A program made the position numbers and the translations under genes. Under the pieces are notes generated by a model that searched no databases, was not told the origin of the DNA, and saw only the letters and a list, made by a program, of their open reading frames with translations. 50,233 nt of DNA from a bacterium (lineage in GTDB: Bacteria; Fidelibacterota; Marinisomatia; Marinisomatales; UBA1611), in NCBI GenBank assembly GCA_004321745.1, contig SGYO01000013.1, forward strand, positions 1 to 50,233, written 5' to 3'. Each line of letters begins with the position of its first letter. Within the stretch, counting starts at the first letter, position 1. Below are positions 1 to 50,233 of the stretch, piece after piece.

Positions 1-2438
1 CCAATGAGGTTTATGATGCAGGGGGTAATTTAATGAGCGCTACTGAAGCAACTGATCAATATTTTTTACTTCCTTCTCCGACCTTTAATACAAATAGTAG
101 TCTCAGTTCTGATAATGGATATTTTAAATTAATTTTTGAAGAGGGCCCTGTTTTTTCCGATGAAGCCTCCACATCTGGTTTAGGTATACAAGATTTTAAG
201 GTTTTATTAACAAGCCTTAATGGACAAGTTGAAGAGGTATTCCCACTGTATGTAGTAGATCAAAATAATAATTTACTTGATGCTTCTGGTGCAGACACTG
301 TTAAACTTGACGTCAATCTTGATTTCATTCCAACAGGTGGAGAGATAGTTAGAATTTTCCCAAAGTCATCAAATGCTATTTTTAATTCGAATGGAGTAAA
401 CATGGATTCAGCTGAATTTGCTGGACCATTTACCCTAAATGATCAGTTGAAACCATTTCATAATTCAAACATTGAGACAGGTGCGATAAATATTTCATAC
501 AAGGATACAATAATTTTCTCTTTTAATGAGCCAATTAGATTATTAAACGGTCAACCATTAACGGATGATTCTGCTATGGAAAGTTTTGTAATTAAAGATA
601 TTGCTAGGTCTGATAGTATTATAATCTCTACTCCAGACTCTACAATAATTATACCTCCGGACAGCGTCGTGGATTATGTAACGTATTTCACTATAGTTAA
701 TGATCCATCTCCAGATAGTATATGGGTTATAATGACTCAACCTTTTGGAAGCGAGCATACTATGTCTTTAATCATAAAAGATAACTTTGAAGATTTTTCT
801 GGCAATAGGATTTTATCTGCCGATACAATAAACTTTGAAACTATCGATAATATAGCACCTGATTTTGTGGCTGGATCAGCAAAAATTGATTCTTTATTTT
901 ATATTTCATTACAGAATAACCCTTCTCAAAATTCTCGAAGATACTGTAATGTTCAATTATCGATAGATGACAATATATTTACTGATCAATCTGGTATAGA
1001 TGAAGTTATACCAGAGGATTTTTCTATAGATGTGATTAAAGGAAATGGGTTTTCATCATCAGCTAATATTGAAAACCTTACTTTTGTTGCCCCGGAAAAT
1101 TCTGGTAATGATTCAATAATTTTCCAAATAAAATTTGACGAAGTACCATCGGGGAAAGAAAAATTTTATATAAGGCCATTTAGTGATAATGCTATTTATG
1201 ACCTTGGTCAAAACTCTATGAGTGCAGAAAGTACTAGTGATACATTAACAACATATGATCTAAGATTTCCTACAATTGATTCTACTAGCTTGGAGCATGA
1301 GGGCTTTGTTGACCTTGTGAGCGATACTACTATAATTATCAAATTTTCTGAGCCAATAAATGTTGAGAGTTTTTCTTATAGGTTTACTTCAAGTTTAGAT
1401 ACACTTGGGTTCCAATTTGATTCAAGGCTTGAACCTGATTCATTAACAATCCTATTAGACTCTACAATTATGTCTTTTGATACTCTTCAATTAGAGGTCG
1501 TATTCATTGAAGATACATCAGGAAATGTTAGAGATAGCCTATTAAGTAGACGTTTTTTTACAAAAGCAGCAGGAGATTTCAGTGACCCGCCTGATGATCG
1601 TATTAGTTTAGAAGACCTTGCTGTTTTTATTTCAAGTTGGAATTCAAATGATTTTTCGAAGAACCTTGGTCCTTATATTGGAACCCCTCCAAATATTAAG
1701 ATTTCTCAAGATAGTTTATTTGGTATCGATGATGGAATGGCTTTTACTCAGATGTGGCGATGGTCAATAGAGAAATATGGACCTTTATATTTAGCTAATG
1801 AAAATGATGAAAATAACTCTTTATTGCAGATCAGTAATGATATGGTAAGCATAATTCCGATGCGAGGTGTGAAATACGGCCAATTGACTTTGGAATATGG
1901 ATATAATATTAATTCTATTAATGTTATTGATAACATTCAATTAAATGGAAATGGAATCATATTAAATGATATCAATGATGCTGAAGGAGTTGCCATAATT
2001 GAATTTGCTCACTTTGGGGATTTAAATCTTCCGATAGGATTTAATTTTAAAGCAGGTACTGCTGAAGACCTTGATGTGCGTGTGACATATGCTCTTTTTG
2101 ATGATAATTACAATCTTCTTGATGAAAAGGATAGTGTTGTAAATCGTGTTTTCATTCCAGAGGAGTTTTCACTAAAACAAAATTATCCTAATCCTTTTAA
2201 CCCAAAAACAGCGATCCAATTTTCTCTACCAGTAGATTCACATGTAGAGTTAGTTATTTATGATGTTAATGGGAAAATTGTAAATGAGATCATTAATTAT
2301 AATATGGTAACTGGGAATTATAAAGTAGTATGGGATGGAAAAAATACAGGTGGCGCTATTGTTGGATCGGGTATTTATTTCTATCGTATTAAAGCAGGAG
2401 CTTTTGTAGCATCTCAAAAAATGATTTTTATTAAATAA
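1..2438 (+). CDS. T9SS-exported protein with Ig-like domains (5' truncated by window edge)
   Basis: The first ATG is at 33, but the frame is open back to base 3 and reads NEVYDAGGNLMS, which looks like the end of a bacterial Ig-like (Big_5) strand. I therefore take the gene as cut by the window edge. A GGGGG run before the ATG mimics a ribosome site, but no signal peptide follows it. At least two more Ig-like modules follow (about residues 140-275 and 400-510 from the ATG), rich in Asp and Ser. Next comes a calcium-binding-like stretch (GDFSDPPDDRISLEDLAVF) with a dockerin-style Asp pattern. The last ~85 residues carry FSLKQNYPNPFNP and end in SGIYFYRIKAG...KMIFIK, the type-A T9SS sorting domain. 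By family knowledge it should be exported and anchored on, or released from, the outer surface. The ligand or substrate is unknown. Confidence 0.85.
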   Translation, partial: NEVYDAGGNLMSATEATDQYFLLPSPTFNTNSSLSSDNGYFKLIFEEGPVFSDEASTSGLGIQDFKVLLTSLNGQVEEVFPLYVVDQNNNLLDASGADTVKLDVNLDFIPTGGEIVRIFPKSSNAIFNSNGVNMDSAEFAGPFTLNDQLKPFHNSNIETGAINISYKDTIIFSFNEPIRLLNGQPLTDDSAMESFVIKDIARSDSIIISTPDSTIIIPPDSVVDYVTYFTIVNDPSPDSIWVIMTQPFGSEHTMSLIIKDNFEDFSGNRILSADTINFETIDNIAPDFVAGSAKIDSLFYISLQNNPSQNSRRYCNVQLSIDDNIFTDQSGIDEVIPEDFSIDVIKGNGFSSSANIENLTFVAPENSGNDSIIFQIKFDEVPSGKEKFYIRPFSDNAIYDLGQNSMSAESTSDTLTTYDLRFPTIDSTSLEHEGFVDLVSDTTIIIKFSEPINVESFSYRFTSSLDTLGFQFDSRLEPDSLTILLDSTIMSFDTLQLEVVFIEDTSGNVRDSLLSRRFFTKAAGDFSDPPDDRISLEDLAVFISSWNSNDFSKNLGPYIGTPPNIKISQDSLFGIDDGMAFTQMWRWSIEKYGPLYLANENDENNSLLQISNDMVSIIPMRGVKYGQLTLEYGYNINSINVIDNIQLNGNGIILNDINDAEGVAIIEFAHFGDLNLPIGFNFKAGTAEDLDVRVTYALFDDNYNLLDEKDSVVNRVFIPEEFSLKQNYPNPFNPKTAIQFSLPVDSHVELVIYDVNGKIVNEIINYNMVTGNYKVVWDGKNTGGAIVGSGIYFYRIKAGAFVASQKMIFIK

Positions 2439-2501
2439 TAAAGCGCAGATAGCGTATTAGTATGAGAAGTTAGTTGCTAGTGATTAGTAAATTTAATCGC
2501 T

Positions 2502-3893
2502 ATGAATGACGAATCTGGTAAAAAATCTCGACTCAAAGTTTTTTTAGAAAATCCCTCTAAAGCTCTATGGTCCTTAGCAATACCCATAATGTTCGGGATG
2601 GGTATTCAAACGTTTTATAACCTAGTGGATATGATATTTATAGGAAAACTAGGGGGCAACGCAATAACTGGCATTGCATTTAATATGCCTCTTTTCTTTT
2701 TAGTCCTTGGATTGACTATGGGTCTAGGTACTGGAGTTACAGCAGCAATAGCGCGATTTATTGGACAGGAAAATAAAAAACAAGCTGATAATTGTGCAGA
2801 GCATGCGGTAGTGATGGCTGTTATAATCAGTATAACATTATCATCAATTGGATTATTATTCGGGAAAGAAATTTTATCTTTGTTTGGTGCAGAGGGCGAG
2901 ATTTTAAATTTAGGCTGGGAATATTTACATGTAATGTGTGTGGGAATGCCTTTCATGATCTTTTCTGGATTTTTTAGATCAATCCTCTCAGGTGAGGGTG
3001 ACATGAAGTTTCCAATGATGGTTGCAGGGTTAGGCACAATATTAAATATCATTCTTGATCCAATTTTTATATTTGATTTAGAAAGTTTTGGGGGATTTGG
3101 TTTCGGGCTAGGAATTGCTGGTGCTGCTATGGCTACGGTTATTAGTCAAGTAGTGGTTTTCATTGTTTTTATTTTCATGTTATTTTTTAAAAACCATTCT
3201 TATATATCATTCAATCTAAGTGATTTCACTTTTTCGACTGATATTATATGGGATATTATTAAAGTAGGTCTACCTGCTTCATTATCTATGATCGTTATGG
3301 CAGTAGGGCAGGGAGTGTTTAATAAAATACTTGTTCATATTTCTGTTAACACAGTGGGTGCTTATCAAGTCGCGGGGAGGTTAGATATGCTTGTCTTTCT
3401 CCCGATCTTTTCAATTGCCGCATCTTTAACTACACTAGTTGGTATGTTTTACGGTGCTAAAGAGTACGGTGCACTAAGGTATATTATTAAATATGGTATT
3501 TTTTCTGCGTTACTCATAACAATAATATCATCTATTATTGTTTATACTTTTGCTGGAAATGTAGTAAGGTTTTTTACTGATGATGCATCTATTGTCGTCA
3601 TTGCGGTAAACTTTCTACAAATTTTTGCATTTGCTTATCCTTTTATTGCAGTGGGCATAACTACTGGTAGAGTTTTGCAAGGACTTGGGAAAGGCCTACC
3701 CGTATTGATAATAACTATTGTGAGGGTACTTGGCGTTTCTGCTCCTCTAGCACTATTTTTTGTTTTCATCATGGATAAAACTGTTGAATGGGTTTGGTAT
3801 TCTATGATCCTTTCAACTATTGTAGCCTTCGGAATAGGACTTACCTGGTTGGTCTCAACATTAAAAACATTGCCAGCGTCTAGACAAAGTTAA
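2502..3893 (+). CDS. MATE family multidrug/Na+ efflux transporter
   Basis: This 463-residue integral membrane protein has about twelve hydrophobic helices arranged as two related halves, the usual length and architecture of the MATE family. The N-terminal helix region with IPIMFGMGIQTFYNLVDMIFIG and the downstream GLGTGVTAAIARFIGQ stretch are typical MATE features. The family exports cationic drugs or metabolites in exchange for H+ or Na+, but the substrate here cannot be read from sequence. It starts 63 bases after the T9SS gene, with no obvious Shine-Dalgarno sequence. It ends five bases from the tail of the convergent SDR gene. Confidence 0.9.
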   Translation: MNDESGKKSRLKVFLENPSKALWSLAIPIMFGMGIQTFYNLVDMIFIGKLGGNAITGIAFNMPLFFLVLGLTMGLGTGVTAAIARFIGQENKKQADNCAEHAVVMAVIISITLSSIGLLFGKEILSLFGAEGEILNLGWEYLHVMCVGMPFMIFSGFFRSILSGEGDMKFPMMVAGLGTILNIILDPIFIFDLESFGGFGFGLGIAGAAMATVISQVVVFIVFIFMLFFKNHSYISFNLSDFTFSTDIIWDIIKVGLPASLSMIVMAVGQGVFNKILVHISVNTVGAYQVAGRLDMLVFLPIFSIAASLTTLVGMFYGAKEYGALRYIIKYGIFSALLITIISSIIVYTFAGNVVRFFTDDASIVVIAVNFLQIFAFAYPFIAVGITTGRVLQGLGKGLPVLIITIVRVLGVSAPLALFFVFIMDKTVEWVWYSMILSTIVAFGIGLTWLVSTLKTLPASRQS

Positions 3894-3898
3894 AATAA

Positions 3899-4672
3899 TT
3901 AGTTTTTATCGTACTTTGTTATTCTATTTTTTGATCGATAGACTAATGAGTCAATGATGAACTGTGGTAATAAATTTATTAGCTTTGTAAGTACATTCAT
4001 TTGCCATGGGTACACATATGTTTTTTTATTTTTTTCTATTACTTTAATAAATGCTAAAGCAGCAGTGTTGACATCTTTTAAGAAAGGTTTGAATAAAATT
4101 TTCTTTGTCATTGGAGTATCTATAAAACCAGGGCAGATAGAAATAGTATTAATACCATAATCGGAAAGTATTGGTCTCCAAGAATCAAAAAGGCGCCTAA
4201 CTGCAACTTTTGATGCTGAGTAACCTCCTTTATGTGGGATTGGAATAAAGCTTGCAACAGAGCTAACAACTACGACTTTACCTCGTTTTTGCTTCTGCAT
4301 TTGAATTAAAAAAGGTACAATAGTATTTGTTACTCCAAGAATATTTGTATGTAATACGTTATTTATTTTTTCGCTTGAGCCTGAAAATAAATGATCACTG
4401 CTACCTACTCCAGAATTCGCAATTATAATATCAATACCTTTGGCCTTTTTTATGAAATCTTGGGCTGATTTTTCACAATTTAGCGGGATATTCACATCAT
4501 TTTCATAAATGAATGTTTCACAATTTCGTAGTTCACATTCTTCTTTTAATTCCTCTAGTAATTCTACTCTTCGCGCACCTAAACCTAGAATTGTATTATC
4601 ACTTGCATAGTTAATTGCTAAAGCTCTTCCTATACCAGTACTTGCGCCCATAATAAATATTTTTCTCTTCAT
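3899..4672 (-). CDS. Short-chain dehydrogenase/reductase (SDR)
   Basis: This 257-residue classical SDR has the NAD(P)-binding glycine motif GASTGIG at residues 9-15 and the NSGVG structural motif (NAG counterpart) at 86-90. The catalytic set is Ser138, Tyr151 and Lys155 (YSASK), and PGFIDTPMT follows the active site. The family performs NAD(P)H-dependent reduction or oxidation of hydroxyl or keto groups. Arg34-Arg35 after the second beta strand favours NADP(H), by inference. It is the last gene of the seven-gene minus-strand operon, two bases after the metallo-hydrolase gene. Its link to amino-sugar metabolism rests only on this position. The C-terminal 35 residues are more hydrophobic and basic and might associate with the membrane. 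Confidence 0.9.
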   Translation of the reverse strand: MKRKIFIMGASTGIGRALAINYASDNTILGLGARRVELLEELKEECELRNCETFIYENDVNIPLNCEKSAQDFIKKAKGIDIIIANSGVGSSDHLFSGSSEKINNVLHTNILGVTNTIVPFLIQMQKQKRGKVVVVSSVASFIPIPHKGGYSASKVAVRRLFDSWRPILSDYGINTISICPGFIDTPMTKKILFKPFLKDVNTAALAFIKVIEKNKKTYVYPWQMNVLTKLINLLPQFIIDSLVYRSKNRITKYDKN

Positions 4673-4674
4673 TC

Positions 4675-5610
4675 CTAAAAATAAAATTTCATGCCTAATC
4701 TTGCAGTGTTATGACCATTTTTGATAATACTTCTAGATGCAGCTGATTTCTCTAATAAGGCAGGATTTGTGTGGTTCATATGGATGAAAAATATCTTTCT
4801 TTGGTCCCGTTTTAAAAGTCTGCTAAAATAATTCATACTTTCAATGATCAAAGGATGCGGTATTTCACTCATATTCCTATTTGGTACTTCGTCATCATAA
4901 TAGAAAGTTCCATCCAAAAGAGCATATGAATTGGATTCTATCCAAAATAAAATATCATGCTCCCATTTTTCCCATTTGTCTATGTCAGGTATATATAACA
5001 TCGATTCATTTGGGCCAATAATATTGTAACCGACTGTTTCAGAGAATTCATCTCTATGTGGCACTAGGAAAGGCTCAATTATGAGGTCTCTAGCCAGCAA
5101 AACTTCCTCTTTGTCCTTTATAGGAAAAAGTTTAATGTTTTTAAGTTTTACTAGTTGATTCCATGGACCATTTTCTTCAAGATATTTTTTCATTTTTGGC
5201 ATAGCATAAACAACAACATTTTTTGCTCCCATTACCTCTCTGCCTAATTGCATTAGGCCAGAGTAATGACCCATGTGAGCATGAGTCAAAAATATTCCTG
5301 CTAGTCTAGCTTTATGTTTATTCGTAATTATGTGGTATTGTTTTGCGAAATCAGGAGTCGCATCTATCATCCAAGCTAGGCCTGTTCTTGGATCAATGAT
5401 TGCAATGCTAGCAACCATTTTACGTAAACTGTCAGATAACCAGGCATCTATACAACACAATTTTTCGCAACCAGCATGTGGAAACCCACCATCCTGGGTA
5501 GTACCAAGCACTACAGCATAGGGTCGCTTTGTTAAATATTGATGATTATTTTGAGATTGAATTTTTTGACTAACAGAAATTATAAAGCTAATAAAAAATA
5601 TTATTCTCAT
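4675..5610 (-). CDS. PqqB-like metallo-beta-lactamase-fold hydrolase, exported
   Basis: The protein has 311 residues. The first 19 are hydrophobic (MRIIFFISFIISVSQKIQS) and look like a signal peptide. The fold signature is HAHMGH at residues 110-115, the metal-binding motif of the metallo-beta-lactamase superfamily. The preceding segment GTTQDGGFPHAGCEKLCC is characteristic of the PqqB-like subgroup. Later His residues (PHRDEF, IHMNHTNP) are probable additional metal ligands. True PqqB acts in the cytoplasm with PqqA and PqqC-E, and none of those genes is present here. A separate periplasmic hydrolase role is therefore more likely, with unknown substrate. Its start overlaps the stop of the acetyltransferase gene by one base (TAATG), which suggests translational coupling. 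Confidence 0.82.
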   Translation of the reverse strand: MRIIFFISFIISVSQKIQSQNNHQYLTKRPYAVVLGTTQDGGFPHAGCEKLCCIDAWLSDSLRKMVASIAIIDPRTGLAWMIDATPDFAKQYHIITNKHKARLAGIFLTHAHMGHYSGLMQLGREVMGAKNVVVYAMPKMKKYLEENGPWNQLVKLKNIKLFPIKDKEEVLLARDLIIEPFLVPHRDEFSETVGYNIIGPNESMLYIPDIDKWEKWEHDILFWIESNSYALLDGTFYYDDEVPNRNMSEIPHPLIIESMNYFSRLLKRDQRKIFFIHMNHTNPALLEKSAASRSIIKNGHNTARLGMKFYF

Positions 5611-6722
5611 TATAGGTTTATAAATATCTTTTTTCTATAGAGCCATAGCAAGACTAACCAAAACCCAACTAGGTGAGCAAAAGCAAATAAGAAAGAACCA
5701 AACATATCTCCCCCTATGGGCACAAACAAAGTTTTATAAAGATATCCATATCCTGATATTGACTGACCTTCAAGGTCAAATCTTAATCTTAAAATTATTT
5801 TTGTCCATAGTCCAGATAATACAAAAAGGAATATGGAATTCGTTCCAAATATCTGAAAAACCCATAATGGTTTTTTCCATTTTTTGATATCAATCATATA
5901 ACATAATGCAGATAAGAAAAGTGTAGCAATACCGCCAGTAAATAAAACATAAGAGCTGGTCCATAGCTGTTTATTGATTGGGAATAGAAGTCCCCATATC
6001 ATTCCAACTATTATAAGACCAATTCCAAAAGTAGACATCCTTTTTACATTATCCAAAAAATCCTTAGTAGTGTGAAGCATTGAACCTACTAAATATCCAA
6101 TCAAAACAGTTACAACCGAAGGTATAGTGCTTAGTAATCCTTCAGGGTCAAACTGAATTCCAGTCCCTCCGTAAAGGTGGCTTTCACCCAAAAGAAAAAT
6201 ATCAATCTTTCGAATTAAATTATGCTCAAGACTGTAAGGATCCTCCCCTCCACCAATCCACAAAATACCCCAGTATGCAATTAAGATACCTAAAGCAGAA
6301 ATAAATATTTTTTTTAGATCCAAGTGTATTACCATGATTGCTGCTATGCCATAGGCTAGAGCAATTCGCTGGAGGACGCCCATTATCCTAAAACTGCTCC
6401 AATCCCAATCTTGTTGAATGAATGGGAAAGCATGAATAAATGTACCTGCTAAAAAAATAGACAATGTTCTAAAAAAAACATGCTTATAAAAATCTTTTGA
6501 TGCGAAGGAGTGCCATCTTACAAATGCAAACCTCATTGCTGCACCAACAATAAAAAGAAAGAATGGAAAAACTAGATCTGTAGGCGTACAGCCATGCCAT
6601 TTTGCATGTCTTAATGGAGCATATACAAATGCCCAACTACCCGGATTATTAACTATTATCATCATTGCAATAGTTAAACCTCTAAAAATATCAATAGATA
6701 AAATTCTTCTAGGCTTTGACAT
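5610..6722 (-). CDS. NagX/HGSNAT-like transmembrane acyltransferase (DUF5009-type)
   Basis: The protein has 370 residues and about ten transmembrane helices. It opens with RRILSIDIFRGLTIAMMI, followed by RHAKWHGCTPTDLVFPFFLFIVG (residues 38-60), the hallmark of the heparan-alpha-glucosaminide N-acetyltransferase/NagX family. His39 aligns by eye with the active-site histidine of human HGSNAT. That enzyme passes acetyl from cytoplasmic acetyl-CoA across the membrane to the amino group of a terminal glucosamine. In bacteria the family often sits in N-acetylglucosamine utilisation clusters, which fits the neighbouring hexosaminidase, sugar kinase and symporter. The actual acceptor is inferred from family and context. 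It lies seven bases downstream of the symporter gene and is coupled to the following metallo-hydrolase. Confidence 0.88.
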   Translation of the reverse strand: MSKPRRILSIDIFRGLTIAMMIIVNNPGSWAFVYAPLRHAKWHGCTPTDLVFPFFLFIVGAAMRFAFVRWHSFASKDFYKHVFFRTLSIFLAGTFIHAFPFIQQDWDWSSFRIMGVLQRIALAYGIAAIMVIHLDLKKIFISALGILIAYWGILWIGGGEDPYSLEHNLIRKIDIFLLGESHLYGGTGIQFDPEGLLSTIPSVVTVLIGYLVGSMLHTTKDFLDNVKRMSTFGIGLIIVGMIWGLLFPINKQLWTSSYVLFTGGIATLFLSALCYMIDIKKWKKPLWVFQIFGTNSIFLFVLSGLWTKIILRLRFDLEGQSISGYGYLYKTLFVPIGGDMFGSFLFAFAHLVGFWLVLLWLYRKKIFINL

Positions 6723-6729
6723 AATGTAT

Positions 6730-8562
6730 CTAGGTTAATTTCGAAATATTTCTATTCCAAATAAGGTATGACCCTATTCCAGCAAATCCAAACAGAATTA
6801 CTGATGAACTGTAATTTTGAAAAATTAAGTTTCCAATGCCAAAAGTAAATCCATAGATCATCATCACACCCGCAAGCCACAAAATGAATATACCTTTTGT
6901 TACAGGCTGTAGAGTATGATCAAAAGAGGAAGTTACTGGTCCCCACCATCCGCCAGGTTGTACCCTTTTATAAAATGATTCAAGTTTAGTCATTGGCTCA
7001 GGCTCAGTAAAAAAGGTGACTGTAACCCATGCAATTATAGCTATGGGAACGATAATCATCAATTTGTGATGAACTTGAAGAGACATACCAAAAATTGAGG
7101 GAGCGGATCCGAATAAGGAGTACTCTAGATTGTTATTAATTGTTTGAAAATAGGCAATTATCTCAAATGATATTGTAATCAAGATCGAAGTAGCTAGCGC
7201 AGTAATTTCACTCCATGCATTTACCCTCCACCAAAACCATCGAAGGATTAATACAAGGCCAATACCTGCACCCATTGCAAAAATAAATTCCCATGCCTTA
7301 GATATACTTTGCATTTTAAGTGCAGTAAAAGCAGCAAGTATCATCAGGATAACAGTCATTATTTTTCCTACTAAGACATAATGCCTCTCAGTTTCATTGG
7401 GTTTGAAAAATCGTTTATATATGTCATTTATCAAATATGAAACTCCCCAATTCAAGTGCGTATCAATTGTAGACATGAATGCTGCTAAAAAAGAAACGAT
7501 AAGAATACCTTTAAGACCAGGGCCAAGGAGCGTGTTCATTACAAGTGGATAACCTGCTTTCACTCCTAATTCTGAGTATTCTGAAGGAATAATGGGGAAC
7601 ATTACTATAGAAACCACGGCTACAATAATCCAAGGCCATACGCGAAGAGCATAATGTGCAATGTTAAACCACAATGTAGCTAGTAGGGCGTGTCTTTCAT
7701 TTTTTGCAGAGGACATTCGTTGTATAATATACCCTCCACCATCTGTACCATGATGTGACCACCACATGACGGAAATAAAGATTAAAAACTTGGAAAATGG
7801 GGATTCCCAAAATGTTTGTGTTGCTACGCCAGTATCTGGTATTGGTGGAATAAATTTTAATGTGTTGTCAGTTACAACATCTGATCCAAGAAGTTCATTT
7901 AATTTTGATAACAAAACTTCCATACCGCCAACATAACTCAATGCGATTATTGCTAATGCAATTGATCCAAACATCGCAATTACAAATTGAACTAAATCGG
8001 TCACAACTACGCCCCAAAATCCTGATAGTATTGCATAGACCAAAGCAATTATAACACATAACCATACAGCGGTCCATTTATCCATATTAAGCATAACAGA
8101 TACCACAGAGGCCATCGCATTTATAACCCAACCCATTACAATAAAATTGTATAGAATGGCAAAATATCCTGCTTTAAAGGCTCTAAGAAATGCCGCAGGT
8201 TTTCCACTGTAACGAAGTTCAAGAAGTTCATTATCTGTTAGAATTTCTGCTCTCCTCCAAAGTCTAGAAAAAAGAAAAACACTTAGTAGGGAGCCCATTA
8301 ATAAATTCCACCAAAACCAATTTTGCCAAATACCTGGTCCTCTAACAAATTCTGTAATGGCTAAAGGAGTATCAGCAGCAAAGGTCGTTGCAACCATAGA
8401 GGTACCTACAATCCACCAAGGCAGTGACCTACCAGATAGGAAATATTCTTCAGTGCTTGAAGCTGCTCTCTTTGAAAAATATATACCTACGCCAAGCGAA
8501 AATAATATATATGAAATAATAATTGACCAATCAATCCAATGTAATGTTATTGATTCACTCAT
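6730..8562 (-). CDS. Sodium:solute symporter (SSF family)
   Basis: This 610-residue membrane protein has about fourteen helices. The N-terminal helix is followed by AASSTEEYFLSGRSLPWW and TTFAADTPLAITEF, the standard SSF sequence around helices 1-2. The family couples import of sugars, amino acids or carboxylates to the Na+ gradient. Operon context makes an amino sugar or a peptidoglycan fragment the likeliest cargo, but the sequence does not prove this. Length and the extra C-terminal helices match the sugar-transporting branch better than the short proline-transporter branch. The start overlaps the SpoIID-family gene by eight bases. An AAAGGAT sequence six bases before the ATG could serve as a ribosome site, one of few in the window. 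Confidence 0.92.
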   Translation of the reverse strand: MSESITLHWIDWSIIISYILFSLGVGIYFSKRAASSTEEYFLSGRSLPWWIVGTSMVATTFAADTPLAITEFVRGPGIWQNWFWWNLLMGSLLSVFLFSRLWRRAEILTDNELLELRYSGKPAAFLRAFKAGYFAILYNFIVMGWVINAMASVVSVMLNMDKWTAVWLCVIIALVYAILSGFWGVVVTDLVQFVIAMFGSIALAIIALSYVGGMEVLLSKLNELLGSDVVTDNTLKFIPPIPDTGVATQTFWESPFSKFLIFISVMWWSHHGTDGGGYIIQRMSSAKNERHALLATLWFNIAHYALRVWPWIIVAVVSIVMFPIIPSEYSELGVKAGYPLVMNTLLGPGLKGILIVSFLAAFMSTIDTHLNWGVSYLINDIYKRFFKPNETERHYVLVGKIMTVILMILAAFTALKMQSISKAWEFIFAMGAGIGLVLILRWFWWRVNAWSEITALATSILITISFEIIAYFQTINNNLEYSLFGSAPSIFGMSLQVHHKLMIIVPIAIIAWVTVTFFTEPEPMTKLESFYKRVQPGGWWGPVTSSFDHTLQPVTKGIFILWLAGVMMIYGFTFGIGNLIFQNYSSSVILFGFAGIGSYLIWNRNISKLT

Positions 8563-9850
8563 AGATATCCTTTAGTTTAGTTTTTTTGTAATAATGAAAA
8601 ACAATTTCTTCTGTTGTTTTGCCAGCCAAAGACATTCCCAATGCCCCAATTTGACATAGACCTGCACCATGACCCCACCCAGCACCTTTCAACGTAAAAT
8701 CATATTCATTTTTATGCTTTGAATTTGTTTCAATGATAAATGCGGAACTATATAAAAATTTTTTATGAAGTATCCTTCTTATTTCGTATTCAGAGTTAAT
8801 GTTCAGTGAGGTATCATTTCCATTTCCATCCTTACCCATAATCTTCATTGTTAAGATTCTGCCAGAAGCTCCGCGTTCTATCGGATGAATCATAATAATT
8901 TTTGAAAATTGTTTCCCTGATTTTGCATATATGATCTTCACTAATTCGCTATTTGTGTATGATATTTCCCATCTGTAGTATTCTCCTTTTTCATCGACAT
9001 TGCCTAAATATTGTCTAAGATAAGCCTCATTAATATACTCTGGCCCACAGAATGATTTTTGTTGGTTTAAAAGCCATTCTTTAAAATTCTCTTCTTTTGA
9101 TAAGTCGATTGTATCAGTATTTTCACTATCAATAATTGAATCAAGGTATGGTTGAAAATTAATATCCCATACATTATTACCTTTTTCAGATATGCCGCCG
9201 CAATTTTTAGAGTATCTAGCGTCACAAATTGTGTCTCCATGAATTAAGACTTTTCCCCTAGTATTTTGAGCAGCTTGCACCGATGAGAGAACTACATTAG
9301 AAATGCCTTGATAGCGTTGGCAACAGTCATCGTTGCATGCATCTAATTTTAAATTTTGATGCTTTTTTTCTTTCGCAGCTAATATCCAAGATCTTGCTAC
9401 TATCGTTTGTGCCTCTAACAAAGATTGCGGACATTTTGCTCCCATTTCTGATGTGGCAACGCACATCAAGTAATCTTCAAGGAAGATTTTATTAATTACA
9501 AACAATCGTTGGTCGATGATTTTAATAACTAGATCACCCAAAACCTTTATATCTATGGATTTTTGCCAATGAAAACCTCTGCCTGCAATGACTGGATCAA
9601 CTTTAATATAGTTGGCCAGCTCTCTATCATTGTTTTTAATGATTATCTCATTACAATGAATATCGTTTAAACTCAATTTGTTAACACAAACACCAACGTT
9701 AAAATCATTTTTAAATTCAACTTGTTTTACATCATCTATCAACAAACCAAATTTTTCTCCAAATAAAGTTATTGAAACATTTTTTTGATTATCCTCAGGA
9801 AGTATAAGACCTATGGATATTACCGGTTCGTTATTATGATTTTTATTCAT
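8555..9850 (-). CDS. SpoIID/LytB-domain lytic enzyme without a signal peptide
   Basis: The protein has 431 residues. The SpoIID domain starts near residue 85 and contains FLEDYLMCVATSEMG. Glu135 of TSEM matches the catalytic glutamate of Bacillus SpoIID, a lytic transglycosylase that cleaves glycan strands stripped of stem peptides. The paired-Cys segment ACNDDCCQRYQG, then SKNCGGISEKG and the C-terminal GAGWGHGAGLCQIGALGM are further family hallmarks. No N-terminal hydrophobic segment is present. The codon just upstream of the ATG is a TAA stop in frame, so a longer reading with a leader is excluded. It overlaps the kinase gene by eight bases and the symporter gene by eight. The family usually acts outside the membrane, so the apparent cytoplasmic location is odd. 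Confidence 0.88.
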   Translation of the reverse strand: MNKNHNNEPVISIGLILPEDNQKNVSITLFGEKFGLLIDDVKQVEFKNDFNVGVCVNKLSLNDIHCNEIIIKNNDRELANYIKVDPVIAGRGFHWQKSIDIKVLGDLVIKIIDQRLFVINKIFLEDYLMCVATSEMGAKCPQSLLEAQTIVARSWILAAKEKKHQNLKLDACNDDCCQRYQGISNVVLSSVQAAQNTRGKVLIHGDTICDARYSKNCGGISEKGNNVWDINFQPYLDSIIDSENTDTIDLSKEENFKEWLLNQQKSFCGPEYINEAYLRQYLGNVDEKGEYYRWEISYTNSELVKIIYAKSGKQFSKIIMIHPIERGASGRILTMKIMGKDGNGNDTSLNINSEYEIRRILHKKFLYSSAFIIETNSKHKNEYDFTLKGAGWGHGAGLCQIGALGMSLAGKTTEEIVFHYYKKTKLKDIYE

Positions 9851-10850
9851 TTATTGCATATTGTGCTGCACCCAATGCAGCAGTATTATCACTTGAAGAT
9901 AATTCAATTGGAATATCATGAGAGTTATAATTATCAAAAATAATTTTTAATGGATGATTATCTTTTTTTAAAATTTGTCCCATCCTTTGACCAATTATAA
10001 TTTTTTCTGGGAATCGGTTATAAGCTTTGAAAAAATTCATTCTTTCATCAATTAATAGTTGAAATGCTTGGCCTGCTGTTTCAATGATATCTGTAGCCAT
10101 TTTATGTTTTTCACTAGCCTTATCAAATAAATCATTTAGAAGTTCAATTGATATGGGTTTTCTTTTTTCCCATTTTTTACATAATCCAGCTAAAGACATA
10201 CATTCTTCAATGGTATCTCCATTTGGCATAATAATTTCCCATGATTTTTTTAAATTTTTGTCCATGCTTAAATCGATTAATTTTTTATTATGGAGTATTC
10301 CATCAGCAATCCCAGTACCACCCCCAATATAAATGGCATCTGAAATTTCTTTTAATTTACCTTTCCGAGAAAACCTCTCTCCATTAACGCAAGATAAGGA
10401 GTCGTCATATATTTTTTTTAGTATAATTTTTATACCAATATTTTTAGCAATATTTTCGTTTAGTTCTTTTAGCATGTAAGGATTTCTTGGACCGTTTGCC
10501 ATAATGGATATTCCATCCTTTTCTTTCATTTTTATACCAGGAAAACAAAATCCTAAATGATCTATCTTATCTTTTGTGAAGTATTCAATTGATTTCATTA
10601 TAGCCTTAACTATTACACCGGCTTGCATTTTTTCATCATTATTTATTTTATAAGTGTTATCCTTCATTTCTTTCGTTTGAATGTTTAATGAAACAGGGCT
10701 AAAGGATTGGTTATGACCATTTATTTCATCATACCTACATTCATATGTGTCTGATTGATCAACAACTGTATTATTATCTTTAAAAATATATAATTGTGAA
10801 AAGACCTTAGAAGCTCCGCCATCGATTCCTAGTATGTGTTTATCATTCAT
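9843..10850 (-). CDS. ROK/BadF-like (ASKHA-fold) amino-sugar kinase
   Basis: The protein has 335 residues. The phosphate-1 motif LGIDGGASKVF lies at residues 6-16, and YIGGGTGIADG supplies the second phosphate loop. The C-terminus has IIIGQRMGQIL and SSDNTAALGAAQYA, which read like the adenosine loop and closing helix of ROK kinases. The Cys-rich zinc motif typical of ROK (CxCGxxGCxE) is not visible. The corresponding stretch, NGDTIEECMSLAGLC, is degenerate, so BadF-type N-acetylglucosamine kinase is a real alternative. Between a GH3 hexosaminidase and a SpoIID enzyme, phosphorylation of GlcNAc, MurNAc or anhydroMurNAc is the probable reaction (inference). The gene starts four bases after the hexosaminidase gene and overlaps the next one. 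Confidence 0.75.
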   Translation of the reverse strand: MNDKHILGIDGGASKVFSQLYIFKDNNTVVDQSDTYECRYDEINGHNQSFSPVSLNIQTKEMKDNTYKINNDEKMQAGVIVKAIMKSIEYFTKDKIDHLGFCFPGIKMKEKDGISIMANGPRNPYMLKELNENIAKNIGIKIILKKIYDDSLSCVNGERFSRKGKLKEISDAIYIGGGTGIADGILHNKKLIDLSMDKNLKKSWEIIMPNGDTIEECMSLAGLCKKWEKRKPISIELLNDLFDKASEKHKMATDIIETAGQAFQLLIDERMNFFKAYNRFPEKIIIGQRMGQILKKDNHPLKIIFDNYNSHDIPIELSSSDNTAALGAAQYAINE

Positions 10851-10854
10851 TAGC

Positions 10855-11889
10855 CTAAATATTTTTCTTTAGTTTATTGATTCTTGAAATTGAATTTTCT
10901 ACTAAATCGAGACTAATTCTTTTATTTCTAATTCCGCTCTTAATTGCATCAATACATTTTGGAATATAATTCACATCATAGGATAAGTTGTTTCCTAAAC
11001 AGAACATATCTATTCCTGCGTTGATCATTAAACAAAAAGTGTCCTCAAGAGAATAATTTTCTGAAATTGCTTTCATACTTGGATCATCACAAATGATGAC
11101 ACCATTAAATTTCATTTCATCTCTTAATAATTCAGTGGTTATCTTATTTGATAATGAAGCTGGTAGATTCGGATCTAATCCTCTGTGAAATACATGAGAT
11201 ATCATTACCATATCCACCTCATTTTGTTCAATAAGTTTTTGGTAGGGTAAAAGTTCGACTTCAGACCAAGTTTTGGTTATATCAGTTAATCCTTTGTGCG
11301 TGTCCCCTATCCCAGAGCCTTGCCCAGGAAAATGTTTTGCACATGATAGTACGCCAGTTTTTTTTAATTCTGATATGAAGATTGAAGAATGATTAATTAC
11401 TTTATTGGGATCCTTACTTAATGCTCGGTTTGCATTACCAATATAGGAAGACTTACCGTAATCAAGATCTAGAACAGGTGCATAGTTTAAATTAATACCT
11501 ACATCATTTAAACAGTTGCCCAGCAATTCAGAATACTGCTTGGTATTTTGAACATCATCAATGAATCCGATTTCATTCCATGATGGAAAATCAGGGAAGC
11601 CGTACCTTTTCTTTAACCTATTTACTTTTCCTCCTTCTTGGTCAATTGAAATTAGAAGAGGGTTGTCTGAACTATCTTGTAGACCTTTGGTTAAATTTTG
11701 AAGTTGACGTTGTGATATTACATTTCTCGTTTTATTTCTTTTGTTTTCCATATCCTCATCATAGAGGATAACTCCTGAAATGTTATAGTCTTTTATATAT
11801 CGCAAGATATCTGAATTAGGAGTAATTGTGCTTTCCCTAAACCCAGCAATGATTAGCTGGCCGATTGTTTGTTCAAGTGTTTTTGCCAT
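10855..11889 (-). CDS. nagZ: GH3 beta-N-acetylhexosaminidase (NagZ-like), cytoplasmic
   Basis: This 344-residue single-domain GH3 enzyme has a size typical of NagZ. IDQEGGKVNRLK (82-93) is the sugar-binding loop. KHFPGQGSGIGDTH (185-198) is the NagZ signature that carries the Asp-His acid/base dyad (Asp196, His198), with Gln where His is commoner. IICDD (266-269) carries the nucleophile, probably Asp268. NagZ removes GlcNAc from GlcNAc-anhydroMurNAc-type muropeptides. There is no signal peptide, so it should act in the cytoplasm on imported fragments. It is the first gene of the minus-strand operon. Only 34 bases separate its start from the divergent GH3 fusion gene, so both promoters must be compact or overlapping. 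Confidence 0.88.
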   Translation of the reverse strand: MAKTLEQTIGQLIIAGFRESTITPNSDILRYIKDYNISGVILYDEDMENKRNKTRNVISQRQLQNLTKGLQDSSDNPLLISIDQEGGKVNRLKKRYGFPDFPSWNEIGFIDDVQNTKQYSELLGNCLNDVGINLNYAPVLDLDYGKSSYIGNANRALSKDPNKVINHSSIFISELKKTGVLSCAKHFPGQGSGIGDTHKGLTDITKTWSEVELLPYQKLIEQNEVDMVMISHVFHRGLDPNLPASLSNKITTELLRDEMKFNGVIICDDPSMKAISENYSLEDTFCLMINAGIDMFCLGNNLSYDVNYIPKCIDAIKSGIRNKRISLDLVENSISRINKLKKNI

Positions 11890-11923
11890 TATATTAAAAT
11901 AATTTGAATAAATTTAATACTGT

Positions 11924-14872
11924 ATGAATACAGATAATATGAAACCTTACTTAAGATTATTCAGAACTTTTATTTCCGTAACTGCTATTGTTTTTCTAGT
12001 GAGTAGCTGTGCTAGTGTTCAATTAAATCAAAAAAATTGGGCAGAAAAAACGATAAAGAAATTAACTCTTCGCCAAAAAATTGCCCAGATGATGATCTAT
12101 CGTATGCATCTCAAGTATGCTAGTATAACTCCTCAAAAATGGGATGAAATTAAATCTTTGTTAGATAATGATGGCATTGGAGGCATTCACATTTGGTCCG
12201 GAGATGGATCTAGCGCACTATCGATGTTAAATGAAATTCAAAGAAGGTCAACAATTCCCATTGTGATCGATGCAGACATTGAAAGAGGGCTTGGTCAGCG
12301 TTTTCCTGCAGGAACAGACTTCCCTCCCTTGATGGCAATTACTGCAACGGGGAATCCAAATAATGCTTATGAAGTAGGAGCCATAGTAGCAAAAGAATCT
12401 AGGGCTGCAGGAGTTCAGTGGAACCTTTCACCTGTTGTAGATGTAAATAATAACCCACTAAATCCAATTATCAATACTAGATCTTTTAGCGAAAATCCTG
12501 GAATTGTGAGTGAATATGGTGCACAATACATTCGAGGTTTACAAGAAAATGGCATGATATCGACAGCAAAACATTTTCCAGGGCATGGAGATACTCAAAC
12601 AGATTCTCATAGCTCATTAGCAATGATACCCAGTGATTCATCAAGATTATGGTCCGTTGAATTAAAACCATTTATTGATGTAGCTAATGCAGGCGTAGAT
12701 GCAATTATGATTGCTCATGTACATGCTCCAGATTTTCAGCCAGAATCAGATATTCCAGCTACTCTTAGCAAATTTTGGGTTACCGATATTTTAAAAAATA
12801 AAATAGGGTATAAGGGTATAATAATTACTGATGGAATGGGTATGGGTGGCGTGACGAAAAACTATGCAGATGATTACGCTATTATTGAAGCTGTCAAAGC
12901 TGGGTGTGATGTTATCATTCAGAATTATGATATTGTTGGATCAATTAATGCGATAGAGGATGCAGTTAAAAACAATGAAATATCAATCGAACAAATTAAT
13001 TCTTCTGCTCTTAAAATGCTTAAAATGAAAGAAAATGCAGGATTGCATTTAAATCCATTTGTAGATCTCGATTTTATGATGAAAACAATTGGAATAAAAG
13101 AGCATAAAGAAGCATCGGATAGAATTTCAACTGAGGCAATTACTCTAGTTAAAGATGAAAAAAACCTTTTACCGTTAGATATAGATCTTAAAGATACGTT
13201 ATATGTTTTTGATATATACGATCAGGAGCATAAGCATTCTTTATCCAGTATATCTTCTAGTCTAAAAAGAGAAAGATTTCCAATAAGAACTATTCAAATA
13301 GATGAATCAGATAAAAAACATGTACTAGATGTTATACTAGGTAAGATACCTAAAAACAGCAGAATTTTAATTAATGCTTTTGTTAGTCCTAAAGAGTGGA
13401 AGGATAGAATATTTTTTCCTGATAATGAGACATATTTTGTAAAAGAGTTAATGAGAATTTCTGATAGAGTTATTTTAGTTAGTTTAGGGACTCCTTATTT
13501 GCTAATGGACTTTCCAGATGTATCAACATATTTATGTGCGTATAAAGGAAGCAGTGTTATGCAAAATGCTCTCTATAAAGCTTTAATGGGAAAAGAAAAT
13601 ATCTCAGGAAGACTTCCTATATCTATTCCAAGAATGTATGAGATTGGTTCTGGCTTATTTTTGGAAAAAAGAGTAGATAACCCAATTGTGAAAAAATTTG
13701 AACCCGGGAAATTATTGCTTAGAGTTAGGCCAAAAACTGTTAATGCAAATATTTCAAAAATAGATCAGTTGATGAATCAAGCAATTGCTGAAAATGCTTG
13801 GCCAGGCGCTGTTCTATTAGCTTCTAAAGAAGGAAATATTTTTTATCAAAAAGGTCATGGATATCATACCTATCAGGGCAGAAATATTACGCGCTCCAGT
13901 GATATTTTTGATTTAGCGTCAATAACAAAAACTGTTGCGACTACTTCTTCAATTATGAAGCTTAAAGATTTAGGCAAAATTGACATTAATCAGCCGGTAG
14001 TGCATTATCTGCCTAAATTTAAAGGGAACGATAAAAAATATTTTAATCAAAAATCTAAAATCACTATCAAAGATCTGCTGGCGCATGCATCCGGACTACC
14101 AGCATTCAAGCAATATTACAAGGAGGAAAAAACTAGAGAATTAGTTTTGGAAAGTATATATGATACTTTTCCTATTAAAAGTAATAGAGATACAACTATT
14201 TATTCAGATGTAGGCGCGATCATTTTAGGTGAAATTGTCGAAAAAATTAGTGGTCTTTCTTTAAATGTTTTTGCCGATTCTATGATCTTTAAACCTCTTG
14301 GAATGGGAACGACTTTCTTCAATCCTCCATCAAATAAAATGCGGAGGATAGTTCCTACAGAATTTAAACCTGATGGTACAATTGTACATGGATATGTGCA
14401 TGATGAAAATGCATACAGCTTAGGAGGGGTAGCTGGACATGCTGGTTTATTTTCAACAGCCAAAGATTTAGCTGTTTTTTCGCAAATGATGTTAAATGAT
14501 GGTCTTTATGGATGGAAGAGAATTTTTAAAACAGAGACGGTAAGTGAGTTTACAACTAAAGCTAATGTTGTTGATGGTAGTTCCAGGCTTTTAGGCTGGG
14601 ATAGTCCAGGTGGTTATGCATCCGGAGGAATTTATTTAAGCGATAATAGTTTTGGGCACACTGGTTTTACAGGTACTTCAATGTGGATCGACCCTGACCA
14701 GGGTATAATTGTTATTTTGCTCACAAATGCGGTTCATCCAAATAGGAAAAATAAATCCCCAAAATATTATGATTGGAGACAGAGGATTCATTCTGGTGTC
14801 TATGAATCCTTATCTATTATTAATAAAAATCCAAATTTAAAACCTAGGCCAAGATGGGAAGAGGGTGAATGA
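11924..14872 (+). CDS. Lipoprotein: GH3 hexosaminidase fused to beta-lactamase-fold serine hydrolase
   Basis: The protein has 982 residues. The N-terminus has a signal sequence ending FLVSSC (Cys29), a probable lipobox. Met6 is an alternative start. GH3 part (about 35-390): KHFPGHGDTQTDSH at 216-229 with the Asp-His dyad, and TDGMGMGG with nucleophile Asp303. A GH3 C-terminal-like region runs to about 590. From about 610 comes a class C beta-lactamase/AmpH-like domain, with SITK (Ser666, Lys669) as the nucleophile motif, YSD in the place of the Tyr-x-Asn motif, and HTGFTGT as the third box. Such fusions are known in Bacteroidota. The pairing suggests one enzyme that trims both sugar and peptide of peptidoglycan. 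It is divergent from the salvage operon and overlaps the next gene by four bases (ATGA). Confidence 0.9.
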   Translation: MNTDNMKPYLRLFRTFISVTAIVFLVSSCASVQLNQKNWAEKTIKKLTLRQKIAQMMIYRMHLKYASITPQKWDEIKSLLDNDGIGGIHIWSGDGSSALSMLNEIQRRSTIPIVIDADIERGLGQRFPAGTDFPPLMAITATGNPNNAYEVGAIVAKESRAAGVQWNLSPVVDVNNNPLNPIINTRSFSENPGIVSEYGAQYIRGLQENGMISTAKHFPGHGDTQTDSHSSLAMIPSDSSRLWSVELKPFIDVANAGVDAIMIAHVHAPDFQPESDIPATLSKFWVTDILKNKIGYKGIIITDGMGMGGVTKNYADDYAIIEAVKAGCDVIIQNYDIVGSINAIEDAVKNNEISIEQINSSALKMLKMKENAGLHLNPFVDLDFMMKTIGIKEHKEASDRISTEAITLVKDEKNLLPLDIDLKDTLYVFDIYDQEHKHSLSSISSSLKRERFPIRTIQIDESDKKHVLDVILGKIPKNSRILINAFVSPKEWKDRIFFPDNETYFVKELMRISDRVILVSLGTPYLLMDFPDVSTYLCAYKGSSVMQNALYKALMGKENISGRLPISIPRMYEIGSGLFLEKRVDNPIVKKFEPGKLLLRVRPKTVNANISKIDQLMNQAIAENAWPGAVLLASKEGNIFYQKGHGYHTYQGRNITRSSDIFDLASITKTVATTSSIMKLKDLGKIDINQPVVHYLPKFKGNDKKYFNQKSKITIKDLLAHASGLPAFKQYYKEEKTRELVLESIYDTFPIKSNRDTTIYSDVGAIILGEIVEKISGLSLNVFADSMIFKPLGMGTTFFNPPSNKMRRIVPTEFKPDGTIVHGYVHDENAYSLGGVAGHAGLFSTAKDLAVFSQMMLNDGLYGWKRIFKTETVSEFTTKANVVDGSSRLLGWDSPGGYASGGIYLSDNSFGHTGFTGTSMWIDPDQGIIVILLTNAVHPNRKNKSPKYYDWRQRIHSGVYESLSIINKNPNLKPRPRWEEGE

Positions 14873-15717
14873 CATTTAAAGTTTTTGTTTCTTTTCTTTT
14901 TTTCATTGCAAATGATATTTTTTGTCAAGACATGCAAATTGTTATGGAAACAAAGTCGTATTTCAACGCTCCTGTTGTTGGGAAAATAAATTTATATCAG
15001 ACCACTTTATTAGCAAAAAATCAAAAAAATACTAGAGAGTTTACTAGCATTGAGAAAAGACTTTTTGGCTTTCTTGCAGGCTTAATCTCTGATGTCAATG
15101 ATACTACTGGTCACTTGATCACTTTTGATGGTAAGCAATGGGGGTACAACAAAAACAATAAGGAGTACTGGGATTATTTGAAAAAACAATCTTCTGAAAA
15201 AAATAACGAAAGTAATTCAAAAAGTGTTTCTTTTTCTGTGGGTGATAGTGATGATGATTTTCTATTTATTTCAAGAAAAGAGCATGAAGGGGTGGAAAAA
15301 ATTCATGGTTTTCAAACCAAAAAATACACAACTATTTTCGAAACAATGAAAAATAGAATAAAAATAGATGAATGGGCTGTTAAAGAGTTATCTCTTTTAA
15401 GAATTGCAGATACTTTAAACAAGGAACTTTTAGTTTTAACAGGTACTCCTGATTCGGTCATAATGGCAAGTACTTATGGAGCAGGCCTCTCAAATAATGA
15501 GGCGGTTATTGGTTCACCAAAATTGGATAGTTTGTTCTCTCAATTTTCAATAGAACCTATTACAGGAGAAATAATTAAAGGAGATGTTAAAGTTATTGAT
15601 AAAGAAAGTGACGACACTAATTTAAGTTTTGGGACTGAAGTTGTGGCGCTGTATGCTGAAGATTTTGAAATAGATTCATTTAACATTGGTAATGATTATG
15701 TTTTGATAGATCATTAA
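14869..15717 (+). CDS. Secreted protein of unknown function (DUF4412-like)
   Basis: This 282-residue protein has a hydrophobic leader (FKVFVSFLFFIANDIFCQD) typical of a signal peptide cleaved near residue 20. The mature part begins QIVMETKSYFNAPVVGKINLYQTTLLAKNQKNTREFTS and later reads EKIHGFQTKKYTT. This resembles DUF4412-type periplasmic or outer-membrane proteins, which show a '(L)MetK...G...T.ey' beta pattern, but the match is loose. It contains no catalytic motif that I recognise. The start overlaps the GH3-serine hydrolase stop in an ATGA, so the two are probably translated together. A role at the cell envelope is all that context supports. Confidence 0.7.
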   Translation: MTFKVFVSFLFFIANDIFCQDMQIVMETKSYFNAPVVGKINLYQTTLLAKNQKNTREFTSIEKRLFGFLAGLISDVNDTTGHLITFDGKQWGYNKNNKEYWDYLKKQSSEKNNESNSKSVSFSVGDSDDDFLFISRKEHEGVEKIHGFQTKKYTTIFETMKNRIKIDEWAVKELSLLRIADTLNKELLVLTGTPDSVIMASTYGAGLSNNEAVIGSPKLDSLFSQFSIEPITGEIIKGDVKVIDKESDDTNLSFGTEVVALYAEDFEIDSFNIGNDYVLIDH

Positions 15718-15732
15718 GCTGAACGAAAAATT

Positions 15733-16989
15733 ATGAGTTATTACATAAAGACACTTTTCTATGCTATACCAACATTTGCTTTATTAATTCTAATTGAAGC
15801 AATAGCAGCTAAGATTAAAGGTTTAAAAATAAACCGGTCTGCTGATGTTATTTCTTCATTGAGTTCTGGTATCACAAATACCATCAGGGATGCTATTAAA
15901 TTTACATTTGCAATCGTAACGTATTCATGGCTAGTGGACAACATAGCCATCTATAAATTAGATTCTTATTGGTTAGTATTGTTCATTGCATTTTTGGTTC
16001 AAGATTTCAGCGGATATTGGGTGCATAGATTAAACCACAGAGCAAACATACTATGGAATCGGCATTTCATTCACCATAGTAGTGAGGATTTTAATTTATC
16101 ATGTGCTTTGCGTCAGTCTATTTCAAATACGATTAAATTTTCAGCTATTTTTATGATTCCTGGCGCATTACTTGGAGTGCCAGCATCTATTTTTGCAGTT
16201 TTAGGACCTATACATTTATTTATGCAACTTTGGTATCACACGCAATTAATTGGAGACCTAGGATTACTTGAATACGTTTTTGTTACGCCATCGCATCATA
16301 GAGTTCACCATGCTATAAACGATGAGTATCTAGATAAAAACTATGGTCAAATCTTAATAGTATGGGATAAAATATTTGGGACATTTCAATCTGAGCTAAA
16401 ATCTGTCCCTTCAGTTTATGGTACGTTAAATCAGGCTAATACTTGGAACCCAATATTAATTAATTATAAATATTTTCTTCACCTTTTTCGAGATGCATGG
16501 AGAACCAAAAACCTAATAGACAAAATTAAGATTTGGTTTATGCCAACAGGATGGAGACCAGCTGATGTTTCAAAAGATTATCCAATCAAAAAACTTAGTA
16601 GTGTGCAAAATCAAAAAAAATATGATAGAGATAATTCTTTTTTTCTGATTTTATTTTGTTGGATTCAATTGATTTTTGCACTTGGCTTTATGTTTCATAT
16701 GTTTTTGGTTTTACATCAAAATGACATCAGTTATAATTATTTTTATGCCATTTTTATATTTATAAGTATTTTTGCATATACATCACTTCTTGATAAAAGT
16801 ACTTATGCTTTTTTTGCTGAAGTAATAAGATTCATATTTGGTTTATGGATTTTACAATCGCAAAATTTTAGTTGGTTTAATATTAATGGAATATCAATTT
16901 TTTTATTTCTCATAATTTCTATGTTCGCTTCAGCATATTTTCATTTTCAGTTCCAAAAACCATTTAAGTTGTCTTTAGTGAAGAAATAA
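15733..16989 (+). CDS. Sterol desaturase/alkylglycerol monooxygenase-like membrane di-iron oxidase
   Basis: This 418-residue membrane protein has three histidine clusters of the fatty acid hydroxylase superfamily: HRLNH (98-102), HFIHH (111-115) and SHHRVHH near 196. These bind a di-iron centre in the membrane. The sequence FIHHSSEDFNLSCALRQS closely resembles the alkylglycerol monooxygenase (AGMO/TMEM195) branch, which cleaves ether lipids. Bacterial homologues are mostly uncharacterised, so the substrate is uncertain. About four further hydrophobic segments follow the catalytic half. The gene starts 15 bases after the DUF4412-like gene and may be cotranscribed with it. Confidence 0.87.
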   Translation: MSYYIKTLFYAIPTFALLILIEAIAAKIKGLKINRSADVISSLSSGITNTIRDAIKFTFAIVTYSWLVDNIAIYKLDSYWLVLFIAFLVQDFSGYWVHRLNHRANILWNRHFIHHSSEDFNLSCALRQSISNTIKFSAIFMIPGALLGVPASIFAVLGPIHLFMQLWYHTQLIGDLGLLEYVFVTPSHHRVHHAINDEYLDKNYGQILIVWDKIFGTFQSELKSVPSVYGTLNQANTWNPILINYKYFLHLFRDAWRTKNLIDKIKIWFMPTGWRPADVSKDYPIKKLSSVQNQKKYDRDNSFFLILFCWIQLIFALGFMFHMFLVLHQNDISYNYFYAIFIFISIFAYTSLLDKSTYAFFAEVIRFIFGLWILQSQNFSWFNINGISIFLFLIISMFASAYFHFQFQKPFKLSLVKK

Positions 16990-17065
16990 AATCGTTATCA
17001 ACAATTTTTTATAGATTCAAATTTAAAAAAAGTAGAATAGGCTTAATTTTTAACGTCTTGTAAAT

Positions 17066-17069
17066 GGAG
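17066..17069 (+). promoter_or_regulatory. Shine-Dalgarno site (GGAG) of the ABC ATPase gene
   Basis: GGAG lies five bases before the ATG at 17075. Clear ribosome sites are uncommon in this window, so it supports this start. Confidence 0.6.
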
Positions 17070-17074
17070 TATTT

Positions 17075-17962
17075 ATGCAGTTATCAATAAAAAATGTTTC
17101 TAAAACATATTCTAATAATGTCGAGGCTTTGAAAGATGTTACCTTAGAATTAGGAAATGGCATGTTTGGACTTCTTGGCCCTAACGGAGCAGGAAAGTCG
17201 ACATTGATGAGAACAATAGCTGGGCTGCAGGAATTAGATAGTGGGAGCATAACTGTTGGTGATATAGATGTTTCGAAGCATAAGCATGAACTCAGGAAAG
17301 TTTTAGGTTATCTTCCTCAAGAGTTTGGTTTATACCCAAAGGTAAATGCATTGGAATTATTTGATCATTTAGCTACTATGAAAGGAATAACAGACTCAAA
17401 AGAGCGAGATGAGCTTACTAAATCACTACTTTCTCAAACTAATTTATGGAAGTATAGAAATAGAAAATTAGGCACATTTTCAGGAGGCATGAAGCAGCGC
17501 TTTGGTATTGCCCAAGCCCTAATAGGGGAGCCTAAACTAATCATTGTTGATGAGCCAACAGCTGGGCTAGATCCAACAGAAAGAAATCGGTTCCATAACT
17601 TGTTAAGTGCTATTGGTGAGAATGTAATTGTCATTCTATCAACACATATTGTTGAAGATGTTAGTGACCTATGTAGCAAAATGGCTATAATTAAAGATGG
17701 TAAAGTAAAGTTAGTTGGTGAGCCACTAACTCTTGTGAAAGACCTAAAAGCGCAGGTGTGGACCGGTTTAGTAACGAAAAAAGATTTTAAAAATGTAAAA
17801 AATGATCACCAGGTCATTTCTTCAAAATTATCAATGGGGAAAGTACAGATTCGAGTACTAAACGATCAGGAGCCTATAGATGGCTTTAAGCAAGTAGACC
17901 CCGAAATCGAGGACCTTTATTTTGCAACGATTAACGAGCTGGATCTAAAAGAAAAAATATAA
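17075..17962 (+). CDS. ABC transporter ATP-binding protein
   Basis: This 295-residue ATPase has every expected motif: Walker A GPNGAGKST (35-43), Q-loop in LPQEFG (80-85), signature FSGGMKQR (135-142), Walker B LIIVDE (155-160) and switch His191. Length and the CcmA/NatA-like sequence place it with ATPases of ABC-2 exporters. About 75 residues after the ATPase core form the usual C-terminal regulatory extension. The partner permease-peptidase starts one base after the stop, so the two are expected to form one complex at the inner membrane. Confidence 0.95.
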   Translation: MQLSIKNVSKTYSNNVEALKDVTLELGNGMFGLLGPNGAGKSTLMRTIAGLQELDSGSITVGDIDVSKHKHELRKVLGYLPQEFGLYPKVNALELFDHLATMKGITDSKERDELTKSLLSQTNLWKYRNRKLGTFSGGMKQRFGIAQALIGEPKLIIVDEPTAGLDPTERNRFHNLLSAIGENVIVILSTHIVEDVSDLCSKMAIIKDGKVKLVGEPLTLVKDLKAQVWTGLVTKKDFKNVKNDHQVISSKLSMGKVQIRVLNDQEPIDGFKQVDPEIEDLYFATINELDLKEKI

Positions 17963-17963
17963 A

Positions 17964-20900
17964 ATGTGGAAAGATATTTTATATTTTGAAATTCAGCAGG
18001 GCTTTAAAAAAGTCTCCGTCTGGGTTTACTTTATAATATTTTTTGCGTTAGCATTCTTAATCGCAAATATACTTGGCGGCGCATTTACTGGAGCTAGTAT
18101 AGTTATTGGAAACCAGGGTACAAATGTTAACTCGCCTTTACTCATAGCTGAACTTCAAACGGTTTTTACAATTTTTGGCGTTTTAATCTGCGCAGCGATT
18201 TTTGGGAACGCGGGTTATCGAGATTATGAGACAAATATGCACCCCTTGATCTTTACAACTCCCATAAAACCAGCTAGTTATTATTCAGGACGATTTTTGG
18301 GTTCTTTTTTCTTAACTATCTTTATTCAGCTCGGAATCACTTTAGGTTTGGCTATCGGATTTTTAATGCCATATTTAGATCAGGATGCAATTGGCATCTT
18401 CCGATTAAATGCATACTTACATCCTATTTTTGTCATGGTCATACCAAATGTGTTTTTAGTTGGCGCTATTTTATTTTCATTGGCCATATTATCAAGAAGG
18501 ATGCTTCCTACATACCTAGCATCAGTGATTTTGCTCTTTGGTTATCTCACATCGTCAAATTTGACAAGTGACATTGAAACTAGGTGGATAGCAAGTTTAC
18601 TAGATCCTTTTGGGGGAGAAGCAATAAGTGATCTAGTGAAATATTGGACTCCTAGCGAAAGGGATACGCTGCTGATTCCATTAGGAAAATGGCTAGTATT
18701 TAACAGGATTATTTGGTTCTTTGTAGGTGCATTCTTTTTTCTTTTTGGCATGAAAAAATTTAGTTTTTCGAAAGAATATAAATTATTCAATTTAAAAAGA
18801 GACAAATCATCTCAAACTGCAGAGGAAGAAGTTTTTGAATCAAGCGAAGTTCAAAAAATTATAAGGCCTGTGTTTAATCGTTTTACAACTTTGTTACAAT
18901 TTACTACTCAGTTAAAAATTGAAATAAAAAGAGCTTTTAGAGATCCATATTTTTTAGCCATTGCTGGGACCGCAGCGGGGTTTTTATTATTAAACCAATC
19001 TGCAATAGGAAAGATGTATGGGGTGAATACTCTTCCTGTTACATATGAGGTTTTATCTGTCTTAAGCGGGTCTTTTGCATTATTTATGATTATAATCATT
19101 ACATTCTATTCTGGACAGATCATTTGGAAAGAAAGAGAACTTAAAGCAGATCAGATAATTGATTCATTACCAGTTGCAAATTGGATACCTATGGTTTCAA
19201 AATTAGTGGCTTTGATTATACTGCCTGGAATTATGCTTTCAGTATTGATGATTGTAGGGATAGGTATACAAACATGGAAAGGGTTTTACGATTTTGAGGT
19301 CGCCCTCTATTTAAAGAAATTATTTATTTTAGATTGGACTAGGTACATGCTGCTTTGTGTGTTGGCTTTTAGTATTCAAATTATGGTTAACCACAAATAT
19401 CTTGGACATTTTTTGATGATATTATATTTCTTATTTGGCATTTTTGCGGGACAACTCGGGCTTAATCATACGTTGTATTATTTTGGGTCAGGTTCTGGTG
19501 CACCATACTCGGATATGAATGGTTATACCCCATATTTAGAAAGATTAATTACATATAAACTATATTGGATATCTTTTAGTGCTTTAATTATAATTGTGTC
19601 AAATCTATTCTGGGTTAGAGGGTCATATGGAGATTTTAAGTCAAGACTAGAGATAGCTAAAAATCGTATAAATAAGTTTTCTATCATCGGAATTTCAATC
19701 TCACTTATTTTATTTATTTCATTCGGCAGTTATATATTTTACAATACGAATATTTTGAATGATTATCATCAACCAAAATATTATGAGAAATTGGCGGCAG
19801 AATATGAAAAAAAATATAAGAAGTATAAAGATAACAAGTTTCCAAAGATCACTTCCATAAATGGCGAAGTGCACCTGTTTCCCCAAGAATCTAGACTTGA
19901 GTTTAGTGGGTCATATATATTAAAAAATAAGACAGAAAATAGTATTGATACTATTCACTCAAATTTTAATGCTAGGTTTCCTTATGAACAATATTCCTGG
20001 TCAGTGGATAATAAGCGGGTAGTAAGGGATAGTATTTATGGCTGGGATACCTATGTGTTTGACCCTCCAATATCACCAGGAGATGAAATTATCTTGACCT
20101 TCTCTGGTAATAGACAAAGAAAAGGCTTTACAAATGGTGGCGTTGATATGACTGTGTTAGATAATGGAACCATGATATTCAGTTCTCAATTATTTCCGAC
20201 TTTTGGTTATAGCAGTGATAGAGAATTATCCCAGAAGAGAAATAGAAAAAAATATGGATTAAAAGAAGATAAAGATCCTATGAGGGCATATAATGATGCT
20301 GAAGGCTTACAATATGGAATATTAGGCGATGATGCTGATTGGGTTGAATATGAAATGATAGTTAGTACAGATGTTGACCAAATAGCGATAACTCCAGGGT
20401 ATTTAATCAAAGAGTATGAAGAAAATAATAGAAAATTCTATCATTATAAAATGGATAAGCCGATACATAATTTATTTGCATTTGTGTCTGGTAGATATCA
20501 GGTTATGCAAGAGGTATGGAATGGAATAAAGCTTGAGATCTTTTATCATCCAAAACATAGTTATAACCTTGCAACAATGATGGACGGGATGAAAAAATCT
20601 ATAGAATATTATTCAGAGTTATATGGCCCATATCCTTACGAACAGTGTAGAATAATAGAATTTCCTCGCTATTCATCCTTTGCTGTATCATTTCCTAATA
20701 CTATACCTTTTTCTGAATCAATTGGATTTGTAATGGACGTAGATCCAAATGATCCTGAAGACTTAGATATGCCTTTTTGGGTAACTGCTCATGAAATGGG
20801 TCATCAATGGTGGCCTCATCAAACTGCTGGGGGAAATGTTCAAGGTTCAGCATTTTTGAGTGAGGGCCTATCTGAATATTCAGCAGTCTCTTTACTTGCA

Positions 20901-21575
20901 AAAGAGAAAGGCGAGAAACAGCTAAGAAAATTTCTAAAATATGAATTGGACAAATATTTGATGGGCAGAGCAATGGAGAGTAGGCATGAGCCAAGTATTA
21001 TGAAAACTGAAGGGCAGCAATACATACACTATAATAAAGCCGGCCTAATGATGTATACCTTATCTGATTTCATTGGTAAGGATAAGTTTAACAAAGCCCT
21101 AAAAGCATTTATGGACATTTATAGGTATAAGTCGTCACCTTACGCTGATATTGGAACGTTTGTTAAAATGATAAAAGAGGAAACTCCTGAAAACCTGCAA
21201 TATCTTGTTGATGATACATTTTCTAAAATTACCTTGTATGAAAACAAGGCAAAAAGTGCTACGGCAAAGCAAAATGTTGATGGAACATATGAGGTTAAAT
21301 TTACGGTGGAAGCAAAAAAGGTATTCTCCGATAGTTTAGGAAATCAAACCAATGCAAAATTGAATGATTGGCTTGAGGTTGGTGTCCTAGGTGAGAGCGA
21401 TTTAAATGGAGAAAAGATTGAGATTCCCATCCTAATTGAAAAAGTTCTTATCACCGATTCATTGACAACTTTTACATATAATATAGACCAAAAACCAATT
21501 AAAGCTGGGATTGATCCAATGAATAAGTTTGTTGATCGGATTGTTGATGATAATCTCATAAAAGTAGAATTCTAA
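17964..21575 (+). CDS. ABC-2 permease fused to M1-family metallopeptidase domain
   Basis: This 1203-residue protein is of a kind known in Bacteroidota. Residues 1-580 hold two sets of about six transmembrane helices, the size of two ABC-2 permease subunits in one chain. A final membrane helix (near 575-595) leads into an external gluzincin domain of about 600 residues. The zinc site is HEMGH (His943, Glu944, His947) followed by LSEGLSEY, whose first Glu (967) should be the third ligand. The classical M1 GAMEN substrate motif is not visible. The corresponding stretch reads RYSSFAVSFPNTIPF, so specificity probably differs from true aminopeptidases. The partner ATPase is directly upstream. The assembly may move and process a peptide, or use the domain for substrate binding (inference). 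Confidence 0.9.
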   Translation: MWKDILYFEIQQGFKKVSVWVYFIIFFALAFLIANILGGAFTGASIVIGNQGTNVNSPLLIAELQTVFTIFGVLICAAIFGNAGYRDYETNMHPLIFTTPIKPASYYSGRFLGSFFLTIFIQLGITLGLAIGFLMPYLDQDAIGIFRLNAYLHPIFVMVIPNVFLVGAILFSLAILSRRMLPTYLASVILLFGYLTSSNLTSDIETRWIASLLDPFGGEAISDLVKYWTPSERDTLLIPLGKWLVFNRIIWFFVGAFFFLFGMKKFSFSKEYKLFNLKRDKSSQTAEEEVFESSEVQKIIRPVFNRFTTLLQFTTQLKIEIKRAFRDPYFLAIAGTAAGFLLLNQSAIGKMYGVNTLPVTYEVLSVLSGSFALFMIIIITFYSGQIIWKERELKADQIIDSLPVANWIPMVSKLVALIILPGIMLSVLMIVGIGIQTWKGFYDFEVALYLKKLFILDWTRYMLLCVLAFSIQIMVNHKYLGHFLMILYFLFGIFAGQLGLNHTLYYFGSGSGAPYSDMNGYTPYLERLITYKLYWISFSALIIIVSNLFWVRGSYGDFKSRLEIAKNRINKFSIIGISISLILFISFGSYIFYNTNILNDYHQPKYYEKLAAEYEKKYKKYKDNKFPKITSINGEVHLFPQESRLEFSGSYILKNKTENSIDTIHSNFNARFPYEQYSWSVDNKRVVRDSIYGWDTYVFDPPISPGDEIILTFSGNRQRKGFTNGGVDMTVLDNGTMIFSSQLFPTFGYSSDRELSQKRNRKKYGLKEDKDPMRAYNDAEGLQYGILGDDADWVEYEMIVSTDVDQIAITPGYLIKEYEENNRKFYHYKMDKPIHNLFAFVSGRYQVMQEVWNGIKLEIFYHPKHSYNLATMMDGMKKSIEYYSELYGPYPYEQCRIIEFPRYSSFAVSFPNTIPFSESIGFVMDVDPNDPEDLDMPFWVTAHEMGHQWWPHQTAGGNVQGSAFLSEGLSEYSAVSLLAKEKGEKQLRKFLKYELDKYLMGRAMESRHEPSIMKTEGQQYIHYNKAGLMMYTLSDFIGKDKFNKALKAFMDIYRYKSSPYADIGTFVKMIKEETPENLQYLVDDTFSKITLYENKAKSATAKQNVDGTYEVKFTVEAKKVFSDSLGNQTNAKLNDWLEVGVLGESDLNGEKIEIPILIEKVLITDSLTTFTYNIDQKPIKAGIDPMNKFVDRIVDDNLIKVEF

Positions 21576-21612
21576 CGTCACACGCTTCCATTTAATGACT
21601 CTGAGACCTTTT

Positions 21613-21635
21613 TTGTAAAATTAAGTCATTGTAAA
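21613..21635 (+). promoter_or_regulatory. Paired TTGTAAA direct repeats upstream of the 143-residue gene
   Basis: TTGTAAA occurs at 21613-21619 and again at 21629-21635, 16 bases apart in the same orientation, within the only intergenic space before the 143-residue gene. The same 7-mer is clustered upstream of the coiled-coil gene at 40453. A shared regulator is possible. Chance occurrence in A+T-rich DNA is the alternative. Confidence 0.3.
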
Positions 21636-21676
21636 TTATACTTATCAATTTTCGTTGAAATTAAATATTTTAAAAA

Positions 21677-21683
21677 GGGGAGG
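21677..21683 (+). promoter_or_regulatory. Strong Shine-Dalgarno site (GGGGAGG)
   Basis: GGGGAGG ends five bases before the ATG at 21689. It is the strongest ribosome site I found in the window, and it suggests high or independently controlled translation of the 143-residue protein. Confidence 0.7.
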
Positions 21684-21688
21684 CATTA

Positions 21689-22120
21689 ATGTCAAACTGG
21701 GATAAAGACAGTTTTATCGAACATATGCGTGAGAATTGTAGTAGGGAAATTGCAAAAATTGGTGAAGCAATTATACAATTTGCTGAACAACATGCTTCAG
21801 ATATTAGCTGGGGTAGGGGTACTGATCATGGGACTATGACATACAGGTGTGATAGTGATGATGGTAATCTGCCTCTTTTTCATATGACTTCTATTGGACA
21901 ATTAAATCTTCAGATTAACTTTATGCGCAGTAAAGAAATTCCTCCCATGGTCATTCGGGACGTTGTTATAAAATTAGAATCTAACTTTTTGATGGATTAT
22001 GATGAAGATGGATATCCGAGCGATGTATTTGTTTCAATGGAAGATTTATTCCATACGCAAAGTCAAGTTGATAAGTTTATTAAGACTATGGAAGGCGCTA
22101 CATATAGGTTAAAACAATAA
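21689..22120 (+). CDS. Conserved-looking small cytoplasmic protein, function unknown
   Basis: The protein has 143 residues, with no signal peptide or membrane segment. It is acidic and mixed alpha/beta by eye. An N-terminal helix (residues 5-35) is followed by SWGRGTDHGTMTYRC and LPLFHMTSIGQLNLQINFM, which read as beta strands around a small substrate-like pocket. The composition resembles small stand-alone domains of the kind found near restriction or DNA-binding proteins (DUF5655-like), but I do not recognise the family with confidence. It is the best-equipped gene for translation here (GGGGAGG) and has its own 113-base upstream region with two TTGTAAA motifs. It is transcribed toward the deiminase gene 46 bases downstream. 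Confidence 0.75.
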   Translation: MSNWDKDSFIEHMRENCSREIAKIGEAIIQFAEQHASDISWGRGTDHGTMTYRCDSDDGNLPLFHMTSIGQLNLQINFMRSKEIPPMVIRDVVIKLESNFLMDYDEDGYPSDVFVSMEDLFHTQSQVDKFIKTMEGATYRLKQ

Positions 22121-22166
22121 TTACTTTATTATTTATATAACTTTCCTCTGTTTTCCTCTTCAAAAA

Positions 22167-23759
22167 ATGCGATATATATTATTTATTTTCGCAATAATTA
22201 ATATTGGCATTATTCAAGCCAAAACAAATAATACCGACGAATTGCCTATAGGATTAACTGAACATGAGAAAAATAATATCAATATCATATATGAAATGGG
22301 CAGAGAAACTGACCCTCCCATTGCACCATTAAGGAATATAGCTGAATTCGAGCGTATGAGTGGCGTTCTTATTCGTTATCCGCTTGGGATATCTCTTGAA
22401 ATAGTTAGGGAATTAGCTGAGGATATAAAAGTTTACTGTTTAGTATCATCATCGCAACAAAATAACGCTATTAGTTCATTTGAAAATGCGAATGTAAATA
22501 TGAACAATGTTGAATTCATCCTTGGCTCAACAGATAGCTATTGGATAAGAGATTATGGCCCTTGGTGGGTTGTGGATGGGAGCGGGGATGTTTGTGTTGT
22601 GGATTTTACATATAATAGACCTAGGCCAAATGATAACGACGCACCATTTAAAGTATCTGAGTATTTAAATGCTCCTTATTATTCTACAGATCTGGTTCAT
22701 TGTGGAGGTAATTATATGACGGATGGACTTGGTACTGCTGCTTCGTCTGATTTAGTGTATTCAGAAAATGATGAAACCGATCAGCAAATAAATGATCTAA
22801 TGGAGTCTTACTATGGCATTGATACCTATCATGTCCTTCCAGATCCAAATAATACATATATAGATCATATAGATTGTTGGGGGAAATACCTCAGTCCAAC
22901 CAAAGTATTGATAAGAGAAGTCCCGCAAAATCATCCGCAGTATAATGAGATTGAATATGTGGCAAGCTATTTTTCTGAATCTCTTACAGAATGGGGATAT
23001 CCTTGGGAAGTGCATAGAGTCTATACACCGAACGATCAGCCATACACTAACTCACTCATTTTAAATGAAAAAGTGCTTGTTCCAATAATGAATAGTAGTT
23101 GGGATGGCGATGCAATTAATGCATATGAATTAGCTATGCCTGGTTATGAAATCATTGGAGTTACAGGATCATGGGAGTCTACAGATGCATTGCATTGTAG
23201 GGTTAAAGGAATTCCTGATTTAGATATGTTGCAACTATTTCATAACCCACTTGGAGATACAATTGATTCATTTATCAATGAAGGATATATGATAAATGCT
23301 GTGATAGATGATATAAGTAAAACAGGCATTGTTGATGGTTCAGTAAAAGTATTCTGGAAAACTGAAGCAGAATTTGAATATGATTCAACTGATCTTTACT
23401 TATCATTGGTCCCAGAAGAACCAAATACATATACTGGCTTTTTGCCTCCACAACTCTATGGGTCTAAGATAAAGTATTTTATTCAAGCGCTAGATAGTTC
23501 GGGGAGGAAAGAAAAACATCCAATGGCAGGATATCATTCGTTTTTTGCTTTACCAACAGATATTTGTAATAGTTGGTCTTTAGGAGATGTAGATAATTCT
23601 GGTGAATTAAATATCATAGATGTGATTTTACTTTCTGAGCTTATTGTGTATGGAAATTCCTCGGGTCTATGTTGTGACTTTGTTGCGGATATAAATGAAG
23701 ATGGTGAATTAAGTATAATTGATATAGTTAATCTTGTTAGTATGGTTGTTAATCAATAA
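22167..23759 (+). CDS. Secreted agmatine deiminase/PPAD-like enzyme with C-terminal dockerin
   Basis: The protein has 530 residues with a signal peptide (MRYILFIFAIINIGIIQA). The catalytic part (about 55-350) has the pentein-fold features of the agmatine deiminase/Porphyromonas peptidyl-arginine deiminase family: SYWIRDYGPWW, HCGGNYMTDG, YIDHIDCWGK and the probable nucleophile Cys344 in DALHCRVKG. The family hydrolyses guanidino groups, releasing ammonia. A secreted form more likely acts on peptidyl-arginine or extracellular agmatine. A beta domain follows, then a dockerin type I pair (GDVDNSGELNIIDV and ADINEDGELSIIDI), each with the calcium loop DxDxxGxxxxxD. No T9SS sorting tail is present. 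The start has no Shine-Dalgarno site but a pyrimidine-rich leader (22142-22159). Confidence 0.9.
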   Translation: MRYILFIFAIINIGIIQAKTNNTDELPIGLTEHEKNNINIIYEMGRETDPPIAPLRNIAEFERMSGVLIRYPLGISLEIVRELAEDIKVYCLVSSSQQNNAISSFENANVNMNNVEFILGSTDSYWIRDYGPWWVVDGSGDVCVVDFTYNRPRPNDNDAPFKVSEYLNAPYYSTDLVHCGGNYMTDGLGTAASSDLVYSENDETDQQINDLMESYYGIDTYHVLPDPNNTYIDHIDCWGKYLSPTKVLIREVPQNHPQYNEIEYVASYFSESLTEWGYPWEVHRVYTPNDQPYTNSLILNEKVLVPIMNSSWDGDAINAYELAMPGYEIIGVTGSWESTDALHCRVKGIPDLDMLQLFHNPLGDTIDSFINEGYMINAVIDDISKTGIVDGSVKVFWKTEAEFEYDSTDLYLSLVPEEPNTYTGFLPPQLYGSKIKYFIQALDSSGRKEKHPMAGYHSFFALPTDICNSWSLGDVDNSGELNIIDVILLSELIVYGNSSGLCCDFVADINEDGELSIIDIVNLVSMVVNQ

Positions 23760-24998
23760 GTGAAAATGCATAATCGGCCTTACGATATTATTGTTTTTGG
23801 TGTAACTGGGTTTACTGGAAAACTTGTGGTCGAATATCTGATAGAACATTACGGTGTAAATAATGAATTATTTACTTGGGCAATAGCTGGTCGTAATGAA
23901 GATAAGATTAAAAAAGTAATTGAAACATTAGCAGCAAAAAATGATCAAATAAAAAAAATAAAATTTTTTATTGCTGATAGTTTTGATGAAAAATCTCTTG
24001 ATCATCTTTCTAAATCTGCAAAAGTTATTATTTCCACAGTAGGCCCATATATCAAATACGGCAAAAATTTAGTATCTCATTGTGCACATAATGGAACTCA
24101 CTACTGTGATTTAACAGGGGAGGTGCCTTTTATAAGAGAATCAATTGATGCATATGATAAAGTAGCAAAAAAGAATGAATGTAGAATTATCCATAGCTGT
24201 GGTTTTGATTCTGTTCCTTCCGACTTAGGAGTTTTATTTCTTCAGTCTGAAGCTAAAAAAAAGTATGATCGTTTTTGCAGCCACATTAAATATTATGTGC
24301 GAGCAACTAAGGGTGGTTTTAGCGGGGGCACTATAGCAAGCATGATCGCCATTTCAAACTACATTAAATCAAAACCAAATTTGTCAGGATTATTAGGAAA
24401 TCCATATGCACTGAATTCACATATATATACAGGCCCATCTGTTTCAAGTCTGAGATCAGTTGTTTGGGATCAGGATGTTGGATTATGGACTGCACCCTTC
24501 ATAATGTCTGGCATTAATACAAGAGTTGTGAGGAGATCAAACGAGTTATTAGGTTTTATGTATGGTAATGAATTCATTTATACGGAAGTAACTTCATTTC
24601 AAAAAGGCATTATGGGATATTTGAAGTCCTATTCAATGCTGATTTTTTTAGGATTAACAAAATTTTTAATGAGTTTTAAACCAACTTTTTGGCTTTTAAA
24701 AAATTTTTATCTGCCAAGTCCAGGTGAGGGTCCTAAAAAGGAGAAAAGAGATAATGGATTTTTTAAAATTTTATTAAATGGATACGTAGATGGTAATCAT
24801 ATCAGTTGTACTGTAACTGGTGATAAAGATCCTGGATATTCTGGGACAGCTATAATGATTACTGAGTCCGCGCTTAGTATTATATTAAATAATGAAGAAA
24901 TACCAAAAAAATTTGGTGTTCTGACACCTGCATCAGCAATAGGAAAAATATTAATTAAAAGATTGAAAACTAAAGGTATAATATTTAAAGTAAATTAA
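23760..24998 (+). CDS. Saccharopine dehydrogenase-like NAD(P)-binding reductase (trans-acting enoyl reductase type)
   Basis: The protein has 412 residues. The N-terminal Rossmann motif is FGVTGFTGKL, followed by AIAGRNEDK, the usual order in the saccharopine dehydrogenase-like family. HYCDLTGEVPFI and SCGFDSVPSDLGV are characteristic of the branch that includes mycobacterial trans-acting enoyl reductases and animal SCCPDH. Reduction of an unsaturated lipid or polyketide is likely by family, but the substrate is unknown. The reading starts with GTG at 23760, immediately after the upstream stop. ATG at 23766 is equally possible. The stop abuts the start of the MORN lipoprotein gene, so both are probably in one transcript. 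Confidence 0.85.
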   Translation: MKMHNRPYDIIVFGVTGFTGKLVVEYLIEHYGVNNELFTWAIAGRNEDKIKKVIETLAAKNDQIKKIKFFIADSFDEKSLDHLSKSAKVIISTVGPYIKYGKNLVSHCAHNGTHYCDLTGEVPFIRESIDAYDKVAKKNECRIIHSCGFDSVPSDLGVLFLQSEAKKKYDRFCSHIKYYVRATKGGFSGGTIASMIAISNYIKSKPNLSGLLGNPYALNSHIYTGPSVSSLRSVVWDQDVGLWTAPFIMSGINTRVVRRSNELLGFMYGNEFIYTEVTSFQKGIMGYLKSYSMLIFLGLTKFLMSFKPTFWLLKNFYLPSPGEGPKKEKRDNGFFKILLNGYVDGNHISCTVTGDKDPGYSGTAIMITESALSIILNNEEIPKKFGVLTPASAIGKILIKRLKTKGIIFKVN

Positions 24999-27900
24999 AT
25001 GAAATATAGACAGCGTATGAAATTAACAAATACAATATACATCTTGACTTTAATGCTTTTAATTGGTTGCTCAAATAATGTTATTGATGAAGATGATCTC
25101 ATTGAGAAGGCATCACTAAAGTATTTAAATAATCATGATGAACCATATACCGGAGCGATAAGTAGCAAATTTGAAAATGGCAATAATAAAATTATTGGTC
25201 AATATAAAGATGGGAAAAGAGTAGGTAGCTGGACGTTTTTTTATGATAGCGGTTCCAAAAAAGAAGAAGGAAGCTATTTGGATGGTAGCATGGAGGGTGA
25301 GTGGACATCTTATTCAAAAGATGGTATAATAGTTTCTAAAGGGGAGTATGTAATTAGTAGGAAAAATGGTTTGTGGAAATATTGGTATAATGATGGAAAT
25401 AAAGAAAAGGAAATCCAGTTTGTTGATGATAAGCGAAGTGGAAAATCAATGACTTGGTTTTCAGACGGTAAACAAAAAACTTCAAGTAATTATATCACAG
25501 GCAAGTTAGATGGAGAATTTTTAGAATGGGACAAAGATGGTAAAAAAATATCTGAAGGCTATTACAAAAATACGAAAAAATGGAGCGGGTTTTTTGGAGA
25601 TGATCATTATTTGGAAGGGCGGAGGGGATCTTTAGTCAGAAATTTTTATAAAAATGGTCAAAAAAAGGCTGAGGGAATTTTGATTGATGGAATTAAAAAT
25701 GGTAATTGGTCAGAGTGGTATGCTAATGGATATAAAAAATATACTGGTACTTATAAAGATGGCAAAAAGGATGGAAGATGGATTGAATGGAATCAGAGTA
25801 AAGAAGAAATAATTAATGGTTTTTATAAAAACAATGCTCCTTGGAGAGGGCAGTTTGAAAACTTTTTTTATAGTGAAGGGCGTATAGCTCAAGAATACAA
25901 TGAGTATTTTGAGAACGGGGAAAAAAAGATAACAGGTACATTTGTAAATAATAAAAAATCTGGCGAATGGATTGAGTGGTATTCAAATGGGCAAAAAAAA
26001 TATATTGGAAACTTTTTAAATGGCAACAGACATGGATCATGGGTTGAGTGGGATGAAAGCGGAAATGAGATCATTGATGGTGAGTATAAGTCCGGTCAAA
26101 AATGGAATGGACAATTTGGAGGCAAAAATTATGTCAGCGGATTATTAAGACAAGATTTTGTAGAAAAATATCCCAGTGGCGCTTTGAAATCATCAGGCGT
26201 ATTAATTAATGAAGTTAAAATCGGACAGTGGAGTTTTTGGTATGAAAATGAGGTCATAAAAGAGTCTGGATTTTTTACTAATGATATTAAAGATGGAGAA
26301 TGGGAGGGCTACTATGAGAGTGGAAATAAAAAATTTATTGGAAATTTCAATAATGGCAAGAAAGATGGTAACTGGATTCAATGGTATGATGATACTCTAA
26401 AGCAATCTGAAGGTAGCTATAATCTGGGTATTAAAAATGGCGAATGGATAGAGTGGGATGATAAAGGTAAAGTAATCGTTAGTATTAAGTACATTGACGG
26501 GGAGAAATGGACTGGAAGATATAAAGAAATATTTTATTTAGAAGGAGTAGAGAAAAAAGGTGTTGTCATTAATTATCCTGATGGTCAAGTTAAAGAGGAA
26601 GGTATTATTTTTAATGATACAAAGGTTGGTAGATGGACAGAATATTTTGATAATGGGAAAAGGAAAAATACTGGATTATATATTGCCGGTAAGGAACATG
26701 GTAAATGGTATTATTGGTATAAAAGTGGTAAAAAAGAAAAAGTTGGAGTATACCAAAATGGTATAAAAGATGGTTTATGGAGGGGATGGTATTTTAATGG
26801 AAATCAATTTTTTGAACGAAATTATAAAAATGGTGAAAAAGATGGAAAGTGGACTTGGTGGTTCGATAATAACCAGGTAAAATATTCTGGATTTTATAAA
26901 GATGGTATAAAAAACGATAAATGGATAGAATATGATCAAAGTGGTGATTTAAATATTGATGGTACGTATAAAAATGGGAACCCATTCAATGGTTTATTTA
27001 AAGGAGAGTTTTATTTTGATGGTGAAAAGGCAGAAGAAAAAATAAATTATTTTTCAGATGGGGGTACTACTGCAGAAATTTCAAGTAAAGGGTTAACAAT
27101 TAATAATGGCAATATAAAAATAGGTCAATGGAATTTTTACCATAAAGATGGTTCTAAGAAAAGCAGAGGTCGTTACGATAATAATAAGAAAAATGGTGAG
27201 TGGGTATATTGGTATAAAAGTGGTGATAAAGAAAAGGCAGGTGTTTTCAATGATGATCTAAAGAATGGTAAATGGGAGGGATGGTATTTTTCAGGACAGA
27301 AGTTTTATGAAAGGTCATATGTTTCAGATAAAAAAGAAGGTGAATGGATATGGTGGTATAGTAATGGAAAAATGAAGTATAAAGGCTTATATCTAAATGA
27401 TAAAAAAGATGGGAAATGGCAGCAATGGGATGAGTCTGGCGAGATTGAAATTAATGGAACGTATTATAATGATATAAAATGGACAGGCAATTTTAAAGAT
27501 GGTATGTACTTCAAAGGCAAAATGGCCAGTAAGGTTGAAGAGTATCATGATAATGGTTCTCTAAAAGCTGAAGGCATGCAAATCGGGGACATAAAATTAG
27601 ATAGGTGGGAATATTACTATGAGAATGGTAATAAGAAAGAAAATGGCATCTATAAAGAAGGCGAAAAAAATGGTGAATGGTCCACATGGTACAAAAGTGG
27701 AAAGAAAAAAGATATTGGATCTTACATTAATGATAAAAAAGATGGTGGATGGAGAGCGTGGTACTACAATGGGCAAAGGTATTATAAAAGAAATTATAAA
27801 AATGGTCAAAAGCACGGATCTTGGACGTGGTGGTATGATAATGGCCAAAAGAAATATCAAGGCAATTACGATAATGGTAAAAAAAACGGAGAATGGTTTG

Positions 27901-28013
27901 AATGGACGAGTAATGGAGAATTAGTAATTAGTGGTTTTTATAAAAATGGGAAAAAATGGGATGGTGTGTTTAAAGGTATTAAATATTCTTCTGGGAAAAA
28001 AGTAAGTTCCTAG
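24999..28013 (+). CDS. Giant MORN-repeat (YwqK-like) lipoprotein with hierarchical repeats
   Basis: The protein has 1004 residues. A leader ends LMLLIGC (Cys24), a lipobox. Met7 gives a more usual leader length and may be the true start. From residue 71 on, the protein is a chain of 24-residue units with consensus DGKKxGxWxxWYxxGxKxxxGxYx. I count about 34 full units. Six of them carry the same 15-residue insert with K-W-x-G-x-F...Y..G near its start, and the chain ends with a seventh. The insert sites are spaced 87, 87, 135, 159, 165 and 159 residues apart. The units are MORN_2/YwqK-like beta hairpins. Such proteins form long rods and bind partners or lipid. It is probably anchored in the outer or inner membrane. 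Function is unknown. Confidence 0.9.
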   Translation: MKYRQRMKLTNTIYILTLMLLIGCSNNVIDEDDLIEKASLKYLNNHDEPYTGAISSKFENGNNKIIGQYKDGKRVGSWTFFYDSGSKKEEGSYLDGSMEGEWTSYSKDGIIVSKGEYVISRKNGLWKYWYNDGNKEKEIQFVDDKRSGKSMTWFSDGKQKTSSNYITGKLDGEFLEWDKDGKKISEGYYKNTKKWSGFFGDDHYLEGRRGSLVRNFYKNGQKKAEGILIDGIKNGNWSEWYANGYKKYTGTYKDGKKDGRWIEWNQSKEEIINGFYKNNAPWRGQFENFFYSEGRIAQEYNEYFENGEKKITGTFVNNKKSGEWIEWYSNGQKKYIGNFLNGNRHGSWVEWDESGNEIIDGEYKSGQKWNGQFGGKNYVSGLLRQDFVEKYPSGALKSSGVLINEVKIGQWSFWYENEVIKESGFFTNDIKDGEWEGYYESGNKKFIGNFNNGKKDGNWIQWYDDTLKQSEGSYNLGIKNGEWIEWDDKGKVIVSIKYIDGEKWTGRYKEIFYLEGVEKKGVVINYPDGQVKEEGIIFNDTKVGRWTEYFDNGKRKNTGLYIAGKEHGKWYYWYKSGKKEKVGVYQNGIKDGLWRGWYFNGNQFFERNYKNGEKDGKWTWWFDNNQVKYSGFYKDGIKNDKWIEYDQSGDLNIDGTYKNGNPFNGLFKGEFYFDGEKAEEKINYFSDGGTTAEISSKGLTINNGNIKIGQWNFYHKDGSKKSRGRYDNNKKNGEWVYWYKSGDKEKAGVFNDDLKNGKWEGWYFSGQKFYERSYVSDKKEGEWIWWYSNGKMKYKGLYLNDKKDGKWQQWDESGEIEINGTYYNDIKWTGNFKDGMYFKGKMASKVEEYHDNGSLKAEGMQIGDIKLDRWEYYYENGNKKENGIYKEGEKNGEWSTWYKSGKKKDIGSYINDKKDGGWRAWYYNGQRYYKRNYKNGQKHGSWTWWYDNGQKKYQGNYDNGKKNGEWFEWTSNGELVISGFYKNGKKWDGVFKGIKYSSGKKVSS
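25209..28013 (+). repeat. Tandem array of 72-bp coding repeats (24-aa MORN-type units) with 15-aa inserts
   Basis: The unit length is exactly 72 bp over most of the array. DNA identity between units is modest, so the repeats are old or under protein-level selection. Insert-bearing units are 117 bp and occur near 25580, 25840, 26101, 26506, 26983 and 27478. The array terminates within a seventh near 27955. The lengthening interval between inserts, from three to six or seven units, indicates block duplications of growing size. Confidence 0.85.
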
Positions 28014-28041
28014 ACTCTTAATATTATTGCATATTATTTAA

Positions 28042-28938
28042 ATGGATACTGGTCTTCGATTCGCGGCAATAGATATTGGCAGTAATGCTATAAGGCTTTT
28101 GTTCGCTAGGATTATTGAAAATGGTAATGATAAACCATTCTTAATAAAAGAATCTCTTATTAGAATGCCTCTGAGGTTAGGGCAGGATGTTTTTATTGAT
28201 GGTGAAATATCAGCTATAAATTCTAAAAAATTTTTAAAAACGATGAAAGGGTTTAAAGATCTCATTGATGCATATGAGCCAATTAGTTATAAGGCATGTG
28301 CAACCGCAGCCATGCGCAATGCAAGAAATGGACAGGGTCTTGTATCTACAGTAAAATTAAAAACTAATATTAAAATTGAAATCATTGATGGCTCTAAGGA
28401 GGCAGCATTGATTTTATCAAAAAATATTAATCAATACCTCAAAGCTAGTACGAACTATATTCATATCGATGTTGGGGGAGGTAGTACCGAACTCTCAATA
28501 ATAAACAAAAAAAAAGCAAAAATATCTAGATCATTTCCAATAGGATCTGTTAGGTTGTTGCAAGGGGAAGTGAATGATGCTTCCTGGCAACAAATGAGGA
28601 GTTGGATTAAAGATAATATAAAGAATATAAATGTAAATAAAGCTATCGGTAGTGGCGGGAATATCAACAAAATTGCTTCTATGCTTGGCAAAAAAAAAGG
28701 TAAGCATGTTGAATATGATCAAATCAAAGAAATTATAAAAAAGATAAAAATAAAAAACTACGATCAGCGCATTACTCAATTAGGGCTTAGACCTGATAGA
28801 GCAGACGTGATTGATTATGCTAGTAAAATCTATTTAAAAAGTATGAAATGGGCCGGTGTTAGGAAAATATTAGTTCCTCAGTCAGGTTTAGCAGATGGCA
28901 TCATTGAAGAACTATATGATAGATATAAAACAGATTAA
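28042..28938 (+). CDS. ppx: Ppx/GppA phosphatase family protein (short form)
   Basis: The protein has 298 residues, corresponding to the two-domain catalytic core alone. Full-length Ppx has an extra C-terminal HD-like part that is absent here. AAIDIGSNAIRLLFARI (8-24) is the first phosphate loop. IDGSKEAAL carries the probable catalytic Glu120, and HIDVGGGSTELSII (141-154) is the second loop. The family hydrolyses terminal phosphates of polyphosphate or the gamma or 5' phosphate of pppGpp. The short form is widespread, and which substrate it uses cannot be told. It has its own 28-base spacer after the MORN gene and is followed seven bases later by the DCC-LMF gene. Confidence 0.9.
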   Translation: MDTGLRFAAIDIGSNAIRLLFARIIENGNDKPFLIKESLIRMPLRLGQDVFIDGEISAINSKKFLKTMKGFKDLIDAYEPISYKACATAAMRNARNGQGLVSTVKLKTNIKIEIIDGSKEAALILSKNINQYLKASTNYIHIDVGGGSTELSIINKKKAKISRSFPIGSVRLLQGEVNDASWQQMRSWIKDNIKNINVNKAIGSGGNINKIASMLGKKKGKHVEYDQIKEIIKKIKIKNYDQRITQLGLRPDRADVIDYASKIYLKSMKWAGVRKILVPQSGLADGIIEELYDRYKTD

Positions 28939-28945
28939 TTAAAGT

Positions 28946-31027
28946 TTGTTAAAATCAAAAAAAAGAAGTTTCAGCCCTAATGTACCGATAATGGTATGGG
29001 ATGGAGAATGCTCTTTTTGTAAAAAGTTTGCTGATCGTTTTGAAACTCGTTCTAAAAATTTAATAGAATTTATTCCATATCAATTGCTTAGCGAAAAGTA
29101 TCCCAACTCTCCAGTTTACGACTATCAAAATTCAGTATATTTTTTAGAAAATTCCGGATCAACTAGCGGTGCAGAAGCAATATTCAACTATTTTAAAAAA
29201 ATTGGAATAAAATGGCCAAAAATACTTTATAATAAATTTAAATTTTTTCGGCGTACAACTGAATTTTTTTATCGACTAATTGCAAATAATAGAAAAGTTG
29301 CAGGGGTATTGGGAACATTTTTTTTCGGCTCTAATTTTTTAAAAGATACATTTGGTATAAGTAGTTGGCTTTTCGGCAGGTTTCTAGGTTTAGTGGGGCT
29401 GATTGCTTTTTTATCTTTTTGGTTTCAAGCTGAGTCACTTATTAGTTCAAAAGGTATCATTCCATTTGGTGACGACCTTAATCAAGTAAAATCCTATATC
29501 TTTAAATATAATCTAGAAATTTCAAAATGGCTCATTCGGCCATCTCTTCTGTGGATTTCTATGACGGATATATGGCTTAATGTTGTGATATTAATCGGAA
29601 TTTGCAGCTCCTTTTTATTAATTGGTGGTTTGATTCCTCATATAGCAATTATGTTATCTTGGATTAGTTATTTATCCATAGCGGTTGTTACTGAACCGTT
29701 TCTTAATTTTCAATGGGATGCATTATTATTAGAGACTTATTTCTTGTCATTTTTTCTTGTGCCATGGAAACTGAACCATAACAGAAATAGTTTAGCTAAT
29801 CCTCCGGCTCTTGGAAGATGGTTATTATGGCTTTTAGCTTTTAAGCTAATGTTTGAGTCTGGAGTAGTAAAATTTACATTTTATGGAGAAAGGGGCTTTA
29901 ATGCGTGGAGGGATCTTACTGCTTTAAACTATCATTTTTGGACCCAACCTATCCCATCATGGATAAGCTATTACATTGATAAGCTGCCAACAATTTTTGA
30001 TAATGCTGCTTTGATATTTACCTACTTATGTGAACTGATAATTCCTTTTTTTATTTTTTTTCCGAGAAGGTTAAGGCGTTTTTCTGCAATTATTTTAATT
30101 ACTTTTCAATTATTAATACTATTATCGGGTAACTATGGATTTTTTAACATTCTTACGATAGCAATTTGCATCACACTATTTGATGATCAATTTTTAAATA
30201 AGGTCTTTAAAAATAATTTTTTTATATCTTCATCAGGTTTCAACAGAATGATCAAATATAAAAAAATTAGATTTGGATTTTCTTTAATAGTGTTAGTTTG
30301 TTTTTTATACACTTTTAAAATATTTCTTTATAGGGATTTTCAGGGCAATAATCCACAAAATATTAATAAAACTGATAATCATTCTTCACTTGGACAAAAA
30401 ATTATAGATGTTGCTCGAGTATCAAGATCAATGAATGCATATGGTCTTTTTAGAGTTATGACTACGACTAGACCTGAGATCATTATCGAATTACAAGGTC
30501 AAGATAGTACATGGAGTGATGTCAATTTTAATTATAAGCCAGGTTTAGAAAACCAAAGACCAAAGTTTTTTCTTCCTCATATGCCCAGGCTTGATTGGCA
30601 AATGTGGTTTGAAGCATTATACTTAGAAAGATTAGTAAACAACCCTTTTGAATATGCAACTTATCAAAGGTTTTTAACAGTTATGGTAAAGGATGATATA
30701 ACTTATTCGAATTTAAAAATGACTGACTTCTTGAATGATGACTCTAAGAAAGTTTTAGAAAAATTGCCATTTAATGAGCAGCGTACATTTATAACGAGAT
30801 TAAACAGGAGTATAAACATTCATTTAAATAGCTCCTACTGGTTTGCAAGGGCATTATCAAAAATGGTAAATGATAACAATAGTTATTTAAACATAGATAG
30901 ACAGAAAAGATATACAAATATTAAGATAAGTTTGAAAAGCTATTCTTTTGATCATTCTAAAGCCAACACTAAAAATTGGTGGAAATTTAATTCTGAAAAA
31001 AATACATCATTTTTAATAAAACTCTAA
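28946..31027 (+). CDS. DCC-family thiol protein fused to lipase maturation factor-like membrane protein
   Basis: The protein has 693 residues starting at TTG. ATG at 28991 (Met16) is too close to the first motif to be preferred. Residues 15-125 form a DCC (DUF393) domain with WDGECSFCKKF, whose CxxC (Cys22, Cys25) is thioredoxin-like. From about 140 to 450 there are eight to ten transmembrane helices. The C-terminal part contains FRVMTTTRPEIIIELQGQD and PHMPRLDWQMWFEALYLERL (from about residue 546), the conserved tail of the lipase maturation factor family (LMF1). Animal LMF1 helps fold disulfide-bonded lipases in the endoplasmic reticulum. A thiol domain fused to it suggests redox-assisted folding of exported proteins, by inference. 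It is probably cotranscribed with the Ppx gene. Confidence 0.87.
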   Translation: MLKSKKRSFSPNVPIMVWDGECSFCKKFADRFETRSKNLIEFIPYQLLSEKYPNSPVYDYQNSVYFLENSGSTSGAEAIFNYFKKIGIKWPKILYNKFKFFRRTTEFFYRLIANNRKVAGVLGTFFFGSNFLKDTFGISSWLFGRFLGLVGLIAFLSFWFQAESLISSKGIIPFGDDLNQVKSYIFKYNLEISKWLIRPSLLWISMTDIWLNVVILIGICSSFLLIGGLIPHIAIMLSWISYLSIAVVTEPFLNFQWDALLLETYFLSFFLVPWKLNHNRNSLANPPALGRWLLWLLAFKLMFESGVVKFTFYGERGFNAWRDLTALNYHFWTQPIPSWISYYIDKLPTIFDNAALIFTYLCELIIPFFIFFPRRLRRFSAIILITFQLLILLSGNYGFFNILTIAICITLFDDQFLNKVFKNNFFISSSGFNRMIKYKKIRFGFSLIVLVCFLYTFKIFLYRDFQGNNPQNINKTDNHSSLGQKIIDVARVSRSMNAYGLFRVMTTTRPEIIIELQGQDSTWSDVNFNYKPGLENQRPKFFLPHMPRLDWQMWFEALYLERLVNNPFEYATYQRFLTVMVKDDITYSNLKMTDFLNDDSKKVLEKLPFNEQRTFITRLNRSINIHLNSSYWFARALSKMVNDNNSYLNIDRQKRYTNIKISLKSYSFDHSKANTKNWWKFNSEKNTSFLIKL

Positions 31028-31069
31028 TAATTATCAAAATATTTAACAATAAAATGAAAAGAGAAAAAT

Positions 31070-33127
31070 ATGAAGTATGTTAAAACTTTCGCTCTAATAG
31101 CAGGCATTATTTTATCTAACATATGCTTTCCTCAAGATAAAAATGCGCCTAACGATAGTAAAAAAGAGAGTACAAATAAAGCCCCTAAGGCTAATGCAGG
31201 AGACGATATTAAAGCTTTTCCTGGTGGAACTATCCCAATTAGTGGGGAAGGCTCTCTAGATCCCGATGGAGACAGAATAAAATATATATGGTCTTTTCCT
31301 CCATCATTGATCTTTGAGGATAGTTACAAGTATCATAGATCAGACAGAATCAAAATTCATAAAAACCCAGATGATAATTCTATTGAGACCATTGAGACAT
31401 ATACTAGGGCTTTTCTTTTAGATGTACCTGAGTTTTCTCCAGTAGGGTCAAATTATGAAATTAACCTAGTTGTTAAAGATCCTGAGGGTTTATCTTCTAA
31501 AGACTCATTTATTTTAGAAGTGATAATGCCAGATAGTTCGCAAATATCTGATAAAGAAAATGATGATATTATTATAATTGAAGATAAAAACAGAAAAGAA
31601 GAACAGCAATATTACAAAATATCGATACAAGCAGTTTCTTCCAATACTATTGTACCAATGCAGGAATCAGCAATTAATTATATGATCTATAATATCTTAA
31701 AAGATTTTGGAATGAATAATATTATCGACCCAACAGATTATATGCCAGATACTCTTTATGAAATCAAGGAAATGGATAATACAAAAGATGCTATTCAATC
31801 TCGATATAACTATACCTGTTTCACAGATTCTTGCGCATCACAAAATGCTATTATGCAAAAAGCAACTCACGTACTAGCATGGACATTTAATGATCATAGT
31901 TCGTTATCTATGAAGTTTTTTGATCCAAAGGAGTATTTAATAAAAAATAAAGAATTCTCCTGGAGAGCTTTTTCGCTACCAATTGACCCCGAAAGAAATG
32001 AATTGATGAAGCTTCCAAGTTCAATAGCTATAGATAAAAATGGAGATTTAATTATTGCAAGTTCTAATAACCATAGTATCTATAAAGCTGGTTTGGATCA
32101 AACATTCGAGGAATACATAGCTGGGATAGTGTACAATAGGGAGCTTATTAACCCATCAGGTATTGATGTGGGCACAGATGGAAAGGTTTATGTCTCAGAC
32201 AAGGACAATAATAGAATCTTTGCGAAAGAAAAAAATAAATATAAAAATATAATGGATTCAAACTCTGGACTTAAGAGCCCCTCAGCTCTAAGAGCTCTAA
32301 AAAATGGTTCCATAGTTGCGGTATGTGATGATGGCCAATCTGTAAAGAGAGTAAGTTCAAATGGGAGAATCTCTACATTACTAGAGCCTGGCATCGTTTC
32401 TGGAATGACTGATATAGCTGTATATCAGAATTCTGATATATATATTGTAAGCCCATACGAAAATAGAGTTTTAAAAATACTTTCTAGTAGTAAAGTTGAA
32501 TTGGTTGCTGGTGCAGACAAAAATAAAGGATTAAAGGGCAATAACATTCCTGCAAAAGAAGCTAAGCTGTTTAAACCAGTTTCAATCGATTTTGATAATA
32601 AAGGCAACCTTTACATTGCTGAAAAAGAGAAAGGCTATTTAAGGATAATTAATTCTGATGGAGTTTTGAACAGAGTAGCTGGAGGAGGGAGTGAAATAAA
32701 TCTAGATGGGCTAACTAGTACCAATGATGTTGATTTAAAAAATGTTACAAAAATTAGGATAGGTAATGGTCCAAAAATCTACCTATCACTAATGGTTGAT
32801 AATTCCATTATATGTATAACCCCAACTGAAAACTATAATTATATTGGTTCAGATTTATTAATGACCCCGATGCATATAATTAATAAAAATGGTATTTCAG
32901 GGTTAGAATCTCATTTTAAATCAGTACTTCCTAAAATATTAAAAGGCTACATGCCAAAACAGAAAATACCAATTTCAAAAAGATTAAAGAGTATTAACAA
33001 AAATATTTCAGATTATTTTAGTGAAAGACCTTTGTTATTTGCAGTTTTACTTTTTGGTGGACTCCAAGTTTCATCAGAATTATCAAATAACGGAGAGCTT
33101 GGTACGCCGCCTGACTGGCCCTTTTAG
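31070..33127 (+). CDS. Exported PKD-domain and NHL-type beta-propeller protein
   Basis: The protein has 685 residues with a signal peptide (MKYVKTFALIAGIILSNICFPQ). A PKD domain spans about 37-160, with PKANAGDDIKAFPGG and the typical SLDPDGDRIKYIWSF. Residues 175-290 contain CFTDSCASQNAIMQKATHVL, which resembles the small CsgG/TolB-like N-terminal domain of envelope proteins with a C...CA pattern. This is tentative. From about 320 to 570 run NHL-like propeller blades (GIDVGTDGKVYVSDKDNNRIF and related repeats). A final hydrophobic stretch (LLFAVLLFGGL) near 660-675 could anchor the protein, and the tail ends PPDWPF. There is no T9SS sorting signal. It is followed by the fibre gene 44 bases downstream and may be part of the same surface structure. 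Confidence 0.82.
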   Translation: MKYVKTFALIAGIILSNICFPQDKNAPNDSKKESTNKAPKANAGDDIKAFPGGTIPISGEGSLDPDGDRIKYIWSFPPSLIFEDSYKYHRSDRIKIHKNPDDNSIETIETYTRAFLLDVPEFSPVGSNYEINLVVKDPEGLSSKDSFILEVIMPDSSQISDKENDDIIIIEDKNRKEEQQYYKISIQAVSSNTIVPMQESAINYMIYNILKDFGMNNIIDPTDYMPDTLYEIKEMDNTKDAIQSRYNYTCFTDSCASQNAIMQKATHVLAWTFNDHSSLSMKFFDPKEYLIKNKEFSWRAFSLPIDPERNELMKLPSSIAIDKNGDLIIASSNNHSIYKAGLDQTFEEYIAGIVYNRELINPSGIDVGTDGKVYVSDKDNNRIFAKEKNKYKNIMDSNSGLKSPSALRALKNGSIVAVCDDGQSVKRVSSNGRISTLLEPGIVSGMTDIAVYQNSDIYIVSPYENRVLKILSSSKVELVAGADKNKGLKGNNIPAKEAKLFKPVSIDFDNKGNLYIAEKEKGYLRIINSDGVLNRVAGGGSEINLDGLTSTNDVDLKNVTKIRIGNGPKIYLSLMVDNSIICITPTENYNYIGSDLLMTPMHIINKNGISGLESHFKSVLPKILKGYMPKQKIPISKRLKSINKNISDYFSERPLLFAVLLFGGLQVSSELSNNGELGTPPDWPF

Positions 33128-33160
33128 ATTAATTTTTTAAAAATATCATCGTTTTTAATG

Positions 33161-33165
33161 AGGAG
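33161..33165 (+). promoter_or_regulatory. Shine-Dalgarno site (AGGAG) of the fibre gene
   Basis: AGGAG lies six bases before the ATG at 33172 and settles the start. Strong translation of the fibre protein is likely. Confidence 0.65.
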
Positions 33166-33171
33166 TAAATC

Positions 33172-36100
33172 ATGAGAAAACATATTTATCTAATGCTAAT
33201 TATTTTGATGCCAATTTTTGCACAAAAGTCAAAGTGGGAAATAGCAGAATCAAAACAAATCGTTGTGCCTGAAAAAAGTATTAGTGAGACTAATTCAACT
33301 TCAGTGCCTAGAAGAATTTCTTATCAAGGTTTTCTAACAAATGAAAATGGGCAACCAGCAAATGATATGCTTTATAACGTTAAGTTTCGATTATATCGCG
33401 AACTTGAGGGAGGTAACCATTTCTGGGAAGAATCTCAAATGATATTTGTAAAAGATGGCTTTCTATCTGCTACTATTGGTTCTTCCAATGAAATAAATGA
33501 AGTCCCTAGAACTACATATTTAGAAATTGAAGTTGGAGGGAGTATACTTGACCCTCGTCAAGAAATGACTTCAGTTTTCTATTCTGTGATATCTGATACA
33601 TCCTACTTTGCTAAAGGCTATACAAAAACAGACGATTTAGCACCTGTTGCAATTTCAGGAAAATATTCTGACCTTATCAATCTCCCAGATACGTTATCAG
33701 CTGAATTATTTATAGGAAGCGCATCAGGGTTAACAGGCATTTTAGCTGATTCTGTCGGCGTATTGAGTGGTAATAGCCCTTTAGTTTTTGAGGGAGAGAT
33801 TTATGATAATAATCAGATATCTTTAAATATTGAAGAACCAAGTGAAGACCACGAGATAGTAATACCTAATGTAAGTGGGACGATAATCACTACTGGAAAT
33901 GATGAACTTATAGATGCTGTAGGTGTAATCAACTCTGGAATATGGATGGGTGGTGAAATTGAAGATTCATTCATTGATAATGATCTAGATATTTTAGGGG
34001 GAGTTATAGATAATACACCAATTGGTGATTCTATTCCGTCCACTGGTAATTTTAGCAGTCTTACTTCTCAGAATGGCTTATTTTTTGATGGAGGAGATAA
34101 TTTTCTTTCAAATGATGAATTATTATTATTGGACAGTGCCTTGTTTGGAGAGGCATCTGAAAATAAAGTTCTCGTAACTGATAGCAATAACGATATTTCA
34201 GGATTAAGAAATATCAATGCGTCAGGAGTAATTACTGCTGATTCTTTTGCGGGGATGTTCATGGGCGATGGCTCTGGTATCACAGGAGTAAGTGCATCAA
34301 GCGTTGGTGACCTCATTGGAAATAGTCCTTTAGTTTTTGAAGGAGAAAATAGTGATGATTTTCAAACAACAATTCAAGTTGAAGAGCCAACCTCAGATCA
34401 GATAATTATGATTCCAAATGTAACTGGAACTTTATTAACTAGTTCTAATGATTCAATAATTGATGCTGTTGGCATAATAAACGAAGGAACATGGCAAGGT
34501 AGTCCTATCCAAGATGATTATATAGCTAATGATCTTACGGTTGAAAATGGGAATATTAATTCTACATCAATTGGAATGTCTTCCCCAGATTCAGGCAGGT
34601 TTAGTTCCCTTGAGTCTGTAAATGGCATAACACTAGGAAATGGTGTAATAAATATTAGTCCTGATGAAATGAGCTCCATTGATGGCGCTATAATTGGTAC
34701 CGCACTACCAAACAAAGTTTTAATTCCTAATGAAAATTCTTCAATAAGTGGTCTCAATAGTTTATTAATAGAAGAAAACTTTTTTACCGCCTTTGCTACG
34801 ATTGATGATATTCTGCTAGATGGTGCAACGATTGGTCATACAGATGATACGGACTTGGTTACGTTATCGAATGGTACGGTAACGGTTGCAGGCACGTTGG
34901 CAGCGACAACGTTAACGGGTGATGGTTCTGGTATTACGGGTGTATCTGCAAACTCACTTAAGTCGGATGATATCACAGAAGGTGATGCAGCGGTAACGAT
35001 CAGCACTTCTACCGGTGCAATTAATTTAACTCCAGCAACTGGTTCAGCAGTTGTACTGGATGGTAGCGTAAATGTAGATGGTGGTGCGGTAACTGGTGCC
35101 AGTACGATCACTGCATCTGGTGCGATCACGGGTGGTAGTGTAACCGATGGTACCGCTACGATGACTAGTGGAGCACTAAGTGGTGTGACCACGATCACAG
35201 GATCTGGTTTAGCGACGGTTGGTTCTTTAGATGTGGATGATGTATTAGTCGATGGTGCAACGATTGGTCATACAGATGATACGGACTTGGTTACATTATC
35301 GAATGGTACGGTAACGGTTGCAGGTGAAATAACTGCTACTACATTAGATATCGGAGGGACAAATATTACTGCAACCGCTACTGAAATAAATATTTTAGAT
35401 GGTGCGTTAAAAGAAAATAATTCAATATGGATTGGTAATGATCCCTCCTCCACAACAGATAATGCACTAAATAGTGTCGCATTTGGAAAAACTGCGTTGG
35501 ACGCAATTACAACTGGTGATTATAATACAGCTTTTGGTTATGATGCTTTGACGAACCAAACCACTGGTAATAATAACGTTGCAATTGGGTATGAAGCTTT
35601 AAGGGACAATAGCACAACTAGCCAAAATGTGGCAATTGGTATGAGCGCGCTACAAGAGTCAAATGCTGCTGGTAATGTTGCTATTGGTGCAAATGCTATG
35701 AGAGGAACTACAAATACAGCAATAACAGGTGGCGAAAATGTCGCAGTTGGTAGTTCTGCTTTAAAGTTAAACATTGGAGGTGCTTCAAATACAGCGATTG
35801 GAAAAGCTAGTATGGGTAATAATACAGATGGTAATTATAATGTTGCCGTAGGTAAAGGAAGTTTGAATGATAATACTGAAGGCTCAAACAATACTACCTT
35901 AGGCTATCATTCAGCAAATACAGGTACTAATGATATTACTACTGGTGAAAATAACACATTAATTGGTGCATCTACTGCAGCTTCAGCTGCAGCAGGTACA
36001 AATCAGACTGTGATTGGCTATGGGTCTTCGGGCCAAGCGAATAATTCTGTTACTCTTGGTAATGCAGATGTTACAGCTGTTTATATGGCTCAGGATGCAG

Positions 36101-37530
36101 GCGCAACAGTCTACGCAGCTGGAATGGTTTTAGGCGGCACTTCTGTTACGAGTACTGCAGCTGAAATAAATATTATAGATGGAGGTACATCAGCAACATC
36201 TACTACTATAGTAGCTGCAGACAGAGTAGTTTTAAATGATGACGGTACTATGAAACAAGTTGCTATGTCAGATGTAGCTACTTACGTAGGATCTATCTCA
36301 AGTTTAGAATCATTATATGATGCTAAATCTGGCGGTACAAACTTTACAGAATCATTACTCATCGGCCATGAAACTACAGGGACCTTAAATGCATCAGAGT
36401 ATAATACTGGAGTTGGTAGAGGTTCTTTGGATGCATTATCAGAAGGTGATAATAATACAGCCCTTGGGTACAATTCTTTGAGCGCAAATACAACAGGCTC
36501 TGATAATATTGCAATAGGGTACAATGCATTAGTTGCCAATACCACAAAAGGACAGAACATTGCCATTGGAAGAGATGCTCTTAAAGTTCAGACAGACGGA
36601 GGTGAATTCAATGTAGCTGTCGGTACTTATTCGTTAGATGAAAATACATTTGGAGACAAAAATGTTGCTTTGGGTTATGTTGCACTAGGTAAGAACACTG
36701 AGGCTTCCTATAATACTGGTATCGGTACGGAATCTTTAAAGTTAAATACTACTGGAACAAATAATACTGGTCTAGGATATGCAGCAGGCGATGTAGTGTC
36801 TACAGGGTCTCAAAACGTTTTAATTGGTGCTAGCACTGATCCCGGCGCAGCTGATGCAACAAACCAGACAGTAGTTGGTTACGGCGCAACTGGGCAGGCT
36901 GATAACTCAGTGACGTTAGGTAATGCTGATGTGACTGCAGTCTACATGGCTCAAGATAAAGGTGCTACAGTATATGCTGCAGGTTTTAGTCTTGAAAATG
37001 ATGAGACGGTAACTAATTCAACAGATGGAACTGTTTTGATAAATGGTACAGTAGCCTCTGGTACAGGTAGTGCTTCAGGGGTTTTTACTTCGAATGGAGA
37101 TAATGATTTAGTTTTACAAACAGGCAATTCAACAACTGGGTCGATTACAATTACTGACGGTTCTAATGGTGATATTACTTTAGCTCCAAATGGCACAGGA
37201 AAAACAGACTTCAATGATAGTCCCCTTACTGGTTTTGGAGCAGATATAAGTAGTGAATCAGGTACTTCAAAGACTCTTGCTGCTACTGACAATGGGACAA
37301 TTATAAATTGCTCAAATGGTAGTGCGATAACTATTACAGTACCAACTAGTTTACCAGTAGGATTTAATTGTATGATTATACAAAGTGGTAGCGGGCAAGT
37401 CACGCTTAGTGCGTCTAGCACAACATTAAATAATAGAAATGGACTAAAAACAGCTGGTCAGCATGCAATAATGACATTAGTACACCTAGGAAGTAATGTT
37501 TTTGTCGTTTCTGGTGACACTGCATCTTAG
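33172..37530 (+). CDS. Large tail-fibre/YadA-head-like surface fibre protein
   Basis: The protein has 1452 residues with a signal peptide (MRKHIYLMLIILMPIFAQ). Residues 45-130 contain RRISYQGFLTNENGQPAND, an N-terminal domain common in bacterial 'tail fiber domain' proteins. Two diverged ~190-residue modules follow (each with GNSPLVFEGE and a TGT[LI][LI]T motif), then a Thr/Gly/Ala-rich section with DGSGITGVSA. Two blocks of YadA/Hia-head-like repeats (NNVAIGYEAL, NTGLGYAAG type) lie at about 760-960 and 1060-1230. Each ends in NSVTLGNADVTAVYMAQD. TATEINILDG and STAAEINIIDG echo phage tail-fibre modules. The C-terminal ~90 residues (ITITVPTSLPVGFNCMIIQSGSGQVT) resemble phage-fibre tips. Neither a T9SS sorting signal nor a YadA barrel nor an S74 chaperone is seen. 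It is probably a trimeric adhesive fibre. Confidence 0.85.
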   Translation: MRKHIYLMLIILMPIFAQKSKWEIAESKQIVVPEKSISETNSTSVPRRISYQGFLTNENGQPANDMLYNVKFRLYRELEGGNHFWEESQMIFVKDGFLSATIGSSNEINEVPRTTYLEIEVGGSILDPRQEMTSVFYSVISDTSYFAKGYTKTDDLAPVAISGKYSDLINLPDTLSAELFIGSASGLTGILADSVGVLSGNSPLVFEGEIYDNNQISLNIEEPSEDHEIVIPNVSGTIITTGNDELIDAVGVINSGIWMGGEIEDSFIDNDLDILGGVIDNTPIGDSIPSTGNFSSLTSQNGLFFDGGDNFLSNDELLLLDSALFGEASENKVLVTDSNNDISGLRNINASGVITADSFAGMFMGDGSGITGVSASSVGDLIGNSPLVFEGENSDDFQTTIQVEEPTSDQIIMIPNVTGTLLTSSNDSIIDAVGIINEGTWQGSPIQDDYIANDLTVENGNINSTSIGMSSPDSGRFSSLESVNGITLGNGVINISPDEMSSIDGAIIGTALPNKVLIPNENSSISGLNSLLIEENFFTAFATIDDILLDGATIGHTDDTDLVTLSNGTVTVAGTLAATTLTGDGSGITGVSANSLKSDDITEGDAAVTISTSTGAINLTPATGSAVVLDGSVNVDGGAVTGASTITASGAITGGSVTDGTATMTSGALSGVTTITGSGLATVGSLDVDDVLVDGATIGHTDDTDLVTLSNGTVTVAGEITATTLDIGGTNITATATEINILDGALKENNSIWIGNDPSSTTDNALNSVAFGKTALDAITTGDYNTAFGYDALTNQTTGNNNVAIGYEALRDNSTTSQNVAIGMSALQESNAAGNVAIGANAMRGTTNTAITGGENVAVGSSALKLNIGGASNTAIGKASMGNNTDGNYNVAVGKGSLNDNTEGSNNTTLGYHSANTGTNDITTGENNTLIGASTAASAAAGTNQTVIGYGSSGQANNSVTLGNADVTAVYMAQDAGATVYAAGMVLGGTSVTSTAAEINIIDGGTSATSTTIVAADRVVLNDDGTMKQVAMSDVATYVGSISSLESLYDAKSGGTNFTESLLIGHETTGTLNASEYNTGVGRGSLDALSEGDNNTALGYNSLSANTTGSDNIAIGYNALVANTTKGQNIAIGRDALKVQTDGGEFNVAVGTYSLDENTFGDKNVALGYVALGKNTEASYNTGIGTESLKLNTTGTNNTGLGYAAGDVVSTGSQNVLIGASTDPGAADATNQTVVGYGATGQADNSVTLGNADVTAVYMAQDKGATVYAAGFSLENDETVTNSTDGTVLINGTVASGTGSASGVFTSNGDNDLVLQTGNSTTGSITITDGSNGDITLAPNGTGKTDFNDSPLTGFGADISSESGTSKTLAATDNGTIINCSNGSAITITVPTSLPVGFNCMIIQSGSGQVTLSASSTTLNNRNGLKTAGQHAIMTLVHLGSNVFVVSGDTAS
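34819..34892 (+). repeat. 74-bp near-identical repeat, copy 1 (inside fibre gene)
   Basis: It encodes DGATIGHTDDTDLVTLSNG and the following residues up to the start of the next module. It differs from copy 2 (35251-35324) at one base. The other repeats in this gene are far more diverged at synonymous sites. Confidence 0.95.
35251..35324 (+). repeat. 74-bp near-identical repeat, copy 2 (inside fibre gene)
   Basis: It is in the same frame and orientation as copy 1, starting 432 bases later (144 codons), so recombination between the copies would delete or duplicate in frame. The single difference is ACG versus ACA for threonine. Confidence 0.95.
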
Positions 37531-37542
37531 ACCTGAATTAAT

Positions 37543-39363
37543 ATGAATTTAAAATCTAATTTAATTTTATTATTTACGCTGTTAAGCTTTGTTCAGGTTC
37601 CTAGAGGGCAAGAATATAAGATTAGTGGTGCTCAAATTACATCAGGTCAAGTAGCAGCAAGCTCTAATCAATATCGTATTAGTTCTGGGACATCAAGTAT
37701 GACATCTAATCCTACTATATCTGACTCCTTTTCAGTATCTCTAAGTATGATTGGTATTATTCAAACTATAAGTGTGATGCCACCAGATATTAACATAACG
37801 ATGAACAACAACTTGTTTCAGACAAGAACATCAATAAATATAGTTGGTGTGCTTCAAGATGTGAACGGTGTCGCCTCAGCAAATCTTCACCTTCAAAAAG
37901 GAGGAGAAAATGAAGAAATTATTTTACCCATGGTTGCGTTAAATGATACATTATATCAAGTAACTATTCCAGATACGCTTGTAACCGTAAATAATTTCAG
38001 AGCATATATAAGTGGAATTGATAATTTAGAGATTACGGGAAATAGTAAATTATTTTACCCAACTCTATTATATGGTTCGAATGAATTAAATACATCAATA
38101 AAGAATAGCATTTATCCTGATGGAGTTCCTTCCAAAAAATGGAGGATGATCTCTTTTCCAGGAAGTATCAATGATTCAATTATTAGTAGTGCAAAAGATG
38201 ATGACCATGTTTTTTATCAATGGGATGATTCAAATAGTGAGTGGGTTATTCCTAATGTGGTAAAAAGAGCTGAGGCTTATTGGTTTAAACATTTTTATGA
38301 TAATTCCATTCTATTTAAATCAGATTCTGGCACAGCAATTTCTTTGCAACCTTATAAAATTGAATTAAAACAAGGGTGGAATATGATTGGAAGTCCTTTT
38401 GCTTCAACAGTTGAATTTGAAGCTAATTCAATTGAGGTTTCCGATCTATACTATTTTGGTGATAGCACAAATAAAGATGGTTGGTCAGTTGTATTAAAGG
38501 AGATGCAGCCTTGGGCTGGTTATGCAGTACATTCTAGTTCAGACACGTCAAGCATAACACTTAAACCATTTCCGAATGAAAATGTAAATAGGTCATCAGG
38601 AAAAAAAGTAAACCAAGAATGGACTATTCAATTTTTAGTTAAGGAAAAGAATTCCTTTGATAATTCAACTTTGATGGGTAGAAAGGAATCTGCTTTTGAT
38701 GACATTGATTTTTCTGATACTCCCATGTTACCAAAGATCGAAAAGGAGGGCATTAATGCTGCACTATTTTTAAATGGACAAGAAAGCAAAAAATATTCTA
38801 GTGATTTTAGATCAATTGATGCGATAAATGGAGTGTGGGATTTACAAATCTTATCTGAACAAAATGTCGATAATATTGAACTAATGGTAAAAGATATTAT
38901 TTCTTTACCAAAGGGAATTTCCATTGCAATGCTTGATGTGCAAAGGCGTATCGTTTTTACAAATATTTTTTCAAGAAAAATAATTTTTGATAAAATAGGA
39001 GGGCTGGAGTACGAATTCAAAGTAGTAGCTGGTGAATCAGGGTATGTTGATCAAATGATCAAAAATCTTCTAGAAATCATTCCAAATAATTTTTCTTTAA
39101 GTAAAAATTACCCGAATCCATTCAATCCAATAACTAATCTAGATTATTCTATTCCTAAGAGATCAAATGTAACTTTGCGAGTATTTAATATGATGGGACA
39201 AGAAGTGATAACGCTGATAAATGAAAAAAAATCTTATGGAAATTATTCTATTTCCTGGAATGGTTTAGATAGTAAAGGAGTTAATGTAGCATCAGGAGTT
39301 TACTTCGCAGAGCTAAGGAACCGAAATGAAAGAAGAATCACAAAAATGTTGTTAATGAAATAA
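37543..39363 (+). CDS. T9SS-exported surface protein, function unknown
   Basis: The protein has 606 residues with a signal peptide (MNLKSNLILLFTLLSFVQVPRGQ). The mature N-terminus (YKISGAQITSGQVAASSNQYRISSG) is a short repeat-like segment seen in other exported proteins of this style. The middle contains Ig-like beta structure and RAEAYWFKH...QGWNMIGSPFAS, a recurrent feature of T9SS cargo proteins. The C-terminal ~90 residues carry NFSLSKNYPNPFNPITNLDYSIP and end SGVYFAELRNRNERRITKMLLMK, the type-A sorting domain. No enzyme motif is visible. It starts 12 bases after the fibre gene, so the two are probably made together. A part in fibre anchoring or a joint surface coat is plausible. Confidence 0.87.
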   Translation: MNLKSNLILLFTLLSFVQVPRGQEYKISGAQITSGQVAASSNQYRISSGTSSMTSNPTISDSFSVSLSMIGIIQTISVMPPDINITMNNNLFQTRTSINIVGVLQDVNGVASANLHLQKGGENEEIILPMVALNDTLYQVTIPDTLVTVNNFRAYISGIDNLEITGNSKLFYPTLLYGSNELNTSIKNSIYPDGVPSKKWRMISFPGSINDSIISSAKDDDHVFYQWDDSNSEWVIPNVVKRAEAYWFKHFYDNSILFKSDSGTAISLQPYKIELKQGWNMIGSPFASTVEFEANSIEVSDLYYFGDSTNKDGWSVVLKEMQPWAGYAVHSSSDTSSITLKPFPNENVNRSSGKKVNQEWTIQFLVKEKNSFDNSTLMGRKESAFDDIDFSDTPMLPKIEKEGINAALFLNGQESKKYSSDFRSIDAINGVWDLQILSEQNVDNIELMVKDIISLPKGISIAMLDVQRRIVFTNIFSRKIIFDKIGGLEYEFKVVAGESGYVDQMIKNLLEIIPNNFSLSKNYPNPFNPITNLDYSIPKRSNVTLRVFNMMGQEVITLINEKKSYGNYSISWNGLDSKGVNVASGVYFAELRNRNERRITKMLLMK

Positions 39364-39378
39364 TAGATAAAAATCAGA

Positions 39379-40167
39379 GTGCGTTTTATTTTTATAAATT
39401 ATTACTATTTAATAGGTCTTTACATTCACAGTGTGATATATGCTCAGTTTGCGCTTCCCACATTCCATGCTGTCCAAGCGAAAAATGTTTTCAATTACAT
39501 TTTAGATTTAAACGGTTCTAATGAAGCAGCGTACGTAGATGATGATCCAGCTTTTGAAACAACAGCTTTTTCCATTCAAGCGTGGGTAGACCCAAGTAGC
39601 CTCCCTAGTACTGGAAATCAGGCATGGTTTGTAAATAAAAATAGAGTTTACAGAATGGGTTTAGATAATAATGGTGGAACTACAAAAATTATTGCTCAGC
39701 ATAGGAGCGGTGGGACTTATGAGAATATCGAAGGATCAACATTATCAGACGCAAGCGGGGGTTGGTACCATGTTGTTTTTACTTTTGATGATTATTCGAA
39801 TCGTTTAAGAATTTATGTAAATGGAATTAAAATTAATCAGGAATCATACTCAGGTAGTACCGTAAATCAAAATAGTGAATTCTCTATAGGTCGTAGATAT
39901 GATACCAATGCAGGATATTATAATGGAAAAATTGATGAGGTAGCATACTGGAATACTGAATTAAGTGCTAATGCAATTGCCGCACTGTATAACAGTGGTA
40001 CTCCTTTATCCGCATTGTCTAATTCTGGTAATTATACTAATTCTGGAAACCTTGTCATGTATTATCAATTTCAAGGAAATTTGAACGATTCACAAGGAAG
40101 TTTTAATCTAACTAACTATAGTAATAATATAGGTTCCAGTAATTATGTTTCCGAAACGATTGAATGA
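39379..40167 (+). CDS. Exported LamG/concanavalin A-like lectin domain protein
   Basis: The protein has 262 residues starting at GTG. The hydrophobic leader (FIFINYYYLIGLYIHSVIYA) is a probable signal peptide. Residues 45-215 form a LamG-type jelly roll: FSIQAWVDPSSL, GGWYHVVFTFDDYSNRLRIYVNG and GKIDEVAYWNTELSANAIAALYN are the classic strands of Laminin_G_3. These domains bind glycans or proteins. The protein ends shortly after a final strand and lacks a T9SS tail, unlike its upstream neighbour. It may be held on the cell by another component. It lies 15 bases after the T9SS cargo gene and closes the surface-protein cluster. Confidence 0.85.
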   Translation: MRFIFINYYYLIGLYIHSVIYAQFALPTFHAVQAKNVFNYILDLNGSNEAAYVDDDPAFETTAFSIQAWVDPSSLPSTGNQAWFVNKNRVYRMGLDNNGGTTKIIAQHRSGGTYENIEGSTLSDASGGWYHVVFTFDDYSNRLRIYVNGIKINQESYSGSTVNQNSEFSIGRRYDTNAGYYNGKIDEVAYWNTELSANAIAALYNSGTPLSALSNSGNYTNSGNLVMYYQFQGNLNDSQGSFNLTNYSNNIGSSNYVSETIE

Positions 40168-40452
40168 ATATGAAATTTCTATAAAGATTAATTTTGTGTA
40201 TTCTAACTTTTATAATTCCAGCGTCGTATTCTGGTAAAAACATAATTGTAAGCTAAAAGTAAATCCTTTTAACTTTATATACTTCAAACTATTGTAAATA
40301 ATTTTTACAAGGTTATAACATTGTAAACTCATTGTCTTCCTATATTTATATAGCTAAATTGATTTACAACAATTATAGAGCATTTATGTTCTATTTATAG
40401 GCTTTTTTTAATGTTGTAAAAATTAATAAAAATAAAATACAACAAAATAATA
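40168..40452. promoter_or_regulatory. 285-bp non-coding region with clustered TTGTAAA/TTTACAA half-sites
   Basis: This is the longest gene-free gap in the window and is very A+T-rich. The 7-mer TTGTAAA or its complement TTTACAA occurs five times: 40292-40298, 40304-40310 (inverted), 40321-40327, 40363-40369 (inverted) and 40414-40420. A shorter TTGTAA lies at 40246 and a partial TACAA at 40439. The gene that follows encodes a protein with an N-terminal winged helix, so autoregulation is a natural reading. I see no clear terminator for the upstream gene and no Shine-Dalgarno site before the ATG at 40453. Confidence 0.55.
40292..40310. repeat. Perfect inverted repeat TTGTAAA-TAATT-TTTACAA (operator candidate)
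   Basis: The arms are 7 bp with a 5-bp spacer, so the half-site centres lie 12 bp apart, roughly one helical turn. That spacing suits a dimeric winged-helix regulator. It lies 143 bases before the coiled-coil gene and is the best-formed element of the half-site cluster. Confidence 0.6.
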
Positions 40453-43400
40453 ATGGATTTTGAAAATTTAATATCTAATCTTATAGACCAAAAAGTCATT
40501 AAAGCAATTTCCAAGCCAATACCCAAAAAGATAATTTCATGTATTGGAGGAGATTCTTTTACTGCATCTGAAATTGCGGATAAGATATCTTTCCCAAAAG
40601 AGAAGATTTATTACCATATAAAAAAATTGGTTGCATTTAAAATACTAACGGTTTCAGAAACAAATGAAATTAAAGGTATCATTCAAAAAAAATACAGATT
40701 AGCCGAAATTTCTTCATCATTCAAAAAAGATAGGTTGTATGATGACATACATGAAAATGATTTATACATAAATGAAGAATTAAAAACCAAAATTGTAGAA
40801 AAAGAAACTGCATCAAAATTTGAATATGTTAAGGCTATTGCTAATAAAATGATGGGCAACAGCTCAGCTAGTGAAATTGTAATTCAGAAATATCAGATAA
40901 ATTCTAAGATTAAAAAATTAAGCTCGGTCATTTTTAATACTCGCAATGATATTAACGCAGTTAAAGAAAAGATTGAATCTATCATTACTCAAATATCACT
41001 TTATAATGATTCAGATCAATTATATGCAAATCAAAAAAGACTTATCCAAGAGAATGAACAATTTTCAAAAAGAATAGATACCTATAAAAAAGATATTGCA
41101 TTATCTAATGATAAGATCTCTATTATAAAAAAAAATTACAATGATGAAAAAATTAAACAGAGTATTACAATAAAGGAGTTGCTGACTAAAATTGAAGAGA
41201 CTGAAAAAGAGCTTCTTATTCAATCAAATAAAAAAGATCAAATAGAATCTTATATCAAAAATATTTATGATGGGGATTCCATATTAAAAAATTATGAAAA
41301 GTTTAATTTTAAAAATGATCTTTCAGTTTTAAATATTAAGAAAAAGGATTTAAAAGAAGATATCACAAATAAAAAAATCCAAATAACATTGAGAGATGAA
41401 AAAATAACTCAAATTCAAAAAGCGATAGAACTAATCGCTGCTCAAACTGTTTCCTATGACAATGATTTGAATAATCTTTTACATCAAACGAAACTATTTG
41501 GTTCATCTGTAGATAAGGTTTTAAATAACAATGAATTACTTGAAAAGAACTTGGAAAATGAATTACTAGATCTTAACAATAGAAAAAAAGAGGTTGATGA
41601 TAAATTGATTTTTCTAAATGAAAATATAAGAAGTAATCAGAAACAAATAAGTACTATAAGTAAATCAATTAAGCCGGATCACGCAGAGCTTAAGGGTCTA
41701 AGAGCTAAGCAGGAAAAATTATTGAAAAAACAATCAATAATTAGCTCTGACATTGATTCAATAAGCCAAAATAAAAAACAGTTAGTAAATGCACACAAGG
41801 ATAAAATAGATGAATGCTTTGACTTATTGAAAGAAATTGAAATCGTAATAAAAAAGAATGAAACTTCAAAATTATCAGAACAATTAAAAACGCTTGCACA
41901 AAATAAGAAAAGTCTAAATTTTAAAAAAGACTTGCTTAAAAAGTCTATTAGCTCTTTACAAGAAGAATTATATCAAGACCAGTCTTTTGTTGAAAATTCT
42001 AAAACATTATTTCAAAAAGAATATAAAAAAGAGCTTTCAAAATACGATAGCATAAAGGGTAAAATTAAAAAAAGTGAAGATACAGTATTAGTAATAACGA
42101 GTGAAATTGAGGTTTTAAAAAGTCTGATAGATTTCCATAAAGCCGTCCTAGAATCTTTAAGGCTGTTTGAGAGCGACACATTTAAAATTAATTTTGATTC
42201 TAAAGCTATAGAAAAGAACAATGAGGACAGATCACTGGAAATAATATTAGACAGTTATACTAAAACTTTTAATTGGTCTGCTGCTCAACTAAAAAAAGCC
42301 AGCTCTAATTTTCATGAAAATAAGTTTATAAAGAACTTAGATGATAACGATATTTTAAAAGAATCAAAAATAGTGATCGATATATCTAGTTCACTACTTT
42401 CAATTCCCCAAAAACTTGAAGAATTAAATTTAAAATTAATTGAAACTAGAAAAAGCTCAATATCTTATTTAAAAGAACAAAATATTTTTCAGTCATGTAA
42501 GGAAGAAATAAAGACGTTAAATAAAGAGAAAAGTGATTTAAAGAAAAATGAAAGGCAATTAGTTTACCAAATTAGATCATGCGAAAAATCAATAAAAGTT
42601 TTAAATAAAGAAAAATTAAAAAATGAGGAATTATTAGAAAATATTCAGACATCAATTTCCAAGTTAAAAGAAAAATCTAAATTATTAAAAAATAATAAGA
42701 TCGATTACGATTTTAAACATGTTGATGAAATTAAAAACATAGATAAAACAATAATTAATGTAGAAGCAGCAAATGAAGTATTAATAGAAAGCTTAAAAGA
42801 GCTGGACATAATAAATCAGAAAAGAGAAAAAAAATTAAAGATTTTCGAAAAATTGATTCATAGTATTGAAAAAGAAAGCGATAAAATTGATTCTGTTAAT
42901 CATAAAATCAAATTAATTGAATTTGAAGACAAGAATATTAGTGAGCAAAAAAGTGCAGCGATTCAGAAAATAAGACTAGATATAGATAATTATGAAAGTT
43001 CGATAATTAAAAAGAAATCATGGATTAGTAGTTCACGTTTTGAGGAAAATCAAATTCTTGGTGAAATCAGATTATGGAAAAAAGAATTAAATAGGTTGAA
43101 TGCAGAGAAAAAATTAATAAACAATGAAATTGAAAAATCACAGCAAGTTACGATTCAAAAAGAGGAAGAGGCAACATCTCGCAGAGACCACGTAATAAAT
43201 AAAATAAGAAATGAAATGGATAAAGAATATGATCAAGAAATAATAAAGCAAAGCAAACTAAAGAAAATTTATTTAGATAACAGATCAAAAATACTTGATG
43301 AAGAAAATAAGATCATAACTGTCATAAAAATAAAAGAGAAAAACTTACTTGATCTGCATAAAAAAATATCTAGAGTGATAGAGAAAATTCAAAAATTCAA

Positions 43401-46206
43401 TTTAACTAAAAAAAGAGAATTAGATAAATTTGAAAGAAAGATAAACCAATGTAAGGTATCAAAAGAAAAAATATCTTCTCGGCAAATCACTTTTAATCAG
43501 CAATTAAATGTAGAATTATCCTTGTGTAAGGATGTTGAAGTAAAACTAAAGGATAAAATACTTGAGGCTGCTTCTGAAGTAAAAGCATTAGAGGATAAAA
43601 TAAGTTTTAAGTCTGGTAGTACATATGCAACTTTCATGAAGCAAACTATAGATATAGATGAAAGCCAAGCCAGCGTTTTAGTTAGTGATTCCATTTTAAA
43701 TCATCAAAATTCTATTTCTCTCATTAAGAAAGATTTACGCTTTGAAAAACAAGAATTATCAAAAAAAATATCGATTCATAAAAAAGATATAAAAAAAATA
43801 AGATCAAAAATATCTTTGGCGAAAAAAGATATATTTACATTAAACAAAAAAATTAGTGCTACCGAAAAAAGTCAAAGAAAGTTTAATCTGCCATTGAGTA
43901 AACTCATTCAATCAAAGGAATTACTGGACAAGGAGAAAGACCTTGCTGAGAAATCTTTCATTAGCCTGCAGGTAAAGGAACAAGAAAATTTAGATGCTTT
44001 AGTTCAAAAAAGAACTGCCTTGGAGGACGAGTATAATAAGAATGCTAAAAAATTAGATAAAATCTACAAAGCAAAATTGAACGAGTTGAAAAATAGAATT
44101 AAAAACCAAGAAGATTTAAGATTAATGAAAATAAACCAGAACTCTAGAAATTTGAAAAAGGTTCTTGAAAAAACAGATCAAAGAATGAATAGAATTGATC
44201 AACTTATTGCAACCGGTGAGGAAGTAATAAAAGAATCTTATTTAGCTATTGAGGAAATAACTAAAAAAAGGAATCAATTGGGTTCTACAATTAAAGTTTA
44301 TGATAAAAAGATATTCATGCTTGATAACAAGTTAGAAAAGACAAAATATGGATTAAAGATGAAAAAAAAATCCAATATCAAAAAGTTAGATAAGCTGAAA
44401 AATCAAATCGAAGATTCTGAAACAAATAAACTAAATCTTGGCAAAGATAAAAATGTAATAAAGCTAGAATTAAAATCTTTTGATAATAAGTCTATAAACT
44501 TAGGGAGAGACTATTCTCAAGTGGAATATGATATAAGTCAAAATAAGAAAATGGTCGAAGATTTAAATCAAAGAAAAATCAAATTGAATAAAGATAAAAG
44601 TATAAATGATAATTATACAGAGCATTCAGAAAAAGAACTATTTGATAGCTTAAACAATTTAGAAAAAAGGTTTGAAAATTCAAGAGAGGATTACTCTAGT
44701 TTAATAAGTGAGCTTAATACTCTTGATAAAAATAAAGCTGCATTAGAAAAAGACGCAAAAATGAGCAGGTTAATATTATCAAAAACAGAAAAAGAAATTT
44801 TAGAAAAACTTTCTGATTTTGATTTATTTAGTAAAAAATTACAATCTGCAAGAAATAGTCATACTCAAAATTTTTCATTAACCCAAAAAATGTTGAAATC
44901 GCTGCAGAAAGAGTATGAATTACTCTTTTCTAGTTCAAGAATAATAAAAGAAAATAAAAAACTAGTTTTATCTTACACAGACACATTAATTAATGATAAA
45001 AATAAAACTTCTGAACTATATAATATTCGTTATAAAGAAGGTGAGAGCAGAGCGGAAACATTAAAAAAAATGAATGAAAACTTTCATATCCTAGAAAGAG
45101 AGTCTGAGCAAAAAAATAAACAACTTCACATTAAAAAAGATGTAAACGAAAATGAATTGCAAAATATATTGAAAGAATTAGATGACAATGATAACAAGAT
45201 TTTTGAACTAAAAACTTTAAAGAAATCAGAAACTCATCAATTGAAAATTTATAAAGATCGAAAAAGTAGTCTAGTTAAAAAAATTGATACTTTAAATCGT
45301 CAGCATAAAAAAGATGTTCCTGTTATAGATGACCTTTTATCAAAAAAAGAAAAAACATTATCAAATTTAGATTCAAATCTTAAAAGGTGTTCTAATCGTA
45401 TTGACACCTTAGAGAGATCATTGCTACCAAGAAAAAAAGAACTAGAAATGATTGAAGACCGTAATAAAAATGACTTTTTAGATCTAGAGGACCTTAAAAT
45501 TGAAAAAAAGAATGTTGATTCAAAAATTAATAATAGTATTGGGGCAATACGGAAAATAAAAAAGACCATTAAGCATGATACAAAAAAAATTAATTCTGAA
45601 AAAACTAAGAATGAAAATTCTATTCAGAACTTAAAATTAAATCTAGAGCAAAATAACAAATCGGCAGAAACTTTAAGGAAAGATTTAGAAAATAGCATTC
45701 AAATTAAAGATAGTTTAACTAATGAGTTAAAGAGTCAAATTAAAGAAAAAGATAAAATTAAAGCTAAAATAGGTACTGTGAAAAATCGTTTAGATTCTAG
45801 CAAGGATCTTAAAAAATTAATGATGGAGCATAAATCCTTGGAAGAAGAAGTGAAAAATATGAACCTAAAATTAAATCAGTTTCATGAAAATTTTTCAGCT
45901 CTTAGTGTTGGTCTAAATGGACTAAAGCAAATTTATCAAGAAAACATCGCTCCAATTGAGAAGAATATTTTGGACAAAGAATATGAAGTCTTGAAAGATA
46001 TTGATGGGATGAAAGAAAATGAAAAAGTGATTAAGGATTATACTTTAAGGATTAAACAAGCACCATCAAAACTTAAGAGCTTAGATATTCAATACAAGGA
46101 TCAAAATAGAACGAAATTCAAATTGGAACTTAAACTAAAAGAATCTATAAGAAGTTTAGAGATGTTAAAAAAACGTTCTGCAATGTTTGATTCTTCAATG
46201 ATGTAA
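40453..46206 (+). CDS. Giant coiled-coil protein with N-terminal winged-helix DNA-binding domain
   Basis: The protein has 1917 residues. Residues 15-85 read as an ArsR/TrmB-type winged helix: [23 protein letters not shown], then the recognition-helix-like [20 protein letters not shown] and a wing ending QKKYRLAEI. From about 150 to 1890 the sequence is nearly continuous Lys/Glu/Ile/Leu/Ser/Asn heptad coiled coil, broken by a few Pro or Gly points (near [34 protein letters not shown]). There is no signal peptide or transmembrane helix. No Walker A (GxxxxGK[ST]) or ABC signature (LSGG) is present, so it is not SMC, MukB or Rad50. A role in chromosome organisation, or tethering of DNA to a distant partner, is inference. 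RNase HI starts ten bases downstream. Confidence 0.85.
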
Positions 46207-46216
46207 ATATAGTTTA

Positions 46217-46654
46217 ATGACGAACAAAGTAGAAATATTCACTGATGGCGCTTGTAAAGGTAACCCAGGACCAGGAGGTTGGGGCGCTATACTAAGGTAT
46301 GGTACAACTGAGAAAGAAATTTATGGTGCTAGTAAGAATACAACTAATAATATCATGGAGTTAACTGCTGTTATAGAATCTTTAAAAAATTTAAAAAAGC
46401 CTTGTGAATTAATTATTACCACTGATTCAAAATATGTAAAAAATGGAATAACTGAATGGATTCATAATTGGAAAAAAAATGGATGGAGGACTGCTGCAAA
46501 AAAAGAAGTAAAAAATAAAGAGCTATGGATTGAACTAGACTCTCTCATTCAAATTCATTCAATTAGTTGGGATTGGGTAAAAGGTCACTCAGGACATCCT
46601 GAGAATGAGCGAGCTGATTTGCTAGCAAACGTAGCAATAGAAAAATTAAAATAA
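46217..46654 (+). CDS. rnhA: Ribonuclease HI
   Basis: This 145-residue enzyme matches the usual bacterial length. All catalytic residues fall at the same numbers as in E. coli: Asp10 ([14 protein letters not shown]), Glu48 (NNIMELTA), Asp70 (TTDSKYV), His124 (KGHSGH) and Asp134 (NERADLLA). It degrades the RNA strand of RNA-DNA hybrids (R-loops, Okazaki primers) in the cytoplasm, using Mg2+. The basic handle region ([18 protein letters not shown]) is present. It lies ten bases after the giant coiled-coil gene and has no evident Shine-Dalgarno site, so it is probably cotranscribed with it. Confidence 0.97.
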
Positions 46655-46679
46655 AGATAAATCTTTCTTTCAGATTAGC

Positions 46680-47711
46680 TTGCAATTAAGAAATTTATCT
46701 AACGTTTCCAATATTGACCTAAGGTCAGAAAATGAATTCAAAAAAGGTTCTATTCCTCGAAGTGTAAATATACCAATTTTAAATAACGATCAATTCAAAA
46801 AGGTAGGGATTGAGTATAAAAAAAATGGAAGTGATGCTGCTGTAGCTTTAGGCCATTCATTGGTTAAAGGATCATTAAAGGAAGAGTTGATTTACTATTG
46901 GACTGAGCATTTGAAAAAAAATCCAGAATGTTTACTGTATTGTTTTCGTGGGGGTATGAGGTCTGAAATAGCAGTTAAGTGGCTAAATGGGTGTGGTGTA
47001 AAAGTAAACAGATTAAAGGGAGGATATAAAAATTTTAGAAATTGGGTGATTTCGCAACATTTAGATATAGAAAATTATATTAAAGATTGGATAATAATTG
47101 GTGGATTGACAGGTTCAGGGAAAACAAATTTTTTGCGTTCTTTTAAAGAGTCAATAGATCTAGAGCAAATTGCTAATCATAGAGGATCTGCTTTTGGTGT
47201 TAGGGATAGTGGACAGCCTACTCAATCAAATTTTGAGAATATTTTAACTCTAGATTATTTGAATCACAAATATGAGAAATTGATTCTTGAAGATGAAAGT
47301 AGAACAATAGGTAGAACTGGCTTACCTGGGTTTTGGTATCAAAAAATGCAAAGTTCAAAGCTTGTAATTTTGGAGGTTGATGATGATAAAAGAGCTGAAA
47401 ACATATATTATGAATATGTATATGATGAAATAAATAATGGGACTAGCGAAGATAATCTATTAGAAAAATATTTAGGTTCATTGAATAATATCAAAAGAAG
47501 ATTAGGGAATGTAGTTTATGATAATATTAAAGATTTAATGAAGAGTGCATTTCATCAAAATGAAAAAGAAATTCATAAGGAATGGATCTTGAGATTACTA
47601 ACTAGTTATTATGATAAAATGTATAGTTATAAACTAGATATGCGAAAAGATTTCGTTGTTCATAAAGGCGAGATAGAGTCATGCAGAGATTATATTAATG
47701 CTATGCTCTAG
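46680..47711 (+). CDS. selU: tRNA 2-selenouridine synthase
   Basis: The protein has 343 residues starting at TTG. No ATG occurs in frame before the conserved part. The N-terminal rhodanese domain holds the active cysteine in YCFRGGMRS (Cys88). The P-loop domain has GLTGSGKT at 142-149 and the family-specific ANHRGSAFG. The enzyme (also called MnmH) replaces sulfur with selenium, via a geranylated intermediate, at the wobble 2-thiouridine of Lys, Glu and Gln tRNAs, using selenophosphate made by SelD. No selD is in this window. The 3' end overlaps that of the convergent SulP gene by 11 bases. It is a few bases downstream of rnhA and likely in the same transcript. Confidence 0.93.
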   Translation: MQLRNLSNVSNIDLRSENEFKKGSIPRSVNIPILNNDQFKKVGIEYKKNGSDAAVALGHSLVKGSLKEELIYYWTEHLKKNPECLLYCFRGGMRSEIAVKWLNGCGVKVNRLKGGYKNFRNWVISQHLDIENYIKDWIIIGGLTGSGKTNFLRSFKESIDLEQIANHRGSAFGVRDSGQPTQSNFENILTLDYLNHKYEKLILEDESRTIGRTGLPGFWYQKMQSSKLVILEVDDDKRAENIYYEYVYDEINNGTSEDNLLEKYLGSLNNIKRRLGNVVYDNIKDLMKSAFHQNEKEIHKEWILRLLTSYYDKMYSYKLDMRKDFVVHKGEIESCRDYINAML

Positions 47712-49407
47712 GGTCATTATTAATTTTATGAAAAAGTTCAAATGGCGTTTCACCAATATTTTCTGAACCTATATTTTCAACAAATTTTAAAACGATAAGG
47801 TTATTTCTAATTTCCTCATTTGCGTTTGTTATGGCAACATTTCTATTTTGGCTTTGAGATAATTTAATTAAGTCTTCTAAACCAAATATTCCTGATAAGT
47901 CAATATTCGGGACCTCTTTCATATCAATTATTACGGGGCTGTCATTTGGTATCTGGTTGAAGGATTTGATTAGTTTTTCAACAGATCCAAAAAATAATGA
48001 TCCCTTTGGATTAAGAATTTTGACATTTCTATGATTCTTTTCATTCGTGTCTAAATCCTTAGCGTAATCTGAATCAGAAAAATCAACGAAAGCATAAATA
48101 TTTTTTTCTTTAAAAATATTTTTTAAATCTTTTATAGAGCTGAATACGGCAAAGATAACTCCTAATGTTATTGCTACCATTAAGTCTTCATAAACCGTGA
48201 TAAATAAAACCATACAAAATATAATTAAATCTTTTATTGGTAGTTTATTTATTACTGGTATTATACGATAATCTAATATTTCTATTCCAACTTTGAATAA
48301 AATTGCTGCTAAGCATGCAGTTGGTATCCTTGCCACTAAAGATCCAAGACCTAATAATACCGCCAACAATGTGAGGCCATGAACTATTGAAGCAAGAGGA
48401 GTCTTCCCTCCGAATTTAATATTTGCCACTGTGCGCATGGTGGCGGTAGCTGTAGTGACACCTCCAAATAAGCCAGCTGCTATATTAGCCATTCCTTGAC
48501 CAAATGTTTCTCTATCACTGCTATGTCTTTTCCCAGTAATGTTATCAGCAACTTTACAACTTAATAAACTATCTAGAATTGCTAGTGCAGCTAAAGCAAT
48601 CGCAGGGCTAATAAATGAAATAGTACGGCTTAAGTCTGGTAAATATATTGAAAATATTTGATTAGCATCAGTATTGCCCATTTTATCTCCGATATAAGGA
48701 ATATCGAGATTAAAAATTTGAGCAATGTAGGTACCAACGACTAACGCGGTAAGTGGAGCAGGAACTTTATTTAATATTGAATACTTCTTTCCTAAAAAAG
48801 GCCACAAGAACAGTATAGCAAGCGAGGGTAATGAAACGTATAATGCTTCTATATTAGCATTTTCTATAGTATCAGATAAATTTATAATTACATCATGAAT
48901 GTTTTTTTTGACCTCAAGGCCAACAAAAGCATTTAGTTGAGTTAGTATGACTATTACTCCTATACCGCACATAAATCCTGCCACGACAGGATAAGGGGTG
49001 TAATGGATAAAATGAGATATTCTGACAAATGAAATGATAACTAAAATTACTCCGCTAATAAATATTATTGAAAAAGCTGCAACTAAATCTGGATCATTTG
49101 TTCTACCAATAACGAAAAAACTCATATATGCGGCTATTTGTGCAGCTTTCGGAGCAGTGGGGCCGCTTACCCCAACAAGACAACCCCCAAAAAATCCACC
49201 TACGATACCACCAGCTATAGCCCCCCATACACCTGCGATTGGACCAAGTTGTGAAATTTCACCAAATGCAAGGGCAAGTGGAAGTGCAATTATCCCAACG
49301 GTAATACCGGCAATAATATCTCCCTTAATATTTTTTGAAAAAGAAGTAATATTAGTCCGTGGACTAATTTCATTTAAAACTGCTTTTATATATGAAATAG
49401 CACTCAT
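47701..49407 (-). CDS. SulP family anion transporter with STAS domain
   Basis: The protein has 568 residues. The membrane part (about 30-430, some twelve to fourteen helices) begins KGDIIAGITVGIIALPLALAF, the canonical SulP signature. VGVSGPTAPKAAQIAAYM forms the substrate-site helix region. A STAS domain fills about 455-560 (PVIIDMKEVPNIDLSGIFGLEDLI). The family carries sulfate, bicarbonate or other small anions, often coupled to Na+ or H+. The length and sequence style are compatible with bicarbonate (BicA-like) as well as sulfate transport, and I cannot choose. Its tail overlaps the selU tail by 11 bases. The 174-base divergent gap upstream should contain its promoter. Confidence 0.93.
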   Translation of the reverse strand: MSAISYIKAVLNEISPRTNITSFSKNIKGDIIAGITVGIIALPLALAFGEISQLGPIAGVWGAIAGGIVGGFFGGCLVGVSGPTAPKAAQIAAYMSFFVIGRTNDPDLVAAFSIIFISGVILVIISFVRISHFIHYTPYPVVAGFMCGIGVIVILTQLNAFVGLEVKKNIHDVIINLSDTIENANIEALYVSLPSLAILFLWPFLGKKYSILNKVPAPLTALVVGTYIAQIFNLDIPYIGDKMGNTDANQIFSIYLPDLSRTISFISPAIALAALAILDSLLSCKVADNITGKRHSSDRETFGQGMANIAAGLFGGVTTATATMRTVANIKFGGKTPLASIVHGLTLLAVLLGLGSLVARIPTACLAAILFKVGIEILDYRIIPVINKLPIKDLIIFCMVLFITVYEDLMVAITLGVIFAVFSSIKDLKNIFKEKNIYAFVDFSDSDYAKDLDTNEKNHRNVKILNPKGSLFFGSVEKLIKSFNQIPNDSPVIIDMKEVPNIDLSGIFGLEDLIKLSQSQNRNVAITNANEEIRNNLIVLKFVENIGSENIGETPFELFHKINNDPRA

Positions 49408-49581
49408 GTGAAGGTGTTTAAGTTCTAACTTAACTCGGTTTAATTCAAGACACGAATCTATGGATACATCGAATACTCATTTATACAGTTTTATATTATA
49501 TTATTCACCATTATACTACATTTCACTAAGTTTCTATAAGAAAATAAATAGCACAATATTATGTTTACCAACAAATAACTA
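49408..49581. promoter_or_regulatory. 174-bp divergent intergenic region (sulP-type gene / thuA-type gene)
   Basis: The gap is A+T-rich and lies between two divergent start codons, so it must hold both promoters. I see no stem-loop, riboswitch-like conserved structure or TTGTAAA motif. A TATA-rich stretch at 49483-49503 could contain a -10 element. Confidence 0.4.
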
Positions 49582-50233
49582 ATGAAAGTAATAAGCAAAT
49601 ATTTTTTTATTTTAAATGTTTTTTATTTTTTTTCATGTGGTGAAATGAAGAATGAAGAACAGCTAAATGTTCTTTTTTTAAGTGCTGGAAGTGGCGAGCC
49701 GAATAGCAGCCATAATGGTAAAATTAATCATCACAAACTGAGACCAAAGTTTTTACGTAATAATATGAATATTACTTATAGTTCAAATTTAAATTCATTA
49801 AGTGTAAATATATTATCAAAATATGACGCAATTATAATGTATTTAGGCGCTCCAAATGAAAAGCCAGAAAGAATTTCAGCATTAATTAATTATGTAGAGG
49901 CTGGCGGGGGTTTAGTCGCCTTACATAATACTAGTGCTGCTTTTGGTGGGGATAAAGATTTTGTAAATCTTATAGGGGGTGAGTTCGATAGGCATGGAAG
50001 CGGAAGATTTAAAGCAAGAATAATTAATGGCAAGGAAAACCACCCAGCGCTTAAAGGAGTTGCTGAATTTGAAGTTTGGGATGAAACTTATATTCATAAG
50101 AATTTAAACGAGGATAGAATAGACTTAATGGTGCGAGATGAAAATGGGAGGCGAGAACCTTGGGTTTGGGTAAGAAACCAGGGTAAAGGAAGAGTTTTTT
50201 ATTCTGCGTATGGGCATGATGGTCGTGTATGGG
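49582..50233 (+). CDS. ThuA-domain lipoprotein (3' truncated by window edge)
   Basis: The frame is open from the ATG at 49582 to the right edge (217 codons seen). The leader MKVISKYFFILNVFYFFSC has a plausible lipobox at FFSC (Cys19). The body is a ThuA-like (class I glutamine amidotransferase-like) domain: KYDAIIMYLGAPNE, YVEAGGGLVALHNTSAAFGGDKDF and PWVWVRNQGKGRVFYSAYGHDGRVW. These match the trehalose-utilisation/ThuA family, including the GGGLVALH loop and the terminal GRVFY..YGHD strand. ThuA-family proteins bind or convert sugars, and the exact reaction is unsettled. The lipoprotein form suggests action on the cell surface or in the periplasm. Confidence 0.85.
   Translation, partial: MKVISKYFFILNVFYFFSCGEMKNEEQLNVLFLSAGSGEPNSSHNGKINHHKLRPKFLRNNMNITYSSNLNSLSVNILSKYDAIIMYLGAPNEKPERISALINYVEAGGGLVALHNTSAAFGGDKDFVNLIGGEFDRHGSGRFKARIINGKENHPALKGVAEFEVWDETYIHKNLNEDRIDLMVRDENGRREPWVWVRNQGKGRVFYSAYGHDGRVW

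Follow-up and report, generated by a model that had tools for sequence, protein, structure and literature searches.

A giant winged-helix coiled-coil protein of Neomarinimicrobiota, its candidate operator and its type IV pilus relatives

The giant gene and its surroundings

The DNA analysed here (the window, 50,233 nucleotides) comes from a Candidatus Neomarinimicrobiota (SAR406) bacterium whose assembly amounts to 1.75 Mb in 40 contigs. It carries an open reading frame for a protein of 1917 amino acids, found where the initial annotation had placed it. The features at this locus are the following:

40304–40327, no strand: 24-bp palindrome TTTACAAGGTTATAACATTGTAAA, self-complementary at 22 of 24 positions, candidate self-operator (upstream alignments)
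40364–40369, no strand: further putative half-site TTACAA; others are GTTGTA at 40413 and TACAAC at 40438
40453–46206, + strand: winged-helix and coiled-coil protein, 1917 amino acids, ATG start (orthologues L057, L022/L060, L023/L061, L024/L054)
40489–40701, + strand: winged-helix domain, residues 13–83, with recognition-helix motif (AlphaFold2 and alignment)
40864–42162, + strand: coil segment, residues 138–570 (predicted helix, coil score)
42163–42348, + strand: first conserved break, residues 571–632 (pLDDT <50, low coil score)
42349–43599, + strand: coil segment, residues 633–1049 (predicted helix, coil score)
43600–43659, + strand: second conserved break and candidate hinge, residues 1050–1069 (lowest coil score in the family, profile match)
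43660–46203, + strand: coil segment, residues 1070–1917, without PilN or membrane span (coil score, hydropathy)
46217–46654, + strand: rnhA (RNase H), 10 bp downstream of the giant gene (PF00075, E=1.4e-50)
46680–47711, + strand: rhodanese-domain protein (PF00581)

Elsewhere in the window, at 33–2438 and 37543–39363, lie genes for secreted proteins with C-terminal Por_Secre_tail/FlgD_ig sorting domains, which suggest type IX secretion.

The winged helix proposed near the N-terminus is borne out by the AlphaFold2 model of residues 1–1195, whose predicted N-terminal topology (H13-19 H22-31 H38-44 H49-61 E65-73 E76-83, pLDDT 73–85) is that of a winged helix, with the helices, recognition helix and beta wing of the ArsR/HTH_20 fold. 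Confidence in the models was good for this domain and moderate for PilM (see below), and they say nothing firm on coil pairing. The Pfam match of the window protein to HTH_20 (E=7e-5) stays under the curated cut-off, which the compact relative L041 clears (PF12840, E=1.9e-9). This domain is the most conserved large part within what we define here as the Neomarinimicrobiota wHTH-giant family, whose hallmarks, an FP[KR]..IYYH[IL]-type winged helix, a collinear coil and an upstream palindrome, are all found in the window protein. Neither an N-terminal fold of another kind nor a link of the coil to a secreted or tape-measure family came to light.

The rest of the chain has a clear coiled-coil character, with a dominant periodicity of 3.53 and a heptad score of 0.585, where shuffled sequences give 0.403 (sd of means 0.009). 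The coil had been described as nearly uninterrupted, which its heptad pattern supports but the breaks at residues 571–632 and 1050–1069 do not; because both are conserved, the continuous rod of about a quarter of a micrometre that had been envisaged is not supported. A hairpin of roughly half of 250 nm is as possible for this coil as a continuous rod, and when its coil score was searched for mirror symmetry, as expected of a hairpin, the best centres fell away from the candidate hinge. The absence of ATPase motifs was confirmed by motif search, neither Walker A nor LSGG being present in the window protein, and so was that of membrane segments, since its highest 19-residue Kyte-Doolittle mean is only 1.04.

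The gene is under purifying selection. Indeed, the orthologue L057, which comes from a second record of this group, has the same length and is 93% identical, and dN/dS between the two is 0.19 over the whole gene, 0.10 in the winged helix and 0.07 at residues 1040–1090, around the second break; the window gene has therefore been maintained. Besides the window protein, four full or partial window-type orthologues (L057, L022, L023 and L024) have winged helix and coil alone, and a full-length window-type gene also occurs in other species and in a second genus. The order giant-rnhA-rhodanese-SulP is repeated in G002 and G010 (the second genus), the contig ends in G001 and G005 are consistent with it, and rhodanese orthologues (69–73% identical) are found only in genomes with the rnhA-type giant. 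The suggested connection with rnhA thus holds as a conserved neighbourhood but is probably only positional, because relatives in pilus operons have no adjacent rnhA.

A palindrome upstream of the giant genes

The window palindrome contains, at 40314–40325, an 11/12 match to TACAAYRTTGTA, and palindromes of this type lie just upstream of giant genes in four families. The sequence is exact ahead of the giant genes of L030, L034, L038, L041, L081 and L040, and matches at 11 of 12 positions in most others. Across the order, each of 130 genomes has 0–3 exact copies, and the reversed control is about as frequent. Of the ten exact sites in eight giant-bearing genomes, seven precede the giant gene or its parA-led operon, and G057 adds one. 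By our own arithmetic, with less than one such site per 2-Mb genome, the probability that one falls by chance within a 350-bp target is about one in ten thousand per genome. Part of the upstream sequences supplied the motif and are therefore not independent tests; G059, G038 and G057 came to light only once the pattern had been fixed, while the remaining genomes helped to define it.

In the rnhA type, five genomes from at least two genera share a conserved ACAA-N10-TTGT-like palindrome at −146 to −150. Its 20-bp form is matched perfectly at a single place in the window genome (G000), the next best sites, with 3 mismatches, being at background level. One-mismatch copies of the 12-mer are not enriched in the same genome (26 versus 47 in the control). 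The site is absent upstream of relatives with a different recognition helix (L074-L077), and the palindrome was not seen upstream of L035 or L075. For the winged-helix domains of L062 and L047, the candidate DNA sequences are TACAACGTTGTA/TACAATGTTGTA.

The simplest reading is that the window palindrome is likely the self-operator of the winged helix. These alignments and counts support one near-unique, specific candidate DNA site for the window protein, and make autoregulation its best-supported putative role on DNA. A general role in organising the nucleoid, which had also been put forward, is not supported, because the genome offers one candidate site rather than many. The ArsR-type HTH_20 and SdpR-like autorepressors have the same type of winged helix and a palindromic site in their own promoter region; however, they are proteins of about 100 amino acids without a coil, and the window protein scores below the HTH_20 family cut-off. 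Against a self-operator, another regulator could use the palindrome, the window 12-mer matches at only 11 of 12 positions, its one-mismatch copies are not enriched, L035 and L075 show no site, and a coil of 1800 residues would be superfluous in a plain autorepressor.

Two further observations concern upstream regions. At L040:1028-2240 (G059), the 5' end of the winged-helix sequence and the operator are tandemly repeated about three times in units of about 350 bp with decayed frames, which is either an array of sites or an assembly artefact. The pilus-type giants described below share a conserved leader block 150 nt upstream (L031 ~14610-14705 on the − strand, with equivalents in L025-L038), made of a promoter-like CTTGTAA-N17-ATAAATT and then AATTACTTTTTCCGAGGTAATCAATGATGTGGAGTC with an invariant hairpin; its part CCGAGGTAA is found again ahead of the parA-giant operon of L036. 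RNAalifold folds this leader into a hairpin which is invariant and without covariation, and Rfam gave no match in the window and five relatives, leader block included.

Pilus-type relatives and the origin of the window protein

The main clue to the origin and function of the window protein lies in relatives that the initial annotation did not include. Its N-terminus has relatives in 22 of 61 close genomes, and the N-terminal profile matches in 45 of the 245 genomes of the phylum, every strong match falling inside one order. Ten archaeal loci and one from Bacillota, retrieved by a degenerate scan, were set aside as ordinary winged helices on the strength of weak identity, the context being viewed for the Bacillota locus alone. 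Within the order, the same winged helix heads membrane proteins of ~700–2800 amino acids (open reading frames of 804–2785), encoded first in operons resembling those of type IV pili or type II secretion, where the giant gene occupies the usual position of pilM plus pilN. It is followed by a protein with one transmembrane segment (PilN/O-like), a second such protein with weak GspB/CdsD similarity (GspB/PilP-like) and a secretin, and in many of these operons additionally by a receiver domain, PilB with MshEN (MshEN-T2SSE), PilC and pilins.

The domain order in these relatives is winged helix, linker, PilM, NLLP motif, membrane helix and PilN, in some of them with a giant coil after PilM. In its compact form (L041/L062, 804 amino acids) the chain consists of winged helix, acidic linker, PilM, LNLLP, membrane helix and PilN. 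The PilM part is matched by the NCBIfam family Amuc_1101 PilM-like (E=3.5e-7) and, in a profile comparison with the PDB, by Myxococcus PilM (3jc8, E=1.1e-6); the ten best Foldseek matches of a relative's PilM part are all PilM chains (5eoy, E=2.9e-15). The matches of PilN to Pfam are weak (E 0.002–0.005, below the cut-off), the PilN part of the compact form is predicted as a long helix with an alpha/beta end, and an NLLP-type motif followed by a membrane helix is present in 12 pilus-type giants. The coil between PilM and the PilN motif measures 1369–1382 residues in the window's family (f1) and 1974 in L029 (f8); in f1 it aligns with <1% gaps at 44% mean identity, and its length is therefore constrained.

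The architecture varies within the order. In f7 (L036, L039), ~1640 helical residues stand ahead of the winged helix; a ParA/MinD-like ATPase gene precedes the giant there (L036:18451-19323, L039:10960-11832), and the only exact palindromes of these two genomes lie upstream of that gene. Four other families have PilM-PilN fusions without a recognisable winged helix, in most cases preceded by a gene judged ExeA-like on visual inspection, and G010, of another genus, carries both a window-type and a pilus-type giant. In the pilus-type giants an Arg-rich linker of RRR/DRR repeats joins winged helix and PilM (L031 ~130–200 and equivalents) and is absent from the window type. Stand-alone proteins of 193 amino acids with a similar winged helix occur in other families of the order (L055, L056, L082, L087), the genes of L055, L056 and L087 being divergent from a larger gene.

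Among the closest known systems are GspL of type II secretion and PilM-PilN of type IVa pili, PilMN being considered the counterpart of GspL (PMC4471445). The pilus-type relatives likewise join a PilM fold, NLLP, a membrane helix and PilN in one chain, followed by genes for PilO-like, PilP-like and secretin proteins, whereas neither PilM nor PilN is present in the window protein. To our knowledge, neither GspL nor PilM has a winged helix or a coil of more than 1000 residues. The literature searched contained no GspL or PilM with either, no open-access description of a giant coil and a head binding specific DNA sequences combined in one pilus assembly protein, and nothing relevant on giant bacterial coiled-coil proteins.

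By BLAST alone, the match between window type and pilus type is confined to the winged helix. However, hhalign aligned the two coils collinearly over ~800 columns with a score of 73.8 (E=3.5e-7), while a control with the coil reversed scored 32. The global path runs from window residues ~377–1712 to L031 580–1895, with the second break collinear with L031 ~1235–1266; profile matches of the two breaks taken alone are weak, and only the full collinear comparison is convincing. Before about residue 377 the window coil is unmatched by the pilus-type coil and occupies the place of PilM; as a whole, the coil spans the positions where PilM and PilN would stand. Indeed, no PilM actin-like fold was found on the window protein, the A2 profile matching only its N-terminal winged-helix part, and the NLLP motif, membrane helix and PilN domain present in the pilus-type relatives are missing from it. 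Its gene lies outside any pilus operon, ahead of rnhA, whereas the pilus-type genes head such operons. No PilM/PilN fusion gave a profile match in the seven genomes of the window genus (G000-G006), and the 533–572-residue secretin of the pilus-type operon is missing from them; several of these genomes are incomplete, and, all genomes being fragmentary environmental assemblies, gene losses in the window genus rest on incomplete genomes.

Comparison of these sequences shows a shared winged helix and a collinear coil, and the absence of PilM, membrane helix and PilN from the window protein. A staged series (PilM-PilN fusion; addition of the winged helix; addition of the giant coil; loss of PilM and PilN) can be seen directly in the genomes, and we infer that PilM-PilN fusion, then winged helix, then coil is the simplest order of events.

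Autoregulator, scaffold or tether

We moderately favour the view that the window protein is a soluble orphan or descendant of a pilus-base giant (of the type IV pilus inner-membrane complex), with a self-operator bound by a winged-helix dimer. The dimeric winged helix would most likely bind the palindrome at 40304–40327 in its own promoter region and control its own gene, probably also rnhA behind it, a well-supported reading. The dimerised coil might form a long cytoplasmic arm or scaffold, and the self-bound protein might conceivably fasten the locus that encodes it to a partner structure at the far end; alternatively, the coil might fold back at residues 1050–1069 into an SMC-like hairpin. 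The contact between PilM and PilN known in other pili (PMC4471445) suggests a fold-back of the intervening coil in the pilus type; extended to the window protein, a fold-back is only an analogy.

With a DNA-binding head at a near-unique site, the window protein may connect one place on the DNA with a large structure of the cell, and a tethering role is possible. RacA of Bacillus subtilis is such a DNA-to-membrane tether (PMC6593407). Like the window protein it combines a DNA-binding head with a coil, a likeness of layout for which we claim no homology. RacA is small, has a MerR-like head and many binding sites, and uses DivIVA, in all of which it differs from the window protein. That the winged helix holds a specific site while the coil reaches a partner at the membrane or pole (the pilus base in pilus-type relatives) is a possibility to which we give only secondary weight: winged helix and coil share one chain, there is one near-unique palindrome per genome, the pilus-type relatives carry a membrane-bound PilN on the same chain and in one family a ParA-like gene lies ahead of the giant, but the only candidate site is within the protein's own promoter region, where autoregulators usually bind, and the window protein has no membrane anchor.

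Winged helices can also bind proteins, and the window protein could be a purely cytoplasmic scaffold next to a palindrome belonging to another regulator. We consider this rather improbable, as presence of the palindrome tracks the type of recognition helix across families and the wing and recognition helix are intact in the AlphaFold2 model. An SMC/Rad50/MukB-like protein with an unrecognised head, which would organise the nucleoid through extrusion or bridging, is very unlikely. These proteins resemble the window protein in their long coil with a central break, which could here be a hinge, and in their link to DNA, and NCBIfam SMC_prok_B matches its coil (E=5e-7); however, the match falls on arm positions 706–963 and not on heads, the closest relatives are PilM-PilN fusions, and, the window protein having no ATPase heads and neither the Walker A nor the ABC signature motif that mark the terminal heads of SMC-type ATPases, membership was rejected. 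Although PilM and PilN are gone and the gene stands outside the pilus operon, a functionless, decaying remnant is hardly credible and a pseudogene is contradicted by the purifying selection, the open frame being of equal length in L057 (dN/dS 0.19), full length being kept in other species and a second genus, and operator and neighbours being conserved.

Returning to the soluble descendant of a pilus-base giant, in the pilus-type relatives the pilus base would in this way regulate itself, as membrane-bound one-component regulators do; with the membrane part gone from the window protein, only autoregulation and a scaffold or tether role remain. We also put forward, as a speculative proposal, that the type IV pilus base of this order is tied to one chromosomal address through a DNA-bound winged helix, PilM, a coil of 1300–2000 residues and an inner-membrane PilN, the window protein being the same tether freed and reused. 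The family offers a one-site DNA target, and suggests that the pilus base may control genes or that DNA may be attached to it.
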